Origin: Comamonas sp. | Lineage (GTDB): Bacteria; Pseudomonadota; Gammaproteobacteria; Burkholderiales; Burkholderiaceae_C | Assembly (NCBI RefSeq): GCF_009360615.1 | Contig: NZ_SPEY01000086.1 | Span: 1-64,000 of the forward strand | Reading direction: 5' to 3' | DNA: 64,000 nucleotides | Program-made: the position numbers and the translations under genes | Shown: positions 1-64,000 of the stretch, one piece after another | Numbering within the stretch: position 1 is the stretch's first letter | Layout: every line of letters begins with the position of its first letter | The notes under the pieces: generated by a model | Told to the model about the DNA's origin: nothing | Seen by the model: only the letters and a program-made list of their open reading frames with translations | Databases searched by the model: none

Positions 1-106
1 GCTGGGCAATGCGCTCGCGGATGGTGGCGGCGTCATACACCCACAGCGGCGTGCCGTACTGGTCGGCCAGGTTCCAGAGCTGTGCAGGAGAGAAGGGATT
101 TGCCAT
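1..106 (-). CDS. lysA: Diaminopimelate decarboxylase, N-terminal fragment
   Basis: Only the first 35 codons are in the window; the gene continues beyond base 1. The peptide carries the family's start: an LWxLADQYGTPLWVYD stretch followed by an IRERIAQ helix, which is the beginning of the PLP-barrel fold of group IV decarboxylases. LysA converts meso-diaminopimelate to lysine in the cytoplasm, the last step of lysine synthesis. The ATG at 106 has an AAGAGA ribosome-binding site about 9 bases upstream. The gene is divergent from a LysR-type regulator, the same layout as lysA-lysR in enterobacteria. The call rests on a short fragment, so other PLP-barrel decarboxylases remain possible. Confidence 0.75.
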   Translation of the reverse strand, partial: MANPFSPAQLWNLADQYGTPLWVYDAATIRERIAQ

Positions 107-212
107 GGGCGGTCTCTTGAAGGTAAAGGTTGCGCGCATCATGCATTCGGGATGCCTATCCAGTCCAATCGCATGATTTATGAAGATCATTCAATATTGA
201 TATGCTTTGCGC

Positions 213-1139
213 ATGACCGATTCAGAAGCCTCCTCGCGCATCACCCATCGCCACATCGAAGTGTTCCGGGCCGTCATGACGGCCGGCAGCGTCACGGGCG
301 CAGCGCAGCTGCTCTACACCTCGCAGCCCACGGTAAGCCGCGAGCTGGCGCGCATGGAGCAACTGCTGGGCTATGCGCTGTTCGAGCGCGTGCAGGGCCG
401 GCTGCGTGCCAATGCGCGGGCCCTGCTGCTGTGGGACGAGGTGCGGCGCAGCTGGCAGGGTCTGGAGCGCGTGATAGACCGCGCCGTGGAGCTGGGACGC
501 CCTCAAGGCGCGAGCATCAGCGTGCTGTGCCTGCCGGCACTCAGCCACGCCTTGCTGCCAGGCGCGCTGGCACGTCTGCATGCCCGTCATGGTGCAGTGG
601 CCGTGAGCGTTAGCACGCAGGAGGCCCCCCTGCTGCAGGAATGGATGGCGGCGCAGCGCTTCGACCTGGGCCTGTCCGAGCTGGCCGATGCGCCACCGGG
701 CACGCGCAGCCAGTCCCTGCCGGCTATGGATGAAGTGGCCGTGCTGCCTGCAGGCCATCCGCTGGCGCAGAAGGCGTTGCTGAACGAGCGGGATTTCGAG
801 GATCAGTCCTTCATCAGCCTGGCGCGCGACGACCCCTATCGGGCCCAGATCGACGCGGTGTTTGCCCGCGCCGGCGTGCAGCGCCGGCTGAGCCTGGAGA
901 CCGCCAGTGCCGTGGCCGTCTGCGCCATGGTGCAGCAGGGGCTGGGTCTGGCCATCGTCAACCCGCTGACGGCGCGCGCCTGCGCCGGCCCGCAGCTGGT
1001 AGTGCGGCCGCTGGCGTTTTCGATCGCGTTTCAGGTGCATATGCTGCTTCCGTTGCACCGGCCCGCCGATGCCGGCCTGCCCTGGCTGATTGCGGCGCTG
1101 CAGCAGGAGGCGCTCAGCCTGCTGGAGAACCGGCTCTGA
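213..1139 (+). CDS. lysR: LysR-family transcriptional regulator, likely regulator of lysA
   Basis: A 308-residue protein with an N-terminal winged helix-turn-helix (about residues 13-70, containing GSVTGAAQLLYTSQPTVSRE) and a C-terminal periplasmic-binding-like effector domain, the standard LTTR layout and length. The ATG at 213 is preferred over the in-frame TTG at 207. It is divergent from lysA across about 106 bases, which by analogy with enterobacteria suggests a diaminopimelate-responsive activator of lysA. The intergenic stretch is AT-rich near 175-205 and contains ATGAAGATCATTC, a possible but unproven LysR-type site. The family call is firm; the target is inferred from position. Confidence 0.85.
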   Translation: MTDSEASSRITHRHIEVFRAVMTAGSVTGAAQLLYTSQPTVSRELARMEQLLGYALFERVQGRLRANARALLLWDEVRRSWQGLERVIDRAVELGRPQGASISVLCLPALSHALLPGALARLHARHGAVAVSVSTQEAPLLQEWMAAQRFDLGLSELADAPPGTRSQSLPAMDEVAVLPAGHPLAQKALLNERDFEDQSFISLARDDPYRAQIDAVFARAGVQRRLSLETASAVAVCAMVQQGLGLAIVNPLTARACAGPQLVVRPLAFSIAFQVHMLLPLHRPADAGLPWLIAALQQEALSLLENRL

Positions 1140-1226
1140 AGCCTCCGGGAGGGCTTTCACAAGTGAGCTTGCGCAAACTTCTATGTTGCAGTGCACAATG
1201 AAGCGCCCGAATGCAAGGAGTTACGC

Positions 1227-1598
1227 ATGCCTGAATCCGCCATCCCCCATCGCACGGCCAGCGAGCTGCTGGACATCAGCATGGCTGCGCCTCAGGTCAT
1301 CAACCACCGTCTGACGCGCATGGCGCTCAGCGGCCCGGTCCTGTCTGCGCGCGATCAGAAGGAGTTCACCCGCATGGTGGTGGAAAAGCAGGTGGCCTTC
1401 AGCCAGGCCTGGCTGACCATGGGGGCGGAAATGTTCAAGGTGCAGCAGCAGCTGTGTCTGGCCTGGATGCGCAATCCCTGGACCATGGGCCAGAAGCTTC
1501 CCGTGGCGGCCGACAAGGTGGCGGCCCGAAGTCTGGCTCCGATTCGCCGCAAGGCCGTGGCCAATGCCAGGCGCCTGTCGCAGGCCCGCCTGAAATAA
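1227..1598 (+). CDS. Phasin-family polyhydroxyalkanoate granule-associated protein
   Basis: A 123-residue protein, mostly amphipathic helix. The central part (EFTRMVVEKQVAFSQAW, then TMGAEMFKVQQQLCLAWMRNP) fits PHA granule-associated phasins, which coat intracellular polyhydroxyalkanoate granules. The ATG at 1227 has a clear AAGGAG 7 bases upstream, which settles the start against an earlier in-frame ATG at 1191. The C-terminus is basic (RRKAVANARRLSQARLK). It stands alone between the LysR gene and a convergent SulP gene. A TGTTGCAGTGCACAA stretch at 1184-1198 could be an operator; repressors of phasin genes bind TGC-rich sites, but this is only a suggestion. Confidence 0.75.
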   Translation: MPESAIPHRTASELLDISMAAPQVINHRLTRMALSGPVLSARDQKEFTRMVVEKQVAFSQAWLTMGAEMFKVQQQLCLAWMRNPWTMGQKLPVAADKVAARSLAPIRRKAVANARRLSQARLK

Positions 1599-1617
1599 GC
1601 GGCCCCAGCCGCCGGTC

Positions 1618-3099
1618 CTAGACCCTGATGCGCTCTATGAGCCTCTGGCTGGCCTCGTCCAGTCCATGGATCTCGACGCGGCAGCCATGCTGGCGCAGGC
1701 GCTCCGTCACCTTGTCCAGCGCGCCAACGGCGGTGATGTCCCAGAAATGCGCGCCGCTGACATCGATGCGGGCCTGCTTGCCGGCTGCAGCACGCACGTC
1801 GAAGGCCTCGATCAGCGCATCCGCCGAGGCAAAAAACACCTGGCCGCTCACCGTCCAGGTATAGAGATGGCCGGCAGCGTCCAGGCTGCCTGTGACCTGC
1901 AGCATATTGGCCACCTTGAAGGTGAAGAACACGCCCGAGAGCAGCACGCCGGCGACCACGCCGGCAGCCAGATTGTGGGTGGCGATGGTGATGAGCACCG
2001 TCACCAGCATCACCGAGCTGGACAGACGCGGGTGGCGCACCAGATTGCCCAGCGATTTCCAGTCAAAGGTCGAGACCGATACCATGACCATGATGGCCAC
2101 CAGGGCGATCACCGGCACCTTGGACACCCAGGGCTTGAGGGCGACCATCAGAACCAGCAGGAACACCCCGGCAAACAGGGTGGAGAGGCGACCGCGCCCG
2201 CCGTATTTCACATTGCCCACGGCCTGACCTATCATGCCGCAGCCCGCAATGCCGCCGAACAGGCTGGCCGAGACATTGGCCAGGCCCAGGCCGCTGCACT
2301 CGCGGCTCTTGTCGCTGGGCGTGCCCGTCAGGTCATCGACCACGGCTGCCGTGAGCACGGACTCCAGCAGGCCCACCATGGCAATCGCCAGGGCCGGCAG
2401 GGCGATGATGCGCAGCGTCTCCAGACTCGCGGGGATTTCGGGCAGCGCGAACAGCGGCAGGCTGTCCGGCAGATGACCCAGATCGGCCACGGTCTTGAGC
2501 GGCAGCCCCGTGAAATGGCCCAGCAGCGTCAGCACCAGCACGCAGATCAGTGGTGAGGGAATGGCGCTCAGCGCCCCGAGCTGCAGTCTCTGCCCCAGCC
2601 AGGGCAGGCCGTAGATCAGGGCCAGACCCAGGGCCAGCATGACCCAGGTGGCGCCATTGGCGCCATGCAGGTGCGGCAGCTGGGCGGAAAAGATCAGAAT
2701 GGCCAGCGCGTTGACAAAACCCGTGCGCACCGAGCTGGAGACAAAGCGCACCAGGCTGCCCATCCTGCACAGGCCGAAGGCGATCTGCATGGCACCTGCC
2801 AGCAGGCCTGCGGCCAGCAGGTATTGCAGGCCATGGGAAGCGACCAGCGGTGCCGCCACCAGGGCCACGGAACCGGCTGCTGCCGAAACCATGGCCGGGC
2901 GCGCACCGAACACGGCAATCACGATGCTGATGATGAAGGAGGCGTACAGTCCCACGGCCGGGTCCACGCCGGCGACAAAGGAAAAGGCAATGACCTCTGG
3001 AATCAGCGCAAACGTGGCGACGGCGCCGGCCAGAAGCTCGCGCGGTACGCTGGGCGCCCACTCGGCGCGCCATCGGCTCGGGGAAAAGGTGGAATTCAT
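1618..3099 (-). CDS. SulP-family inorganic anion transporter with STAS domain
   Basis: 493 residues. Roughly residues 15-390 form the hydrophobic SulP core with about 10-12 membrane segments, including the family-typical ALIPEVIAFSFVAGVDPAVG near the N-terminus and GGIAGCGMIGQAVGNVKYGGRGRLS in the middle. The last ~95 residues are a cytoplasmic STAS domain (ARIDVSGAHFWDITAVGALD). Members carry sulfate, bicarbonate or carboxylates across the inner membrane; the substrate cannot be read from the sequence. It follows a MaoC-like gene on the same strand, separated by 91 bases holding a strong hairpin, so it probably has its own promoter. Confidence 0.9.
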   Translation of the reverse strand: MNSTFSPSRWRAEWAPSVPRELLAGAVATFALIPEVIAFSFVAGVDPAVGLYASFIISIVIAVFGARPAMVSAAAGSVALVAAPLVASHGLQYLLAAGLLAGAMQIAFGLCRMGSLVRFVSSSVRTGFVNALAILIFSAQLPHLHGANGATWVMLALGLALIYGLPWLGQRLQLGALSAIPSPLICVLVLTLLGHFTGLPLKTVADLGHLPDSLPLFALPEIPASLETLRIIALPALAIAMVGLLESVLTAAVVDDLTGTPSDKSRECSGLGLANVSASLFGGIAGCGMIGQAVGNVKYGGRGRLSTLFAGVFLLVLMVALKPWVSKVPVIALVAIMVMVSVSTFDWKSLGNLVRHPRLSSSVMLVTVLITIATHNLAAGVVAGVLLSGVFFTFKVANMLQVTGSLDAAGHLYTWTVSGQVFFASADALIEAFDVRAAAGKQARIDVSGAHFWDITAVGALDKVTERLRQHGCRVEIHGLDEASQRLIERIRV

Positions 3100-3118
3100 A
3101 TCGCAGCAGCAAGTGATG

Positions 3119-3143
3119 CGCGGCCTGTGCAGGGCAGGCCGCG
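3119..3143. terminator. Hairpin between maoC-like and sulP genes
   Basis: A 9-bp perfect stem (CGCGGCCTG pairing with CAGGCCGCG) closes a 7-base loop. It lies 20 bases upstream of the sulP start and 48 bases beyond the stop codon of the upstream MaoC-like gene on the same (minus) strand. There is no T-run, so it is either a weak terminator for the upstream gene or a 5' leader hairpin of sulP. Confidence 0.45.
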
Positions 3144-3190
3144 CCGGTGGGCGATGTTAAGCAGTGCCCGGGACTTTTGCTGCAAGAGGG

Positions 3191-3640
3191 TCAGGACGGA
3201 CGCCGGAAGCACACCATCCGGGGCCTGAAGCGCTGCAGCACCTCGCCGCGCTGGTTTCTGGTGTGCGCCAGCACGCGCACCAGGGCACGGTTGGGTTTGG
3301 ACTGGGAGGGAATGATCTCCACGATCTCGGACTCCACCTGCAGCACGTCGCCGGGGCGCGTGGGCTGGGGCCAGGCCAGCTCTTCCATGCCGCCGCCGAT
3401 CACGCCGTCGGCCAGCGGAATGCTCTGCGTCACCAGCAGCATGCTGATGGAGGCCGTATGCCAGCCGCTGGCCGCCAGGCCCTGGAAGAAGGTGTGCTTG
3501 GCCGCTTCGGGGTCAAGGTGAAAGACCTGGGGATCGAACTGCCTGGCATACGCAATGATCTGCGCTTCATCCAGGGGATAGCCCTCGCTGACAAACTTCT
3601 GGCCCACGTACAGATCATCGAGATACAGCTTTGTGCTCAT
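3191..3640 (-). CDS. MaoC-like hot-dog fold acyl dehydratase
   Basis: 149 residues, one MaoC-type hot-dog domain. The N-terminal YVGQKFVSEGYPLDEAQIIAYARQFDPQ followed by a GW(H)T-type segment matches enoyl-CoA hydratase-like MaoC proteins, where an Asp/His pair after the FDPQ region hydrates trans-2-enoyl-CoA. The ATG at 3640 has a good AAAGGGG ribosome-binding site. It is divergent from a small unknown gene. The exact substrate is not predictable; proteins of this length in the family act on short-chain acyl-CoA in fatty acid or PHA metabolism. Confidence 0.8.
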   Translation of the reverse strand: MSTKLYLDDLYVGQKFVSEGYPLDEAQIIAYARQFDPQVFHLDPEAAKHTFFQGLAASGWHTASISMLLVTQSIPLADGVIGGGMEELAWPQPTRPGDVLQVESEIVEIIPSQSKPNRALVRVLAHTRNQRGEVLQRFRPRMVCFRRPS

Positions 3641-3742
3641 TGGCGTCCCCTTTCATGCCGGTGTGTATGGAGTGGGTGACAGTATGCGCGGCCGCGTTCG
3701 GGGCCGCTGTTGCCAAGGTGCCAGAGCGCTATGCTTGGGCGC

Positions 3743-4144
3743 ATGAATGTCGAGTTTGAAGATTCCGAGATTGCGGCAATCAGCCGGCAGGACGGCGCGC
3801 TGCAGATCCGCTTTTCCGCAGCCCGTGTGCTTGACGGTGACCGAGCCGGTGCCGGGGAGGGGCTGTGGCAGCCGTTGCTATTGATATGCAAGCACATTGC
3901 GCAGACTGACAAGGCTTCAGAGGCTGATTTGACTCCAGTCCTGGCCGCCGTGGGCCGTGTCCGGCAAGCACAACTGCATGTCGCCGGGCAGCGTCTGCGC
4001 CGCCTGCCCCTGCCTTTTGCCAGCGATGCGGGTTTTGTGCTGGAGCTGGAAATGGGCGACGGCCTGTTTTGCCGGCTCAAGGGGCAGGGACTTGCGCTGC
4101 AGGCTTTGCCCGGTCAGTCGTCTGTGGACTCCTACCAGTGCTGA
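3743..4144 (+). CDS. Hypothetical protein with repeat-derived middle segment
   Basis: 133 residues, not recognised. The start (MNVEFEDSEIAAISRQDGAL) and end (LRRLPLPFASDAGFVLELEM) look like a small beta-rich domain, so it is likely a real gene. Bases 3876-3935, encoding about LLLICKHIAQTDKASEADLT, differ in composition from the rest and resemble the short dispersed element listed separately. The reading frame stays open through it, which suggests insertion without destroying the gene. There is no clear ribosome-binding site, and an upstream in-frame TTG at 3710 is possible. It is convergent with panC across a long hairpin. Confidence 0.55.
   Translation: MNVEFEDSEIAAISRQDGALQIRFSAARVLDGDRAGAGEGLWQPLLLICKHIAQTDKASEADLTPVLAAVGRVRQAQLHVAGQRLRRLPLPFASDAGFVLELEMGDGLFCRLKGQGLALQALPGQSSVDSYQC
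3876..3935 (+). repeat. Short dispersed element, copy inside a coding region
   Basis: Bases around GCTATTGATATGCAAGC followed by GACAAGGCTTCAGAGGC and GATTTGACT. The pattern (ATAG or ATAT with GC, then a TAAGG-like block, a GAGGC block and a TTTGA end) resembles the AT-richer elements at 11417 and 17831 and, inverted, at 47496. The match is degenerate and judged by eye; I associate this style of element with Comamonadaceae genomes. Confidence 0.35.
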
Positions 4145-4202
4145 TGGCGCTCCTTGCCTCTGTCTTGTTCTTGACGCTGGACACCGACGCGGCCGGAATC
4201 AG

Positions 4203-4241
4203 AGGCACGGGGCAAGGGGCAGCTGCCCTTGCCCCGTGCCT
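4203..4241. terminator. Long hairpin between convergent genes
   Basis: A 16-bp perfect stem (4203-4218 with 4226-4241; first arm begins AGGCACGGGGCAAGGG) with a 7-base loop. It lies between the 3' ends of the hypothetical gene and panC, so it can serve both strands. Neither side has a T-run, so it may act as an RNA 3'-end stabiliser or depend on Rho. Confidence 0.65.
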
Positions 4242-4258
4242 AAGAGGGATACGGAATC

Positions 4259-5101
<843 letters not shown>

Positions 5102-5138
5102 TCAAACAGTGCAGGGGAACGAAAACAAAGGCCCGGGT

Positions 5139-6008
5139 TCACCAGGCGTGCAGGGCATTGTCGGGGAAGCTGCCGTTCTTGACGGCCTGCACATAGGCCT
5201 CCATGGCGCCCTTGACGCTGCCTGCATCGGCCATGAAGTTGTGCACGAATTTGGCCATCTTGCCCAGGTTCACGCCCAGCATGTCGTGCAGCACCAGAAC
5301 CTGGCCGGCCGTGCCGTTGCCTGCGCCAATGCCGATGGTGTGGCACAGCGGCAGCTCCTCGGTCAGCTGGGCGGAGAGGGCGGCGGGCACCATCTCCAGC
5401 ACCAGCATGGCGGCACCGGCGTCCTGCAGCTCCAGTGCATGCCTGCGCAGCGTGGCCGCAGCCTGCTCGTCCTTGCCCTGGACGCGGTAGCCGCCCAGGG
5501 CATGCACGGTCTGCGGCGTCAGTCCCAGGTGGGCGCAGACGGGCACGCCGCGGTCGACGAGAAAACGCACGGTGGGAGCCGTCCAGCCGCCACCTTCGAG
5601 CTTGACCATATGGGCACCGGCCTGCATCAGCTGGCAGGCGCTGCGCATGGCCTGTTCGGGACTTTCCGCATAGCTGCCGTAGGGCATGTCGGCAATCACC
5701 CAGGCCGTGGCCTGGGCCCGGTGCAGGCCGCGCGTGACGCTGGCCGTGTGATAGGCCATATCCTGAAGCGTCACCCCCACCGTGCTGTGCAGGCCCTGGC
5801 ACACCATGCCCAGCGAGTCGCCGACGAGAATGCACTCCACACCGGCCGCATCTGCCACGGCGGCAAAGGTGGCGTCGTAGGCGGTCAGCATGGTGATTTT
5901 TTCACCGGCAGCACGCATCTGGGCCAGGCGCGGCAGGCTGACGGGGCGGCGCTGGGGCTGGGGCGAAGAGGGGGGGATGGTGCCGTAAGGCGTGCCGGTA
6001 GCGGTCAT
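5139..6008 (-). CDS. panB: 3-methyl-2-oxobutanoate hydroxymethyltransferase
   Basis: 289 residues. PanB transfers a hydroxymethyl group from methylene-tetrahydrofolate to ketoisovalerate, giving ketopantoate, the first committed step toward pantothenate. The TIM-barrel signatures are present: [19 protein letters not shown] near residue 40, [11 protein letters not shown] with the metal-binding Asp, and [11 protein letters not shown] with the second metal site. About 25 proline- and serine-rich residues precede the core. The ATG at 6008 has AGGAGA 7 bases upstream. First gene of the panB-panC operon, divergent from a Crp/Fnr-type gene. Confidence 0.97.
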
Positions 6009-6131
6009 GAGCTGTCTCCTGTGGGGTCTGTGGCCTGGCCGAGCCGAAAAAGCCTGCAGGCAATTTTGCCCGCGAGTCTATGCGATGCTGCGATGCAGCG
6101 CCACGTCAAAAAGGGCTAGGGCTGCGGTCGT

Positions 6132-6147
6132 CCGCATTACTATGCGG
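6132..6147. promoter_or_regulatory. Palindrome overlapping a -10-like sequence
   Basis: CCGCAT-TACT-ATGCGG is a perfect 6-4-6 inverted repeat and contains TACTAT, a good -10 hexamer for the plus-strand Crp/Fnr-type gene starting 65 bases further on. An operator in this position would suit repression or self-control. No clear -35 was seen. Confidence 0.35.
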
Positions 6148-6211
6148 TGGGCCCAGCGTTGCCCGGCCCTGCGTTGACTGCGCTTTCACCTCTATTTGCA
6201 CAAGGTTGTTC

Positions 6212-6946
6212 ATGTCCATGCCCGAGTCCCTGCAGCCTTCGGTTCCCGTGCCCGTGTCAGCCGTGGCCTGGCAGGGACTGCGCAGCGTGAGCTGGCTGGA
6301 GTCGCTGTCCGACGAGAGGTTGTCCGTGCTGGCGGGCCAATGCCAGTGGCACCGGCTGGAGGCCGGGCAGGTGCTGCACGGAGCCTACACCGATCAGCGC
6401 ATGTACATGCTGATCAGCGGCCAGCTCAGTGTCGGCAGCTACAGCGCCAGCGGACGGGCCATGATTCTGGGGTATCTGGAGCCCGGCTACTTTTTTGGCG
6501 CCTTCGCGCCGCAGCCGCCGGTCAAGCATGTCTCCGTGCAGGTGCAGGCCACGCATGAGAGCCTGGTGGCGTCGCTGTCGAATGCCGAGCTCGAAGAACT
6601 GATCATGAGCGATGTTCTGGTCATGCGGGCCGTGGTCCAGCGTCTCAGCGAACTGGCGGGGATACTGGCGCGGCGTGTGGTCAGCCTGGGAACCCTCTCG
6701 GTGCGTGGTCGCCTGCATGCCCAGTTGCTGGAGCGCGCCGAAATGGCGGGAATCGAGAACGACGAGGCACTGCTGTCGCCAGCCCCGCGCCAGAACGATC
6801 TGGCCCTGATGCTGGGAACCAGCCGCGAAGAGGTGGCCCGCGAGATGTCGCGGCTCACGCGTCTGGGTCTGCTCCGGCGCGAAGGACGCAATCTGCGTCT
6901 TTGCCGCGTCGATGGCTTGCGGCTTCTGCTCGAGGAAGCCCATTGA
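6212..6946 (+). CDS. Crp/Fnr-family transcriptional regulator
   Basis: 244 residues: a cyclic-nucleotide-binding-like beta barrel (about 25-140; DQRMYMLISGQLSVGSYSASGR is the central jelly-roll part), a long dimerisation helix (DVLVMRAVVQRLSELAGILARR) and a C-terminal winged helix-turn-helix (NDLALMLGTSREEVAREMSRL). The canonical cAMP-contact residues are not obvious and there is no N-terminal Cys cluster, so it is neither a typical Crp nor an oxygen-sensing Fnr. The ATG at 6212 has an AAGG site. It may control the divergent panBC genes, but only position supports that. Confidence 0.85.
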   Translation: MSMPESLQPSVPVPVSAVAWQGLRSVSWLESLSDERLSVLAGQCQWHRLEAGQVLHGAYTDQRMYMLISGQLSVGSYSASGRAMILGYLEPGYFFGAFAPQPPVKHVSVQVQATHESLVASLSNAELEELIMSDVLVMRAVVQRLSELAGILARRVVSLGTLSVRGRLHAQLLERAEMAGIENDEALLSPAPRQNDLALMLGTSREEVAREMSRLTRLGLLRREGRNLRLCRVDGLRLLLEEAH

Positions 6947-7076
6947 TTTTTTGTAATGTGGAATGATTTTTTGCGTGAGAAAACGCACAGACGTTCGGTG
7001 GGGCCCGGTGCATAGTTCAGCCGTGCTGCAGCACGGCAGGTTCTATTCCCGCTGCTGGGCCGTTGAAAGGATTGAA

Positions 7077-7376
7077 ATGCGCTCCCTCACCCGTTTGTTG
7101 ACTGCCGCCGTGCTGACCGCCAGTGCCGCCGCAGCCATGGCTCAAGACCTCCCCCAAACTTCCGTAACTCCCAGCAAAAGTCGTGCCGAAGTGATGGCCG
7201 ACCTCGAGATGTACCAACGCGCGGGCCTGGGCTATATGCCCACGCCCGCAGCCTATGTCGAGACCGAATTCAGCAGCGAATACCGCAAGGCCTATGCCGA
7301 ATACCAGCGTCTGCTGGCCAGCCCGGCCTATACGGCAGCCGTGGCCAAGTACCAGTCGCAGCTGGGCGGCCAGTAA
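7077..7376 (+). CDS. DUF4148-type small exported protein
   Basis: 99 residues with a clear Sec signal peptide (MRSLTRLLTAAVLTASAAAAMA, cleavage after AMA). The mature part (SRAEVMADLEMYQRAGLG and PAYTAAVAKYQSQLG) matches DUF4148, a family of small periplasmic proteins common in Burkholderiales whose role is unknown. The ATG at 7077 has GAAAGG 6 bases upstream. A strong intrinsic terminator follows the gene, consistent with a well-transcribed single-gene unit. Confidence 0.8.
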   Translation: MRSLTRLLTAAVLTASAAAAMAQDLPQTSVTPSKSRAEVMADLEMYQRAGLGYMPTPAAYVETEFSSEYRKAYAEYQRLLASPAYTAAVAKYQSQLGGQ

Positions 7377-7422
7377 CGGGGTTCTCTCTTAGCCATCCGA
7401 CAGAGGTGGCCCATTGGTGGAT

Positions 7423-7455
7423 GCGCGCTGAGGGATTCCTTCAGCGCGTTTTTTT
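7423..7455 (+). terminator. Intrinsic terminator after DUF4148 gene
   Basis: CGCGCTGA (7424-7431) pairs with TCAGCGCG (7441-7448) over a 9-base loop, followed directly by seven T. A classic Rho-independent terminator on the plus strand. Confidence 0.9.
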
Positions 7456-7538
7456 ATGCCGGCAGCACTGGGCGGATGGATATGGCAGGTTTGATAGCAT
7501 TGAGCGTATGTCGATAGTGCGCTTGCAGGTGATCTGAC

Positions 7539-8723
7539 TTGAGAACCGTTCTAGATTTCACCGCGCCCTGGCAGGCCGGTGCACCCCGTTTGCGGCACGG
7601 CTTCGGCGAGCCCGAGCAGATCCTGCAAGCGCATCGGCCAGAGGACGTGCCTGCCGTGCTCGAAGCCGTGCAGCAGGCGGCCGAGCAGGGTCTGTGGTGT
7701 GTGGGCTGGCTGGCCTATGAAGCAGCCGGCGGGCTCGACCGCTCCTATGCCGAGGCCGTGCACAGGCCTGCGGCTGACCAGCCGCTGGTCTGGTTCGGTC
7801 TGCACCGTGCACCGCTGGCAGACGATGCGCAGATCCTGCCGGTGCGGACTGGGGCGATACGCTGGCAAACGGCACTCAGCCGCGAGCAGTTCGATGCCCA
7901 TGTGGCGCGCATCCATGCGGCCATCGCGGCGGGCGACTGCTATCAGATCAACTACACCGCTCCCCTGTCTGCCGAGCTGGGTGAGCCGCAGCATGGCGAT
8001 GCCGTCGCCCTGGCCCAGGCGCTCTTCGCCAGGTTGCAGCAGGCCCAGCCCGGTGGCTATGCGGCCTTGGTCGACAGCGGCGACATGCAGGTGCTGTCAC
8101 TGTCTCCGGAGCTGTTTTTCGACTGGGACGGCGCGCGGATTCTGACTCGCCCCATGAAGGGAACCGCTGCGCGCGGAGAGACCCCGGACGCCGATGCCCG
8201 TGCAGCGCAAGCCATGCGCGATTCGGTCAAGGAGCGGGCCGAGAACGTGATGATTGTGGATCTGCTGCGCAACGATCTTTCCCGCATTGCCGAGCCGCAC
8301 AGCGTGAAAGTGCCCCAGCTGTTTCAGGTCCAGGCGCTGCCGGCCGTCTGGCAGATGACCTCGGATGTGGTGGCGCGCACGCGCCCGGATGTGCGGCTGG
8401 TGGACGTGTTCCGGGCGCTGTTTCCCTGCGGCTCGATCACGGGGGCTCCCAAGCGCCAGGCCATGCGCCTGATTCGCGAACTGGAGCCTGAGCCCCGTGG
8501 CGTTTACTGCGGTGCGCTGGGCGTGGTGCGGCCGGGGAGCGAGCCCGGGCGCATTCACGCCAGTTTCAATGTTCCCATTCGCACCGTGGTTCTCCGGAAT
8601 GGGCACCTGCGCTGCGGCATAGGCAGCGGCATCACGTCCAGCGCCAATGCGGCCGATGAATGGATGGAATGGCAACACAAGCAGGCTTTCCTGAAGGTGC
8701 TTGAGCGAGGCGTTGGCGTATGA
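7539..8723 (+). CDS. pabB: Aminodeoxychorismate synthase component I
   Basis: 394 residues. The chorismate-utilising domain (about 120-385) has the family signatures IAAGDCYQINYT, LSLSPELFF, TRPMKGTAARG, ENVMIVDLLRNDLSR, LFPCGSITGAPK and CGIGSGITS. PabB turns chorismate plus ammonia into 4-amino-4-deoxychorismate for folate. The glutamine amidotransferase partner is not in the window. The likely start is TTG at 7539, with AGGTG about 8 bases upstream; no in-frame ATG or GTG fits better. It overlaps pabC by 4 bases (ATGA), so the two steps of p-aminobenzoate synthesis are translationally coupled. Confidence 0.92.
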   Translation: MRTVLDFTAPWQAGAPRLRHGFGEPEQILQAHRPEDVPAVLEAVQQAAEQGLWCVGWLAYEAAGGLDRSYAEAVHRPAADQPLVWFGLHRAPLADDAQILPVRTGAIRWQTALSREQFDAHVARIHAAIAAGDCYQINYTAPLSAELGEPQHGDAVALAQALFARLQQAQPGGYAALVDSGDMQVLSLSPELFFDWDGARILTRPMKGTAARGETPDADARAAQAMRDSVKERAENVMIVDLLRNDLSRIAEPHSVKVPQLFQVQALPAVWQMTSDVVARTRPDVRLVDVFRALFPCGSITGAPKRQAMRLIRELEPEPRGVYCGALGVVRPGSEPGRIHASFNVPIRTVVLRNGHLRCGIGSGITSSANAADEWMEWQHKQAFLKVLERGVGV

Positions 8724-9352
8724 ACACGAATCTGGAAATCCTTGAGACCCTGGCGCTCAAGGACGGCCGCTGGCAGAACTGGGCTTTGCACTGGGCCCGT
8801 TTGCAGATCACGGCGCAGCATTTTCGCTATCCGCTGATGCAGATGCAGCTGGAGTCCGATATGGAGCGCATGGCGCGACAGACCCATTCCATGGGCGACT
8901 GGCGTGTGCGGCTGGCGCTGTCGGCCACGGGGGACGTGCAGATCACGGCCGAGCCCCTGCCGCCCAATGCCGGGCCTGTCGCGCTGCGGCTGGCGCATCG
9001 GCCCATCGCCAATGCGGTGGCGTACAGCGATGTGGTGCGTTTCAAAACCTCGGTACGTCAGCATTACGACGCTTTCAAACCCCAGAGCACCGGCATTTTC
9101 GATATCGTGCTTTTCAACGAGGACGGCCAGATCACCGAAGGCACACGCGGCAATATTGCCGTGCTGCTCGATGGACGCTGGGTCACGCCGCCGCTGCAAT
9201 GCGGCTTGCTGCCGGGCGTGGGCCGGGCACTGGCCCTGTCGCAGGGCCGGCTCATAGAGCAGGTGGTGACGCTGGAGCAGGCGCGCCATGCGAGCGGCTG
9301 GGCTTTCATCAATAGCCTGCGTGGCTGGCTGGATGCTCGTTTGATCGCCTAG
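8720..9352 (+). CDS. pabC: Class IV aminotransferase, likely aminodeoxychorismate lyase
   Basis: 210 residues, somewhat short for PabC-type PLP enzymes. FKTSVRQHYDAF carries the PLP lysine region and FNEDGQITEGTRGNIAVLLDGRWVTPPL is the diagnostic class IV segment, followed by GLLPGVGRALAL. Its product should release pyruvate and p-aminobenzoate from aminodeoxychorismate. The start overlaps the pabB stop, the strongest evidence for the specific function; fused PabB-PabC proteins are common in related bacteria. Confidence 0.85.
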   Translation: MNTNLEILETLALKDGRWQNWALHWARLQITAQHFRYPLMQMQLESDMERMARQTHSMGDWRVRLALSATGDVQITAEPLPPNAGPVALRLAHRPIANAVAYSDVVRFKTSVRQHYDAFKPQSTGIFDIVLFNEDGQITEGTRGNIAVLLDGRWVTPPLQCGLLPGVGRALALSQGRLIEQVVTLEQARHASGWAFINSLRGWLDARLIA

Positions 9353-9401
9353 GCGCGGTTTGTTATCGTGCGCACGTAAGCAACCTGGAGGAGTCTCAGC
9401 C

Positions 9402-9974
9402 ATGGATGACGACGACTTTGATGCCCTGTACCTGGACCTGATGAAAGAGTTCCTGGACACTGCCACACCGCTGCAGTGGCTGGCCGTGGTCACCACCATG
9501 AACTACGACAACGGCAGCGCATTGCCTGACTGGATCAGCAAGCATCCCAAGCTGGAGCCGGCCGTTGCCAAGGCGCTTTATTGGTATCAGCAACCGGGTT
9601 ACTTCCAGCACTATGCCTCGCAGGACAAGGTGCCCAGCATCAACCGTCCGGGATGGGCCCGCATACAGGCGCTGAGCCAACGCTTCGAGCAGGGCAATCT
9701 GGCTCCCGCCACCATCGGCTGGGACCCGGCCAACGATCTGGCGTCCCCCACGGGCAACGAAAAACACCCGGGCTATGACTGGACCAGCGAAGCCGTCAAG
9801 GGCGATGACGCCAGATGGCAGATTCCGGCCATCATGCTGGAGGCCGTTCCTGGCGAGCAACCCGACATCTATGCCTATGTCGACGAGCATGGCTGGGAGG
9901 ACGGCATGCCGCCCCATGTGCAGGAAGAGCTCAATGCCGCCATGGATGGAGACGAAGTCGAGGATGAGGACTAG
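9402..9974 (+). CDS. DUF4274-like protein
   Basis: 190 residues, acidic, soluble, no signal peptide or membrane segment. The stretch TPLQWLAVVTTMNYDNGSALPDWISKHPKLEPAVAKALYW resembles DUF4274, a domain of unknown function. The C-terminus is highly acidic (NAAMDGDEVEDED). The ATG at 9402 has GGAGGAG 8 bases upstream. Not part of an obvious operon: it starts 49 bases after pabC and is followed by about 200 bases of non-coding DNA. Confidence 0.6.
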   Translation: MDDDDFDALYLDLMKEFLDTATPLQWLAVVTTMNYDNGSALPDWISKHPKLEPAVAKALYWYQQPGYFQHYASQDKVPSINRPGWARIQALSQRFEQGNLAPATIGWDPANDLASPTGNEKHPGYDWTSEAVKGDDARWQIPAIMLEAVPGEQPDIYAYVDEHGWEDGMPPHVQEELNAAMDGDEVEDED

Positions 9975-10121
9975 CTGCAGCGCATGCAACGGCGATTGCC
10001 CGTGCTTCGGGTGAACCGGCGGTCGGCGGGGGAGAAAGCCGGATGCGGTTCCGGTCAGCCTTCGGTCGGCGAGCGAAAAAGGTCTTCGGGTATCTTTTGG
10101 CGATACCTTGCGAAGAAAGGC

Positions 10122-10150
10122 TTGGCGTGGGTGAATGAATTTTCTACTAT
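10122..10150 (+). promoter_or_regulatory. Sigma-70-type promoter for the YiaA/B-like gene
   Basis: TTGGCG at 10122-10127 and TACTAT at 10145-10150 are separated by exactly 17 bases, and the gene starts 30 bases beyond the -10. This is the clearest sigma-70-type promoter I saw in the window. Confidence 0.6.
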
Positions 10151-10179
10151 CCGTTCACCACAACTTCCGAGACCCGCTC

Positions 10180-10698
10180 ATGAACTCCCAAGCCATTACC
10201 AGCCACAAGCCATCCTCCGCTTTTGTCGGCGCATCCTGGGCCGCCTTGCTGCTGGGCATCATCGCTTTCATGGCCGGATTGTGGAATGCTGCCATGCAGC
10301 TCAACGAGAAGGGTTTTTACTTTGCGGTGCTGGTGCTGGGTCTGTACTCGGCCATCTCGCTGCAAAAAACCGTGCGCGACAGGCTTGAGGGCGTTGCCGT
10401 GACCGGCATCTACTACGGCATCAGCTGGGTGGCACTGATCATTGCGGTGCTGCTGCTGGGCACCGGACTCTTCAACGCCACGTTGCAGCTCAGCGAAAAA
10501 GGTTTCTATGCCATGGCTTTTGCACTGGCCCTGTTTGGAGCGATTGCCGTGCAGAAGAACACCCGTGACAGCCTGAGCGCCGACGATGCAACCGCAGAGC
10601 GCAAGCGCGGAAAGAGTGAGCGCAGCGGGCCCGCACTGGTGGTGGCCGATCCCGCCAAGTCCGCCGATGTGCCGGAGCCGGTGGCCCACAACCGCTAA
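10180..10698 (+). CDS. YiaA/YiaB-family inner membrane protein
   Basis: 172 residues with two copies of the YiaAB two-helix unit: residues ~17-70 ([19 protein letters not shown] ... [19 protein letters not shown]) and ~80-130 ([19 protein letters not shown] ... [19 protein letters not shown]), i.e. four membrane segments. The C-terminal ~40 residues are hydrophilic and probably cytoplasmic. The ATG at 10180 follows a good promoter. The family has no established biochemical role. Convergent with the DTW-domain gene. Confidence 0.85.
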
Positions 10699-10725
10699 GC
10701 CGCAAACCCGCCCGACCGCTGAAGC

Positions 10726-10750
10726 TCAGACGCCCCTCGGGGGCGTCTGA
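10726..10750. terminator. Hairpin overlapping a stop codon
   Basis: An 11-bp perfect stem (TCAGACGCCCC with GGGGCGTCTGA) with a TCG loop. The stop codon of the minus-strand DTW gene (10726-10728) is inside the stem, and the convergent gene ends 27 bases before. No T-run on either side. Confidence 0.65.
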
Positions 10751-11409
10751 TGCCGTTGGCGCAGCTGCAGCTGCAGCGCCACGAACTGCCGGAAGACCTC
10801 CTGCAGCACGGCATGGGCCGCCGCGTCTTCGGGGCGATTCTGCAGCTGTGACAGGGCCAGTGCTGCAGCCTCGAAGCTGGAGAGCTGTCCGGGCAGATGG
10901 GCCTTGCGGATGCGATAGCCGGAGTCCTCCACATCGAGCAGGGGCAGGCGCGGCAGGGCCTGCAGTGCCGGATTGAGATAAAGCATCTTGCGGCTTTTGC
11001 GCCAGGTGCCGTCGATGACCACCAGCCGAAGGTGCTCTGGCGGCTGCGGCCAGGGCAGAGGCAGGGGGCCGGCGGCAGCCAGCCCCAGGGCGGCATCCTG
11101 GCCTGCTGTATTGGGGTAGAGCAGCAGGCTGTGGTGTGGTGCACTATCGATATCGGCCCGGCTGCCCCATCTGCCATGCAGAGCCGCTTCCAGCGCGACG
11201 GCATCGAATTCCTCGCCCACCAACACCCGGCTGTGTGGCAGGCACAGATGCAGCAGATGCCCCGTGCCCTTGGCTTCATGCACCTCCATGGGATGCATGA
11301 GGATCAGTACTTCGACCCGATGAGCGATCGGACGGGCCAGCGCGCAGACGCAGGTGCGCAGCGCCCGGTGACAGCGGGGGCAGCGGGGGCGAGGCTCGGA
11401 TTTGCTCAT
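10726..11409 (-). CDS. DTW-domain protein, probable tRNA-uridine aminocarboxypropyltransferase
   Basis: 227 residues. An N-terminal zinc-knuckle-like CPRCHRALRTCVC (about residues 10-22) precedes the DTW domain; the name-giving motif appears as DGTWRKSRKML near residue 137. Enzymes of this family (TapT/YfiP in E. coli) transfer an aminocarboxypropyl group from S-adenosylmethionine to uridine 47 of tRNA. Its final codons and stop lie within a strong hairpin. The family assignment is good; the tRNA position is inferred from relatives. Confidence 0.82.
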   Translation of the reverse strand: MSKSEPRPRCPRCHRALRTCVCALARPIAHRVEVLILMHPMEVHEAKGTGHLLHLCLPHSRVLVGEEFDAVALEAALHGRWGSRADIDSAPHHSLLLYPNTAGQDAALGLAAAGPLPLPWPQPPEHLRLVVIDGTWRKSRKMLYLNPALQALPRLPLLDVEDSGYRIRKAHLPGQLSSFEAAALALSQLQNRPEDAAAHAVLQEVFRQFVALQLQLRQRHQTPPRGV

Positions 11410-11416
11410 GATTCAG

Positions 11417-11463
11417 GAGCTGCTTGCTCTTTTAGGGTAAGGGGTTGAGGCGATTTTTATCTC
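11417..11463 (+). repeat. Short dispersed element, intergenic copy
   Basis: GGAGCTGCTTGCTCTTTTA followed by GGGTAAGGGGTTGAGGC and GATTTTTAT, just upstream of the DTW gene start. It shares the AGCTG, TAAGG and GAGGC-GATTT blocks with the other copies. AT-richer than its surroundings. Alignment by eye only. Confidence 0.4.
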
Positions 11464-11475
11464 TAACCAAGCCCT

Positions 11476-11510
11476 GAAACAAAAACGCCCGCAAGCAGGA
11501 GCTGCGGGCG
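11476..11510 (-). terminator. Intrinsic terminator after the CHMI-like gene
   Basis: CGCCCGCA (11486-11493) pairs with TGCGGGCG (11503-11510). On the minus strand the stem is followed by TTTTTGTTTC, so it terminates transcription leaving the gene at 11534-11899. Confidence 0.85.
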
Positions 11511-11533
11511 CTCTGGCTTGTGCGGCCGAGGGC

Positions 11534-11899
11534 TTACAGGCGACCCTTGAAGTAGGTGGCCTTGTCCATATCGGACACGTCCACGCTCAGCTGCACCACC
11601 ACGTCGGCAGGCTGGGGCACGAGGCGGCGCAGGACTTCGGCAATGCCGTCCGACATCTGCTTCTTGGCTTCGGTGCTGCGGCCGGCCATCAGCTGCAGGT
11701 GCACGTGGACGAAACCACGCTGGTCGGGCTGGGTGCCGATATAGACCTGGTCCATGTTCAGCCGGGCAATGCGGGCCTTGACATCGGCTTCATCGAGAAC
11801 GGTGGGGTGGGCGCAGACCACGGCATTGATGTCGCGCATGAGTTCGCGCTCGTTCAGGCCGGTCAGGTTGTCGGTGTATTCAATATGCAGATGAGGCAT
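11534..11899 (-). CDS. 5-carboxymethyl-2-hydroxymuconate isomerase-like protein
   Basis: 121 residues, single CHMI/tautomerase-superfamily domain starting with MPHLHIEYTDNL, which places Pro2 as the catalytic general base after Met removal. HpaF-type enzymes isomerise 5-carboxymethyl-2-hydroxymuconate in homoprotocatechuate degradation. No other gene of that pathway is nearby, so the substrate here is uncertain. It lies 38 bases downstream of panD on the same strand, probably co-transcribed, and ends at a strong terminator. Confidence 0.75.
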   Translation of the reverse strand: MPHLHIEYTDNLTGLNERELMRDINAVVCAHPTVLDEADVKARIARLNMDQVYIGTQPDQRGFVHVHLQLMAGRSTEAKKQMSDGIAEVLRRLVPQPADVVVQLSVDVSDMDKATYFKGRL

Positions 11900-11937
11900 G
11901 GATTTCTCTCGCTCGGTGTGGGAGGCAGTAGCCGTTT

Positions 11938-12318
11938 TTACAGCATCTGGGTCGGCACTTTGTGGCGCAGCTCGACCTGTTTGTTGCGCTCGTCCACAAA
12001 GACCAGCTGTGGCTGGTGCTCGGCCACATCGCTTTCATGAACCTGGGCGAAGGCGGCGATGATGAGCAGATCGCCCACGCTGGCCCGGCGGGCGGCCGAG
12101 CCATTGACGGAAATCATGCCCGAGCCGCGCTCGCCCTTGATGGCGTAGGTCACAAAGCGCTCGCCGTTGTCGATATTCCAGATATGGACTTGTTCGTTTT
12201 CAGCAATGTTGGCGGCATCCAGCAGATCCTCGTCGATGGCGCAGGAGCCTTCGTAGTGCAGCTCGCATTGCGTGGTCTTGACGCGGTGGATCTTGGATTT
12301 GAGCAGGGTGCGGAACAT
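11938..12318 (-). CDS. panD: Aspartate 1-decarboxylase
   Basis: 126 residues, normal length. PanD makes beta-alanine from aspartate, supplying the second substrate of PanC. The proenzyme cleaves itself at a Gly-Ser bond; the HYEGSCAID motif puts it at Gly24-Ser25, the canonical place, leaving an N-terminal pyruvoyl group on the larger chain. Other expected residues (Lys9, Tyr22, Arg near 54) fall in the right segments. The ATG at 12318 is chosen because it begins [17 protein letters not shown], the family's conserved start. It heads a two-gene unit with the CHMI-like gene. Confidence 0.97.
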
Positions 12319-12664
12319 GGTTGTCTCTCTGGGGCGCTTTGCGCGTTGCTGAAATGGGCAGGCCTGTGCTTGCGAAAAATCACGCAAGTCTAAATGCGAT
12401 CGGCAAAACCCATGTAGTTCATTGAGGGCATTGACAAGAGAATGCCGTGCTGCGGATGGCCGAGGCGGGGGACTCTGCACAGGGTCTCTGCAGGAGCATG
12501 CAGCGATTGTGTGGGGGATTGTTGTTCTGTTGCAAATTTAAGGGTTGTAACTAATGTTTCATTTTCACTTTGTTTAATGACTTCAGTCCCGGACGGGGCC
12601 CGTCCAAGGCAGGCCGTAGTCGCACTGCATGGGCTTTCTCATTTCGACAAACACAGTGAACAGC
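12319..12664. promoter_or_regulatory. Divergent intergenic region, panD and porin
   Basis: 346 bases without a gene. The porin side is AT-rich from about 12515. TTGCAA at 12531 and TAATGT 16 bases further could serve as the porin promoter, though the fit is modest. A TTGACA at 12431 has no convincing -10. The long untranslated stretch before the porin would suit control by a regulator or small RNA, but no specific site was recognised. Confidence 0.35.
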
Positions 12665-13693
12665 ATGAAACGAACTCTTCTCGCCCTGGCCGCCCTGACC
12701 GCCTCGGCCGGTGCCCTGGCCCAATCCAGCGTGACTGTCTTCGGCGTAGCCGACGTCTCGGTGGCCCATATCTCCACCACCGGCAAAAGCGTTTCCGGCC
12801 TGGCCAACGGCGGCAACTCCAGTAGCCGTCTGGGCTTTCGCGGCGTGGAAGACCTGGGTGGCGGCCTGAAGGCCGATTTCTGGCTCGAAGGCAGCCTGAG
12901 CGTGGACGACGGTACGGCTTCGGGCTTCAAGTTCGATCGCCGCTCCACCGTCAGCCTGCTGGGCAATTTCGGTGAGGTGCGCCTGGGTCGCGACAAGACC
13001 CCTGCCTACCAGAATCTGGAAACCTTTCACGCCTTTGGCGACACCGGCATGGGCGCCATCAACGGCCATAACCTGATCAGCGGCTCGGCAACAGGCACCT
13101 CCGAAGGTTCCAACCCCAAGCGCAACTCCAACGCCATCAGCTATCTCCTGCCCAAGCTGGACGGCGTCTACGGCCAGCTGACCCACAGCTTTGGCGAGCA
13201 GGCCGACGACCACAGCCTGGCCAGCTCCACCGGCCTGCGTCTGGGCTATGCCAACGGTCCGCTGAACGTGGCGGCGGCCTACGGCATTGCGCGCGGCGGC
13301 ACCGCAGCCGTCGGCGTGGACTACAAGACCATGAATCTGGGCGCGTCCTACAACTTCGGCGTCGTCACTCCCCTGCTGCTGATCGCTTCCGATCGCGGCA
13401 ACGGCAAGCGTGTCGATCTGTACAGCCTGGGCGTGAAGATGCCCCTGGGCGCAGGCGAGTTGCGTGCGGCCTATACCTGGTACAAGGACAAGAAGCAAAG
13501 CGATGCGGACTCCCAGCGCCTGGCCCTGGGCTATGGCTACAAGCTGTCCAAGCGCACCGAAATCTATGCGGCCGTGGCACGCATGAGCAATGACGACAAG
13601 GCTTCCCGCAAGCTGGGTTCGTCGCTGAGCCCTACACCCGCTGTGGGCAAGAGCCTGACGGGTTACGAGATCGGCCTGCGCCATAATTTCTAA
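12665..13693 (+). CDS. Gram-negative porin, Omp32-like
   Basis: 342 residues. A Sec signal peptide (MKRTLLALAALTASAGALAQ) precedes a 16-strand-type porin beta barrel: it opens SSVTVFGVADVSVAHIS, contains the family's NSSSRLGFRGVEDLGGGLKA and the RRSTVSLLGNFGEVRLGRD segment, and ends in GYEIGLRHNF with the C-terminal Phe that BamA recognises. Comamonas and Delftia Omp32 are anion-selective trimeric porins of about this length. The ATG at 12665 marks the signal-peptide start. Followed by a strong terminator. Confidence 0.92.
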   Translation: MKRTLLALAALTASAGALAQSSVTVFGVADVSVAHISTTGKSVSGLANGGNSSSRLGFRGVEDLGGGLKADFWLEGSLSVDDGTASGFKFDRRSTVSLLGNFGEVRLGRDKTPAYQNLETFHAFGDTGMGAINGHNLISGSATGTSEGSNPKRNSNAISYLLPKLDGVYGQLTHSFGEQADDHSLASSTGLRLGYANGPLNVAAAYGIARGGTAAVGVDYKTMNLGASYNFGVVTPLLLIASDRGNGKRVDLYSLGVKMPLGAGELRAAYTWYKDKKQSDADSQRLALGYGYKLSKRTEIYAAVARMSNDDKASRKLGSSLSPTPAVGKSLTGYEIGLRHNF

Positions 13694-13798
13694 GCGCATG
13701 GGCAGCCCAGACTTGCGGCGTCGGCCACGCTGTGCTGCCTGATGATCTTGCCGAGTGAGGCCTCCTGGTGGGGAAGCCGTCTGACTCTCAGCAAGCTG

Positions 13799-13825
13799 GC
13801 CCCGCATCGGCGGGGCCTTTTTTTG
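13799..13825 (+). terminator. Intrinsic terminator after porin gene
   Basis: GGCCCCGC pairs with GCGGGGCC over an ATCG loop, followed by seven T (13819-13825). It lies 105 bases beyond the porin stop and 20 bases from the convergent queD stop. Confidence 0.9.
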
Positions 13826-13845
13826 TGGTGGCTGTGCGGCTGTCT

Positions 13846-14211
13846 TCAGGACAGGTCGAGCACGCAGCCGTCGCCGATGCTGTCGCGCCAGACACGGATG
13901 CGGCTGGGCGCGGGTTGAAGGTCGGCCAGGGCGTTGGCGATGAAGAGACAGAGGTTTTCGAGCGTGGGCTTGCCCAGGCCCGGCACTTCATCGAGAAAGT
14001 GATGGTCGAGCTGATCGCGAAGCCGCTCCAGGCGCGTGCGCAGGTGGCCGAGGTCGATGACCATGCCGTTGTCGGGATTGCGCGGGCCGGTCACGCTGAC
14101 TTCCGCCCAATAGGTGTGGCCGTGAATGCGGCGGCTGCTCTCGGTCTCGATGGCGCGCTCCAGGGTGTGGGCGGCATCGAAGAAAAATCGCTGGTGAACG
14201 GTGAACTGCAT
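13846..14211 (-). CDS. queD: 6-carboxy-5,6,7,8-tetrahydropterin synthase
   Basis: 121 residues, PTPS/QueD fold. Zinc ligands are visible as the His in FDAAHTL and the pair in RRIHGHTYWAEV; GMVIDLGHLR and LDHHFLDE carry catalytic-site residues, and PTLENLCLFIANAL is the family's PT(S/L)EN motif. QueD makes 6-carboxytetrahydropterin, the second step to the 7-deazaguanine base of queuosine. The next gene upstream on the same strand is queE, which uses its product; 154 bases with a repeat copy separate them. Confidence 0.95.
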   Translation of the reverse strand: MQFTVHQRFFFDAAHTLERAIETESSRRIHGHTYWAEVSVTGPRNPDNGMVIDLGHLRTRLERLRDQLDHHFLDEVPGLGKPTLENLCLFIANALADLQPAPSRIRVWRDSIGDGCVLDLS

Positions 14212-14269
14212 AAACGTTACTTCTGGCTTTGCCCATGCAACCGGCGTGCACCAACGCCAGTGGCAGCAA

Positions 14270-14365
14270 GCAAGGGCCGGGGCCGGTCGCGCCGCCCCGC
14301 AGCGAGGCTGATGTTGCCCTTCTGCGTTGCGAAAGAGAGGGCAGGCGCGAAGCGACTCAGGGGGG
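14270..14365 (-). repeat. GC-rich stop-codon-abutting repeat, copy 1 (after queE)
   Basis: On the plus strand it begins GCAAGGGCCGGGGCC, contains CGCCGCCCCGCAGCGAGGC and ends GGCGCGAAGCGACTCAGGGG directly at the queE stop codon (14366). Same element and same orientation relative to the preceding gene as copies at 19216, 22518, 24974 and 35816. The central part of this copy is the most divergent. Confidence 0.8.
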
Positions 14366-15004
14366 TCATCTGATTCCGGTGAGCTTGTGGGTTTGCAGGC
14401 TCAGGCGCCAGGCAGGGCGCTGCATGCATTGCGCAATACAGGCGGCAATGTTGCTGTCCTGCAGGGCATTGTCCATGGGCTGCAGAAAATAGTGCCGGAA
14501 CTCGGTGCTGGCTTCAATGGCAGCCAGATCGAATGTCGGCTGAGGCCAGACCAGCTTGAGCTCCTGGCCGCTGCGCTGAATCCAGTCGGCGCCAGCCTTG
14601 GGGCTGATGCACAGCCAGTCTATGCCCTCGGGTGCGGCCACCGTGCCGTTGCTTTCCACCGAAATACGAAAACCGCGCGCATGCAGGGCCGCGATCAGGG
14701 CCTGGTCGACCTGCAGCAAAGGTTCGCCGCCCGTCAGCACCACCATGCGGTGTCGGCGGTCGTCGGCTGGCCACAGGCTCAGAATGCGCTCGGCCAGCGC
14801 GTCGGCGGTGGCGAACTTGCCACCCAGGGTGCCGTCCGTGCCGACAAAATCGGTATCGCAGAACTGGCAGATGGCATGGGAACGGTCCTGTTCACGGCCC
14901 GTCCACAGATTGCAGCCCGCAAAGCGGCAGAAGACGGCAGGCATGCCGGCCTGGCCGCCTTCGCCCTGCAAGGTGTAGAAAATTTCTTTGACGCTGTATG
15001 TCAT
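14366..15004 (-). CDS. queE: 7-carboxy-7-deazaguanine synthase
   Basis: 212 residues, radical SAM enzyme that rearranges 6-carboxytetrahydropterin to 7-carboxy-7-deazaguanine in queuosine biosynthesis. It opens YSVKEIFYTLQGEGGQAG, typical of QueE. The [4Fe-4S] ligands form CX14CX2C (FAGC then CQFCDTDF) rather than the usual CX3CX2C; this variant is established for Burkholderia QueE, so the gene is intact. VVLTGGEPLLQ is the SAM-binding GGE region. Co-oriented with queD, which acts before it. Confidence 0.95.
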   Translation of the reverse strand: MTYSVKEIFYTLQGEGGQAGMPAVFCRFAGCNLWTGREQDRSHAICQFCDTDFVGTDGTLGGKFATADALAERILSLWPADDRRHRMVVLTGGEPLLQVDQALIAALHARGFRISVESNGTVAAPEGIDWLCISPKAGADWIQRSGQELKLVWPQPTFDLAAIEASTEFRHYFLQPMDNALQDSNIAACIAQCMQRPAWRLSLQTHKLTGIR

Positions 15005-15113
15005 GTCGAATGTGTCGCGTCAAGGCGCGGCGGAACAAGGGGCGGCTGCGCAGCAGCCCGGTATGAGAATGTAAGCCCTTGCTGAACTTCTCGTGGGCCA
15101 TAGGGTTACAGGG

Positions 15114-15130
15114 CGCCTGCCTTGCAGGCG
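15114..15130. terminator. Hairpin after scpA
   Basis: CGCCTGC pairs with GCAGGCG over a CTT loop, 11 bases beyond the scpA stop codon. No T-run on the minus strand. A plausible 3'-end hairpin. Confidence 0.45.
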
Positions 15131-15140
15131 GCCGCAGGCC

Positions 15141-15998
15141 TTACACAGGGGTGTAGGCCAGGCGCACATAAATGGGCGCGTAGGCTTCGGCCTGGGTGAT
15201 CTCGATCAGCGTTTCCTTGGCCAGCTCCAGCATGGCGATGAAGGTCACGACCAGCACGGTCGAGCCTTTTTCCGGATCGAAGATGCGCTCGAACTCCACG
15301 AACCGCTGGCCCTGCAGCTGTTTGAGGATCTGGCTCATGTACTCGCGCACCGACAGTTCTTCCCGCGTGATCTTGTGGCTCTGCACCAGCTTGGCACGCT
15401 TGAGGATGTCGCGCCAGGCGGCCTGCAGCTCGCTGATCTCGACATCCGGAAAGCGCGGTTGCAGGCTTTGCTCGATGTAGACCGTGGCCTTGAGAAAGTC
15501 ACGCCCGTAGGTTGGCAGCTGTCCCAGCTGCTGTGCGGCCAGCTTCATCTGCTCGTATTCGAGCAGGCGGCGCACCAGTTCGGCACGCGGATCCTCGGCC
15601 TCCTCGCCGTCCTCCTGCTTCTTGGGCGGCAGCAGCATGCGCGACTTGATCTCGATGAGCATGGCTGCCATCAGCAGATACTCGGCTGCCAGCTCCAGAT
15701 TGCGGCTGCGAACCTCATCCACGTAGGCCATGTACTGCCGCGTCACGTCCAGCATGGGGATGTCGAGGATGTTGAAGTTCTGCTTGCGGATCAGATAGAG
15801 CAGCAAGTCCAGCGGGCCTTCAAAGGCTTCGAGAAAGACCTCCAGCGCATCGGGCGGGATATAGAGATCCTGGGGCAGCGCAAACAGCGGCTCGCCGTAC
15901 AGGCGTGCCAGGGCTACCTGATCGACGACCGAGGGCGAGGGGTCAGGCGCGTCCGGGTGCTGGCCCGGCAACAGGGTCTGTGCTTCAGCCTCGCTCAT
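15141..15998 (-). CDS. scpA: Segregation and condensation protein A
   Basis: 285 residues. The kleisin subunit of the Smc-ScpAB condensin, which organises and segregates the chromosome. FEGPLDLLLYLIRKQNFNILDIP (about residues 59-81) is the diagnostic N-terminal Smc-binding part, followed by AAEYLLMAAMLIEIKSRMLLPP; a winged-helix segment at the C-terminus ends LAYTPV. About 55 extra residues precede the core, which is common in betaproteobacteria. It follows the DUF3460 gene on the same strand with a 70-base gap. scpB is not in the window. Confidence 0.95.
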   Translation of the reverse strand: MSEAEAQTLLPGQHPDAPDPSPSVVDQVALARLYGEPLFALPQDLYIPPDALEVFLEAFEGPLDLLLYLIRKQNFNILDIPMLDVTRQYMAYVDEVRSRNLELAAEYLLMAAMLIEIKSRMLLPPKKQEDGEEAEDPRAELVRRLLEYEQMKLAAQQLGQLPTYGRDFLKATVYIEQSLQPRFPDVEISELQAAWRDILKRAKLVQSHKITREELSVREYMSQILKQLQGQRFVEFERIFDPEKGSTVLVVTFIAMLELAKETLIEITQAEAYAPIYVRLAYTPV

Positions 15999-16068
15999 GG
16001 TCTGCGATGGATTGCAGAGCTGAGCGCGCTCGGTGGGTAAGCGCTGGAGGCTGATTTCATCGATGAGA

Positions 16069-16275
16069 TCAGGAGTGGTTGGTCTGGTAAACGTAGGGCT
16101 TTTGCTCCACGCGGCCGGCGCGCAGATCTTCCCAGACTTCGTAGTTCACATCCTTGTCCCACAGCAGGGCGCGGCCGGCTTGCTGCTGCTTGTCCAGCTC
16201 GGGCTTTTGCTGCTTGAGTTCGTTGATGAAATTGGTGGTGTCGGAACGGTAGTCGGGGCGGCGGAAGAAAGACAT
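16069..16275 (-). CDS. DUF3460 family small protein
   Basis: 68 residues. The sequence MSFFRRPDYRSDTTNFINEL with a later LWDKD and EDLRAGRVEQKPYVYQ is typical of DUF3460, a betaproteobacterial family of unknown function that is often encoded just before scpA, as here. No signal peptide or membrane segment. The ATG at 16275 is preceded on its strand by a GAGAGG-like site. Confidence 0.85.
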   Translation of the reverse strand: MSFFRRPDYRSDTTNFINELKQQKPELDKQQQAGRALLWDKDVNYEVWEDLRAGRVEQKPYVYQTNHS

Positions 16276-16342
16276 ATGTGTAAAACCTCTCAGATCAGCG
16301 GATTTTAGCCCGTCGCGGGCGCCGGGACCGCTGCGGGCTATT
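16276..16342. other. Gap between DUF3460 start and the 297-bp element
   Basis: 67 bases of non-coding DNA. Promoter elements for the DUF3460-scpA unit must lie here or inside the adjoining repeat element. Nothing specific was recognised. Confidence 0.3.
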
Positions 16343-16639
16343 AGAACGTGCTTGCGATCTCCTCGCGCCGCGACAAAGGCTTTGCGGGATGGGATGCAAG
16401 GGGGCGGCCCCCCGCGCGCGATACCGCAGCAATAGCTCTGCTATTGCGAGGATTCGCAACGCCGCAGACCGCCCCTGACCGGGCGTTTGCAAAGACACTG
16501 TCCCGCAGGGTTGGAGCGAAATCGGACGATTTCCGCACGCTGTCTCTTGCTTGCACCCCGGTGCAAGCGCCGAGTCATCCCTTCGAACTCATCCCGATTG
16601 CGCTCCAACGCGGCTGCGTAGAGATCGCAAGCACGTTCT
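16343..16639 (+). mobile_element. 297-bp MITE-like element, copy 1
   Basis: Non-coding DNA bounded by 19-bp perfect terminal inverted repeats: AGAACGTGCTTGCGATCTC at the left and its exact reverse complement at the right. The interior has several hairpins, including CAATAG-CTCTG-CTATTG, GAAATCG-GA-CGATTTC and CTTGCACC-CC-GGTGCAAG. A second, inverted and diverged copy lies at 59729-60018. The right end touches the stop codon of the minus-strand gene at 16641. No convincing target-site duplication and no transposase gene were seen. Confidence 0.75.
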
Positions 16640-16640
16640 C

Positions 16641-17099
16641 TTATAGATCCTTGAGACAGATCTGCGCGAACTCCTTGCAGTCGTCCGAGGCCAGGGGCGA
16701 ATCGACGATCTTGCGCAGCACGGCGGCAAATTCGGCGGCTCCGACCGGGTTCGGGTCATTGCGCTGGAAGTCCTCGTCCACGCGCATGGTGCGATCCAGC
16801 CAGCCTATCACCTGAACGCTGGGTTGACGCTCCAGCGATGCCAGCAAGGCGGGGGTGTAGGCGGCCATGGGGTGTTCCTCGATCAGGCTGCCGAACGGGC
16901 CAGGGCCGCCATAGTCCAGCTCGGGATAGCGTTCGATCAGTGCCAGGATATGGGGCAGCACCTGCTCCAGGGGGGCGTCCTGCAGCGTCTCCAGATGCTC
17001 GTAGACAGGGTCGATGATCAGCCATTTGTCCTGCTGATCCCGGGCAGCCTGTGCCGCGCTGCTGAATTGGGAAAACAGTTGTTCTAGGGTTGTGCTCAC
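16641..17099 (-). CDS. Hypothetical protein
   Basis: 152 residues from the chosen GTG at 17099, which has GGAG 9 bases upstream; a TTG at 17132 is also possible. Not recognised. The protein is soluble and mostly helical, with two likely armadillo-like parts (TLEQLFSQFSSAAQAARDQQ and LEQVLPHILALIERYPELDYG, then AYTPALLASLERQPSVQVIGWLDR). The length and the YPELDYGGPGPFGSLIEEHP segment resemble small immunity-like proteins, but no toxin gene is nearby, so I assign no function. Its stop codon abuts the 297-bp repeat element. Confidence 0.65.
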   Translation of the reverse strand: MSTTLEQLFSQFSSAAQAARDQQDKWLIIDPVYEHLETLQDAPLEQVLPHILALIERYPELDYGGPGPFGSLIEEHPMAAYTPALLASLERQPSVQVIGWLDRTMRVDEDFQRNDPNPVGAAEFAAVLRKIVDSPLASDDCKEFAQICLKDL

Positions 17100-17204
17100 T
17101 GGGGATGGCTCCGTTGTGACAAGCGTTTGCAAAAGTGGCGCGCTTGCGCGGGTGGCTTGCTGTCAGAATTCACATTCTGTCAGGCAAGCATTGTGATTCA
17201 AGCC

Positions 17205-17711
17205 ATGAATATTTTTTCCCGTGTGACGGCGGCCCTGGCGGCGGCTGCGATCAGTACCCTGGCGCTGCTGGGCTGTGACGAGCAGAAGATCCGGGAGCTG
17301 GAGGAAGGCCTGTCCACCGAGGCTGATGTACGCGCGAAGTTTGGCGAGCCCGAGCGCATCTGGAGCGAGGAAGACGGCTCGCGCACCCTGGAGTACAACC
17401 GCCAGCCTGCCGGTGCCAGGAACTACATGATCACCATAGGCCTGGACGGCAAGATGAGTGCGCTGCGCCAGGTGCTGGCCCCGCATGTGTTTGCCAAGGT
17501 CGTGCCCGGCATGGAGGAGAACCAGGTGCGCCGCATGCTTGGCAAGCCCGCCAAGATGATGACGTACCCGCTCAGGAAGGAGACCGAATGGGACTGGAAC
17601 TACATCGACCCGCCCACGCGCGAGATGCAGTTCACGGTGACCTTCGGCTCCGATGGCCGGGTGCTGCGCACGCTCCACCGCGAACGCCTGCCCGACGAGC
17701 CGCGCGGCTGA
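17205..17711 (+). CDS. BamE/OmlA-like outer membrane lipoprotein
   Basis: 168 residues. A lipoprotein signal with lipobox LALLGC (Cys near residue 23) is followed by a SmpA/OmlA-like domain that appears twice in rough form: STEADVRAKFGEPERIWSEEDG and VPGMEENQVRRMLGKPAKMM, each with the helix-then-GxP pattern of this fold. It is probably anchored in the outer membrane. True BamE is shorter and part of the Bam complex; this is more likely a paralogue. The ATG at 17205 starts the signal peptide. A terminator follows. Confidence 0.75.
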   Translation: MNIFSRVTAALAAAAISTLALLGCDEQKIRELEEGLSTEADVRAKFGEPERIWSEEDGSRTLEYNRQPAGARNYMITIGLDGKMSALRQVLAPHVFAKVVPGMEENQVRRMLGKPAKMMTYPLRKETEWDWNYIDPPTREMQFTVTFGSDGRVLRTLHRERLPDEPRG

Positions 17712-17739
17712 TCGCCTGTCGGGGAGCGGGTCTCGCTGC

Positions 17740-17773
17740 AAGCCCTGTCTGCACGGTGCGGGCAGGGCTTTTT
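17740..17773 (+). terminator. Intrinsic terminator after lipoprotein gene
   Basis: AAGCCCTG (17740-17747) pairs with CAGGGCTT (17763-17770), with further pairing inside the loop, and the stem runs into TTTTT. Confidence 0.85.
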
Positions 17774-18062
17774 GCCATCCTCCAGGCAGGCCTGCGCGAA
17801 TGCATGGCGGGTGGGTCGTCTGGGTGCTTCTGAATTGATAGCTGTTGTTGATTTGTCTGTAAGCGATGGAGCCCGGAAAAGCTTGAATTTCGTGGCAGCG
17901 GTGCTTGCGAAATTCCCCTGCTGGATTTGTTGCGTTGCAGCAAATCATGTGCATCCCGCATGAGTCCATCCGTAAAATTAAGGGGTTTCCCGGTGTTATC
18001 CGCGCCGGCTCGCCCCGGTCTTTATCGAGACCATGGGCATCCCTCTTGCTGTCTTACCCGAC
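17774..18062. other. Intergenic region upstream of YitT-like gene
   Basis: About 290 bases without a gene. It contains the short dispersed element near 17831-17888. The remainder up to 18062 should hold the promoter of the membrane-protein gene; nothing firm was recognised. Confidence 0.35.
17831..17888 (+). repeat. Short dispersed element, intergenic copy
   Basis: AATTGATAGCTGTTGTTGAT followed by TTGTCTGTAAGCGATGGAGCC and GCTTGAATTT. Shares the ATAGCTG start and TAAGC/GGAGCC blocks with the copy at 11417. AT-richer than flanking DNA. Confidence 0.45.
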
Positions 18063-18740
18063 ATGTCCACACCGCTATCTTCTTCCGCCGGCCCAGCTCT
18101 GGCCGGTCGCATGGATGTCTCCGCTGCTGCTGCACCGGCCACTTCGGGCCTGCGCCATGGCCGCTTCGAGGACGCGCAGGCCCTGTTCACGGGCTCGCTG
18201 TTTGTCTCCATCACCATGATGCTGTTTGCACAGGCGGGACTGCTCACGGGTAGCACGGCGGGCGTGGCTTTTTTGCTGCACTATGTGACGGGACTGCCTT
18301 TTGGGGCCATCTTCTTCGTCATCAATCTGCCGTTCTACTGGTTTGCCTGGAAGCGCATGGGCGCGGAGTTCACGGTCAAGACCTTTGTCTCGGTCGCCAT
18401 GCTGGCACTGATGGCCGATGTGGGTCCACGTTTCATCCATATCGACTACCTGAATCCGCTCTATGCGGCCGTGGCGGGCGGCTTGCTCATGGGGTCGGGC
18501 TGCCTGTTCCTGGCTCGGCACCGTTCCAGCCTGGGCGGGGCCACCATCGTCTCTCTCTATCTGCAGGACCGCTACGGCATTCGCGCCGGCAAGGTGCAGA
18601 TGATGATCGACTGCACTGTCGTGCTGCTGGCGCTGGCGATCGTGCCCCTGGAGCGTGTGGCGTATTCGGTGCTCGCTGCGGTGATCATGAGCATGTTCCT
18701 GTGGATCAGCCATCGTCCCGGCCGCTATCAGGGCAACTGA
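18063..18740 (+). CDS. YitT-family membrane protein
   Basis: 225 residues from the ATG at 18063 (an ATG at 18033 is also in frame). About 35 hydrophilic residues lead into five to six membrane segments: LFVSITMMLFAQAGLLTGST, LPFGAIFFVINLPFYWFAW, TFVSVAMLALMADVG, LYAAVAGGLLMGSGCLFLA and the C-terminal CTVVLLALAIVPLERVAYSVL. The GSTAGVAFLLHYVTGLPFG segment is characteristic of YitT/DUF161 proteins, whose substrate is unknown. Stands alone, convergent with soxZ across a strong bidirectional terminator. Confidence 0.85.
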   Translation: MSTPLSSSAGPALAGRMDVSAAAAPATSGLRHGRFEDAQALFTGSLFVSITMMLFAQAGLLTGSTAGVAFLLHYVTGLPFGAIFFVINLPFYWFAWKRMGAEFTVKTFVSVAMLALMADVGPRFIHIDYLNPLYAAVAGGLLMGSGCLFLARHRSSLGGATIVSLYLQDRYGIRAGKVQMMIDCTVVLLALAIVPLERVAYSVLAAVIMSMFLWISHRPGRYQGN

Positions 18741-18754
18741 GGCATGACCTGCAG

Positions 18755-18795
18755 GAAAAAGCCCCGCCCCGGTGCAAGCCGGGCGGGGCTTTTTC
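18755..18795. terminator. Bidirectional intrinsic terminator
   Basis: A 15-bp perfect stem, GAAAAAGCCCCGCCC with GGGCGGGGCTTTTTC, around an 11-base loop. The A-run and T-run ends give a U-tract on either strand, serving the YitT-like gene and the sox genes. Confidence 0.95.
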
Positions 18796-18808
18796 ACGGC
18801 GCTTGCCA

Positions 18809-19138
18809 TCAGGTGACGCTGATCGTCTTCTGTGCACTCAGCGTCTGGCCCTGCTCGTCCTTCCACTGCATTTGCAGCTCGCCGCCTTCCCGGGCCACGA
18901 AGGTGAACTCGATATAGGGGTTCTGGGCAATCGAGATGCCGGGCTCCCAGCTGAACAGCAGGCTGTTGCCCAGCCGGGCCTCGAAACGGTTCACGATATT
19001 GCGCGGGCGCACCCTGCCCGTGGCCGGGTCGGTGCGCAGACCGCTTTCCATGACATGCTCGATCTGCGCGCGCACGCGCAGCACTTCGCCTTTCTTGGGG
19101 TTGGCATTGCTGACCCAGACACGGGGTGGTTTACTCAT
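18809..19138 (-). CDS. soxZ: Sulfur-carrier partner protein SoxZ
   Basis: 109 residues, normal length. SoxZ forms a heterodimer with SoxY that carries sulfur intermediates on a SoxY cysteine in the periplasm. SoxZ has an immunoglobulin-like fold and no signal peptide of its own; it travels with Tat-exported SoxY. Features: MSKPPRVWVSNANPKKGEVLRVRAQIEHVMESG at the start and FVAREGGELQMQWKDEQG near the end. The ATG at 19138 has AAAGGA upstream. It follows soxY, with a 164-base gap holding a repeat copy. Confidence 0.95.
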   Translation of the reverse strand: MSKPPRVWVSNANPKKGEVLRVRAQIEHVMESGLRTDPATGRVRPRNIVNRFEARLGNSLLFSWEPGISIAQNPYIEFTFVAREGGELQMQWKDEQGQTLSAQKTISVT

Positions 19139-19215
19139 CAAAATTCCTTTCAGTTCACGCATCCAGGGTGAGCCTGGAAGCCGCTATGTTCGAATTTGCT
19201 GGGGGCTCGAGTCCG

Positions 19216-19293
19216 GCAAGCGCCGCGCAAAGGCCGTCCTGCTGCGCTGGCACCGTCCCCCTGTGGGCGAAGGCGCGAAGCGACTCAGGAGGA
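19216..19293 (-). repeat. GC-rich stop-codon-abutting repeat, copy 2 (after soxY)
   Basis: Plus-strand reading starts GCAAGCGCCGCGCAAAGGCC, holds GGCACCGTCCCCCTGTGGGC and ends AGGCGCGAAGCGACTCAGG, 9 bases before the soxY stop codon. Same orientation toward its gene as the other copies. Confidence 0.8.
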
Positions 19294-19302
19294 GTCCTGG
19301 AT

Positions 19303-19791
19303 TCACATGCCGCAGCCGCTGGCGGCCACGGTCGTCGCCTGCTTGGCGATCAGTATCCTGCCGCTTTTCATGCGGGCCAGGGCATGCACGGTCTGCGACT
19401 GCGACAGGCGTATGCGCACCGCCGCCTCGGCCGTTCCGGCCGCTGCGGTGAACTGCATGCGGCAGGTCAGCGGCGAGGGATTGAGTTCGGCCAGCACAAT
19501 GATTTCCTCGCACCAGTCCTGCTCGGTGATGGGCAGCGTCACCTTGACCTTGACGGGCACGGCGCTGGGGTTGTCGGCCAGCACGGGCACCTCCAGCTGC
19601 AGGCCTTCGGCAAAGCCTGGCTTGCCGCCCGTGAATTGCTCCATGACTTTCCTGAACTCTGCCGGGTTGGGGGCCAGCGGTCCGACCAGCGGAGTCCTGG
19701 CCTGGGCGAGAGCAGGGGCGGGCAGGGCCAAGACGGCCCCGGCTGCTGCCGCGCCCAGCACCAGACTTCTACGGGAGGTGTGCTTGAACAT
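19303..19791 (-). CDS. soxY: Thiosulfate-oxidation carrier protein SoxY
   Basis: 162 residues. The N-terminus is a Tat signal (SRRSLVLGAAAAGAVLALP, cleaved near ALA-QA), as expected for SoxY, which is exported together with SoxZ. The mature domain contains GKPGFAEGLQLEVPVLADNPSAVPV. Sulfur is bound on a Cys in a flexible C-terminal GGCGG tail; here the tail is SGCGM, keeping the Cys but varying the glycines. SoxXA, SoxB and SoxCD are not encoded in the window, so SoxYZ may work with the flavocytochrome proteins upstream. Confidence 0.93.
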   Translation of the reverse strand: MFKHTSRRSLVLGAAAAGAVLALPAPALAQARTPLVGPLAPNPAEFRKVMEQFTGGKPGFAEGLQLEVPVLADNPSAVPVKVKVTLPITEQDWCEEIIVLAELNPSPLTCRMQFTAAAGTAEAAVRIRLSQSQTVHALARMKSGRILIAKQATTVAASGCGM

Positions 19792-19892
19792 TGCTTTTCT
19801 TCAATCCAATCAACAGAACTTCAAAACGCGCGCCAGCGTCTGGCGAGAAACGGCGCCCCGGAGCCGCCTCGTGGTGGGGGCCTTTCTGATGG

Positions 19893-21224
19893 CTAGATCC
19901 CCAGGAAATCACCAAACTTGCCGTTGATCCAGGCAAAGTCTTCCTTGACCAGATCGGAGGTGCGCACATCCATGTCGATCTGGGTCTGGTTGACCTGGCC
20001 GCTGGCATCGACCTCGTATTCGAACTTCACCGAAATCTCTTCCTGGGGGTCGCCGTTGACCATCATGTAGCAGAGGTTGTCGGGCAGCCGGGCCACGACT
20101 TCCTTGCCCGCCACGCGCTCGGCAATGTTCCGGGCCACGATCTTGCCGATGTAGTTGGCCACATGACCGCTCTTGGGGTAGTGGCCGAACTGGGGCGAGA
20201 TCGCGCCCATCAGATCGCCCACAAAGTACACGCGGTCGTCGCTCCTGGCATGGAACAGGCGGTTGTGCATGTCGGCCCAGCCCGTGGGCTTGCCGGTGGC
20301 GACATCCTTGCCGATCAGGTCGGCCTTCCAGACCATGTCGGCGGCCTGGTGGGGTGGCATGAGGATGGCGTCGTCAAACTTGAAGTCGCCCGCTGCCGTC
20401 TTGATCTGCTTGTTGAAGGGGTCCACCTCCCTGACGCCTGCATTGGGCACATGGGTGATGATGTCCGCGTACAGCTCCTCGAAGGCCTGCTTGTAGCCCA
20501 CGCCGATGGGGGCGATCTTGGGCTTGGGGTCGAGGATCACGATCTTGCCGGGAATCTTGTTCTTCTTGATATGCCAGGCGATCAGGCAGGCGCGCTCGTA
20601 GGGCGAAGGCGGGCAGCGATGCGGCGGAGGCGGCAGTGTCATCACCAGCGTGCCGCCCTTGAAGTTCTTGACCTTGCTCTTGAGCGAGAGCATTTCCTGG
20701 TTGGGGATGTAGGCGTTGGGGAAGCGGGTGCGCGTGTAGTCGATGGCGCGCTGGTCGTTGCCGAACCAGGCCTCGTAATCGTTGCGAATGCCGCCCGAGA
20801 GAATCAGGAAGTCGTACTCGATCAGTCCATGGGCCGTGCGCACCTGTTTTTTGTCGCGCTCGAAGCCCGTGACTTCGGTCTGCAGCAGCGTGTAGCCGTA
20901 TTTGTTGGCCGGGTGCAGCATGTCGCGGTTCACGAAGTCCGTGCCCACGATGTCCACCAGCCATTTGTTGCTCATGGGGCCGGACCAGAACGTGGCGTTT
21001 CGCTCCAGCAGCACGACGTCTGAGTTCGGGATCAACTCGCGCAGATAGCGCGCAGCTGTCATGCCGCCCCAGCCGCCGCCGCAGATCACGATGCGCGGCC
21101 CCTTGCCCTTGCGCGGCAGGATGGGTGACTGGCTGCCGATGATGGCCGGGGCTGCCATTGCCGGGCCGGCAGCGGCGCCCAGGGCAAGTGCGGGTGGGGT
21201 CCAGAGGAAATGGCGACGTTGCAT
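19893..21224 (-). CDS. FccB-like sulfide dehydrogenase flavoprotein, paralogue without covalent-FAD Cys
   Basis: 443 residues, with a Tat-type signal (MQRRHFLWTPPALALGAAAG) and an FAD-binding Rossmann start (IVICGGGWGGMTAARYLREL). It resembles the flavoprotein of flavocytochrome c sulfide dehydrogenase. The position equivalent to the Cys that links FAD covalently reads TFWSGPMSN, with Gly instead of Cys. The redox Cys in HRCPPSPYERA and a C-terminal one in NLCYMM are kept. The ATG at 21224 has AGGAG 8 bases upstream. Probably periplasmic and part of the fcc/sox unit. Confidence 0.85.
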   Translation of the reverse strand: MQRRHFLWTPPALALGAAAGPAMAAPAIIGSQSPILPRKGKGPRIVICGGGWGGMTAARYLRELIPNSDVVLLERNATFWSGPMSNKWLVDIVGTDFVNRDMLHPANKYGYTLLQTEVTGFERDKKQVRTAHGLIEYDFLILSGGIRNDYEAWFGNDQRAIDYTRTRFPNAYIPNQEMLSLKSKVKNFKGGTLVMTLPPPPHRCPPSPYERACLIAWHIKKNKIPGKIVILDPKPKIAPIGVGYKQAFEELYADIITHVPNAGVREVDPFNKQIKTAAGDFKFDDAILMPPHQAADMVWKADLIGKDVATGKPTGWADMHNRLFHARSDDRVYFVGDLMGAISPQFGHYPKSGHVANYIGKIVARNIAERVAGKEVVARLPDNLCYMMVNGDPQEEISVKFEYEVDASGQVNQTQIDMDVRTSDLVKEDFAWINGKFGDFLGI

Positions 21225-21409
21225 GGGCATTGCTCCTGTCATGGGCATGAGGCCCGATCAGGACCTCGGATTCGTTGGGGGAAGCAAGCTTGGCTGCAGC
21301 GCGATGCGATTGTCTCTCAGCCGACACGCGGCACAAGCAGAGCTGGTGGCTGGAGATTCTAGGAGCAGGCCCTGATCCGGAATCGGTGAATACCCAAGCG
21401 AAGCCAGCG
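21225..21409. other. Gap between YeeE-like gene and FccB paralogue
   Basis: 185 bases without a gene, between two minus-strand genes. The AGGAG ribosome-binding site of the flavoprotein is at its left edge. No terminator or clear promoter was recognised. Confidence 0.3.
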
Positions 21410-22432
21410 CTATTGCTGGCGCAGCAGGCGCAAGCTGACAAGCGCTCCGAGCAGGATGCCGGCAACGGCCACAAAGCTGGCCAGCGACAGCGTGGACAGC
21501 CCGCTCAGCCCCTGGCCGATGGAGCAGCCTGCGGCCAGTACGCCACCCACGCCCATCAGCAGGCCACCACCCGCGCTGGCCGCGAGGCGGCTGGTGGTGT
21601 CGAAGCCTTCCCAGCGCGCCGTGCGGCTGCCCAGGGCGGCGAACAATGCACCGGCGAGCACGCCCGCCGTCAGCGCCAGGCCTATGCCGGGCTCGCGTCC
21701 CACGGACAGTTGCAGATAGAGCAGGGCCTCGGCGATCGGGCCGATGAAGCTCAGCGAGGTGAGGCGGGCCGGCTCGAATTCATCGACCCCGATATGCGCA
21801 GTCAGCCACCAGCCGGCAGCCACCAGCAGGCCGATGAGCAGTGCGCAGCCCCATTGCAGCGGGTTCTGGCGCAGGCCCGGGCGCAGCAGCGCGTAGGCCA
21901 GCAGCGGCAAGGCCAGAGCAGGCGTCAGCAGCCAGGCGCTCAGAGCAGAGAGGTAGGCGGGCAGGGTGGCGTGTGCCAGCGTCAGGGGGGCGAGGTCCTG
22001 CAGCCACAGGCGCAGCGGCGTCAGCACGCCGGTCATGGCCAGCTGCGCGCCGATCGCCAGAAACACCAGCGTCACCAGGGAGCGCAGATTGCCTCCCGCC
22101 AGCAGCACCAGGGAGCGGGCTCCGCAGGCGCGGGCCAGCACCATGCCAATGCCAAACAGCAGGCCGCCGATCAGCACGCCTGCCATGGAAAAGCTGGGCC
22201 GCGCAATGGCGGCCTGGCTCAGATCGAGCGACCCCTGAGCCTGCAGCCCCTGCGAGCCCAGCAAGGCCACTGCCAGTGCCAGGGCAAAGGCCTGCAATGC
22301 AGGTGCCTGGCCGGGCGCAGCTTCCGCGTCCAGTCCCACCTGCTGGCGCAGCCCGCGCAGCAGACAGAAACGCCCCAGCCGCGCGGCGACGCCGAAGGCC
22401 ATGCCCAGCCAAAAAACAGACCACAACAACAT
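21410..22432 (-). CDS. YeeE/YedE-family sulfur-compound transporter
   Basis: 340 residues with about nine to ten membrane segments. Conserved small-residue and Cys motifs of the family are visible three times: LGRFCLLRG near the N-terminus, GMVLARACGARSLVLLAGGNLRSLV in the first half and GGVLAAGCSIGQGLSG near the end. Relatives (TsuA, PmpAB) take up thiosulfate or other sulfur species through a Cys-lined path. Its place between two sulfide-dehydrogenase-type flavoprotein genes supports a sulfur substrate. Confidence 0.9.
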   Translation of the reverse strand: MLLWSVFWLGMAFGVAARLGRFCLLRGLRQQVGLDAEAAPGQAPALQAFALALAVALLGSQGLQAQGSLDLSQAAIARPSFSMAGVLIGGLLFGIGMVLARACGARSLVLLAGGNLRSLVTLVFLAIGAQLAMTGVLTPLRLWLQDLAPLTLAHATLPAYLSALSAWLLTPALALPLLAYALLRPGLRQNPLQWGCALLIGLLVAAGWWLTAHIGVDEFEPARLTSLSFIGPIAEALLYLQLSVGREPGIGLALTAGVLAGALFAALGSRTARWEGFDTTSRLAASAGGGLLMGVGGVLAAGCSIGQGLSGLSTLSLASFVAVAGILLGALVSLRLLRQQ

Positions 22433-22517
22433 ATCAATGACTCAAGCAAGGCAAGCGGCAGCGCCGCCTTGAAATACAGCTGCTGCCGGCTTGGGACACG
22501 CAAGGGAGGGCCACCAA

Positions 22518-22612
22518 GCAAGGGCCGCCCCGCCCCGCCGCGATGGTGGCGTCCCCTTCCCGCAGTGCGAAGCACGTACAGATAAGGGGAAGGCGCAAAG
22601 CGCCTCAGGGGA
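22518..22612 (-). repeat. GC-rich stop-codon-abutting repeat, copy 3 (after fccB)
   Basis: Starts GCAAGGGCCGCCCCGCC on the plus strand, contains CGCCGCGATGG and GGCGTCCCCTTCCCGC, has a ~20-base insertion relative to other copies, and ends GGGGAAGGCGCAAAGCGCCT then CAGGGG, 8 bases from the fccB stop codon. Confidence 0.8.
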
Positions 22613-22620
22613 TGAGCCAG

Positions 22621-23898
22621 TTAACTACCCCAGATATCCGCGCTGATGGCCTTGTACCAGGCTGCGCCGTAGTCGGCCTCGGCCTTGCGGAAGGCGGCAT
22701 CGCCGTTCATGGGGCTCACGCCGCCGGATTCGGGTACTTCGATCAGCTTGCCCGCTGCAGTGCGGTAGACGCCGGCCACGGAAATGCCGTAGTCGGTGCC
22801 GATCAGGCTGTAGCAGGTGTTGGCAAAGGCCGCCGCAGGCAGGGGGCTGCCGCTCAGCTCGGCGGCAATCGCGGCAGCGGCCACCTTGCCTTGCGTATTG
22901 GCGGCAAAGCCGGACTTGGGCATGGGCGCGGCAATCGTGGCGTCGCCCAGCACATAGACATGCCGGACCTGGGTGGATTCAAAGGATTCTGGCTTGACCG
23001 GAACCCAGCCGCTGGCATTGGTCACGCCGGCACGGTCGGCGATAAAGCCGGCCTTCTGGGGCGGGATGACGTTGAGCACATCGGCCTTGTGCCTGGTGCC
23101 GAACGCGGTTTCCACTTCCAGGTTCTTGGCATCCACGCGTGCGACCTTGCCGTCATCGGCCTGCTTGACCCATTCGATCATGTCGCCGTAAAGCGCCTTC
23201 CAGCCCTGAATGAACAGGCCTTGCTTGGAGAAGGCATCCTTGTCGTCCAGCAGCAGAATCTTGGACCTGGGTTTGTGCTGCTTGAGGTAGTGGGCCACCA
23301 TGGCCGCGCGCTCGTAGGGGCCGGGCGGGCAGCGGAAAGGGTTGGCAGGGATGACCATCACGAACTTGCCGCCATCGGGCATGGCTTCGAGCTGCTTCTT
23401 GAGCAGCTGGGTCTGCGCTCCGGCCTTCCAGGCATGGGGGGCAAGCTGGGCGGCTGCCTCGTCATAGCCTTCCAGCGCATTCCAGCGCATGTCGATGCCG
23501 GGCGAGAGCACCAGCTTGTCATAGCTCAGCGCCTGACCGTTGGACAGCAGCACGCGCCTGGAGTCGGTCAGGACCTGGTCGGCACGTGCATGCACCACGT
23601 CCACGCCGGCCTTGCGCAGACCGCCGTAGCCGTGGCCTATGCTCTCCCAGCTGCGCAGGCCGGCCAGGTACAGATTGGAGAAGGGGCAGGTATAGAAGCG
23701 CTCGGCCGGCTCCACCAGCGTGACCTGGACATGCGGTGCGAACTGGCGCAGATAGCGGGCGGCCGTGGCTCCGCCAAAGCCGCCGCCGATCACGACCACG
23801 CGGGCCGACGCTGCCTTGGCCTGCACGATGGCGGGCATGGCGAGGCTGGCTGCACCGGCGGCGGCACCGCCGAGAATTTGACGACGATTGATCTGCAT
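22621..23898 (-). CDS. fccB: Flavocytochrome c sulfide dehydrogenase, flavoprotein subunit
   Basis: 425 residues. Tat-type signal ([19 protein letters not shown]), FAD-binding [20 protein letters not shown], and the covalent-FAD cysteine in [14 protein letters not shown]. The redox-active Cys pair is in [13 protein letters not shown] and ANTCYSLIG. FccAB oxidises sulfide to sulfur in the periplasm and passes electrons to cytochrome c. The ATG directly follows the fccA stop codon (TAAATG, no gap), so the two subunits are translationally coupled. Confidence 0.93.
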
Positions 23899-24243
23899 TT
23901 ACGGCCCCTTCTTGCTGAACCATTGGGCCAGCGCTTTGATTTGCTCATCGTCGTAGCCCTTGGCCAGACGGGTCATGACGGTGGCGTCCTTTGCGCTACC
24001 GGCCTTGAAGGCCTGCAGGCGTTGCAGCAGGTGGGCCTCGGGCAGGCCGCGCAGTTGGGGAATGACGCCCGTGGAGCGGCCGTCCGGGCCGTGGCAGTTG
24101 GCACAGCTGGCAGCCAGCAAGGCCACATCCTGCACGCGCAAGGAGGTGGCGGCAGAGCTGGCCAGGCTGGGCAGCGGGGCTGCCAGGGCAACAGCCAGCC
24201 ATAGCGCGGAGCGCGCTGAAGTGAGCAAGGGTTTCGATCGCAT
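23899..24243 (-). CDS. fccA: Cytochrome c subunit of sulfide dehydrogenase
   Basis: 114 residues with an N-terminal signal peptide (SALWLAVALAAPLPSLA) and one haem-binding CANCH. The Met ligand is probably in the later DATVMTRLAKGYDDEQI. It should accept electrons from FccB. The classical Allochromatium subunit carries two haems, so this is a single-haem version. The start MRSKPLLTS at 24243 is chosen because it begins the signal peptide. First gene of the fccA-fccB-yeeE-flavoprotein-soxY-soxZ run. Confidence 0.88.
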   Translation of the reverse strand: MRSKPLLTSARSALWLAVALAAPLPSLASSAATSLRVQDVALLAASCANCHGPDGRSTGVIPQLRGLPEAHLLQRLQAFKAGSAKDATVMTRLAKGYDDEQIKALAQWFSKKGP

Positions 24244-24565
24244 GGAGTCTCCCGTTGTCCCCAAGCGGGCCGCGTGGGGGGATTCGTGACCTCGATGCCT
24301 GAATGTGCGCAGCCTTTGTGATGTGTGTTGAATGCCGGGCATTCTTCTGGGCAGGGACGGTGCAGGCAGAGCGGATGAAGCTGGATTCTAGGAAGCGGAC
24401 CGGCCCCGACAAGTCCAATATCCTGGCGATGTAACAGGAAGTTATTGGTTATTTAGTTATGCGCTGCGAATGTGCTTGCAGGGCGCACCTGGGCATGAAA
24501 AACCGCATGGTGCTCCCGGGCAGGGAGCGCAAGGCGGTCTTCTTTGAACGGATGCAGGCGGTTCG
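24244..24565. promoter_or_regulatory. Upstream region of the fcc/sox gene run
   Basis: 322 bases without a gene. Holds the perfect palindrome at 24330-24344 and an AT-rich block around 24425-24470 (TTATTGGTTATTTAGTTATG) that could contain promoter elements for the minus-strand fcc genes. No exact hexamer pair was convincing. Confidence 0.4.
24330..24344. promoter_or_regulatory. Palindromic candidate operator upstream of fccA
   Basis: GAATGCC-G-GGCATTC, a perfect 7-1-7 inverted repeat, 87 bases upstream of the fccA start. The size fits a dimeric helix-turn-helix repressor; sulfur-oxidation genes are often controlled by small ArsR-family regulators, though none is encoded here. Confidence 0.4.
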
Positions 24566-24907
24566 TCAGTATTGCGGCGGCAGACCCTCAGGAGGGGGAG
24601 GCGTGGTGTTGGCGGCTGCAGCCGGCATTTCTGCCCCTGCGGGAGCCGCAGCCGAGGAGTCGCGGTAGCGTATGTGCACGCCGCTGGTATCGGGCGGGTC
24701 GTCATCCATCAGGGCATCAGCCGCCTTGCCCACGCCCTTGCCCACGATCCTGGCCGTACCGATGGCCGCATCGGCGGCCAGGCCCACGGCCCCGGCCGTC
24801 ACGCTGATGGCGGTGCCGGTGACGGCGATCACGGTACAGCCCGAGAGTGCCAGGCTGAAGCAAAGAGCCCCCAGGGCCAGGAGGCGCGGGGGCTTGCGCG
24901 ACATCAT
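24566..24907 (-). CDS. Small lipoprotein
   Basis: 113 residues. Signal peptide with lipobox LALSGC (Cys near residue 24), then a hydrophobic glycine- and alanine-rich stretch (TVIAVTGTAISVTAGAVGLAADAAIGTARIVGKGVGKAADAL) and a proline- and alanine-rich tail ending PPPPEGLPPQY. It resembles a family of short bacterial lipoproteins of unknown role. The outer membrane is likely, as the residue after Cys is Thr, not Asp. Two adjacent ATG codons (24907, 24904) are possible starts. Upstream of fccA on the same strand with a 322-base gap. Confidence 0.75.
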   Translation of the reverse strand: MMSRKPPRLLALGALCFSLALSGCTVIAVTGTAISVTAGAVGLAADAAIGTARIVGKGVGKAADALMDDDPPDTSGVHIRYRDSSAAAPAGAEMPAAAANTTPPPPEGLPPQY

Positions 24908-24973
24908 GATCCTATTGCGTCGCACGGTGTGCAGCGCCTTTGCAAAGGGCAAAGCCTTGCCCGGGGTCACCGT

Positions 24974-25059
24974 GCAAGGGCCTAAGGCGGCCCCGCCGCC
25001 CCGCCGCGAGGCTGTCGTCCCCCCAGGGGGAAGGCGCCGAAGGCGATTCAGGGGGGACC
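24974..25059 (-). repeat. GC-rich stop-codon-abutting repeat, copy 4 (after metG)
   Basis: Starts GCAAGGGCCTAAGGCGGCC on the plus strand, contains CCCCGCCGCGAGGCTG and the inverted pair GTCCCCCC/GGGGGAAGGC, and ends GGCGATTCAGGGGGG, 6 bases before the metG stop codon. The most regular copy. Confidence 0.82.
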
Positions 25060-25065
25060 ATAGGA

Positions 25066-27207
25066 TCAATGAATCCGCATGCCGGGTTGTGCGCCGGGGA
25101 AGGGTTCCAGCACATAGATCCCAGGATGGGTCTTCTCGTCGGCGTGGCTGGCCGCCAGCACCATGCCTTCGGACAGGCCGAACTTCATCTTGCGCGGTGC
25201 CAGATTGGCCACCATCACCGTCAGCTTGCCCTGCAGTTGCTCGGGCTGGTACATGCTGCTGATGCCGCTGAAGACGTTGCGGGTCCTGGGCTGGCCGTTC
25301 TCGTCCTTCTCGCCCACATCCAACGTCAGCTGCAGCAGCTTGGTCGATCCTTCCACCGCCCTGCATTCCAGAATCCTGGCGATGCGCAGATCGACCTTGG
25401 CAAAGTCGTCGATGCCGATGGTCTCGGCCAGCGGCTCGCCGCCGGGGGCCGTGGGGTCGATCGCGGGCTCGGCCTTCTTGGCGGCCTTCTTCTCGGCCTT
25501 GGCCGGTTCGGCGGCGGCCTGGCCGGCGGGTGCTTCAAACAGGGCTTCAAGCTGCTTGGGGTCGACGCGCTGCATCAGATGCTGGTAGACGCCGATCTGG
25601 TGGCCGGCGCCCAGGGGCCTGACCACGTCGGCGAAGCGCTCGGGGGGCACGATGAGGAAACGGGCCACTTCGGCGGCCACGCCGGGCAGGATGGGGCTGA
25701 GGTAGATGGTCAGGATGCGGAAGGCTTCGATGCAGGTCGTGCACACGTCGTGCAGACGGGCATCCATGCCTTCCTTCTTGGCCAGCTCCCAGGGCTTGTT
25801 GGCGTCCACATAGCTGTTGACCTTGTCGCACAGCAGCATGATCTCTCGCGAGGCGCGGGCGCTGTCGCGGGCCTCGTAGGCGGCGACGATGGCGGTTTGC
25901 TGCTCGCGCAGCGCGCCCAGCAGGGCCTGGCCGTCTTCGCTGACCTGACCCAGCCTTCCGTCAAAGCGCTTGCTGATGAAGCCCGCGGCGCGCGAAGCGA
26001 TGTTCACGTACTTGCCGATCAGGTCGGAGTTGACGCGCAGCATGAAGTCTTCGGGATTGAAGTCGATGTCTTCGTTCTTGCCGTTGAGCTTGGCACCCAG
26101 GTAGTAGCGCAGCCACTCGGGGTTCATCTTGAGCGACAGGTACTTGAGCGGATCGAGGCCGGTGCCACGGCTCTTGCTCATCTTCTCGCCGTTGTTCACG
26201 GTCATGAAGCCGTGCACGCAGATCCGGGTCGGCGTCTTGCGGCCGCTGAACTTGAGCATCGCGGGCCAGAACAGCGTGTGGAAAGTGATGATGTCCTTGC
26301 CGATGAAGTGGTACTGCTCCAGGTCGGGGTCGGCCATATAGGCGTCGTAGTCCTCGCCGCGTCGCTTGAGCAGTTCCTTGAGCGATGCCAGGTAGCCCAC
26401 GGGCGCATCCAGCCAGACATAGAAGTACTTGCCGGGCGCATCGGGAATCTCGATGCCGAAATAGGGGGCGTCGCGGCTGATGTCCCAGTCGTCCAGGCCT
26501 TCGCTGGTCGAGCCGTCGGGGTTGGTGCGCACGCCGAACCATTCCTTGATCTTGGCCGCCACCTCGGGCTGCACGTGCTTGCCGTTCTGCGTCCACTCGG
26601 TCAGGAACTCCACGGCGCGCGGATCGGAGAGCTTGAAGAAGAAATGCTCGGAGGACTTCATCACCGGCGTGGCGCCCGACAGGGCCGAGAACGGGTTGAT
26701 GAGGTCGGTGGGCGCATAGACCGAGCTGCACACTTCGCAGTTGTCGCCGTACTGGTCCTTGGCGTGGCAGCGCGGGCATTCGCCCTTGATGAAACGGTCG
26801 GGCAGGAACATGTTCTTCTCCGGGTCGAAGAACTGCTCGATGGTGCGGGATTCGATGAAGCCGGCGGCCTTCAGGTCCAGATAGATCTGCTTGGACAGCT
26901 CGTGGTTTTCGGCGCTGTCGGTATTGCTCCAGTTGTCGAAGGCGATGTGGAAGCCGTCGAGGTACTGCTTGCGGCCGGCAGCGATGTCGGCCACGAACTG
27001 CTGGGGCGTCTTGCCGGCCTTTTCGGCGGCAATCATGATGGGCGCGCCGTGGGCGTCGTCGGCGCCCACGAAGTTGACCGCATTGCCCTGCATTCGCTGC
27101 GCACGCACCCAGGTGTCGGCCTGGATGTATTCCATGATGTGGCCGATGTGGAAGTTGCCGTTGGCGTACGGCAGGGCGGTGGTGACGAATAGTTTGCGTG
27201 CGGTCAT
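25066..27207 (-). CDS. metG: Methionyl-tRNA synthetase
   Basis: 713 residues. Class I aminoacyl-tRNA synthetase that charges tRNA-Met. [13 protein letters not shown] (HIGH motif, near residue 20) and [10 protein letters not shown] (KMSKS, near 345) frame the catalytic core; [17 protein letters not shown] is the zinc-binding knuckle. After an Ala/Lys-rich linker (about 555-600) a C-terminal OB-fold tRNA-binding domain ([13 protein letters not shown] ... SEGMVLAAS) provides dimerisation. In many betaproteobacteria metG is directly divergent from apbC; here about 4 kb with three genes lies between them. Confidence 0.98.
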
Positions 27208-27437
27208 GAGGAAACAGCTTTCACAGAGAACCCGTCATTCTAGAAGGGCTTGGCTCCAGGCTGCGGGCGCGGGTTTTGCGCAGGCGCGCGCCGCAGCCGG
27301 CCCGGGGTGGTGATTGCTTTGTTTTTCATAGCTGTAATCGCATGAATAATTTGGATTCCAAAATGAAATCAATTTGAAATCTATGATTGAAAGTCGATTG
27401 AAGCTTTTGTATTCATAGCGATCAGGCGAGGCACGCC
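27208..27437. other. AT-rich gap between metG and the GGDEF gene
   Basis: 230 bases without a gene, clearly richer in A and T from 27310 to 27420 than its surroundings. It should hold the metG promoter on the minus strand. A CATAGCTGTAATCGCATG stretch at about 27328 may be another degenerate copy of the short dispersed element. Confidence 0.4.
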
Positions 27438-29183
27438 TCATCGCACCGAAGGAGTTTTGTTGCGGTACATGTCCTGATCGGCGACCTTGAGCAGGCTTTG
27501 CGCATCCTGGGCATCTCTGGGGTACAGGGCCTGGCCGACCGACGCACCCACGGTCACGGTCTCGCCCTCGGGAACGCCCTGGAGCGAGGTCAGTGGCTGC
27601 AGCAGCGCATGCTCGATCTTCAGGCGCACGGCCTGTACCTGCGCCTCGTCGCTGACGCCGCGCAGGATGAGGATGAATTCGTCGCCGCCCAGGCGTGCCA
27701 CGACATCGTCGGGGCGCAGCAGGTTGCGCAGGCGCAGGCTGATCTCGGCCAGTGCCAGGTCGCCGTTGTCATGGCCCCAGCGGTCATTGAGCGGCTTGAA
27801 GCGGTCCAGGTCCACGAACAACAGGGCGAACGGGGCGGCCATGCTCTGGCCGGGAAGGGGGCGGGTGAGCGTGGCCAGAATATGCTGCAGCGCGCTGCGG
27901 TTGCTGGCGCCAGTCAGCGGATCGGTGAACAGGCTGTGGCGCATGCGGTGGAAATTGTGGGCCAGCTCGCCAATTTCGTCGCGGCGCTGCACGTCGATGG
28001 GCGTGTCGATCTCGCCCTGGCCCACGCTGCGCACGGCGCGGGTCAGCGAGCGCATGTCGTTGGCCACGGCACCGAAGATACGGGTTCCGATGACGACAGC
28101 CACAAGCAGTGCCAGCAGTCCCAGGCTGCCCACCAGCACCATGTGACGGTACACGCCGGTCAGCATGTCCCTGTGCGGCACGGCCACCACGGCCATCCAG
28201 TCCTGGCCGGAGTCCAGGCTCAGGCGACGGTAGGCGATGCGAGTATTGCGGTGCACGGCATCTTCCAGCAGGGCCGTGCCCGGCGCCGCACCGGACGTGG
28301 GGGCATGAAATGCGCTCTGGATGCGGTCGTACACGGCCTGGATCAGCGGGTCCTGGCTGTTGGCGGCGGTCAAGCGCTCGAGCTGGCCGTCTTCGCGCCG
28401 TCGGATGTTGGGCATGCCGGTGGCGGCGATCAGGGAGCCGTCGGCCTCGATGATGAAGGCGCGGCCATGCTCGCTAAGGTGCAACTGGCTGACGAATTCG
28501 TTGAGAGCGCGCAGCGAAATATCGGTGGCTACCACCCCCTCGAGACGGCCCTTGCCGGAAAGAATGCGGCGGGCGCGTGTCAGCACCAGGTCCTTGGCGC
28601 TGAAGTCGATATAGGCAGGAGTCCAGATGACTTCGGCCGACTCTGCCGCAAGCTTGAACCAGGGGCGCTGGCGCGGCTCGAACAGGTGGGTCTCGGTGGA
28701 TTCATAGACCGGCTCGGCATGCATTCCGGTAAGCCTGAAGTAGCTGCGGTGCTCTCCGGCCTGGGTCTTCAGGCGCAGTTGTCCCAGCTCCGGTGCCAGG
28801 CGCTTGAGGGCAATCCCCTGCCCTGCGACATTGGCGTAGTAGACATAGTCGTTGGGTCGGGTGTGCAGCGAGCTGGCCACCCACAACCGGGAGATCAGGG
28901 CCGGGATGTGGCCGCGGATGTCGGCAGGCACGGACTGGCCGCTGGGAAATGCGGCCTCCAGCACTGCGCTGGACGGATACAGATGCCGGTCCACGGTCAG
29001 CGCGATACGTTCGGCCTTCTCTTGCATCACCTGCTCGGACAAGGCGGACACCGCGTTGCTGCCGGTCCAGTACCAGAGCATGCCCAGGGCCGAGGTCAAC
29101 AGCGCAATCAGGGCGACAAAAGGCAGGATCAGCGAGAGCTTGAGCGATTTGGAGGCGCGGACAGGCTGTGGAATTGGAATCAC
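27438..29183 (-). CDS. Membrane sensor diguanylate cyclase (Cache-HAMP-GGDEF)
   Basis: 581 residues from a GTG at 29183; a TTG at 29219 is also possible and neither has a strong ribosome-binding site. Order: membrane segment (LILPFVALIALLTSALGMLWYW), a large periplasmic Cache-type sensor (about 40-330), a second membrane segment (MVLVGSLGLLALLVAVVIG), HAMP (around VRSVGQGEIDTPIDV) and a GGDEF domain (about 415-580). The catalytic RLGGDEFILIL is intact, so it should make cyclic di-GMP from GTP in response to an external signal. No EAL domain. Confidence 0.92.
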   Translation of the reverse strand: MIPIPQPVRASKSLKLSLILPFVALIALLTSALGMLWYWTGSNAVSALSEQVMQEKAERIALTVDRHLYPSSAVLEAAFPSGQSVPADIRGHIPALISRLWVASSLHTRPNDYVYYANVAGQGIALKRLAPELGQLRLKTQAGEHRSYFRLTGMHAEPVYESTETHLFEPRQRPWFKLAAESAEVIWTPAYIDFSAKDLVLTRARRILSGKGRLEGVVATDISLRALNEFVSQLHLSEHGRAFIIEADGSLIAATGMPNIRRREDGQLERLTAANSQDPLIQAVYDRIQSAFHAPTSGAAPGTALLEDAVHRNTRIAYRRLSLDSGQDWMAVVAVPHRDMLTGVYRHMVLVGSLGLLALLVAVVIGTRIFGAVANDMRSLTRAVRSVGQGEIDTPIDVQRRDEIGELAHNFHRMRHSLFTDPLTGASNRSALQHILATLTRPLPGQSMAAPFALLFVDLDRFKPLNDRWGHDNGDLALAEISLRLRNLLRPDDVVARLGGDEFILILRGVSDEAQVQAVRLKIEHALLQPLTSLQGVPEGETVTVGASVGQALYPRDAQDAQSLLKVADQDMYRNKTPSVR

Positions 29184-29273
29184 TAGGCAGTGGCAATAAA
29201 GATGATGAAGGTCAAGCAAAGTGTCTCATGCATCATGGAACCGGCTCCTTTTTCATCATTAACATTTGTTACA

Positions 29274-30545
29274 TCAAGGTGGCCAGCCCAGGAAGCGGCA
29301 GAGCTCCTCTCTTCGAGCCAGCGTGTCCGTGCGGCCCAGTGCTATCAGTTCGCGGGTGTAGCCCTGCTCAAATAGCAGGTAGCTGGCCAGCGCGCCGTCT
29401 CGCATGGGGTTGCCGGTGCCGGCTCGCACGCCCAGCGTGGCCAGCAGGGTGCGCACCGGCATCGGCAATTTGTCGATATGGCGGGTGGCGATATCGTCGA
29501 TGCGCTCGCTGGGGGTGATGGCCAGCACCTCGACGGGGCGCAGCCGGCTGTGGATGCGCTCGGCCGGCGAGATGAGGCTCAGTGTGTGATTGATGCGCTC
29601 GGCGCGCTCAATGTCCACGGCCAGCGTGTCCAGGAAGATGCTGGACAGCGCGTGCCCGGCCACCTGGGCCAGTGTGGGATAGCTGGCATCGGCCTGGGGC
29701 TGGCTGCCCAGGGGCTCGTGGCGCCTGCCGGCGCCGACCACCAGCAACTTGCTGGCGCCCAGATGAATGGCCGGTGCCAGAGGCGCGGTCTGGCGCATGG
29801 AGCCGTCGCCGAAATGCTCGAGATGCCCGTCGATGGCCAGCGGCATGGCCGGAAAGATGAAGGGCAGGGCCGAGGAAGCCAGGAGGTGATCGGCCGTGAG
29901 CCGGGTCTGAACGGCCTTGCGCTGGTCACGTATCCAGGGGCTCAGGGCCTCGCGGGTCTGGAAGAACGTGATGTGCTGGCCGCTGCTGTAGCTCGATGCC
30001 GTGACGGCCAGGGCGTGCAGATGCCCGTCGGCGATCAGCTGTGGAATGCGCTCGAAAGGCATGAGGCCGCTGTTCATCAGGTTTTTGAGCGGCGTGTTGT
30101 CGAGCAGCGAACGCGGTCGCATGCGGCTCCAGCGGGCCAGTGCCCAGCCCAGCGACAGCAGCGTCAGCCAGCGTGCGCCGCTACGCAGCACGCTGAGCGA
30201 GTCGGCCCTGTAGATCTGCTCGGTATGCATGTGGCTCCAGACATGGAGCATGCGCCGCACGGCGCTGTCAAAGGCATCGGCATGGCAGGCCAGGGCCGCG
30301 ACATTGATGGCACCAGCCGACGTGCCCGCGAGCACGGGGAAGGGGTTGGGGCCATGCTGAAGACCCCGGGCGCGGCGCAGCTCGGCAATGGCAGCGAGCA
30401 CGCCGACCTGGTAGGCGGCCCGGGCGCCGCCACCGCTGAGCAGCAGGCCGGTCTGCCCGAAGCTGGAGCTGGGGGCTGCGGGGGCCTGCCGGTCTGTGTC
30501 GGCAAGACTGGGAGGGAAGGTGGGTGAGAACTGCTCTGCCGCCAT
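29274..30545 (-). CDS. Patatin-like phospholipase
   Basis: 423 residues. The Ser-Asp dyad is in place: the oxyanion-hole motif LLLSGGGARAAYQVG (about residues 34-48), GTSAG with Ser76 in the nucleophile elbow, and FGDGSM with Asp247 (DGS instead of the common DGG). No signal peptide, so a cytoplasmic or membrane-associated acyl hydrolase; substrate unknown. The ATG at 30545 starts a family-like N-terminus. It lies between the GGDEF gene and an Mrr-like gene, all on the minus strand with small gaps (89-90 bases). Confidence 0.88.
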   Translation of the reverse strand: MAAEQFSPTFPPSLADTDRQAPAAPSSSFGQTGLLLSGGGARAAYQVGVLAAIAELRRARGLQHGPNPFPVLAGTSAGAINVAALACHADAFDSAVRRMLHVWSHMHTEQIYRADSLSVLRSGARWLTLLSLGWALARWSRMRPRSLLDNTPLKNLMNSGLMPFERIPQLIADGHLHALAVTASSYSSGQHITFFQTREALSPWIRDQRKAVQTRLTADHLLASSALPFIFPAMPLAIDGHLEHFGDGSMRQTAPLAPAIHLGASKLLVVGAGRRHEPLGSQPQADASYPTLAQVAGHALSSIFLDTLAVDIERAERINHTLSLISPAERIHSRLRPVEVLAITPSERIDDIATRHIDKLPMPVRTLLATLGVRAGTGNPMRDGALASYLLFEQGYTRELIALGRTDTLARREELCRFLGWPP

Positions 30546-30634
30546 GGCCGCAGTGTGCCCGGATTGTGCCGAGGGCGGTAGGTGGGCCGCACCATCGAGC
30601 GGACCGGTACAGCCCTGGCGACAGGCGGCGACCG

Positions 30635-31204
30635 TCAGCTCTTTTTCGGGGTCTTGGCAATCAGCGTGGCGACGGACTTGGCATCCAGCACCACGAGCTG
30701 ATGCCGCGCGGCCCAGCTGGCGGCATTCTCGCCCAGAGGCTGCAGAGCCACGTAAACGCCGAGGTCGGCGTTGAGCCGGGTTTGCGCGGCCTGCAGCTCG
30801 CGCAGCGGCTCCACGCCATGGGCTGCGGCTTTCCATCGGCGCGCACCGACCACGCTGGTCTGACCGTTGCGCGTCAGCAGCAGATCGGCACCGGCCTGGT
30901 CCAGGCGCTGAATCTCATAGCCTTCGGCCTGCCAGGCCGTCTGAAGCTGGGCGCTGAAGTCTGCCCAGGACTGCTCGGCGATCACCTGCTGGATCTGCTC
31001 CAGCCTGGCCGGGCTGGGGGCCCGCAGCTGCTTGTAACAGGCGATGCAGCCCACGATGAAGAACGGAAAAGCCCCCAGGGCCGCAAAGGGCGAGATGTCC
31101 TTGGGGAACACCGCCAGCGACACCAGCACCACGGCAGCGCAGATCGCAAAGCTGATCCACCAGCGCGAGCGTATCAGGACTGCGAACAGGGAATTTTCGG
31201 CCAT
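30635..31204 (-). CDS. Membrane protein with Mrr-like restriction endonuclease fold
   Basis: 189 residues. Two membrane segments at the N-terminus (ISFAICAAVVLVSLAVFP and FAALGAFPFFIVGCIACYK), then a cytoplasmic domain resembling Mrr/PD-(D/E)xK proteins: FSAQLQTAWQAEGYEIQRLDQAGADLLLTRNGQTSVVGARRW. In true Mrr nucleases the core is D-(E/Q)-x-K; here the strand reads ADLLL and then SVVGARRW, where the Lys is replaced, so it may be catalytically inactive. The ATG at 31204 is chosen over a GTG at 31216. Divergent from apbC. Confidence 0.7.
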   Translation of the reverse strand: MAENSLFAVLIRSRWWISFAICAAVVLVSLAVFPKDISPFAALGAFPFFIVGCIACYKQLRAPSPARLEQIQQVIAEQSWADFSAQLQTAWQAEGYEIQRLDQAGADLLLTRNGQTSVVGARRWKAAAHGVEPLRELQAAQTRLNADLGVYVALQPLGENAASWAARHQLVVLDAKSVATLIAKTPKKS

Positions 31205-31327
31205 CTTCAATTTCACGGGCTGTCTCTCAAATCTTGGGCAAAGGCCTGCATTGTCTCCTGTGCACAGGGGTTGGACAGCTTCGCTAGACTATCCGTCATC
31301 GAAGAAACCTCTGGAAAACTAAATCCA

Positions 31328-32419
31328 ATGGCTGTTACAGAACAAGCGCTTCTGAGCGCGCTGGCCACGGTGCTTGATCCGCACACTGGCAAGGACTTTG
31401 TGAGCACGCGCGGCCTGCGCAATCTGCAGATTGCCGGTGACGATGTCTCGTTCGACGTGGAGATGGGCTATCCCGCCAGCAGTCTGCATCCTGCACTGCG
31501 CAGCCAGTTCATCGCTGCGGCCAGGACGGTGGCCGGCGTGGGCAATGTCTCGGTCAACATCGTCACCAAGGTGGCCTCGCATGCCGTGCAGCGCGGCGTG
31601 CAGCTGCTGCCGGGTGTGAAGAACATCATCGCCATCTCCTCCGGCAAGGGCGGCGTGGGCAAGAGCACGACCACGGCCAATCTGGCGCTGGCGCTGGCCG
31701 CCGAAGGTGCCCGGGTCGGGATTCTGGATGCCGACATCTACGGCCCCAGTCAGCCCATGATGATGGGTGTTTCAGGCAAGCCTGAAAGCCATGACGGCAA
31801 GACCATGGAGCCCCTGGAGAACCATGGCGTCCAGGTCATGTCCATCGGTCTGCTGGTCAACAACGACCAGGCCATGATCTGGCGCGGCCCCATGGCCACC
31901 CAGGCGCTGGAGCAGATGCTGCGCCAGACCAACTGGAAGGATCTGGACTATCTGCTGGTCGACATGCCGCCCGGAACCGGTGACATCCAGCTGACGCTGT
32001 CCCAGCGCGTGCCCATGACGGGTGCCGTGGTGGTGACCACGCCCCAGGACATTGCCCTGATCGATGCCAAGAAGGGCATTCAGATGTTCGAGAAGGTCGG
32101 CGTCCCGATTCTCGGCCTGGTGGAAAACATGGCTGTCCATGTCTGCACCAACTGCGGCCATGTCGAGCATATCTTTGGCGCAGACGGGGGCAAGAAGATG
32201 GCTGGCGAGCAGAACATCGACTATCTGGGGGCGTTGCCCCTGTCGCTGCAGATCCGCCTGCAGGCCGACAGCGGCAGGCCCACGGTGGTGGCCGAGCCCG
32301 AGAGCGAAGCCGCCCAGGTCTACAAAAAGGTGGCGCGCGATCTGGCGGTGAAGGTGGCTCTCAAGGCCAAGGACTTCTCCAGCAAGTTCCCCACCATCAC
32401 GGTTAGCAGCAATACCTGA
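31328..32419 (+). CDS. apbC: Mrp/ApbC-type iron-sulfur carrier ATPase
   Basis: 363 residues. An N-terminal MIP18-like domain (LLSALATVLDPHTGKDFVSTRGL) is followed by a deviant Walker A P-loop (ISSGKGGVGKSTT), Walker B-like DYLLVDMPPGTGD, and the conserved CTNCGH that binds a bridging Fe-S cluster. ApbC-type proteins assemble and transfer [4Fe-4S] clusters in the cytoplasm. It ends TGATG, sharing one base with the start of a LysR gene, so the two are translationally coupled. Confidence 0.95.
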   Translation: MAVTEQALLSALATVLDPHTGKDFVSTRGLRNLQIAGDDVSFDVEMGYPASSLHPALRSQFIAAARTVAGVGNVSVNIVTKVASHAVQRGVQLLPGVKNIIAISSGKGGVGKSTTTANLALALAAEGARVGILDADIYGPSQPMMMGVSGKPESHDGKTMEPLENHGVQVMSIGLLVNNDQAMIWRGPMATQALEQMLRQTNWKDLDYLLVDMPPGTGDIQLTLSQRVPMTGAVVVTTPQDIALIDAKKGIQMFEKVGVPILGLVENMAVHVCTNCGHVEHIFGADGGKKMAGEQNIDYLGALPLSLQIRLQADSGRPTVVAEPESEAAQVYKKVARDLAVKVALKAKDFSSKFPTITVSSNT

Positions 32420-33381
32420 TGAACCTTCTGACCTCCATGCGTTATCTGGTGGCGCTCAATGAGCACCGCCATTTCGCAAGGGCGGCGCAGGCCTGCCATA
32501 TCACGCAGCCTGCGCTGTCCAATGCGATCAAGGCGCTGGAGGATGAGTTCGGTGCCGTCATCGTCAGGCGCGGTCGCCTGTTTGGCGGGCTGACTCCGGA
32601 GGGCGAGCAGGTGCTGGCCACGGCGCTGTCCATGCTCAGGGCCGAGGAGGCGCTGAGGCAGGATCTGAGTGCCGCAGCGGGCCGGCTCAAAGGGCTGCTG
32701 CGCATGGCTGCCGTGCCTACGGCGATTCCCATGCTCACGCGCTTTGCCGCCATGCTGCGCCAGCGCCACCCCGGCATCACGCCCGTGGTGCTGTCCATGA
32801 GTTCGGCCGAGATAGAAACCGGGCTCGAGGATCTGTCACTGGATCTGGCTCTGGGCTACTGTGCCCGGCTGCCGGCGCGCGGTCCGCGCCTGCAGTCCTG
32901 GTTGCAGTACCAGGAGCACTACTATCTGCTGTGTCGGGATGCGCAGTGCGACAGCCGTCCTTTTGCCTTTGGGGCCGACATCGGCTGGGGCGAGGTGGCA
33001 GCGCTGCCGCTGTGTCTGCTCACGCCCGACATGCACAACCGCACGGTGATCGACGAGGCCTTTGCCGCCGTGCAGCGCGAAGTCCAGCCCGCCATGGAAA
33101 CGAATTCCGTGCTGAGCCTGGTCATGGCCGTGGCCGAAAGCACCCCCGGGGGGGGAGGCGCCATGGTCACCGTGCTGCCCGGCGCGATGGTGGCCACCGT
33201 GCGCCACATGCCGGGCCTCATTGCGCGGCCGCTGCGATCGCCCGAGTTGCTCACGCCCATAGGCTTCATGACCCAGCAGGGGATGGCACCCACGCGGGCT
33301 CTGCTGGCCGCGCTGGAGCTGCAGGACGATGCCGAGTGGCGCGTGCAGTGCCTGCGCCATGCCGGTGCGCTGAAGGAATGA
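32419..33381 (+). CDS. LysR-family transcriptional regulator
   Basis: 320 residues. The N-terminal helix-turn-helix (HRHFARAAQACHITQPALSNAIKALEDEFG) and effector domain are typical. Its start overlaps the apbC stop by one base. The 3' part contains eight consecutive G (about 33149-33156, encoding GGGGA near STPGGGG), an unusual tract for a coding region; the frame is open. The gene converges on the Mo-subunit gene of nicotinate dehydrogenase with only 6 bases between. Proteins of this type regulate formate dehydrogenase genes in relatives, but the target here is not shown. Confidence 0.85.
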   Translation: MNLLTSMRYLVALNEHRHFARAAQACHITQPALSNAIKALEDEFGAVIVRRGRLFGGLTPEGEQVLATALSMLRAEEALRQDLSAAAGRLKGLLRMAAVPTAIPMLTRFAAMLRQRHPGITPVVLSMSSAEIETGLEDLSLDLALGYCARLPARGPRLQSWLQYQEHYYLLCRDAQCDSRPFAFGADIGWGEVAALPLCLLTPDMHNRTVIDEAFAAVQREVQPAMETNSVLSLVMAVAESTPGGGGAMVTVLPGAMVATVRHMPGLIARPLRSPELLTPIGFMTQQGMAPTRALLAALELQDDAEWRVQCLRHAGALKE

Positions 33382-33387
33382 GCCTGT

Positions 33388-35697
33388 TCAGGCGGGTTGG
33401 TTCGGCTGACCGACCGGGGACGTGGCATTCAGCACGGCGCGCACCGCATCGGGTGTGAACGGGGCTGCATAGAAGCGCCGGCCCGTGGCATCGAACAAGG
33501 CATTGGCCAGGGCCGCAGGTCCTGGCACCGAGGCCGATTCTCCTGCACCCAGGGGCGGCTCCTCCTGGCGCGGCATCAGCACCACTTCGATGACCGGCAG
33601 GTCGCGGAACCCGATGATGGGGTAGCCGCCCCATTCGCGGCTGGCCACGCCATGGTCGCTGAAGGCCACCTTTTCCATCAGGCTTCGGCTCAGCGTCTGT
33701 ATGACGTTGCCGTGGATCTGGTGGCGCACGCCGTCGGGGTTGACCATCATTCCCGTGTCCTGGCCCACGACCACCTGTTGCACGGCAATGCGCCCGCTGG
33801 CGGGATCCACGGTGATGTCGATGACCCAGGCGGCCCAGGCCGCGCCGAAGCCGGGAAAGCGGCTGTGGATGTAGCGCGCATAGGCCACGCCGCGGCCGTG
33901 CAGCAGCCCGTCGGCATCGGGTTGGCCCCGGCTCCCGCAATGCCCTGGCTGCCAGTGCGCATGGCGGGCCGTGGCGTGGATCAGTTCGACGGCGCGTGGA
34001 TCGTCCAGGTGGCGAACACGGTAGTCCACGGGATCGGCTTCGGCCGCATGGGCCAGCTCGTCGATCATGCAGTCGTGGGCGAAGGAATTGGGCAGGGCCG
34101 AGACGCCGCGCAGCCAGGACGCGCGCACGATGGGTGCCATGTCATGACAGGCGATGCGCTGATGGGCATAGCGGTAGGGCGGCACGGCCGTGCGGTCGCC
34201 CATCTCCAGTGTGCGTGGCTGGCCTGGCAAGCGGCCGGTGAGCAGCAGGGCCAGCAGCGGCGCGTCGTTGGAGGGGTAGCGTACGTCAAAGTCATAGGCC
34301 AGCAGCGCACCCCGGGCGTCGATGGCCGCGCTCACGTCCATGAGCTGGGCCGTGCCCTTGGGCTCCCACTGGTGTTCCTGCTCGCGCGTGAGCTGCACGC
34401 GCACGGGGGCGCCCACGGCCATGGACAGCAGGGCGGCGTCGGCGCAGACATCGTCGGCACAGTTCCGTCCATAGCAGCCTGCGGCTTCCAGGCGCACGAT
34501 CTCGATGCGCTCTTCGCCCAGTTGCAGCAGCCGGTCCAGGTCGGTGCGCAGCATGTGTGGGTTCTGCGTGCCGGCCCAGAGCTTGAGCCGATCCTCGTTG
34601 AAATCGGCCACGGCGCAGGAGGGGCCAATGGAGGCATGCATCTGGTAGGGCCAGACATAGCTGCGGTGCAGCCGGGTGGCCGCGCCGGCAAAGGCGTCAT
34701 CCACGGGCCCCTGATCCACCAGTGCGCGGTGCCGGGCGGGATGGGTGCGGATGGCAGCGGTCAGGTCGGACAGATCGGGCGCGGCGGGCACGGCCCTCCA
34801 GTGCACGCGTAGTGCGCGCATGGCGGCAATGGCCTGCTCTTCGCGATCGGCGACCACGCCGACGAAGTCGCCCTCGATCACCACCTGCACCTTGCCGGGC
34901 AGGTGGGCCACGGAGTCCCGGTCCACGGACACCAGGCAGCGACCGATGAAGTCGCCGCTGTCGCGGCCCGGATGCGGCGGGCGGATCACGCGGCCATGGC
35001 GCATGCCGGGCACGCGCACATCATGGACAAAGCTGAGTTCGCCCGTGGCCTTGGCGGGAATGTCCATGCGTGCCGCGCCCTGGCCCACCAGCCGGTAGTC
35101 GCTCGCAGGCTTGAGCTTGACCTCCTGCTCGGGTGGGGCCAGTTGCAGCTGCAGTTGCTTGCCTCGCAGCAGCTCTCCATAGCCGATTTGGCGGGCATCG
35201 CTGCCGTCGGCAAAGCGCACAATGCCGTCGCTTGCCCGGAGTTGGTCCGCCCTCGCGCTCCATCGCTGCGCGGCCATTGCCAGCAACTGCTCGCGCGCCT
35301 GGGCGGCGGCGCGTCGCAGCGGAATGGCCGAGATCTGGATGCTGGCGCTGGCAATGGTCGGCCCCTGGTTAGGGGCGGCGGCCGTGTGGCCCAGCACCAT
35401 GTCCAGGTGCTCCAGCGGCACTTCGAGCTCCTCCGCCACGATCTGCGCCAGCGCCGTGCGGATGCCCGTGCCCAGATCCACATGTCCATTGAAGGCCAGG
35501 GCGCGCCAGCCCAGCGGGGCATCTTCGTCGGCCAGCACGGCGACGAAGATTTCGGGGGTGGACTGCACATAGTCGGTGGCCGTGCCGGGCTGGCCGGGAG
35601 CGGGGCGCGGCGGTGCCACCGGCTGGCGCACCACGAGCAGGGTGTCGGCGCGCGTGAGCAGCTGTGTGTGCTGGGTTTGGGGCTGGGGCAGGGTCAT
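33388..35697 (-). CDS. Nicotinate dehydrogenase, molybdopterin-binding catalytic subunit
   Basis: 769 residues, xanthine-dehydrogenase-type molybdenum subunit. The full set of cofactor motifs is visible: AFNGHVDLGTGIRTAL near residue 67, GCYGRNCADD near 415, RASWLRGVSALPNSFAHDCMIDELA, and LGAGESASVPGP with the expected catalytic Glu near 720. It should hydroxylate nicotinate at C6, with NicA and the cytochrome-bearing NicB passing electrons on. No signal peptide. Last gene of nicE-nicD-nicX-nicF, 205 bases after nicF with a repeat copy between. In Pseudomonas putida this domain is part of NicB. Confidence 0.85.
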   Translation of the reverse strand: MTLPQPQTQHTQLLTRADTLLVVRQPVAPPRPAPGQPGTATDYVQSTPEIFVAVLADEDAPLGWRALAFNGHVDLGTGIRTALAQIVAEELEVPLEHLDMVLGHTAAAPNQGPTIASASIQISAIPLRRAAAQAREQLLAMAAQRWSARADQLRASDGIVRFADGSDARQIGYGELLRGKQLQLQLAPPEQEVKLKPASDYRLVGQGAARMDIPAKATGELSFVHDVRVPGMRHGRVIRPPHPGRDSGDFIGRCLVSVDRDSVAHLPGKVQVVIEGDFVGVVADREEQAIAAMRALRVHWRAVPAAPDLSDLTAAIRTHPARHRALVDQGPVDDAFAGAATRLHRSYVWPYQMHASIGPSCAVADFNEDRLKLWAGTQNPHMLRTDLDRLLQLGEERIEIVRLEAAGCYGRNCADDVCADAALLSMAVGAPVRVQLTREQEHQWEPKGTAQLMDVSAAIDARGALLAYDFDVRYPSNDAPLLALLLTGRLPGQPRTLEMGDRTAVPPYRYAHQRIACHDMAPIVRASWLRGVSALPNSFAHDCMIDELAHAAEADPVDYRVRHLDDPRAVELIHATARHAHWQPGHCGSRGQPDADGLLHGRGVAYARYIHSRFPGFGAAWAAWVIDITVDPASGRIAVQQVVVGQDTGMMVNPDGVRHQIHGNVIQTLSRSLMEKVAFSDHGVASREWGGYPIIGFRDLPVIEVVLMPRQEEPPLGAGESASVPGPAALANALFDATGRRFYAAPFTPDAVRAVLNATSPVGQPNQPA

Positions 35698-35815
35698 AAG
35701 AGCGAATGTGGGACATGCGGGCGTGCCGAGAGCGACGGTTTAGCGCGGTTTGCAAATCCACGGTGCCAGCGAGGGCGGCTGCGCAAGATCACGCAGGGCC
35801 TTGAGCGGGAGGCAC

Positions 35816-35902
35816 CGAGGAAGGGCCTATGCCGGCCGCACCGCCTCGCACCGAGGGCACCGTCCCCCTCTGGAGGATGCGGCAAGGCCACTCAGGGGGA
35901 GG
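35816..35902 (-). repeat. GC-rich stop-codon-abutting repeat, copy 5 (after nicF)
   Basis: Starts CGAGGAAGGGCCTATGCCGG on the plus strand, contains GCACCGTCCCCCTCTGGAGG and ends GGCCACTCAGGGGGAGG directly at the nicF stop codon (35903). It sits between nicF and the Mo-subunit gene, inside the presumed operon. Confidence 0.78.
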
Positions 35903-36586
35903 TCAGTTTGCCGGGACGTCGGTTTCGGAGAGGGCCTGGCAAAGCGGCATCACGGCGGCATACTTCTGTGCCATGTCGAACAGGTTGGCTTCGTGCGGGC
36001 CCAGTGCGCGGTCGCCGCAGCAGTCGGCCACTACCAGCGGGCGAAAGCCCGACTGCATGGCATCGACCACGCTGGCGCGCACGCAGCCGCTGGTGACGCA
36101 ACCGGCCACCACCAGGGTCTGCACGCCGCGCTGGGCCAGCCAGGGCGCGAGCATGGTGCCGAAGAAGGCCGATGGCGTGCTCTTGCGCACCACATATTCG
36201 CCCGGGGCCGGCGCCAGCTGGGGCACGATGGCGCTGGCAGGGCTGTCTTCCTTGAGGGTCAGCATGCCGGGCACCTTCAGGCAGAAGATGTTGTGGTCGG
36301 CGTCATCGTCGGAGAAAACGATTCGGCTGTGCGCCACGGGCCAGCCGCGCTCGCGCGCATGGGCCAGCAGGTGCTGCGTCTGCGCGATCGCCTCGGGGAT
36401 GTTGCCGCCGCCGAAGACGGCCGGGTCGGCGAAGCCGTTGACGAAGTCGATGATGAGCAGGCCGAACGGTGCCTTCAGCGGCAGCGGCGTGCCGAAGCCC
36501 TGGCGTGCATAGGCGGAGATGTCTCCCTGCGCACCCCCGGTCGGGATGCTCTGGGCGCCGGTGGCCGGCAAGGTGGTGGTTGTCAT
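35903..36586 (-). CDS. nicF: Maleamate amidohydrolase
   Basis: 227 residues, isochorismatase-like Cys hydrolase. The triad is visible: Asp47 in LLIIDFVNGF, Lys135 in VVRKSTPSAFFGT and Cys168 in AGCVTSGCVRASVVDAM. NicF removes ammonia from maleamate to give maleate. The ATG at 36586 overlaps the nicX stop (ATGA), which fixes the start and shows coupling; an upstream open frame exists but is shadow sequence of nicX. Followed by a repeat copy abutting its stop codon. Confidence 0.93.
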   Translation of the reverse strand: MTTTTLPATGAQSIPTGGAQGDISAYARQGFGTPLPLKAPFGLLIIDFVNGFADPAVFGGGNIPEAIAQTQHLLAHARERGWPVAHSRIVFSDDDADHNIFCLKVPGMLTLKEDSPASAIVPQLAPAPGEYVVRKSTPSAFFGTMLAPWLAQRGVQTLVVAGCVTSGCVRASVVDAMQSGFRPLVVADCCGDRALGPHEANLFDMAQKYAAVMPLCQALSETDVPAN

Positions 36587-37668
36587 GCGATGTCCTTTCC
36601 TGGCTTGGACCGTTTGGCGGCGCGCGCCAGTCCTTCTTCGTCCTGCACCACGCCGTGGATGACTGTGGGCTTGTCGTCCAGTGCCACCGTGCAGTGGCGC
36701 ATGGGAATGTCGATGTGGCAGGCCGTGGTGCGGCTGCCGCCGGCCTCGTTGTTGGGGCCCATGGACCACAGGAAGTTGCCCTCGAAGGCGCGGGCGTCCA
36801 TGCCGATGTGCGTTTCCTTGTCGTAGTGGGCCAGCATGGACCAGTGGGCGCGCGGCTGCAGCCCCCAGCCGATGTGGGACACGGCATAGGCCTCGGGATC
36901 TTCGTAGGAGGCCATGTACTCCTTGAGGATGTCGGCCTGCAGGCCGCCGTGGATGCGCGTGACATAGCCCTTCTCGATGACGAGCTCGATGGGGTCGGTC
37001 ACGTAGTCCTTCATGGGCAGGAGGATGTCGCCCCGGTCCAGCACCACGCGGCCGTTGCTCTCGCCTTCGTCGGGCCAGGTCAGCACGAAGCCGCTGGGCC
37101 AGTGGTCCCAGCGGCCGGGCCGGTCCACGAAGCCGTATTCGCAGATGGCCGGGAAGCTGCCGATCCGGCAGCGCAGGTCGGTTCCCGCGGTCGAGGTGAT
37201 GTGCATCTGGCTGGCGGCCTCGATCAACCTGGACGCGGCCTGCACGCGTGCGCGGTCGCCCTCGGTGGGCACCAGTCGGCACAGCACCTCGGGCGGCTCC
37301 ACGGCCAGCAGGATCTTGGTGCCGGTCTGCAGGATCTCGTGCTGCTCCGGCGAGAACAGCAAGGTCATCAGGTCCAGTACCAGGTCGCTGGCCTTGAGCG
37401 CGGCGATGGCGGCGGGGTTGCCGGTCAGCGGCGTCGTGCCCAGGTAGGCCAGCGAGTCGCGGCTCAGGGATTTTTCGGCGTTGACGGGCGGCAGGTCCAG
37501 GCGATTGACGCGCGCGCCCATCTCACTGGAGGCGGCGATGGCGCAGCGCAGCGTCTGCGGGTGTGTGTCGGCGCCTGTGAGCACGGTGACGGTCTGGCCG
37601 GCTTCGAGACGGGACAGCGTAAGCACCTGCTTCCAGGCGTGGATCAGATCGATATCGCTGACGGACAT
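36583..37668 (-). CDS. nicX: 2,5-dihydroxypyridine 5,6-dioxygenase
   Basis: 361 residues, an extradiol-like iron enzyme of the aminopeptidase M29-like fold. It opens the ring of 2,5-dihydroxypyridine with O2, giving N-formylmaleamate. GSFPAICEYGFVDRPGRWDHW and the C-terminal TTACHIDIPMRHCTV hold the likely iron ligands (Glu and a His-x-Asp pair). The ATG at 37668 has AAGGAG 6 bases upstream. It lies 50 bases after nicD and overlaps nicF by 4 bases. Confidence 0.95.
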   Translation of the reverse strand: MSVSDIDLIHAWKQVLTLSRLEAGQTVTVLTGADTHPQTLRCAIAASSEMGARVNRLDLPPVNAEKSLSRDSLAYLGTTPLTGNPAAIAALKASDLVLDLMTLLFSPEQHEILQTGTKILLAVEPPEVLCRLVPTEGDRARVQAASRLIEAASQMHITSTAGTDLRCRIGSFPAICEYGFVDRPGRWDHWPSGFVLTWPDEGESNGRVVLDRGDILLPMKDYVTDPIELVIEKGYVTRIHGGLQADILKEYMASYEDPEAYAVSHIGWGLQPRAHWSMLAHYDKETHIGMDARAFEGNFLWSMGPNNEAGGSRTTACHIDIPMRHCTVALDDKPTVIHGVVQDEEGLARAAKRSKPGKDIA

Positions 37669-37718
37669 GGTCGGCTCCTTGGTGTCGCGATGAAAGGGGG
37701 GAGGCGGCGAGTGGGCAT

Positions 37719-38564
37719 TCAGTCCACCCGTGCACCCAGGAAATCGCCCAGGGCCTCATAGAACCCGGCCTCGTTGTCCCAGGGAATCATGTGGCCGGCA
37801 CCGGGCACGCGCACGTGCTCGGTCTGGGGTGCCAGGCCCTGCCACTCGGCCACGTCCTCGCCGCGTACCACGTCGCCGCGCTCGGCAGTGACCAGCAGCA
37901 GCGGGTGCGGGATGTGGGGCAGGTCGGCATGGATGTCGTCGCGGCCGAAGTCCTCGAAGCTCTGCACGATGGCCGGCTCGTGGCAGGTGTGCAGCCATTG
38001 GGCGCGCAACTGGCGCTGCTCTTCGGTCCAGGTGGGGCAGAAGGCACGCATGGCCTCCGCATCCATGCCCAGCGTGGCCTGGCGGATGGAGTCCACATAC
38101 CAGGGCAGGGCGGCCGGGTAGGCGCGGCGGCCCGGGCCGGACACCGGTGGATCGACGATGACCAGGCGCGTGAGCCCGGCCGGCTGGCTGCGCGCAGCGC
38201 GCACGGCAATGCGCCCGCCCATGGAGTGGCCGATCAGCGCCCAGCGCTGAAGGCCTAGCGCCTGGGCGAAGGCGGTCACGTCGGCCGCCTGGGCATCGAG
38301 GCTGTAGTCCAGGCCGGGGCCGGAGGATGAGAGGCCGCGCCCGCGCACGTCGAGCACATAGGTGTCGAACTGGAAGCCCAACTGCTCGGCCACGAAGCCC
38401 CAGGTCACGGCTGGGCTGGTAATGCCGGGAATCAGGATGACGGCGTCGCGCTGCGCGCGTTCGCCCTCGGTGCCGCCGTAGCGCAGGTAGTGCTGGCGGA
38501 TGCCGTTGGCGTGGACGTTGCCGCCGTAGCGGAATGTGCTGGGGGGGCTGGAGTGGCGGGTCAT
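37719..38564 (-). CDS. nicD: N-formylmaleamate deformylase
   Basis: 281 residues, alpha/beta-hydrolase. Nucleophile elbow LIGHSMGGRIAVRAARS (Ser114); the catalytic His is in VPGAGHMIPWDN near the end, and the acid is probably in the preceding strand. NicD hydrolyses N-formylmaleamate to formate and maleamate, so it is the formate source for the adjoining formate dehydrogenase. The start MTRHSSPPSTFRYGG at 38564 lies 11 bases after the nicE stop. Confidence 0.93.
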   Translation of the reverse strand: MTRHSSPPSTFRYGGNVHANGIRQHYLRYGGTEGERAQRDAVILIPGITSPAVTWGFVAEQLGFQFDTYVLDVRGRGLSSSGPGLDYSLDAQAADVTAFAQALGLQRWALIGHSMGGRIAVRAARSQPAGLTRLVIVDPPVSGPGRRAYPAALPWYVDSIRQATLGMDAEAMRAFCPTWTEEQRQLRAQWLHTCHEPAIVQSFEDFGRDDIHADLPHIPHPLLLVTAERGDVVRGEDVAEWQGLAPQTEHVRVPGAGHMIPWDNEAGFYEALGDFLGARVD

Positions 38565-38575
38565 GCGTGTGTTCC

Positions 38576-39364
38576 TCAGGCCTTGGCCGCAATGTTGCGG
38601 CTGTCGTAGGGGTAGGCGCCCGACAGCAGCGCGCCCGCGCCCGGCACCACGGGGTCCAGCCCCAGTTCCTTGAGGATGGCATAGGTGGTGGCGATGGAGG
38701 CGGTCAGCACGGGCTTGCCGGTCTGGGCCTCGACCTGGGCCACGGCCGGCAGCGAGGGCATCTGCACGCAGGCCGACAGCACGATCACGTCGGCGTCGGC
38801 GTAGTTCATGCCGGCCACGATGCCGGGCAGCTTGGCAGGATCGTGGCGGCCCACATCCAGGTTGTCGGGGATTTCCAGCGCGCGCCAGTCCACGATCTCG
38901 AAGCCTTCGGCGGCCACGTAGTCCATGACCAGCCGGGTCAGCGGAATCATGTAGGGCGCCACCAGGGCGATCTTCTTGGCACCCATCACCTTGAGCGCCT
39001 CCACCAGCGCGCCGGCACTGGTGATCACCGGGGCCGTGGCACCGTTGCTGGCCGTGCGCTCGGTCAGGCGCTGCTGCGAGACGCGGTGATAGCCCTTGCC
39101 CATGGCCATGATGGCTACCAGGCAGGCGTAGCCCAGCACGTCCACGCGTGCGTCGCTCAGCTCCAGCGCACAGCGGTCGCTTTCGGCGTCCATCGCGGCC
39201 AGCTCTTCCTTTTGCACCTTCTTCATGCGCATGCGGCTGGAGTGGAAGGTGAAGCGGTCTTGCGGACGCAGCGTGGAGTGGGCCTGCAGCATGGCCGGTA
39301 CTTCGGTCTCCATGGTGGTGTTGGAGCTGGGGACGATCTGGCCGATGCGGAATGTGTGGGTCAT
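38576..39364 (-). CDS. nicE: Maleate cis-trans isomerase
   Basis: 262 residues, Asp/Glu racemase superfamily. The two catalytic cysteines are in LGYACLVAIMAMGKGYH (about Cys81) and VLSACVQMPSLP (about Cys199); IGQIVPSSNTTMETE is the conserved N-terminal binding loop. NicE converts maleate to fumarate, which enters the TCA cycle. First gene of the left-hand nic operon. The ATG at 39364 has AAAGG 9 bases upstream. Confidence 0.95.
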   Translation of the reverse strand: MTHTFRIGQIVPSSNTTMETEVPAMLQAHSTLRPQDRFTFHSSRMRMKKVQKEELAAMDAESDRCALELSDARVDVLGYACLVAIMAMGKGYHRVSQQRLTERTASNGATAPVITSAGALVEALKVMGAKKIALVAPYMIPLTRLVMDYVAAEGFEIVDWRALEIPDNLDVGRHDPAKLPGIVAGMNYADADVIVLSACVQMPSLPAVAQVEAQTGKPVLTASIATTYAILKELGLDPVVPGAGALLSGAYPYDSRNIAAKA

Positions 39365-40845
<1,481 letters not shown>

Positions 40846-40857
40846 TACTCGCAGCCC

Positions 40858-40892
40858 AGCCGGACAGGGGAAACTCCCTCTCCTGTCCGGCT
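40858..40892 (+). promoter_or_regulatory. Intercistronic hairpin between nicC and nicA
   Basis: An 11-bp perfect stem (AGCCGGACAGG with CCTGTCCGGCT) with a 13-base loop, 12 bases after the nicC stop. No T-run, so it may be an RNA-stabilising or attenuating hairpin that sets nicC levels apart from nicAB. Confidence 0.5.
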
Positions 40893-40937
40893 GCAGAACG
40901 CCGACATCCTGAACCGCAGTTGCAAGAGCCTCGTCCC

Positions 40938-41495
40938 ATGGAAATCCCCGTCCACTCAAGCAGTCTTACCCACCGTATTCCCCTGCAGGTCAACGCTCGC
41001 GCATGCGAGGTGCCGGCTGCTCCAGGGACGGCGCTGCTGCATGTGCTGCGCAATGATCTGGAGCTGAACGGGCCCAAGTACGGCTGCGGCCTGGGCGAGT
41101 GCGGTGCCTGCACGGTGCTCATCGATGGCGTGGCCGCGCGTTCCTGCGTGATTCCCGTGAAGGCGGTTGTGGGTCGCGAAGTGACCACGCTGGAAGGTCT
41201 GGGCTCGCGCCAGTGCCCGGGTCCCACGCAGCAGGCCTTCATCGACTGCCAGGCAGCCCAGTGCGGCTACTGCCTCAACGGCATGATCATGACGGTGGAG
41301 GCCCTGCTGCGGCGCAACCCGAATCCTTCGGAACAGGATCTGCGCAACGAGCTGCACCACAACCTGTGCCGATGCGGCACGCATGTGGAAATCATGCAGG
41401 CCGCCCTGCGCGCCGTGCAGCTGCGGGCGCAAGCCGCCGCACTGCAGGCACCCTCCGGTTTTCCATCTTCCAGCGCGGGCGAGGTCCAGCCATGA
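40938..41495 (+). CDS. nicA: Nicotinate dehydrogenase, [2Fe-2S] subunit
   Basis: 185 residues. The plant-type ferredoxin half carries YGCGLGECGACTVLIDG with a fourth Cys after it; the C-terminal helical half carries AQCGYCLNGMIM and HNLCRCGTH for the second cluster, as in all small subunits of the xanthine dehydrogenase family. It passes electrons from the Mo centre to the cytochrome domains of NicB. About 10 residues longer at each end than the shortest relatives. The ATG at 40938 (with AAGAG 9 bases upstream) is preferred to a TTG at 40920. Overlaps nicB by ATGA. Confidence 0.93.
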   Translation: MEIPVHSSSLTHRIPLQVNARACEVPAAPGTALLHVLRNDLELNGPKYGCGLGECGACTVLIDGVAARSCVIPVKAVVGREVTTLEGLGSRQCPGPTQQAFIDCQAAQCGYCLNGMIMTVEALLRRNPNPSEQDLRNELHHNLCRCGTHVEIMQAALRAVQLRAQAAALQAPSGFPSSSAGEVQP

Positions 41496-44455
41496 GCCCG
41501 GCCGGCAATACCCCCGCCCTGCCTTCCGACCTGCTGCACGGCCTGGCGCTGCGCCCGCCCGTCGCGGCCTGGGACGGCTTGCGCTACCAGGGCAGCGTGC
41601 CCACGCGGGCCCGGCTGGAGCAGGCACAGGCCATGGCCGGAGTGGTGGCCGCCGTGCAGCGCGAACATTTTCTGGGCGTGGTGGCCGTGGCACCCGTGCA
41701 TGCGCGGCAGGCCGTGGCCGGTCTGGCGCCTGACTGGCAGGGCGGTCACGGAGCCTTGTCGGAACGCTCCGTCTCTCGCCGCCCCGAGTCGTCCGAGACC
41801 GGTCGCTATGTCTGGCGCATGGCGGGTGCGGGCGCAGGGTCCGCTGGTGCTGCGCGTGTCGCCGCCTGGTGCCTCGACGGCCATGCCAGCGTCTGGCTTC
41901 CGGCCTGTGACGTCGGTGTGCGCCACATGATCGGCCGCGAGCTGGCCGCACTGCTGCAATGCCCCGAGTCCGCGCTGCGGCTGTGGAGTCTCCCTGCCAC
42001 GGCGGCATGCACGGTGCACGCGCTGGATCTCATGGATGCGGCTGCCGATGCGGCCCTGTTGTCCCTTGCCGTGGGCCGGCCTGTCAGCGTGGCCTGCGAG
42101 ACCGCGGTGATCGACGCTGCGGACTGTCGCGATCTGGTGCTGCGCATGGATGCACAGCCTTCGCAGGCACAGGAAGCCGGCACGTCGATGCAGGCCCATG
42201 CAGGTCAGGCGCTGGCGCAGTCCGACGTGCTGCTGTCCGAATTCCCCTGGGCCGTGCGCCCCAGCATGGCGCGTTTGCTGAGCCAGCCCGGGATGGCGCG
42301 CGCCGCCGCCCAGGCCACCGTGCTCGATGCCGGTCAGGTGCGGGAGCGCAAGCCACTGTCAGGCCTGCGCCATGCCGCTGTCGATGATCTGAATGCCGCC
42401 CAGGTATTTGCCTGTGAAAGCCATTGGCATGAGCAGGCCCTGGTGCAGGGACGTGACCCGCTGCAGTGGCGTCTGCAAAACCTGCCCGAAGGCCCGGTGC
42501 GCGATCTCGCGCGGCAGGTGGCCGAGCAGGCACAGGCATCGCAGCAGGCGCCGTCCCGCCAGAGCGCCGATGGACGTCTGCTGGGCCAGGGCTTTGCCGT
42601 TGCCCAGTTGCAGACCCTCGATGCGCAGGGCGACTGCCTCCATGCCTGGAGCGCCTGGGTGGCCGAAGTGGCGGTGCATCCCCTCACCGGCGAGATCGAA
42701 GTGACCCGCGTGGTGGCCGGTCATGACAGCCGCAGCCTGCAGCCTGCGCAGGCCGCCAGCGCGCGGCCCGAGATCCTGCAGCAGGACCCGCACCTGCTGG
42801 CCGATGCGCGCCGGCTGCTGGGATCGGCTCCCGCCTTCGACGACTGGGGGGGAGCCTCCGGCTCCGTCGGTGCTTGCGGTGTGATCGCCAGGCCAGACTC
42901 CGACCTGGCGCAGCAGGTGCAAGGCGATGCCGCACCCATCCGCCAGGGCGACCTGGCGCTGGACGGCGTGGCCACGCTGCCCGCCGCAGCCGCCATTGCC
43001 AACGCCATTCACCATGCGACAGGCGTGCGCCTGCGCGAAGTACCCTTTCAGCCCGAGCGATTGCGCCTGGCGTTGTCGGGCGAGGGCGTGGGCAAGTCCC
43101 GCGACGCAAAACCCGGTCGCGGATGGGGCTGGCTGGCTGCAGGCGTTGCAGGACTTGCCGGGATGGCTGCCATGGCCTGGCCACTGAAGCCGGCCCTTCC
43201 GCTGACAGACGGGCCCGATGTCTCCCTCTACTCGCCCCAGGCCCTGGAGCGCGGCCGCCTGGTGGCCGCCGCAGGGGATTGCGTGGTCTGCCACACGGCA
43301 CCGGGTGGGGCCTCCAATGCAGGAGGCCTGGGTCTGGAGACTCCGTTCGGCACCATCTATTCCACCAACATCACGCCCGACAACGAAACCGGCATCGGCC
43401 GCTGGTCCTACGCGGCCTTCGAGCGGGCCATGCGCCACGGCGTTCACCAGGATGGACGCCAGCTGTATCCGGCATTCCCTTATACGGCGTTCGCCAAGCT
43501 CAGCGAGAGCGACCTGCAGGCCCTGTATGGCTACCTGATGTCCCAGCCCGCCGTGACGGCCAGGGCCCCCGAGACGCAACTGGCCTTTCCCTACAACCTG
43601 CGCCCGGCCATGGCCGGCTGGAACCTGCTTTTCCACGATGCCACGCCTTTCAAGGCCGACCCCGCGCGCAGTGCCGAATGGAACCGGGGCGCATATCTGG
43701 TCGAGGGTGCGGGCCATTGCGCAGCCTGCCACTCGCCGCGCAATGCGCTGGGTGCCGAAAGAAAGGGCATTCACTATCTGGGCGGCGGCGAGGCCGAAGG
43801 CTGGACCGCACCCGCGCTCAACCAGCTCGGTGCCGGCAAGCGCCCCTGGAGCCGCGAGGAGCTTTACCAGTACCTGCGCACAGGCTTCTCGGCCCGCCAC
43901 GGCGTGGCGGCGGGGCCCATGGCACCCGTCATCCATGGCCTGGCCCAGTTGCCCGAATCCGATGTGCGCGCCATGGCCACCTATCTGATGGCGCAGCCGG
44001 GCCCGGCTGCACGGGATGCGCATCCCGTGGCAGTCAATGATGGACCGGCCCAGGCAGCCCCCCTCGCTCCATTGACTGCCGTGGCGCCCGCGTCCGCCAG
44101 GCGTCTGCAGCGCCATATCGCTGGCGAGCGCATCTACCAGAACGCCTGTGCGGCCTGCCACGAGGCAGGCAGCGGGCCTACGTTGTTCGGCGTCAAGCCG
44201 CTGCTGGACCTGAACACCAGCCTGCATGCCGCCAGTCCGGACAACCTGCTCCAGGTCATTCTGAACGGCATCCAGGCTCCAGCCGACGATGCCCTGGGTT
44301 ACATGCCCGGCTTCAGGGACAGCCTGGACGACAGGCAGATTGCGGACCTGCTCGGATATTTGCGTGAACGATTTGCACCGGAGGAAAAAGCTTGGCCAGA
44401 CGATACGAAGAGGATTAACCGGCTGCGCGCGCGGATGCAGGCGCATGCGCCCTAG
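41492..44455 (+). CDS. nicB: Nicotinate dehydrogenase, triheme cytochrome c subunit with degenerate Mo-domain
   Basis: 987 residues. Residues ~1-535 resemble the molybdenum subunit of xanthine dehydrogenase-type enzymes but are shortened: the GHVDLGTG segment is absent, the GCYGRN region reads AACTVHALDL, and the LGAGES loop with the catalytic Glu reads RQGDLALDG, though the surrounding AIANAIHHATG is kept. A membrane anchor (GWLAAGVAGLAGMAAMAW, about 545) leads to three CxxCH haem sites (Cys597, Cys743, Cys886). It probably docks the enzyme to the membrane and delivers electrons to the respiratory chain, while the separate 769-residue subunit is catalytic. Translationally coupled to nicA. 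Confidence 0.85.
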   Translation: MSPAGNTPALPSDLLHGLALRPPVAAWDGLRYQGSVPTRARLEQAQAMAGVVAAVQREHFLGVVAVAPVHARQAVAGLAPDWQGGHGALSERSVSRRPESSETGRYVWRMAGAGAGSAGAARVAAWCLDGHASVWLPACDVGVRHMIGRELAALLQCPESALRLWSLPATAACTVHALDLMDAAADAALLSLAVGRPVSVACETAVIDAADCRDLVLRMDAQPSQAQEAGTSMQAHAGQALAQSDVLLSEFPWAVRPSMARLLSQPGMARAAAQATVLDAGQVRERKPLSGLRHAAVDDLNAAQVFACESHWHEQALVQGRDPLQWRLQNLPEGPVRDLARQVAEQAQASQQAPSRQSADGRLLGQGFAVAQLQTLDAQGDCLHAWSAWVAEVAVHPLTGEIEVTRVVAGHDSRSLQPAQAASARPEILQQDPHLLADARRLLGSAPAFDDWGGASGSVGACGVIARPDSDLAQQVQGDAAPIRQGDLALDGVATLPAAAAIANAIHHATGVRLREVPFQPERLRLALSGEGVGKSRDAKPGRGWGWLAAGVAGLAGMAAMAWPLKPALPLTDGPDVSLYSPQALERGRLVAAAGDCVVCHTAPGGASNAGGLGLETPFGTIYSTNITPDNETGIGRWSYAAFERAMRHGVHQDGRQLYPAFPYTAFAKLSESDLQALYGYLMSQPAVTARAPETQLAFPYNLRPAMAGWNLLFHDATPFKADPARSAEWNRGAYLVEGAGHCAACHSPRNALGAERKGIHYLGGGEAEGWTAPALNQLGAGKRPWSREELYQYLRTGFSARHGVAAGPMAPVIHGLAQLPESDVRAMATYLMAQPGPAARDAHPVAVNDGPAQAAPLAPLTAVAPASARRLQRHIAGERIYQNACAACHEAGSGPTLFGVKPLLDLNTSLHAASPDNLLQVILNGIQAPADDALGYMPGFRDSLDDRQIADLLGYLRERFAPEEKAWPDDTKRINRLRARMQAHAP

Positions 44456-44796
44456 GGGCGACAACGGGCGGCGGCATGGGCGATGCCGCGGACAGGGATC
44501 TCTGGCTCTGGAGGGCTTCCAGGGGCGGGGTCCATACATCTGATGCCGGGGACGGGGGATGGACAGCACGCACGAAGCTCTCGAAAGGCCGACTGTGTGG
44601 AATGTGCCCTCCGCCCGGATGCAGATACCGACATCCTGAACCTTTCTCATCGGTCCATGGACATGGCGCCGAGGGGCTGTGTCGTTCTGGATGTGCGATG
44701 GGTGGAGAGCACTGCGCGAATAGGCCGGGGCCGAATGGCGGTGCTTGCAAGAAAGACAGATTCAACAATTGCGATGACTAAAAAAGGAGTCCCTGC
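44456..44796. other. Gap between nicB and nicT
   Basis: 341 bases without a convincing gene. It contains CCGACATCCTGAACC at 44628-44642, identical to bases 40901-40915 just upstream of nicA and with a shared TGCAGA before it. The right end is A-rich, and AAGGAG at about 44786 is the nicT ribosome-binding site. A separate nicT promoter probably lies here. Confidence 0.4.
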
Positions 44797-46113
44797 ATGT
44801 CATCTACATACATTTCAGTGGAAAAAGGCATCCAGACTGCGGGTGTGGGCAAGTTCCAGTACCGGCTGTTCGTGATCTTCGGCCTGGTCTGGCTGGCGGA
44901 TGCCATGCAGGTGCTGTCGATTGGTTTCAGCGCGCCATCCATTGCCAAGACCTTCGGCAAGACCGTGCCCGAGGCGCTGCAGACCGGCACCTTCTTCTTC
45001 ATCGGCATGCTGATCGGTGCCTTCGTCTTCGGCAGACTGGCCGATCGCATAGGGCGCCGCCCGGTGCTGATGATGGCCGTGGTGATCGATGCCTTTGCGG
45101 GAGTGGCTTCGGCCTTTGCGCCCGAGTTTGCCTGGCTGCTGGTGCTTCGCTTCATCACGGGCATCGGCGTGGGAGGCACGCTGCCCGTGGACTACACCAT
45201 GATGGCCGAGTTCCTGCCCAGCGACCGGCGAGGCCGCTGGCTGGTGCTGCTGGAGTCGTTCTGGGCCGTGGGTACGATCTTCCTGGCCATTTTGGCGCTG
45301 GTGGCCGTCAACTGGGGCGACGATGCCTGGCGCGTGATCTTCTTCGTGACCGGACTGCCGGCGCTGATCGGCGTGGTGCTGCGTTTCTACATCCCCGAAT
45401 CTCCCATGTACCTGAACCGTAACGGCAAGTCCGAAGAGGCGCGCAAGGTGCTGCAACGGGTGGCCAAGGTCAACGGAGCCTCGTCCGACATCCCGGCCCT
45501 GCAGCCCGAGAAGCAGGAGCGCAAGTCCCTGCTCGCACTGTTCTCGCAAGACCTGCGACGTCGCAGTGTCTCGCTGTTCCTGGCCTGGGCGCTGATCTCC
45601 ATTGCCTACTACGGCGTCTTCGTCTACCTTCCCGTCAAGCTCAGCAGCGAAGGCTTTGCCTTCATGCGCGGCCAGGTCTTCCTGGTGGTGCTGGCGCTGG
45701 TGCAATTGCCCGGCTTTGCGCTGTCGGCCTATGGCGTGGAGCGCTGGGGCCGCAAGCCCACGCTGATCGGCTTTCTGTTGCTCAGTGCCGTGGGCTGCAT
45801 GCTTTACAGCCTGGGATCGTCGCCGTTCGTGGTGATCGGATCGACGCTGCTGATGAGCTTCTCTCTGCTGGGCACCTGGGGTGCGCTGTATGCCTTCACG
45901 CCGGAGGTCTACCCGACCGACCTGCGCGCCAGCGGCATGGGCATGGCAGGTGCCGTGGCGCGCTTCGGCGGCCTGTTTGCCCCGGCCATCATCGCGCCCA
46001 TCATGGCCACACACTTCACCTGGGCCCTGGCGGTGCTGTCTGCCATGCTGGTGGGCGGTGCGCTGTCGATCTGGGCCGTGGATGTGGAATCGCGCAACCG
46101 GGCGCTGGATTGA
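44797..46113 (+). CDS. nicT: MFS transporter, probable nicotinate uptake
   Basis: 438 residues, 12 membrane segments, sugar-porter/NiaP-like branch of the major facilitator superfamily. GRLADRIGRRPVL after helix 2 and the YIPESPMYLNRNG loop before the central cytoplasmic part are family signatures; ERWGRKPTLIG repeats the loop motif in the second half, and YAFTPEVYPTDLRASGMGMAGAVAR is typical. Position within the nic cluster makes nicotinate (or 6-hydroxynicotinate) the likely substrate. AAGGAG lies 6-7 bases before the ATG. Ends at a strong terminator. Confidence 0.88.
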   Translation: MSSTYISVEKGIQTAGVGKFQYRLFVIFGLVWLADAMQVLSIGFSAPSIAKTFGKTVPEALQTGTFFFIGMLIGAFVFGRLADRIGRRPVLMMAVVIDAFAGVASAFAPEFAWLLVLRFITGIGVGGTLPVDYTMMAEFLPSDRRGRWLVLLESFWAVGTIFLAILALVAVNWGDDAWRVIFFVTGLPALIGVVLRFYIPESPMYLNRNGKSEEARKVLQRVAKVNGASSDIPALQPEKQERKSLLALFSQDLRRRSVSLFLAWALISIAYYGVFVYLPVKLSSEGFAFMRGQVFLVVLALVQLPGFALSAYGVERWGRKPTLIGFLLLSAVGCMLYSLGSSPFVVIGSTLLMSFSLLGTWGALYAFTPEVYPTDLRASGMGMAGAVARFGGLFAPAIIAPIMATHFTWALAVLSAMLVGGALSIWAVDVESRNRALD

Positions 46114-46147
46114 TGACGGCCTGAGCTGACTGAAAGGTCGGCTCAGC

Positions 46148-46189
46148 AAAAAGGCCAGAAGGATTTTTCCTTCTGGCCTTTGTTTTTTT
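46148..46189. terminator. Bidirectional intrinsic terminator, nicT and nicR
   Basis: A 14-bp perfect stem, AAAGGCCAGAAGGA with TCCTTCTGGCCTTT, around TTTT, followed by GTTTTTTT. A-tract on the other side gives a U-run for the minus strand too. Confidence 0.95.
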
Positions 46190-46206
46190 GGGGAGGCTGC
46201 AACGGC

Positions 46207-46671
46207 TCAATCCGCCTCGCCACCTTCCAGCATCTTCTTGAGCAGAAAATCCAGCGCCAGGCGCTCGGCCGGATTGAGCTTGCCGTAGGTGCTTTCGGTG
46301 ATCTGCTTGGCGAAGGGTTCCATGTCGCGCACCAGGTCCTGGCCGGCCTGCGTGAGGTTGATGACGACCTTGCGCCGGTCGATGCGGTCATGGTCCACCT
46401 GCACCAGTTCGCGCTGCTTGAGCCGGTCCACCACGCCGCGAATGGTAGCCTGGTCGATCACCGTGGCCTTCACGATGTCGGCCAGCGAGCTGCCCCGGTT
46501 GTCGCGCACCGAGCACAGCACCACGAACTGTGCCGCCGTGAGCTGAGAGTCGGGTATGTACTGCTGAAAAAGCGCCGCATGCCGTTGATAGACGCGCCTT
46601 AGCAGGTGGCCGATCTGGTCCGAAAAGTGATAGCCATCCTGTGACGTCATGGCTGATGGCGGATGAATCAT
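46207..46671 (-). CDS. nicR: MarR-family repressor of nicotinate genes
   Basis: 154 residues from the ATG at 46671 (ATG at 46650 is an alternative). Winged helix-turn-helix: LTAAQFVVLCSVRDNRGSSLADIVKATVIDQATIRGVVDRL, then the wing VQVDHDRIDRRKVVINLT, flanked by dimerisation helices. In Pseudomonas putida NicR represses the catabolic genes and is released by 6-hydroxynicotinate; the same role is likely here. Convergent with nicT and divergent from the formate dehydrogenase operon across 288 bases, so it could also influence the latter. Confidence 0.88.
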   Translation of the reverse strand: MIHPPSAMTSQDGYHFSDQIGHLLRRVYQRHAALFQQYIPDSQLTAAQFVVLCSVRDNRGSSLADIVKATVIDQATIRGVVDRLKQRELVQVDHDRIDRRKVVINLTQAGQDLVRDMEPFAKQITESTYGKLNPAERLALDFLLKKMLEGGEAD

Positions 46672-46959
46672 GGTGCGCCTGAGCTTACCAAAAATCACGC
46701 CAGCCACCGTGATCTGGGACAAGCCAGGCATGCCTGCGAGACGCGGCAGTACTCCATCACGACAGCACCGGCGTCAGGGGCGATGGATCAGGGCGTGCAG
46801 GCAGACGGGCGTGGGCTTTGTGCTCATTTGCGGCTTGAATGGCGCAATCAGGAATATGAATTTGACGACATGCCGGACAGGGCTTGAAATGGCAGACGAG
46901 ACAGAGCGCCTGCGGATCGGACCGCGCCGCTTCCACAACGAAAGCCAGTTGGGACATCC
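46672..46959. promoter_or_regulatory. Divergent region between nicR and the fds operon
   Basis: 288 bases without a gene. TTGAAT at 46835 and TATGAA at 46855 are promoter-like but only 14 bases apart, and TTGACG at about 46861 has no good partner. No copy of the nic palindrome was seen. GGGA before the fds start serves as ribosome-binding site. Confidence 0.35.
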
Positions 46960-49113
<2,154 letters not shown>

Positions 49114-49123
49114 GGAGAGAGCC

Positions 49124-52054
49124 ATGCTGGAACATCTGAAGAACACCGATTGCGGAACGCCTGCCAGCCTGTCCGAGGAACGGGTCACGCTGCATATCGA
49201 CGGCCGCGAGGTCACCGTGCCCAAGGGCACATCGCTGATGCGCGCTGCCGTCGATGGCGGCATCAAGGTGCCCAAGCTCTGTGCGACGGATTCGCTGGAG
49301 CCCTTTGGCTCCTGCCGGCTGTGTCTGGTGCAGATCGAGGGACGCAAGGGCTTTCCTGCGTCCTGCACCACGCCTGCCGAAGCGGGCATGAAGGTTCGCA
49401 CCCAGAGTCCTCAGCTGCAGGAGCTGCGCAAGGGCGTGATGGAGCTCTACATTTCCGACCACCCGCTCGATTGCCTGACATGCTCGTCCAACGGGGATTG
49501 CGAGCTGCAGGACATGGCCGGAGTGGTCGGCCTGCGCGAGGTGCGTTACGGCATGGAGGGAGCCAACCACTTCAAGGGGGAAGCCCGGGCCGAGGTCGAT
49601 GTCTCGAATCCCTATTTCAACTACGACCCCAGCAAGTGCATTGTCTGCAACCGCTGTGTGCGTGCCTGCGAGGAGACGCAAGGCACGTTTGCGCTGACGA
49701 TCACCGGACGCGGTTTCGAGTCGCGCATCACGGCAGGCCAGGGCGACAGCTTCATGGCCAGCGACTGCGTGAGCTGCGGCGCCTGCGTACAGGCCTGCCC
49801 CACGGCCACCTTGCAGGAGAAGACCGTGGTCGAGCTGGGCCAGGGAGAGCACAGCGAGATCACCACCTGCGCCTACTGCGGCGTGGGTTGCGGATTCAAG
49901 GCCGAGATGAAGGGCGATCAGGTGGTGCGCATGGTGCCGTGGAAGGACGGCAAGGCCAACGAAGGCCATGCCTGCGTCAAGGGGCGCTTTGCCTGGGGCT
50001 ATGCCACGCACAAGGATCGCATCACCCAACCCATGATCCGAGCGAAGATCACGGACCCCTGGCGCGAAGTGAGCTGGGAGGAGGCCATAGCCCATGCGGC
50101 CGGGGAGTTCCGCCGCATCCAGGCCAGGCATGGCAGGGATTCGGTCGGCGGCATCACCTCGTCGCGCTGCACCAACGAGGAAACCTATCTGGTGCAGAAG
50201 CTCATCCGCGCCGCCTTCGGAAACAACAATGTCGATACCTGTGCGCGCGTATGCCACTCGCCCACCGGTTATGGGCTGGGTCAGACCTATGGTACGTCGG
50301 CGGGCACGCAGACCTTCAAGTCGGTGGAGCACTCCGATGTGATCATGGTGATCGGCGCCAATCCCACGGCGGCGCACCCGGTGTTCGGCTCGCGCATGAA
50401 AAAGCGCCTGCGTGGCGACGCCCGGCGTGGGGACGCCCGGCAAGCACGCGCCGGCTTGATCGTGATCGACCCGCGCGAGATCGAGCTCGTCAAATCGCCC
50501 CATGTCAAGGCCGACTACCACCTCCAGCTCAAGCCTGGAACCAATGTGGCCATGATCACGGCGCTGGCCCATGTGATCGTCACCGAGGGCTGGCTGGCCG
50601 ACTCCTATATTGACGAGCGTTGTGACGCCAAGTCCTTTGCACAATGGAAGGAGTTTGTTGCCAGGCCGGAGAACTCGCCCGAGGCCACGGCCGAAATCAC
50701 CGGCGTGGCACCGGAGCTGGTGCGCGGTGCTGCGCGGCTGTACGCACGCGGGGCGGCGGATCATCCCGCAGGCCGTCCAGTGAACTCCGCCATCTATTAC
50801 GGCCTGGGTGTGACCGAGCATGCGCAGGGCTCGACCATGGTCATGGGCATTGCCAATCTGGCCATGGCCACGGGCAATGTGGGCCGCGAAGGCGTGGGCG
50901 TGAATCCCTTGCGCGGGCAGAACAATGTCCAGGGCTCCTGCGACATGGGCAGCTTTCCGCATGAGCTGCCGGGCTATCGCCATATCTCCGACAGCATCAC
51001 TCGCGCTGAGTTTGAGGGTGCCTGGGGGGTGACGCTGAATCCCGAGCCGGGCCTGCGCATTCCCAATATGTTCGAGGCTGCGCTGGAAGGCAGCTTCATG
51101 GGACTGTACTGCGAGGGCGAGGACATTGTGCAGTCGGACCCCAACACACAGCATGTGACGGCAGCGCTGTCGGCCATGGAATGCGTCGTGGTGCAGGACA
51201 TTTTCCTCAACGAAACCGCCAAGTACGCCCACGTATTCCTGCCCGGATCGTCCTTCATGGAAAAGGATGGCACGTTCACCAACGCCGAGCGGCGCATCTC
51301 GCGCGTGACCCGGCTCATGCAGCCGCTGGCGGGCTATGCCGACTGGGAGGTGACGCAGCTCCTGTCCAATGCGCTGGGCTACCCCATGAATTATGGTCAC
51401 CCGCGCGAAATCATGGCCGAGATTGCGGCGCTGACCCCCACCTTTGCGGGTGTGAGCTACGAGAAGATCGAGCGTCTGGGCAGCGTGCAGTGGCCCTGCA
51501 ACGAAGGCACCGAAGAGGCGGGGACGGCCATCATGCACCAGGACAAGTTTGTGCGTGGCAAGGGACGCTTCGTCATCACCCAGTACGTAGCCACCGACGA
51601 AAAGGTCACGCAGCGCTTTCCGCTGCTGCTGACCACGGGGCGCATCCTCTCGCAGTACAACGTGGGCGCGCAGACGCGTCGCACGGCCAACAGCCTGTGG
51701 CACGGCGAGGACCGGCTCGAGATCCATCCGCATGACGCACAGGACAGAGGCATCCGCGAGGGAGACTGGGTGGGCATTGAAAGCCGCTCCGGCCAGACGG
51801 TGTTGCGTGCCACGGTGACCGAGCGCATACAGCCGGGGGTGGTCTACACCACCTTCCATTTTCCCGAGTCTGGCGCGAATGTGATCACCACCGACAGTTC
51901 GGACTGGGCCACCAACTGCCCCGAGTACAAGGTGACGGCCGTGCAGGTGCTGCCTGTGGCGCAGCCTTCAAGCTGGCAGCAGGGCTACCGGCGTTTCAAC
52001 GACCAGCAGCTCCGTCATCTCGCCGTGGCTCAGCTCGAAGCGGGAGGTCGCTGA
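49124..52054 (+). CDS. fdsA: NAD-dependent formate dehydrogenase, molybdenum alpha subunit
   Basis: 976 residues. N-terminal [2Fe-2S] (PKLCATDSLEPFGSCRLC with a fourth Cys), NuoG-like DHPLDCLTCSSNGDCELQ, two [4Fe-4S] motifs (CIVCNRCVRACEE, CVSCGACVQACP), a further CAYCGVGCG cluster next to the Mo-bis-MGD domain, and the active-site Cys377-His378 in TCARVCHSPTGYG. A Cys makes this a non-selenium enzyme that binds Mo (or W). It oxidises formate to CO2 in the cytoplasm. Overlaps fdsD by one base (TGATG). Confidence 0.96.
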   Translation: MLEHLKNTDCGTPASLSEERVTLHIDGREVTVPKGTSLMRAAVDGGIKVPKLCATDSLEPFGSCRLCLVQIEGRKGFPASCTTPAEAGMKVRTQSPQLQELRKGVMELYISDHPLDCLTCSSNGDCELQDMAGVVGLREVRYGMEGANHFKGEARAEVDVSNPYFNYDPSKCIVCNRCVRACEETQGTFALTITGRGFESRITAGQGDSFMASDCVSCGACVQACPTATLQEKTVVELGQGEHSEITTCAYCGVGCGFKAEMKGDQVVRMVPWKDGKANEGHACVKGRFAWGYATHKDRITQPMIRAKITDPWREVSWEEAIAHAAGEFRRIQARHGRDSVGGITSSRCTNEETYLVQKLIRAAFGNNNVDTCARVCHSPTGYGLGQTYGTSAGTQTFKSVEHSDVIMVIGANPTAAHPVFGSRMKKRLRGDARRGDARQARAGLIVIDPREIELVKSPHVKADYHLQLKPGTNVAMITALAHVIVTEGWLADSYIDERCDAKSFAQWKEFVARPENSPEATAEITGVAPELVRGAARLYARGAADHPAGRPVNSAIYYGLGVTEHAQGSTMVMGIANLAMATGNVGREGVGVNPLRGQNNVQGSCDMGSFPHELPGYRHISDSITRAEFEGAWGVTLNPEPGLRIPNMFEAALEGSFMGLYCEGEDIVQSDPNTQHVTAALSAMECVVVQDIFLNETAKYAHVFLPGSSFMEKDGTFTNAERRISRVTRLMQPLAGYADWEVTQLLSNALGYPMNYGHPREIMAEIAALTPTFAGVSYEKIERLGSVQWPCNEGTEEAGTAIMHQDKFVRGKGRFVITQYVATDEKVTQRFPLLLTTGRILSQYNVGAQTRRTANSLWHGEDRLEIHPHDAQDRGIREGDWVGIESRSGQTVLRATVTERIQPGVVYTTFHFPESGANVITTDSSDWATNCPEYKVTAVQVLPVAQPSSWQQGYRRFNDQQLRHLAVAQLEAGGR

Positions 52055-52293
52055 TGGATGCGAGCAACCTGATCCGCATGGCCAATCGCATCGCCGAGTT
52101 CTTCGAGGCCATGCCCGAGCATGAAGAGGCTCTGGACGGTGTGGCCCAGCATATTCTGAAGTTCTGGGAGCCGCGCATGCGGCTTCGCATTCTGGCTGCC
52201 TTGAACGAGCCGTGCGAGGCTGCGCAGTTGAGGCCTCTGGTGCGCGAAGCCCTGCACAGGCATGCCGCGCTGCTGGGACATGTGCAGTCTTAG
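52054..52293 (+). CDS. fdsD: Formate dehydrogenase delta subunit
   Basis: 79 residues, normal for FdsD. NLIRMANRIAEFFEAMPEHEEALDGVAQHILKFWEPRMR is the recognisable core (MANxIAxFF and HIxxFWxPRMR). It is a small structural or maturation subunit of the FdsABG complex. Last gene of the fds operon. The usual fdsC (FdhD-type sulfur transferase needed to activate the Mo site) is not among these genes and not elsewhere in the window. Confidence 0.93.
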   Translation: MDASNLIRMANRIAEFFEAMPEHEEALDGVAQHILKFWEPRMRLRILAALNEPCEAAQLRPLVREALHRHAALLGHVQS

Positions 52294-52326
52294 CGCAACG
52301 AACAGCACAGAGACGGCATGTGTCCG

Positions 52327-52409
52327 CCCGCAATGTGTTGCGGGTATATTGGGTCTCCAGATCCCTGATCTGAGCCGCAGCCTGCGATCGAATGGCCGCG
52401 GCTTTTTTT
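52327..52409 (+). ncRNA. Candidate structured leader or terminator array before eamA
   Basis: Three hairpins in a row: CCCGCAA-TGTG-TTGCGGG (52327-52344), CAGATC-CCT-GATCTG (52358-52372) and, directly abutting, AGCCGC ... GCGGCT (52373-52403) followed by seven T. The last is an intrinsic terminator. GGGTCT at 52351 and AGATCCC can pair alternatively, competing with the second hairpin. This could be a terminator of the fds operon only, or an attenuator for the transporter that starts 14 bases later. Confidence 0.4.
52373..52409 (+). terminator. Intrinsic terminator between fdsD and eamA
   Basis: AGCCGC (52373-52378) with GCGGCT (52398-52403), 19-base loop, then the T-run to 52409. The stem is short, but the position after fdsD and the U-tract support termination. 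Confidence 0.65.
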
Positions 52410-52422
52410 GTTGACCATCTTC

Positions 52423-53352
52423 ATGACTTCCGAATCCGTCAAAAGCTCGTTGATGAGCGCCCATCTGCGTCTTCTGGGCATGGCCCTGATGTGGGGCGCT
52501 TCCTGGCCGGCAGGCCGCATTCTGGCGCTCAACATGCCGCCTTTGGCGGCATCGGCGCTGCGCTTTTTGCTGGCCGCGACCCTGTTGCTGCCCTGGCTGC
52601 ACTTCTCGGGCGGGCTGGGGGCTCTCAGGCACTGGTCTGCCAGGACCTGGCTGGGCATGTTCGCAGCAGGCGCGACCGGGGTGTTCGGCTATGCCAGCTT
52701 TTTCCTCACGGGGCTGCAGCATCTGCCTGCAGGCAAGGCGGCGTTGCTCATCACGCTCAACCCCGTGGTCACGCTGGCGTTCGCCGTGTGGCTTTTCAAG
52801 GAGCGCATCAACGCCACCATTGCCCTGGGGATGCTGCTGGCGGCCTGCGGTGCCGTGGTGGTCATCTCGCATGGCGACCCGCTGCAATTGCTCAATGGAG
52901 CGGTGGGGGTGGGCGAAATGCTGATTCTGGGCTGCGTGGCCTGCTGGGTGTGCTATACGCTGATCGGCCGTGCCATGCTGGCCGGCGTGGACGCGCTCGC
53001 CGCCACCACCGTGACCTCCATTTTCGGTGCCCTGCTGCTCCTGATCGCCAGCCTCGTGCTGGAAGGCATGCAGGGGCTGGTTTCCGCATTTCAGGCCAGT
53101 GGTACGGCCTGGACGGCCATGGTCTTCATGGCCTACGGTTCCACGGCCCTGGCCTATGCCTGGTACTTCGCGGGCGTCAAATCCCTGGGGGCAGGGGCCG
53201 CCTCGGGCTATATCACGCTGGTGCCGGTGATCGGCGTGATGCTTTCGGCCTTGCTTCTGGGAGAAAGCGTTGACGGCTCCATGCTGCTGGGCGGCGCGAT
53301 GGCCGTGCTGGGCACGGGTGTGATGAACTGGGGGCGCCGCACGGGGACCTGA
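52423..53352 (+). CDS. EamA/DMT-family membrane transporter
   Basis: 309 residues with ten membrane segments in two EamA repeats (about 15-145 and 155-305); AAGKAALLITLNPVVTLAFAVWLFKERI and YITLVPVIGVMLSALLLGESV are the equivalent helix 4-5 parts of each half. Members export amino acids or other metabolites, or take up small molecules; the substrate is not predictable. The ATG at 52423 lies just after a hairpin-plus-T-run. Convergent with the small gene at 53370. Confidence 0.88.
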   Translation: MTSESVKSSLMSAHLRLLGMALMWGASWPAGRILALNMPPLAASALRFLLAATLLLPWLHFSGGLGALRHWSARTWLGMFAAGATGVFGYASFFLTGLQHLPAGKAALLITLNPVVTLAFAVWLFKERINATIALGMLLAACGAVVVISHGDPLQLLNGAVGVGEMLILGCVACWVCYTLIGRAMLAGVDALAATTVTSIFGALLLLIASLVLEGMQGLVSAFQASGTAWTAMVFMAYGSTALAYAWYFAGVKSLGAGAASGYITLVPVIGVMLSALLLGESVDGSMLLGGAMAVLGTGVMNWGRRTGT

Positions 53353-53369
53353 AGCTGCTTGCGACCTGC

Positions 53370-53693
53370 TTAAAGCGGATCGTATCGCGCATATTTTGGG
53401 TTGAACCAGCGCAGATCCTGCTTGCCCAGGGTGCGCAGATGAGCCTTGGCCTGCAGCAGCAGCGGCCGCTGCAAGTCCTTGAGCTGCAAGGCGCGTGATT
53501 TATCCGCGGTCTCCAGGCGAAGCACACTCGCCTGCGCGCTGGTGTCGCTGTAACTGCGCACCACCAGGCTCAGATTGCCCAGCGTGAAGCGGTAGATGTC
53601 GTATTCGTAGTAGTACTCGTAAACGCCCTCGGCATCGGGCTCACTGGCGTCGATATGGTGGCTGCATTCCACCTGCAGGCCATCGGTGCTCAT
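53370..53693 (-). CDS. Hypothetical protein
   Basis: 107 residues, not recognised. Soluble, with an acidic Tyr-rich part (DAEGVYEYYYEYDIYRFTLGNLSLVVRSYSDTSAQASVL) that looks like a beta hairpin of a small alpha/beta fold. The C-terminus ends HLRTLGKQDLRWFNPKYARYDPL. The ATG at 53693 lies 4 bases after the stop codon of the CbrC-like gene, so the two are probably co-transcribed and may interact. Confidence 0.7.
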   Translation of the reverse strand: MSTDGLQVECSHHIDASEPDAEGVYEYYYEYDIYRFTLGNLSLVVRSYSDTSAQASVLRLETADKSRALQLKDLQRPLLLQAKAHLRTLGKQDLRWFNPKYARYDPL

Positions 53694-53696
53694 GCC

Positions 53697-54236
53697 TTAG
53701 CTGCCATCGGTGTGCAGCCGGTGCGTGCCGCACTTCACGCAGCGAAACAGGTAGCCGCCCACCGGATCACCGGTCTTGCTGATGGCCTGCAGATAGCGCT
53801 GTGGCATGTTGGCAATATCGGCTTGCAACTCCTGCTCCAGCTGCTTGATTTCGGTATGGTCGGTGTAACCTACAAAGGCGCAGGGCTGATCGCAATGCAC
53901 CAGCCATTGCTCCTGCTGCCAGCTGTGATAGCTGGGCGTGCGCTCGCAGACTTCCTGCAGCAGCAGGCGATCCATGGCGATGCTGTCAGGTTCGTCGGGA
54001 TCGGCGCTCACGCCTTCAATGCCCAGGTAGTCGTTGAATTCACCCTCGTAGCGCCGGGCTGCGCTGCCGTCGGCAATGCACCAGGGGCAGAGATAGTCCG
54101 GCTCTTCGCGGCTGTAAAACGAGCTGTTGTACTTGAGCTCACGAGCTTGGCCGCAGCAGGAGCAGATACCGCTTTCGGCCACAAACAGGTTCAGCGCATA
54201 GGCATTGGGGCTGAGACGAAATTTCGGCAAATCCAT
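53697..54236 (-). CDS. CbrC-family (UPF0167) protein
   Basis: 179 residues. Starts LPKFRLSPNAYALNLFVAESGICSCCGQARELKY: a CSCCGQ Cys knuckle, a second YLCPWCIADGSAA, and a third pair in FRCVKCGTHRLHTD near the end, probably binding zinc. This matches the CbrC family, one member of which in E. coli is associated with colicin E2 tolerance. The ATG at 54236 has GGAG 6 bases upstream, better than the ATG at 54248. Lies between a phosphatase gene and a small unknown gene. Confidence 0.8.
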   Translation of the reverse strand: MDLPKFRLSPNAYALNLFVAESGICSCCGQARELKYNSSFYSREEPDYLCPWCIADGSAARRYEGEFNDYLGIEGVSADPDEPDSIAMDRLLLQEVCERTPSYHSWQQEQWLVHCDQPCAFVGYTDHTEIKQLEQELQADIANMPQRYLQAISKTGDPVGGYLFRCVKCGTHRLHTDGS

Positions 54237-54248
54237 GGAGATCTCCAT

Positions 54249-54740
54249 TCAGGTCTGGCGATTCAGGGCGATGGTTTGCAGCAGATTCTGGCAGGCGTCC
54301 TCGATCAGATCGAGCACATGCTCGAAGCCGCGCTCGCCACCGTAGTAGGGGTCGGGCACTTCCGGGTCGCCGAAGCGCTGGCAGTAATCGGTCAGTCGAT
54401 GCAGGCGCTCTTGCTGTGCAGGACTGGCGAGGCGGCGGGCGGCGGTTTCATTGGCGCTGTCCATCACCAGCACCAGATCGAAAGCGTCGAAATCCTGCTT
54501 CGTCAGCTGCCGCGCACGCTGCCCGCTGAGGTCATAGCCCCGGCGGCGCGCATGCTGCTGGCTGCGGGCATCGGGGGGCTCGCCCACGTGATAGCCGTGC
54601 GTGCCGGCGGAGTCCACTTGCACCCGATGCTGCAGACCCGCATCCGCGACCATTTTTTCCAGCACGCCATGGGCTGTGGGGCTGCGGCAGATGTTTCCGG
54701 TGCAAACCATCAGAACGCGAACGGGTTTGGCGGCAGTCAT
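54249..54740 (-). CDS. Low-molecular-weight protein tyrosine phosphatase
   Basis: 163 residues, single LMW-PTP domain. The P-loop VCTGNICRSPTA (Cys13, Arg19) near the N-terminus and DPYYGGERGF near the C-terminus supply the nucleophile and the general-acid Asp. Members remove phosphate from phosphotyrosine or act as arsenate reductases; with no neighbouring kinase or polysaccharide cluster the target is unknown. The start overlaps the stop of the upstream gene by 4 bases (ATGA). Confidence 0.92.
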   Translation of the reverse strand: MTAAKPVRVLMVCTGNICRSPTAHGVLEKMVADAGLQHRVQVDSAGTHGYHVGEPPDARSQQHARRRGYDLSGQRARQLTKQDFDAFDLVLVMDSANETAARRLASPAQQERLHRLTDYCQRFGDPEVPDPYYGGERGFEHVLDLIEDACQNLLQTIALNRQT

Positions 54741-55105
54741 GGCTGATCTTTCGCTGTGGCTTGTACCTCGGCCATCCTGGTTTCCAGTGTGCGGATCTGG
54801 GTCTTGAGCTGGCGCAGGCTGCTTTGCATGGTCACTCCCAGCAGCCGGCGCATGCCTTCGAAGAACAGCACCATGAAGAGCACCACGGGCAGCACGCCCC
54901 AGCGCAGCCAGGGCGAGGCCTGGTTGATCCAGGCCACGGCGCAGACCCCCACGGCCATGGCCACGGCAAGATAGTTCCATTTCCTCGAGCTTTGCATCTT
55001 GCGTTCGTACTTCTGCGCAGTGGCCTCGAGCTGCTGCTCGGTGGCTCTGAGTCTGGCAATGGACGCCTGAATCTCTTCAAGGCTGGCGGGCTTGTCTGAC
55101 GGCAT
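54737..55105 (-). CDS. Small coiled-coil membrane protein
   Basis: 122 residues, not recognised. N-terminal coiled coil (ASLEEIQASIARLRATEQQLEATAQKYERKMQ), two membrane segments (YLAVAMAVGVCAVAWINQ and WGVLPVVLFMVLFFEGMRRLL) and a second coiled coil (SLRQLKTQIRTLETRMAEVQA). Translationally coupled to the downstream phosphatase gene, which may mean the two act together at the membrane. Confidence 0.75.
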   Translation of the reverse strand: MPSDKPASLEEIQASIARLRATEQQLEATAQKYERKMQSSRKWNYLAVAMAVGVCAVAWINQASPWLRWGVLPVVLFMVLFFEGMRRLLGVTMQSSLRQLKTQIRTLETRMAEVQATAKDQP

Positions 55106-55206
55106 AGGGCAGATGGTCGTTAAGAGTGATGGCGGGCGTCATGCCTGCATGACTCCGGTTTGATCGCTGAAAGTGCTTGATGGAACAACGATACGGCGAT
55201 TGGGAA

Positions 55207-56277
55207 TCAGGCGTGGTGTGTGCGGCGCAGTGCATCGAATTCTGCACTCCACTGCTGGCGCAGGCTGCGCTTTTCGCTCTCGTCGATCCAGGCCGCGTCG
55301 ATGCCGTTGAGCATGAAGTCCTTGAGGTCGGCCATCGAAAAGCCGAAGTCGCTGACCATCTTGGTCCAGGCCCCTGTAGGGTTTACATGGTGCAGCGTGG
55401 GGTCGTCGGTGTTGGGGTGCACGCGAAGGCCCAGGCCGGGCATCTGGCGTATCGGGTGATCCAGTGCCCAGCGTTCGGGAGCCAGTGTGCGCAGGTAGTA
55501 GGAATTGGTCGGCACCACGGTGAACACAATGCCCAGATCGGCGCAGCGCCGGGCCAGTTCCGGGTTGTCGATGACGGTGTAGCCGTGATCGACACGATCC
55601 ACCTTGAGCGTCTCAATGGCCGTTTGCAGATTGTTCCAGGGCAGGCCGAACTCGCTGGCATGGGCCGTGGTCTTGAGGCCGTTGCGACGTGCCAGCGCAT
55701 AGGCGTCGACAAACAGCTCGGGCGGGCGGTCGTTTTCGCGGTAGTCGATGCCGATGCCGGGCACATCGTCGTGGCGGTTGTCCAGCATCCACTGCACCAT
55801 CTGCACGGCGGCCTCGGCCGGGGCTTCTCGGTCGATGGACGGCACCAGACGGCCACGTATGCCGCAATCCTTTTGCGCGGCTGCGGCGCCGGCCAGAATG
55901 GCTTGCTGGGCGACGGCATAGCCCATGCCCGAGCATTGCACCGTGCCGGTGGGGTTCCAGAAGAATTCGGCATAGCGCACATGGTGGGCGGCGGCATCCT
56001 GCAGGTATTCATAGGTAATACGCTCCAGATCGGCCGGCGTCTGCAGCAGCCACTCGTCGAGTGCGCGCAGTACGCGCAGCACGCCCACGGGCTTTTCGCC
56101 GCGTGTGTAGAAAGCCTCGATCTCTTCGGGAGTCAGCGGCGCCTTGGTGCGTTGAACCAGTTCGATGAAAGTGCTTTTTCTGACCGTCCCCAGCAGGTGG
56201 CAGTGCAACTCCATCTTGGGGATGGCATGGGCAAAGGCGGTCAGTTCAGGTGTGGGGGCAGTAGGCGCGGCATTCAT
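55207..56277 (-). CDS. Adenosine deaminase-family protein
   Basis: 356 residues, amidohydrolase-type TIM barrel. Zinc ligands and active-site residues of adenosine deaminase are present: KMELHCHLLGT (His25, His27), TAHASEFG (His and catalytic Glu), DRVDHGYTV (His) and HPNTDDPTL (Asp pair). It should hydrolyse adenosine or a related aminopurine to the hypoxanthine form; adenine deaminases share these motifs, so the substrate is not certain. It stands alone between a small membrane protein gene and a TauE-like gene. Confidence 0.9.
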   Translation of the reverse strand: MNAAPTAPTPELTAFAHAIPKMELHCHLLGTVRKSTFIELVQRTKAPLTPEEIEAFYTRGEKPVGVLRVLRALDEWLLQTPADLERITYEYLQDAAAHHVRYAEFFWNPTGTVQCSGMGYAVAQQAILAGAAAAQKDCGIRGRLVPSIDREAPAEAAVQMVQWMLDNRHDDVPGIGIDYRENDRPPELFVDAYALARRNGLKTTAHASEFGLPWNNLQTAIETLKVDRVDHGYTVIDNPELARRCADLGIVFTVVPTNSYYLRTLAPERWALDHPIRQMPGLGLRVHPNTDDPTLHHVNPTGAWTKMVSDFGFSMADLKDFMLNGIDAAWIDESEKRSLRQQWSAEFDALRRTHHA

Positions 56278-56327
56278 GCCGCAAATGGTAGTGGCTTGCG
56301 ATCAGCCTTGCCGTAGGCAGTTTTACA

Positions 56328-57113
56328 TTAGGGTGCCAGGAACAGCCGCGGCACGGATGCGGCCAGCATGGCGATGCCCGAGCAGGTCAGCAGGCTCAGC
56401 ACGATCTGGCGAAAGCGCGCATCGCTCACGCCCTTGTAGACGCGGGTGCCGAAGATCACGGGCACCAGCACGGCCGGCAGCACGATGGCGAACGAGGGCC
56501 ACATGGCGGGCTTGACCAGGCCGGTGGCCAGATAGCTGGCCATGGTCACGGCCAAGACCGAGAGGTTGAAGTTCTGGATCACCGAGCGCTGCGCATGGCG
56601 TTCAAAGCCGCGCAGCGTGCACCACAGCGTGGGAACCGTGCCGCTGAAACCGCCCAGTCCGCCCATGACGCCACCGATCAGCCCGGCGGCCGCATCGCTC
56701 AGGCGGGCCAGCAGGCCGCCGCCCAGCGTCAGCCGGGGCAGGTGGGCGCTGAGCAGCATGGCGGGGCACCACAGCACCAGCAGACAGCCCAGGCCGAACT
56801 TGAACCAGTCCATATGGAGATGCGGCATCACGGCCACGCCCAGGGGAATGCCGGCCAGGCCTCCGGCGATGAACGGCAGCAGCGACTTCCAGTGAAACTC
56901 GCGGCGCACGGTGAAGGCCGCAATGACTTGCCCCGTCAGCGAGCCGAACACCGAAAGCACGGCGGCCAGCTGCGGCTCCAGCACCCAGGCCCAGAACGAC
57001 ATCGCCACCATGCCGAAGGCAAAGCCCGACAGCCCCTGCACAAAGCCTGCCACGGCAGCCCCCAGGGCCACCACCAAGATCACTTCCACATTCTGGTCTC
57101 CGTCCGATGGCAT
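56328..57113 (-). CDS. TauE/SafE-family membrane transporter
   Basis: 261 residues, about eight membrane segments in two halves. GAAVAGFVQGLSGFAFGMVAMSFW and, in the second half, IGGVMGGLGGFSGTVPTLWC are the paired family motifs. Relatives export sulfite, sulfoacetate or other organosulfonates. Neighbours give no substrate hint. Divergent from the FtsX-type permease with 78 bases between. Confidence 0.85.
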   Translation of the reverse strand: MPSDGDQNVEVILVVALGAAVAGFVQGLSGFAFGMVAMSFWAWVLEPQLAAVLSVFGSLTGQVIAAFTVRREFHWKSLLPFIAGGLAGIPLGVAVMPHLHMDWFKFGLGCLLVLWCPAMLLSAHLPRLTLGGGLLARLSDAAAGLIGGVMGGLGGFSGTVPTLWCTLRGFERHAQRSVIQNFNLSVLAVTMASYLATGLVKPAMWPSFAIVLPAVLVPVIFGTRVYKGVSDARFRQIVLSLLTCSGIAMLAASVPRLFLAP

Positions 57114-57191
57114 CGATTATCGTCTTCGGTCGGCAGGGAATTGCCATGCAGTTCTGGCATGGCGGCAGGCCGCTGCGCTATCGTGCAGGCC

Positions 57192-59729
57192 ATGCAAGCA
57201 TCATCTGTCTGGATTCTGGGGCTGCGCAATCTCTGGCGCGATCTGCGCGCTGGCGAGCTGCGCCTGATCATCGTGGCTGTGCTGCTGGCCGTGGCGGCAC
57301 TGAGTTCGGTCGGTTTTTTTGCCGACCGCCTGCAGGCCGGCCTGCAGCGCGACGCGCGTCAGCTGCTGGGCGGCGATGTGGTGGTGGTCAGCGACAACCC
57401 CGCCCCTGCGGTTTTTGAGCAGCAGGCGCGGCAGCAGGGGCTGCAGAGCGTGGCGACGGCCAGTTTTCCGACCATGGCCCGCTCCAGCCAGGAGCAGGGC
57501 GGGGCCAGCCGCCTGGTGGCGCTCAAAAGCGTGGACCCCGGCTACCCGTTGCGCGGCGTGCTGCACCTGAATCAGGGACCGGGCCAGCCAGACCTGGAAG
57601 TCCGGGCGATTCCTGAAAGCGGCCATGCCTGGGTCGATGCGCCACTGCTGGAGGCGCTGGGCCTGAGGCTCGGCGACCGGCTGCTGCTGGGCGATGCGAG
57701 CTTTCGTATCTCGCACATCATTGCCATCGAGCCCGATCGTGGCGCGGGCTTCATGAGCTTCGCCCCGCGCGTGATGATCAACAGCGCCGACCTGCCCGCC
57801 ACGCGCCTGGTGCAGCCCGCCAGCCGCATCACCTATCGGCTGGCCGTGGCGGCGCGGGCAGACGCCGGGCGCGGCGCGCAGCGGGCCGCACAGGACTATC
57901 TCAGTTGGGCGCAGGAACTGGCCAAGAGCCTGCATGGCGTGCGTGTGGAATCGCTGGAAAGCGGCCGTCCCGAAATGCGCCAGACTCTGGACAGGGCCGA
58001 GAAATTCCTGAGCCTGGTGGCCTTGCTCTCGGCGCTGCTGTCGGCCGTGGCCGTGGCACTGGCCGCGCGTGCCTTCGCCAACAGCCATCTCGATGCGTCG
58101 GCCATGCTGCGCGTGCTCGGCCAGAGTCAGCGCAGGATTGCCCTGGCCTATGTGGTGGAGTTCGTAAGCATTGCCCTGGCTGCCAGCGCGGCCGGCGTGC
58201 TGCTGGGCTGGGCCGTGCACCATGTGTTTGTCTGGCTGCTGGCCGGACTGGTCGAATCCGCCCTGCCGGCTCCGAGTCTGTGGCCCGCATTGTTTGGCCT
58301 GGGCATGGGGCTGACCCTGTTGCTGGCCTTTGGTCTGCCGCCCGTGCTGCAGCTGGCCCAGGTGCCGCCGCTGCGCGTGATGCGGCGCGACCTGGGGGCG
58401 CTCAAGCCCGCATCATGGCTGGTGCTGGGGGTGGGTGTGACGGGTTTTGCGGCTTTGCTGATGGTGGCCAGCCGTGATATCAAGCTGGGCCTGATTGCGG
58501 TGGGCGGCTTTGCCGTGGCCGTTCTGCTCTTCGCGGGCCTGGCCTGGCTGGCCGTCAAGCTGCTGCGCCAGGTGGTCAACGAGGCCACGGCGCCGCGCTG
58601 GCTGGTCATGGCCACGCGCCAGGTCTCGGCCAAGCCCGTGTACGCCGTGGTCCAGGTCAGCTCGCTGGCCGTGGGGCTGCTGGCCCTGGTGCTGCTGGTG
58701 CTGCTGCGCACCGATCTGATCGCGAGCTGGCGCAAGGCCACGCCGGCCAATGCGCCCGATCGCTTTGTCATCAATGTCCAGCCCGATCAGGCGCAGGACT
58801 TTCAGGCCGCGCTGAAGAAGGCCGGCGTGCACCGCTATGACTGGTATCCCATGATTCGCGGGCGGCTGATTGCCGTCAACGGCAAGGCCATCAGCCCCGA
58901 GAACTATGAGGACGAGCGCGCCAAGCGTCTGGTGGACCGGGAGTTCAATATCTCCACCGCCGAAACCATGCCCGATCACAACCAGATCGTGGGCGGACGT
59001 TGGCAGGCAGGCGAGCAGGGCGCGATCAGCATGGAAGAAGGCATTGCCAAGACCCTGGGCCTGAAGCTGGGCGATACGCTGCGCTTCGATATCGGCGGCC
59101 AGGAGAGCGATGCCCGCATCACGAGCCTGCGCAAGGTGGACTGGAGTTCCATGCGCGCCAACTTCTTTGTGATCTATCCCGTGCAGCATCTGGAGAACGT
59201 GGCCGTGACCTATCTGGCGGCCTATCGCGCGCCCGACGTCAAGGGCTTTGACAATGCGCTGGTCAATGAATTTCCCAACATCACCAATGTCGACCTGAGC
59301 AGTACGCTGGCCCAGGTGCAGCAGGTGATGGACCAGGTCATACGCGCCGTGGAGTTCCTGTTCGGCTTCACGCTGGTGGCGGGTCTGGTCGTGCTGTTTG
59401 CCTCCGTCACCGGCACGCGGGAGGAAAGAGCGCGCGAATACGCCATCATGCGCGCCGTGGGGGCGCGCTCGGGCCTGCTGCAGCAGGTACAGAGCGCCGA
59501 GCTGGCCGGAGTGGGCCTGATGGCCGGCTTTCTGGCCAGCTGCGTGGCCCTGGCCGTGGGCTGGGCCCTGGCACGCTGGGTGTTTGATTTCCAGTGGAAT
59601 GTGCTTTGGTGGGTCCCCCTGGTGGGCGCGATGGCGGGGGCGTTGCTGGCCTGGCTGGCGGGCTGGTGGGCGTTGCGCGAGGTGGTGCGCCGTCCGGTGA
59701 TGGTCACGCTGCGCCAGGCGGCGGAGTAA
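57192..59729 (+). CDS. FtsX-type ABC transporter permease
   Basis: 845 residues, YbbP-like. Two FtsX modules: one membrane helix at the N-terminus (LRLIIVAVLLAVAALSSVGFF), a periplasmic MacB-type domain (about 45-240), a cluster of helices (260-500), a second periplasmic domain (510-705) and a final group of helices ending VMVTLRQAAE. Such permeases pair with a YbbA-type ATPase to drive lipid or lipoprotein movement; no ATPase gene is adjacent. The ATG at 57192 has AGG 4 bases upstream. It ends directly at the second MITE-like element. Confidence 0.9.
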   Translation: MQASSVWILGLRNLWRDLRAGELRLIIVAVLLAVAALSSVGFFADRLQAGLQRDARQLLGGDVVVVSDNPAPAVFEQQARQQGLQSVATASFPTMARSSQEQGGASRLVALKSVDPGYPLRGVLHLNQGPGQPDLEVRAIPESGHAWVDAPLLEALGLRLGDRLLLGDASFRISHIIAIEPDRGAGFMSFAPRVMINSADLPATRLVQPASRITYRLAVAARADAGRGAQRAAQDYLSWAQELAKSLHGVRVESLESGRPEMRQTLDRAEKFLSLVALLSALLSAVAVALAARAFANSHLDASAMLRVLGQSQRRIALAYVVEFVSIALAASAAGVLLGWAVHHVFVWLLAGLVESALPAPSLWPALFGLGMGLTLLLAFGLPPVLQLAQVPPLRVMRRDLGALKPASWLVLGVGVTGFAALLMVASRDIKLGLIAVGGFAVAVLLFAGLAWLAVKLLRQVVNEATAPRWLVMATRQVSAKPVYAVVQVSSLAVGLLALVLLVLLRTDLIASWRKATPANAPDRFVINVQPDQAQDFQAALKKAGVHRYDWYPMIRGRLIAVNGKAISPENYEDERAKRLVDREFNISTAETMPDHNQIVGGRWQAGEQGAISMEEGIAKTLGLKLGDTLRFDIGGQESDARITSLRKVDWSSMRANFFVIYPVQHLENVAVTYLAAYRAPDVKGFDNALVNEFPNITNVDLSSTLAQVQQVMDQVIRAVEFLFGFTLVAGLVVLFASVTGTREERAREYAIMRAVGARSGLLQQVQSAELAGVGLMAGFLASCVALAVGWALARWVFDFQWNVLWWVPLVGAMAGALLAWLAGWWALREVVRRPVMVTLRQAAE

Positions 59730-60018
59730 GAACCTGTTGACGATCTCTGTGCGGACGCGTTGGAGCGCCATCGGGATGCGCTCTAAGCAATCGCTAGCCG
59801 CTTGCCAAGGGGCGCAAGCAAGAGGCAGTGCTCAGAAATCGCCCGATTTCGCTTCCAGCCTTCGGGCAGAGACTTTGCGGACGCCCGGTCAGGGGCGGTG
59901 TGCGGCGTTGCCTCGCCGGGCGCGAATGTTGCGGCGGTATCGCGCGCGGCGGGGCGGCCCCTGGCATCCCATCCCGCAATGCCTCTGTCGCGGCCGGCGG
60001 AGATCGTCCGCGCGTTCC
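59729..60018 (-). mobile_element. ~290-bp MITE-like element, copy 2 (inverted, diverged)
   Basis: Its reverse complement runs colinear with the element at 16343-16639. In the 90-base core around CAACGCCGCA, CGCCCCTGACCGGGCG and GCGAAATCG the two agree at roughly four of five positions (counted by eye). Terminal repeats are decayed, sharing mainly GACGATCTC and AGAAC/GTTC. The GAAATCG-GG-CGATTTC hairpin is conserved. It starts at the stop of the ABC permease gene and ends 5 bases from the stop of the LysR gene. Confidence 0.7.
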
Positions 60019-60022
60019 AGGG

Positions 60023-60898
60023 CTAGCCCTTGAACAGCCGCTCGCTGGCGAAATCCACGAAAGCCCGGACCTTGGGCGAGAGCTGTCGGCTCGAGGGCCA
60101 CAGCGCGGAGAACTGCCCGCTGTGCGTGAGCTGCTCGGCCAGGACCTGCCGGAGCTCGCCACGCGCCAGTGCGTCGCGGGCCAGGAAGTCGGGCATATAG
60201 GCCAGGCCCAGGCCCGAGATGGCGGCGCCTAGCATCGCTTCCATGTTGTTGCAGACCAGGGCGATGGGCATGGCCGGCAGCCCGGCCAGCGTCCATTCCT
60301 CGAGCTTTCCGCTGTTCAGGAAGCGATAGCGCAGGCTGGTGTGTCCTGCGAGGTCGGCTGGCGTGAGGGGGATGCCGCGTTCGGCCAGATAGGCCGGGGA
60401 GGCTGCGAGAACAAAGCGAAACGGCCCGAGTCGGCGCGCCACCAGCCGCGAGTCCGCCAGATCGCCGCTGCGGATGACCACATCGAGGCCGGCTTCGACG
60501 ACATCGACCAGATGGTCGTTGAAGTCCAGATCCAGCTCCACCTCGGGATATCGGGCCTGGAATTCGGGCAGTACGGGCAGCAGAAAGCGGTAGCCGATGG
60601 CAGGCAGGCTGACGCGCAGGCGGCCGCGCGGCGTCTCGGCAGCGGCCTGCATGGCCGCGCGTGCATCGTGCAGCTCGTCGAGGATGCGCCGGCAGCGCTC
60701 GTGGAACAGCGTGCCTTCCTGCGTCAGACGCACCTGGCGTGTGGTGCGATGGAACAGACGCAGGCCCAGTTGCTGCTCCAGCCGCGCCACGTTCTTGCCT
60801 ACGGCCGAGGCCGAGATGCCAAGCGCGCGGCCAGCTTCGGCAAAACTCAGAAGATCGGCGGCACGAACAAAGGACTCAAGTCCGCTGAAGCTGTCCAT
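60023..60898 (-). CDS. LysR-family transcriptional regulator
   Basis: 291 residues. Helix-turn-helix LLSFAEAGRALGISASAVGKNVARLEQQLG at the N-terminus, effector domain from about residue 92 (GRLRVSLPAIGYRFLLPVLPEF). It belongs to the DsdC/PA0477-like branch that often represses a divergent transporter or oxidoreductase gene; here the divergent gene is an MFS transporter. The ATG at 60898 is preferred over a TTG at 60910. Confidence 0.9.
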   Translation of the reverse strand: MDSFSGLESFVRAADLLSFAEAGRALGISASAVGKNVARLEQQLGLRLFHRTTRQVRLTQEGTLFHERCRRILDELHDARAAMQAAAETPRGRLRVSLPAIGYRFLLPVLPEFQARYPEVELDLDFNDHLVDVVEAGLDVVIRSGDLADSRLVARRLGPFRFVLAASPAYLAERGIPLTPADLAGHTSLRYRFLNSGKLEEWTLAGLPAMPIALVCNNMEAMLGAAISGLGLAYMPDFLARDALARGELRQVLAEQLTHSGQFSALWPSSRQLSPKVRAFVDFASERLFKG

Positions 60899-61006
60899 GG
60901 TGATTGGCAACCTTTGGTTGGGATTCTAGGGAGTGATGAGGCTATTTTCGTTGGATTGGAGCGCTTTTATCGTTCATGCCTGATTGATTCACGAAGCCAG
61001 TCCTCC
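60899..61006. promoter_or_regulatory. Divergent region between LysR and MFS genes
   Basis: 108 bases, AT-richer than its flanks, with ATTCTAGGGAGTGATGAGGC near the middle. LysR-type T-N11-A sites are too loose to fix by eye. The spacing is typical of a LysR gene controlling its divergent neighbour. Confidence 0.35.
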
Positions 61007-62599
61007 ATGTCCTGCTCTACTTCTCCATCCTGCCCACAGGCGGATTTTCCGGTTTGCGCCCGCCGCGCATCGCCTGCCCGGGTGCTGCTATCGGTCTGCC
61101 TGGCTGCTCTGGCCATGCCGCTGAGCTTTACCGGGCCGGCCGTGGCACTGCCGGCGCTGCGCGAGTCTCTGGGGGGCGACCCTCTGGCGCTGAACTGGGT
61201 CACCAATGCCTTTATGCTGAGTTTCGGTGCCACGCTGATGGCGGCCGGCTCACTCGCCGATGTCTACGGGCGGCGGCGCGTATTTCTGACGGGGCTGGCT
61301 GTTGTGGTCGGCAGCGTGCTGCTGCAGGTCTGCCTGCAGGGCAGGGGGGCCATCATCGGCTTCAATCTGTTGCGGGCGCTGCAGGGACTGGGCGCGGCGG
61401 CGGCACTGGCGGCAGGCACCGCAGGCCTGGCCCAGGCCTTCGAGGATGCCCGGCGTACCCGGGCCTTCAGTTGCGTGGGCACTTCCTTTGGTGTGGGGCT
61501 GGCCTTCGGGCCCTTGCTGTCGGGTGGGTTGCTGCACAGCGGCGGCTGGCGCAGCGTGGTGCTCAGCGCTGCCGCCGCGGCATTCGCCGCGCTGCTGCTG
61601 GGCCTGCGCCATATGCCGGAGTCCCGCAATCCACAGGCACAGAGGCTGGACCTGCCGGGTGCGCTGTCGTTCACGCTGGCTCTGGCGCTATTGACCTGGG
61701 GCTTGCTGCAAGTGCCGCAAACGGGCTGGTCGCAGGGCCGCACGTGGCTGCCCCTGGCGGCTGCCCTGCTGGCGGCCGCAGCCTTTGTGCAGATCGAGCG
61801 CCGCAGCGCCCACCCGATGCTGGACCTGTCGCTGTTCCGCTATCCGCGCTTTGTCGGCGTGCAACTGCTGGCAGCAGCACCGGCCTATGCCTTTGTCGTC
61901 CTGCTGGTGCTGCTGCCGCTGCGCTTCATCGGCGTGGAGGGGCTGACGCCGCTCGCGGCCGGGCAGCGGATGTTCGTGCTGTCGCTGCCCATGCTGTGCG
62001 TGCCGCTGCTGGCAGGCTGGCTTGCGCGCTGGCTGTCGGCCGCCTGGCTGTGCGGGACGGGGCTGCTGGTCTGTGCCATGGGCTTGCGGTGGCTGGGCCG
62101 CTGCGCTCCCGGCTCGGACCTTGTGCAGATGGCCGCGCCGCTGCTGCTGATCGGTCTGGGCATAGGCCTGCCCTGGGGGCTCATGGACGGGCTGGCCGTG
62201 ACGGTGGTGCCGCGCGAGCGCGCCGGCATGGCCACGGGCATCTTCAGTACCGTGCGTGTGGCGGGCGAAGGCATTGCACTGGCCGTGGTCGGGGCTGCGC
62301 TGGCCGCGCTGCTGGCGAGGGAGCTGGCGGCTCTCTCGCCCTCCATGACGCAGGGCTCGGCCGTCGCCCAGATGCTGGCGACCGGGAATATGCAGGGAGC
62401 GCTGGCGTTGATGCCGGGTGCGTCCGCCGCCGAGCTGCTCAAGGCCTATGGCCTGGCTTTCTCCACCTTGCTCGATGTGCTGGCCGGCGTGACGGTGCTG
62501 ACGGCCCTGGGCGTTTTCGCATTCCTGCGCTCGGGTACGGACATGCCGCATGGCCGACAATCGGGACTGACTCGCAAAGCCGCTACACATGCAGATTGA
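61007..62599 (+). CDS. MFS drug/metabolite exporter, EmrB/QacA-like
   Basis: 530 residues with about 14 membrane segments (DHA2 type). LNWVTNAFMLSFGATLMAAGSLADVYGRRRVFLTG is the helix 1-3 signature; FSCVGTSFGVGLAFGPLLSGGLL is the antiporter motif C region. Proton-driven export of drugs or small metabolites is likely. It begins with a Cys-rich segment unusual for the family (SCSTSPSCPQADFPVCARR). The final 11 bases overlap the start of the haemoglobin gene. Divergent LysR gene probably regulates it. Confidence 0.88.
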   Translation: MSCSTSPSCPQADFPVCARRASPARVLLSVCLAALAMPLSFTGPAVALPALRESLGGDPLALNWVTNAFMLSFGATLMAAGSLADVYGRRRVFLTGLAVVVGSVLLQVCLQGRGAIIGFNLLRALQGLGAAAALAAGTAGLAQAFEDARRTRAFSCVGTSFGVGLAFGPLLSGGLLHSGGWRSVVLSAAAAAFAALLLGLRHMPESRNPQAQRLDLPGALSFTLALALLTWGLLQVPQTGWSQGRTWLPLAAALLAAAAFVQIERRSAHPMLDLSLFRYPRFVGVQLLAAAPAYAFVVLLVLLPLRFIGVEGLTPLAAGQRMFVLSLPMLCVPLLAGWLARWLSAAWLCGTGLLVCAMGLRWLGRCAPGSDLVQMAAPLLLIGLGIGLPWGLMDGLAVTVVPRERAGMATGIFSTVRVAGEGIALAVVGAALAALLARELAALSPSMTQGSAVAQMLATGNMQGALALMPGASAAELLKAYGLAFSTLLDVLAGVTVLTALGVFAFLRSGTDMPHGRQSGLTRKAATHAD

Positions 62600-62993
62600 A
62601 GAAAAGCCCCCGTTTGACACCCCCTACGAATGGATAGGTGGCGAAGACAAAGTCCGGCAGCTGGTTGCCCGTTTCTATGACCTCATGGACCTGGAGCCCG
62701 GCTACAAGGAGCTGCGCGCCGCCCATGGCAGCACGCTCGACGATGCGCGCCAGAAGCTGTTCTGGTTTCTCTGCGGCTGGCTGGGCGGCCCCGACTATTA
62801 CCAGGATCGTTTCGGCCATCCGCGCCTGCGCATGCGCCACATGCCGTTCTCCATCGGCATCCAGGAGCGCGACCAGTGGGTGGCCTGCATGGATCAGGCT
62901 ATGGGTGAGACCGAGGTGCCCGAGGCCTTGCGCGCGCGTCTCAGGGCCAGTTTCACGAACACGGCGGACTGGATGCGCAATCGCGGTGCCTGA
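62589..62993 (+). CDS. Group II truncated haemoglobin
   Basis: 134 residues, trHbO type. TPYEWIGGEDKVRQLVARFYDLM at the N-terminus, FLCGWLGGPDYYQDRFGHPRLRMRHMPFSIG carrying the proximal His (about His84), and QWVACMDQAM with the Trp typical of group II. The likely role is binding O2 or detoxifying reactive oxygen or nitrogen species. The start overlaps the MFS gene by 11 bases, so translation may be coupled. Confidence 0.93.
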   Translation: MQIEEKPPFDTPYEWIGGEDKVRQLVARFYDLMDLEPGYKELRAAHGSTLDDARQKLFWFLCGWLGGPDYYQDRFGHPRLRMRHMPFSIGIQERDQWVACMDQAMGETEVPEALRARLRASFTNTADWMRNRGA

Positions 62994-63013
62994 GTCGCCT
63001 GGCCTGGTGGCAA

Positions 63014-63038
63014 AGCGTCAAATTTCCTTCATGACGCT
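63014..63038. other. Inverted repeat before the cpdB-like gene
   Basis: AGCGTCA (63014-63020) pairs with TGACGCT (63032-63038) over 11 bases, between the haemoglobin stop and the cpdB-like start. No T-run. Could be an operator or a weak terminator. Confidence 0.3.
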
Positions 63039-63087
63039 GTAAAAAGCCCTGCCGACACTGCCTGTTTTTCAACAAGCAGGGTCAACC

Positions 63088-64000
63088 ATGCAGGATTTCG
63101 ATTTGCCTGGCGCTAAGCTGCGTCCGGGCGGTTTCTTCTCGGCATTGCCGCAGCGCCGCCATCTGCTGACGGCCGCGGGCTGCGCCGCCTTGCTGGTCGC
63201 CTGCGGCGGCAGCGACGACAGCAGCACAACGCCTGTCAGTGCGCAGCCTGCCACGGCGACGCTGGCCGTTCTGGAGACCACGGATCTGCACTTCAATGTG
63301 CGCAGCTATGACTATTTCAAGCTGGCCGAAGACAAGACCTATGGCTTCGAGCGCACGGCCACGCTGATCCGTGCGGCGCGCAAGGAGTTTGCCAACACGC
63401 TGCTGGTGGACAACGGCGACACCATCCAGGGCACGGCCCTGGCTGACTACGAGGCCGAGGTCAAGCCCATCCCTTGTACGCAGCAGCTGTCCATGTACAA
63501 GGCCATGGGCGCGCTGCGCTTTGATGCGGGCACGCTGGGCAATCACGAATTCAACTACGGCCTGCCCTTTCTCAACCAGGTGCTGGGTGGAGGCCTGGAT
63601 GTGGACGGCGTGGATGCCAGCCAGAAATGCGCGGGCAACGGCTATCCGGCCGTGCTGGCCAATGTCTACAGCAGCAAGACCAGGAAGCCGCTGGTTCAGC
63701 CCTATGCCGTGCTCGAGCGCACCATGGTGGCCAAGGGCAGCGACGGCAAGGAAGTCAGGCTGCCCATCAAGATCGGCGTGATCGGCTTCACCACGCCGGG
63801 CATCATGAACTGGGACAAGCGCTATCTCGAGGGCAAGGTCTACACCGAGGGCGCGGTCGAGGCGGCCCGCAAATACGTGCCGGAGTTGCGTGCCAAGGGC
63901 GCCGATGTGGTGGTGGCGCTGCTGCATGGCGGCCTGGACGGCTCGGCCTACTCGGCGACCATGGAGAACCCCGGCCTGTATCTGTCCCAGGTGGCGGGCA
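63088..64000 (+). CDS. 2',3'-cyclic-nucleotide 2'-phosphodiesterase / 5'-nucleotidase, N-terminal part
   Basis: 304 residues are visible; the gene continues past the window. The N-terminus has a Tat-type motif (PQRRHLLTAAG) with a possible lipobox LVAC, pointing to a periplasmic lipid-anchored enzyme. The metallophosphatase motifs follow in order: LETTDLHFNV, VDNGDTIQGT and GTLGNHEFNYG, with VALLHGGLDG near the visible end. This matches CpdB-like enzymes, which release nucleosides from cyclic nucleotides; plain 5'-nucleotidases share the same start. Confidence 0.85.
   Translation, partial: MQDFDLPGAKLRPGGFFSALPQRRHLLTAAGCAALLVACGGSDDSSTTPVSAQPATATLAVLETTDLHFNVRSYDYFKLAEDKTYGFERTATLIRAARKEFANTLLVDNGDTIQGTALADYEAEVKPIPCTQQLSMYKAMGALRFDAGTLGNHEFNYGLPFLNQVLGGGLDVDGVDASQKCAGNGYPAVLANVYSSKTRKPLVQPYAVLERTMVAKGSDGKEVRLPIKIGVIGFTTPGIMNWDKRYLEGKVYTEGAVEAARKYVPELRAKGADVVVALLHGGLDGSAYSATMENPGLYLSQVAG

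Follow-up and report, generated by a model that had tools for sequence, protein, structure and literature searches.

The window, a stretch of 64,000 nucleotides from Comamonas sp., contains a nic-type gene cluster. A gene on the forward strand (41492-44455, with ATG at 41492 and the stop ending at 44455) encodes a 987-residue, NicB2-like protein, and the coordinates, frame and length of the original prediction are correct. The start of this gene overlaps by four bases the gene of a 185-residue, NicA-like [2Fe-2S] subunit (40938..41495, +), in which Pfam Fer2 and Fer2_2 score above cut-off. The intact Mo subunit (NicB1-like, 769 residues), which had been placed in the same cluster, is indeed encoded at 33388..35697 on the reverse strand. 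MoCoBD_1 and MoCoBD_2 both score above cut-off in this protein, and it carries GHVDLGTG at residue 71, GCYGRN at residue 407 and Glu720 (codon 33538..33540, −), the Glu of LGAGES. The same motif holds the Glu of PaoC, which we take to be catalytic.

The other genes complete the cluster. A nicC-like FAD monooxygenase (39625..40845, +; Pfam FAD_binding_3) occupies the place expected from the cluster described in PMC4572682. On the reverse strand lie a nicE-like maleate isomerase candidate (38576..39364; Pfam Amdase and cluster place), a nicD-like alpha/beta hydrolase (37719..38579; profile match and cluster place), a nicX-like ring-cleavage dioxygenase candidate (36583..37668) and a nicF-like isochorismatase-fold amidase (35903..36583, start approximate; Pfam Isochorismatase). 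The nicX-like protein is named by its cluster place, and no Pfam or NCBIfam profile matches it at E 1e-5. Profile matches identify a nicT-like MFS transporter (44797..46113, +) and a MarR regulator (46207..46731, −). In the part of PMC4572682 consulted, the cluster of Delftia acidovorans Cs1-4 is given as marR, nicT, nicB2, nicA, nicC, nicE, nicD, nicX, nicF and nicB1, the same gene set and order as in the window. The 987-residue gene has the position of NicB2: it adjoins nicA, and its nic cluster contains a further Mo gene. Judging by the gene cluster, the substrate would be nicotinate (vitamin B3), which the encoded enzymes would degrade.

The C-terminal part of the 987-residue protein (residues 551-987; 43142..44452, +) comprises the anchor and a tri-haem cytochrome c part. 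A weak hydrophobic segment at about residues 547-565 (43130..43186, +; hydropathy peak 1.44) is a probable membrane anchor ahead of the haem domains, and fused NicB proteins have a similar segment at this place. The three predicted cytochrome c domains are present as three Pfam stretches, with CVVCH at residue 597 (43280..43294, +) and CAACH at residues 743 (43718..43732, +) and 886 (44147..44161, +). The cytochrome chain of the Gluconobacter oxydans membrane-bound aldehyde dehydrogenase (8gy3_A) matches residues 551-984 at E 2.7e-92. The three CxxCH domains and this homology are those of a tri-haem membrane cytochrome c subunit, as in 8gy3 and in fructose and alcohol dehydrogenases.

The N-terminal part (residues 1-535; 41492..43096, +) is a degenerate Mo domain. 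Residues 14-529 align by BLASTP with residues 232-757 of the window's own intact subunit at 26% identity (E 6e-20), and a search of the same genome with the domain recovers Mo-subunit homology at E 4.9e-15. At the level of sequence, the homology of the first ~535 residues to Mo subunits is beyond chance. Pfam MoCoBD_2 reaches 15.3-16.6 bits, under the curated cut-off of 27, and MoCoBD_1 gives no match in the 987-residue protein; the domain is, by the standards of curated profiles, a remote homologue. The original prediction had described it as shortened, which agrees with an alignment that starts only at residue 232 of the intact subunit. The motif changes also hold: GHVDLGTG is missing, AACTVHALDL (residues 171-180; 42002..42031, +) stands at the place of GCYGRN, and RQGDLALDG (residues 484-492; 42941..42967, +) at that of the catalytic-Glu motif LGAGES, where an ungapped anchor puts Gly at the Glu position. 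The framework segments ADAALLSLAVGRPV (residues 185-198; 42044..42085, +) and AIANAIHHATG (residues 501-511; 42992..43024, +) are kept as predicted, and several columns of the former are near-invariant in intact Mo domains too.

The loss extends beyond the window and is wider than the original prediction had it: the degenerate domain lacks every cofactor motif tested, as do its relatives (21 proteins, counting the window's own). The catalytic-Glu motif is missing in 21/21, the GCYGRN-type motif in all 20 testable proteins (L023 is cut), and the N-terminal GHVDLGTG unit in 18/18 proteins with upstream sequence; L018, L020 and L023 start at a contig end and fall outside this last count. By the ungapped anchor, the Glu position is non-Glu in 20 of the 21, L132 alone having Glu; seven of 57 intact rows fall outside the anchor expression. 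All three motifs are retained in 57/57 intact Mo domains, a count that includes near-duplicates, C70 and L056 (a fused gene truncated where its contig stops) and omits L010 and short partial matches, and in 36/36 three-haem intact proteins. Across 49 intact rows, 204 columns are near-invariant. At least 12 of 14 degenerate rows retain 72 of these columns, and none of the 14 retains 64 others; Q352, C408, N412 and R530 are retained in none of the 14. From its sequence, the degenerate domain should not bind the Mo cofactor.

The missing N-terminal part is one unit, because the GHVDLGTG half of the second cofactor-binding domain is N-terminal in this sub-family. The large subunit of 8gy3 (8gy3_C) is collinear with the window's intact subunit, and in E. 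coli PaoC the GHVDLGTG segment lies between the two others. We considered whether a wrong start had hidden the unit and rejected this, as upstream-extended, stop-to-stop frames have no match to intact residues 1-225 (E 1e-5 in one set, 1e-4 in the other; meaningful for the 18 proteins with upstream sequence). In eight degenerate loci (L102, L103 and L131-L136), the N-terminal piece matches within the intact Mo genes only.

At each of the 18 assessable degenerate loci, the cluster also encodes an intact Mo subunit (18/18). For seven of these (G661, G1054, G1120, G1048, G1068, G990 and G940), the second match was known before the locus was retrieved; the unbiased count is therefore 11/11. Loci of the phylum sample were picked by frame length or by a second match in view, and only part of the matches was fetched; degenerate proteins lacking a partner could therefore have passed as fused. 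At fused-NicB loci, a single frame matches the Mo subunit in 10 loci, and this frame search is the basis for saying that they have no second Mo gene, the other survey giving one match per query and locus. Around the fused genes of L104 and L138, both in nic-type clusters, the 19.5 and 8 kb of sequence read contain no second Mo gene. G150 encodes an intact Mo subunit but lacks a degenerate partner, an orthologue of NicA and a cytochrome that matches.

We next set the architecture beside known systems. The tripartite nicotinate enzyme NicA/NicB1/NicB2 is stated in the consulted part of PMC10269826, and this naming is used for Delftia acidovorans Cs1-4, Burkholderia gladioli and Bordetella (PMC4572682, PMC10269826, each as consulted in part). 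There NicB2 is labelled nicotinate dehydrogenase subunit B and NicB1 aldehyde dehydrogenase, and the parts consulted do not mention a degenerate Mo domain. The tripartite enzyme is already named in print. The literature searched gave no mention of the degenerate Mo domain, key primary papers lying outside the search. Literature searches for the Gluconobacter structure, for xanthine-oxidase-family pseudoenzymes and for NicB cytochromes returned no papers, and the examined parts of PMC8322953 and PMC5484106 gave no subunit data.

The original prediction also held that the gene set may be known from a three-subunit enzyme of Comamonas testosteroni. The set is known elsewhere, under the NicA/NicB1/NicB2 names, but equating it with the C. 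testosteroni enzyme is probably a mistake. According to the consulted part of PMC10331938, NdhSLM of strain JA1 is a three-gene enzyme of 21, 82 and 46 kDa. The window set likewise has three subunits (19.5, 83.2 and 104.0 kDa), and its Fe-S and Mo subunits are similar in size, but the third subunit is 104.0 kDa against ~46 kDa. In addition, the window's Mo and Fe-S genes lie on opposite strands, ~5 kb apart, where NdhSLM would call for one contiguous cluster. On subunit sizes we reject the identity. A further set on another contig of the same genome (C70; 20.9, 82.4 and 46.1 kDa, start codons chosen by hand) has a Tat-like signal on the Mo subunit, a separate cytochrome and no degenerate domain, and by masses it probably fits JA1 NdhSLM better than the window set does.

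The Pseudomonas putida KT2440 type is a two-gene NicAB with one fused NicB. Fused NicB shares with the window protein the order of Mo domain, anchor and three haem domains, and the cytochrome parts are 48-60% identical, whereas its Mo domain is complete, with the N-terminal unit included. The intact subunit ends shortly past the PFTP region, which in fused NicB precedes the anchor. We infer that a fused NicB may have been duplicated and the copies truncated at opposite ends. The cytochrome chain of 8gy3 cannot also contain such a domain, because it has only 444 residues.

Relatives of the same architecture were found in four family groups (f1, f172, f184 and f198). Across eight pairs that share sequences between them, dN/dS is 0.23-0.39 for the degenerate domain against 0.10-0.18 for the haem part, about half the constraint, and the degenerate domain is under purifying selection in the pairs tested. 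A decaying pseudogene is ruled out for the window gene, which has no internal stop and dN/dS well below 1. Pieces of the domain are lost in L135 and L136, so part of it is dispensable. A fold model built from degenerate rows alone is poor (mean pLDDT 46.9, pTM 0.35); a better one (mean pLDDT 73.1, pTM 0.72) depends on intact Mo domains, since its input held 49 intact rows. Both models have Mo subunits as their top hits in the PDB (E 4.2e-07 and, for the model that used intact rows, 8.6e-17), with low TM-scores of 0.23 and 0.37. In a plasmid search, 715 records had a match and none covered 80% of the 987-residue protein.

On these grounds we favour, at a probability of roughly 0.6, the reading that these window genes specify a nicotinate dehydrogenase of three subunits, in which the degenerate domain docks the Mo/Fe-S pair at the membrane cytochrome. 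Its subunits would be NicA, expected to hold two [2Fe-2S] clusters, the separate intact Mo subunit, and the membrane tri-haem cytochrome with the degenerate N-terminal Mo domain. The separate subunit would hydroxylate nicotinate at its Mo site, and electrons may pass from there through the NicA clusters to the haems. The degenerate domain probably holds the functional catalytic subunit, whose gene is close by, and would keep the active Mo/Fe-S pair tethered to the membrane. We propose that it is retained because the surfaces joining the ancestral Mo domain to NicA and the cytochrome persist. The C70 set, with its separate cytochrome, counts for docking in having no degenerate domain, and against it in that a cytochrome of this type can exist without one. 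Also against docking are the domain's constraint, at about half that of the haem part, the pieces lost in L135 and L136, the branching of the trees described below, and G150, with its intact Mo subunit and no degenerate partner. NuoG of respiratory complex I has a molybdopterin-enzyme domain without cofactor in a structural role. The degenerate domain would work alike, although NuoG belongs to the DMSO-reductase superfamily and the proteins here to the xanthine-oxidase family. It is a tentative and rather doubtful extension that the pseudo-Mo domain is an obligatory adaptor across several proteobacterial families, with a cytoplasmic Mo/Fe-S hydroxylase held at the inner side of the membrane anchor, haems outside and transmembrane electron transfer, an arrangement so far undescribed.

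In dimeric enzymes of the xanthine-oxidase family, two Mo subunits pair. The degenerate domain might accordingly be a structural stand-in for the second protomer, pairing with the intact Mo subunit, so that the shape of the complex alone depends on it. Homology to the intact subunit across residues 14-529 and the retention of framework columns with loss of cofactor columns are consistent with this, but the parts missing in L135 and L136 speak against it, and we consider it unlikely.

A relic without a function of its own, maintained by selection for folding and attachment of the haem part only, is quite unlikely. The weaker constraint, long stretches predicted unstructured and a letter composition that deviates from the model in 11/12 degenerate rows would suit it. 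Yet the domain is recognisable at 27-78% identity to the window protein, although proteins wholly lacking it could not enter the sample. Some 20-residue stretches are well kept among 10 divergent rows (501-520 at 0.78, 181-200 at 0.76, 301-340 at 0.62-0.64 and 61-80 at 0.60), and a free cytochrome subunit, as in C70, was an available state. Stretches around residues 361-420 and 497-528 also count as kept.

Residues conserved in degenerate proteins and unlike the intact consensus, for example E309, S310, S387, R406 and R515, could point to a new role, such as a sensor or the docking of a maturation factor that inserts the cofactor. Some of them also occur in intact relatives of the same alignment, and we regard such a role as very improbable. 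It is hardly credible that the domain still binds a cofactor, with a part of another subunit completing the site in trans in the manner of split Mo subunits (3hrd, whose chains A and B are the large and medium molybdopterin subunits of nicotinate dehydrogenase): the Glu of L132 at the anchor position and the GRHCGDD segment kept in L102 and L132 would fit, but the motif counts (0/21 for the Glu motif, 0/20 for the GCYGRN type), the non-Glu residues at the anchor and the confinement of the N-terminal piece to intact Mo genes all oppose it.

What had been a vague 'subunit B' becomes a testable case of a catalytic domain retained after loss of its active site, and the degree of loss varies among bacteria (G661, G1120, G1048, G1068, G990 and G940). 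For annotation, nicB or nicB2 in such clusters would not be the Mo-catalytic subunit, the catalyst being the gene named nicB1 or aldehyde dehydrogenase; nicA with a nicB2-type gene alone would therefore be expected to lack a catalyst.

The trees, which omit near-identical rows, are compatible with one or several origins of the degenerate form and with more than one source copy. In a quick tree, a grouping of the degenerate rows with the separate Mo subunits is not rejected (p-AU 0.094); the compositional deviation noted above comes from the tree analyses. In the cytochrome tree, the degenerate label needs three changes, at least two of which are forced by starred branches. Separate and fused intact Mo domains are set apart by six group-specific positions.

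The frame at 41492-44455 (forward strand) encodes a NicB2-like protein of 987 residues. Its start (ATG) and the stop of the gene for the NicA-like [2Fe-2S] subunit (40938-41495, forward strand) overlap. Over residues 14-529 the protein is 26% identical (E 6e-20) to residues 232-757 of the intact NicB1-like molybdenum (Mo) subunit of the window (769 residues; 33388-35697, reverse strand), confirming the proposed kinship of the N-terminal part with Mo subunits. This relationship is easily missed by annotation, because the only Pfam match to the Mo-like part is MoCoBD_2, below threshold. The predicted three cytochrome c domains are borne out by CxxCH motifs at 597, 743 and 886, and by the homology of residues 551-984 to 8gy3_A, the cytochrome subunit of Gluconobacter aldehyde dehydrogenase (E 2.7e-92).

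In the intact subunit, the GHVDLGTG segment is N-terminal (residues 71-78); the order is the same in the Gluconobacter large subunit (8gy3_C) and different in E. coli PaoC. The degenerate protein lacks the N-terminal unit of about 231 residues which bears this segment. The same unit is missing in 18 of 18 degenerate proteins with upstream sequence, a count outside which L018, L020 and L023 fall, as these loci start at a contig end. The GCYGRN-type motif is missing in all 20 proteins with that region (L023 is cut), and the motif of the catalytic Glu is in place in none of 21. Glu720 of the intact subunit and the PaoC Glu belong to one and the same motif. Twelve of the 21 degenerate proteins have GxGE-like strings in their haem part, and L132 has one further string in the linker ahead of the first haem; none is the Glu motif in place. 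All three motifs are present in 57/57 intact Mo domains (36 fused with three haems and 21 without haems in frame, near-duplicates counted). The original prediction that these three motifs are gone from the Mo-like domain holds for the window's protein and its testable relatives.

Within the remaining domain, 204 columns are near-invariant, shared by at least 48 of 49 intact rows; 72 of them persist in 12 or more of the 14 degenerate rows, and 64 are lost in all 14. Q352, C408, N412 and R530 are each kept in 0/14 degenerate rows, and at the E720 column a Glu is aligned in one row (L102), through a gapped alignment. We take these columns to be the pterin-holding and catalytic Glu sites of the xanthine-oxidase family. 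When the Glu position was counted back, ungapped, from a conserved Asn, Glu was found in 50/50 fitting intact rows (7 of the 57 did not fit the expression) and in 1/21 degenerate proteins (L132).

AlphaFold on 12 degenerate rows gave a model with pLDDT 46.9 and pTM 0.35; five PDB structures matched it below E 0.001, all of them Mo subunits of this family (TM-scores 0.17-0.26). Adding the 49 intact rows (63 rows) raised the values to pLDDT 73.1 and pTM 0.72; the best match is 8gy3_C (E 8.6e-17, TM-score 0.37), in a model that, being built with intact rows, depends on the intact family. Residues 223-241 and 446-491 have pLDDT below 50 in both models, and the latter segment extends into the area of the lost Glu motif.

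Among named relatives, nine loci carry the degenerate form, including Delftia tsuruhatensis, D. acidovorans, Paracidovorax wautersii and Acidovorax; ten carry a fused NicB, with a complete Mo domain, and one a lone cytochrome. Taking matches of at least 47% identity and then checking them, we found the degenerate form in at least 6 of 299 genomes of the family, the window's genome among them. It also occurs in G752, from a wider family draw with NicX, and was confirmed in G661 (class sample) and in G1054, G1120, G1048, G1068, G990 and G940 (phylum sample of 398). The wider samples, whose counts are lower bounds as weaker matches were partly fetched, reach family groups f172, f184 and f198 besides f1. 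In distant proteins the degeneration is lesser or of another kind: in L102 and L132 traces of the second motif region survive, and L135 and L136 lack other parts of the Mo-like domain.

At 18/18 assessable degenerate loci, the same nic cluster also encodes a complete Mo subunit (at L018, L020 and L023 the contig stops first). Seven of the 18 were chosen when both matches could already be seen, which leaves an unbiased count of 11/11. At each of ten fused loci, a single frame gives a match to the Mo subunit. L104 (with nicC, nicE, nicD, nicX and nicF) and L138 (with nicX and MarR) are fused genes inside nic-type clusters; over the 19.5 and 8 kb examined there, a second Mo gene did not turn up. 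These counts argue for one predicted working Mo domain per cluster in the loci read. It is either part of the cytochrome protein or a subunit of its own, and in the second case the cytochrome bears a degenerate one. The opposite exception is genome G150 (L113, C25:5500-25000), where an intact Mo subunit stands beside nicX; this genome (98% complete) yielded no match to the cytochrome or to a degenerate protein, and no orthologue of NicA. Its missing partners are either lost or in an assembly gap.

The dN/dS of the degenerate domain is 0.23-0.39 (Nei-Gojobori script, 8 pairs sharing sequences), against 0.10-0.18 for the haem part in the same pairs and 0.11-0.20 for the intact subunit (3 pairs, also sharing sequences). 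This argues that the domain is retained by selection, though less tightly constrained. In the tree, the separate intact subunits group together (89/91); the degenerate domains form a group of their own, weakly joined to the fused ones (SH 83 and 86 in two trees). The alternative joining of degenerate domains to separate subunits was not rejected (p-AU 0.094), and on the cytochrome tree the degenerate label has to change three times, with two or more of these changes forced. The simplest account of the origin is that a fused ancestor was duplicated, once or more often, and the copies were truncated at opposite ends.

The simplest reading of the degenerate domain is a docking role. NicA and the intact Mo subunit would be cytoplasmic, since no signal sequence is apparent on them by eye; the domain, ahead of the anchor, would lie on the same side, with the haems on the opposite side. 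The window's genome holds a second set of this enzyme type (L036, contig C70:27000-38578), with separate Fe-S, Mo and cytochrome genes. Its Mo subunit bears a Tat-like signal (TRRQLLK), and its cytochrome, of the same family as the window's, has no Mo-like domain. This contrast, drawn from one paralogue and from signals judged by eye, agrees with docking.

The original prediction also linked the window's genes to the three-subunit enzyme of Comamonas testosteroni. A review (PMC10331938) gives a three-gene nicotinate dehydrogenase of 21, 82 and 46 kDa, the third named as a flavoprotein; according to the C. testosteroni KF-1 genome paper, loci PD0815-13 are orthologous to the JA1 enzyme. Compared by size, the C70 products (20.9, 82.4 and 46.1 kDa with the chosen starts) fit the JA1 description, against 104.0 kDa for the window's NicB2-like protein, and the link is probably wrong for the window set. 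The gene set is known, as NicA/NicB1/NicB2: the window's system matches that list for Delftia acidovorans Cs1-4 and a tripartite enzyme noted in Burkholderia gladioli and Bordetella. In the literature searched, no description of the degenerate domain was found; the primary KT2440, Bordetella and JA1 papers lie outside it and may note one.

The nicX-like product of 36583-37668 has no Pfam or NCBIfam match at E 1e-5, and is still the candidate for ring cleavage in the pathway. Fused NicAB pairs occur at six Acidovorax loci (L025, L027, L028, L030, L032 and L033), whose examined flanks hold no nic pathway genes bar 27% nicC matches (L030, L032); their substrate may differ from nicotinate. The N-terminal LTRADTLLVVR of the 33388-35697 product, like LTRADFHAAxGVLLVVR in several fused NicB proteins, aligns with TRRQLLKAGGMLMV, the Tat-like stretch of the C70 Mo subunit, and such N-termini of intact and fused Mo proteins may be what is left of an export signal.
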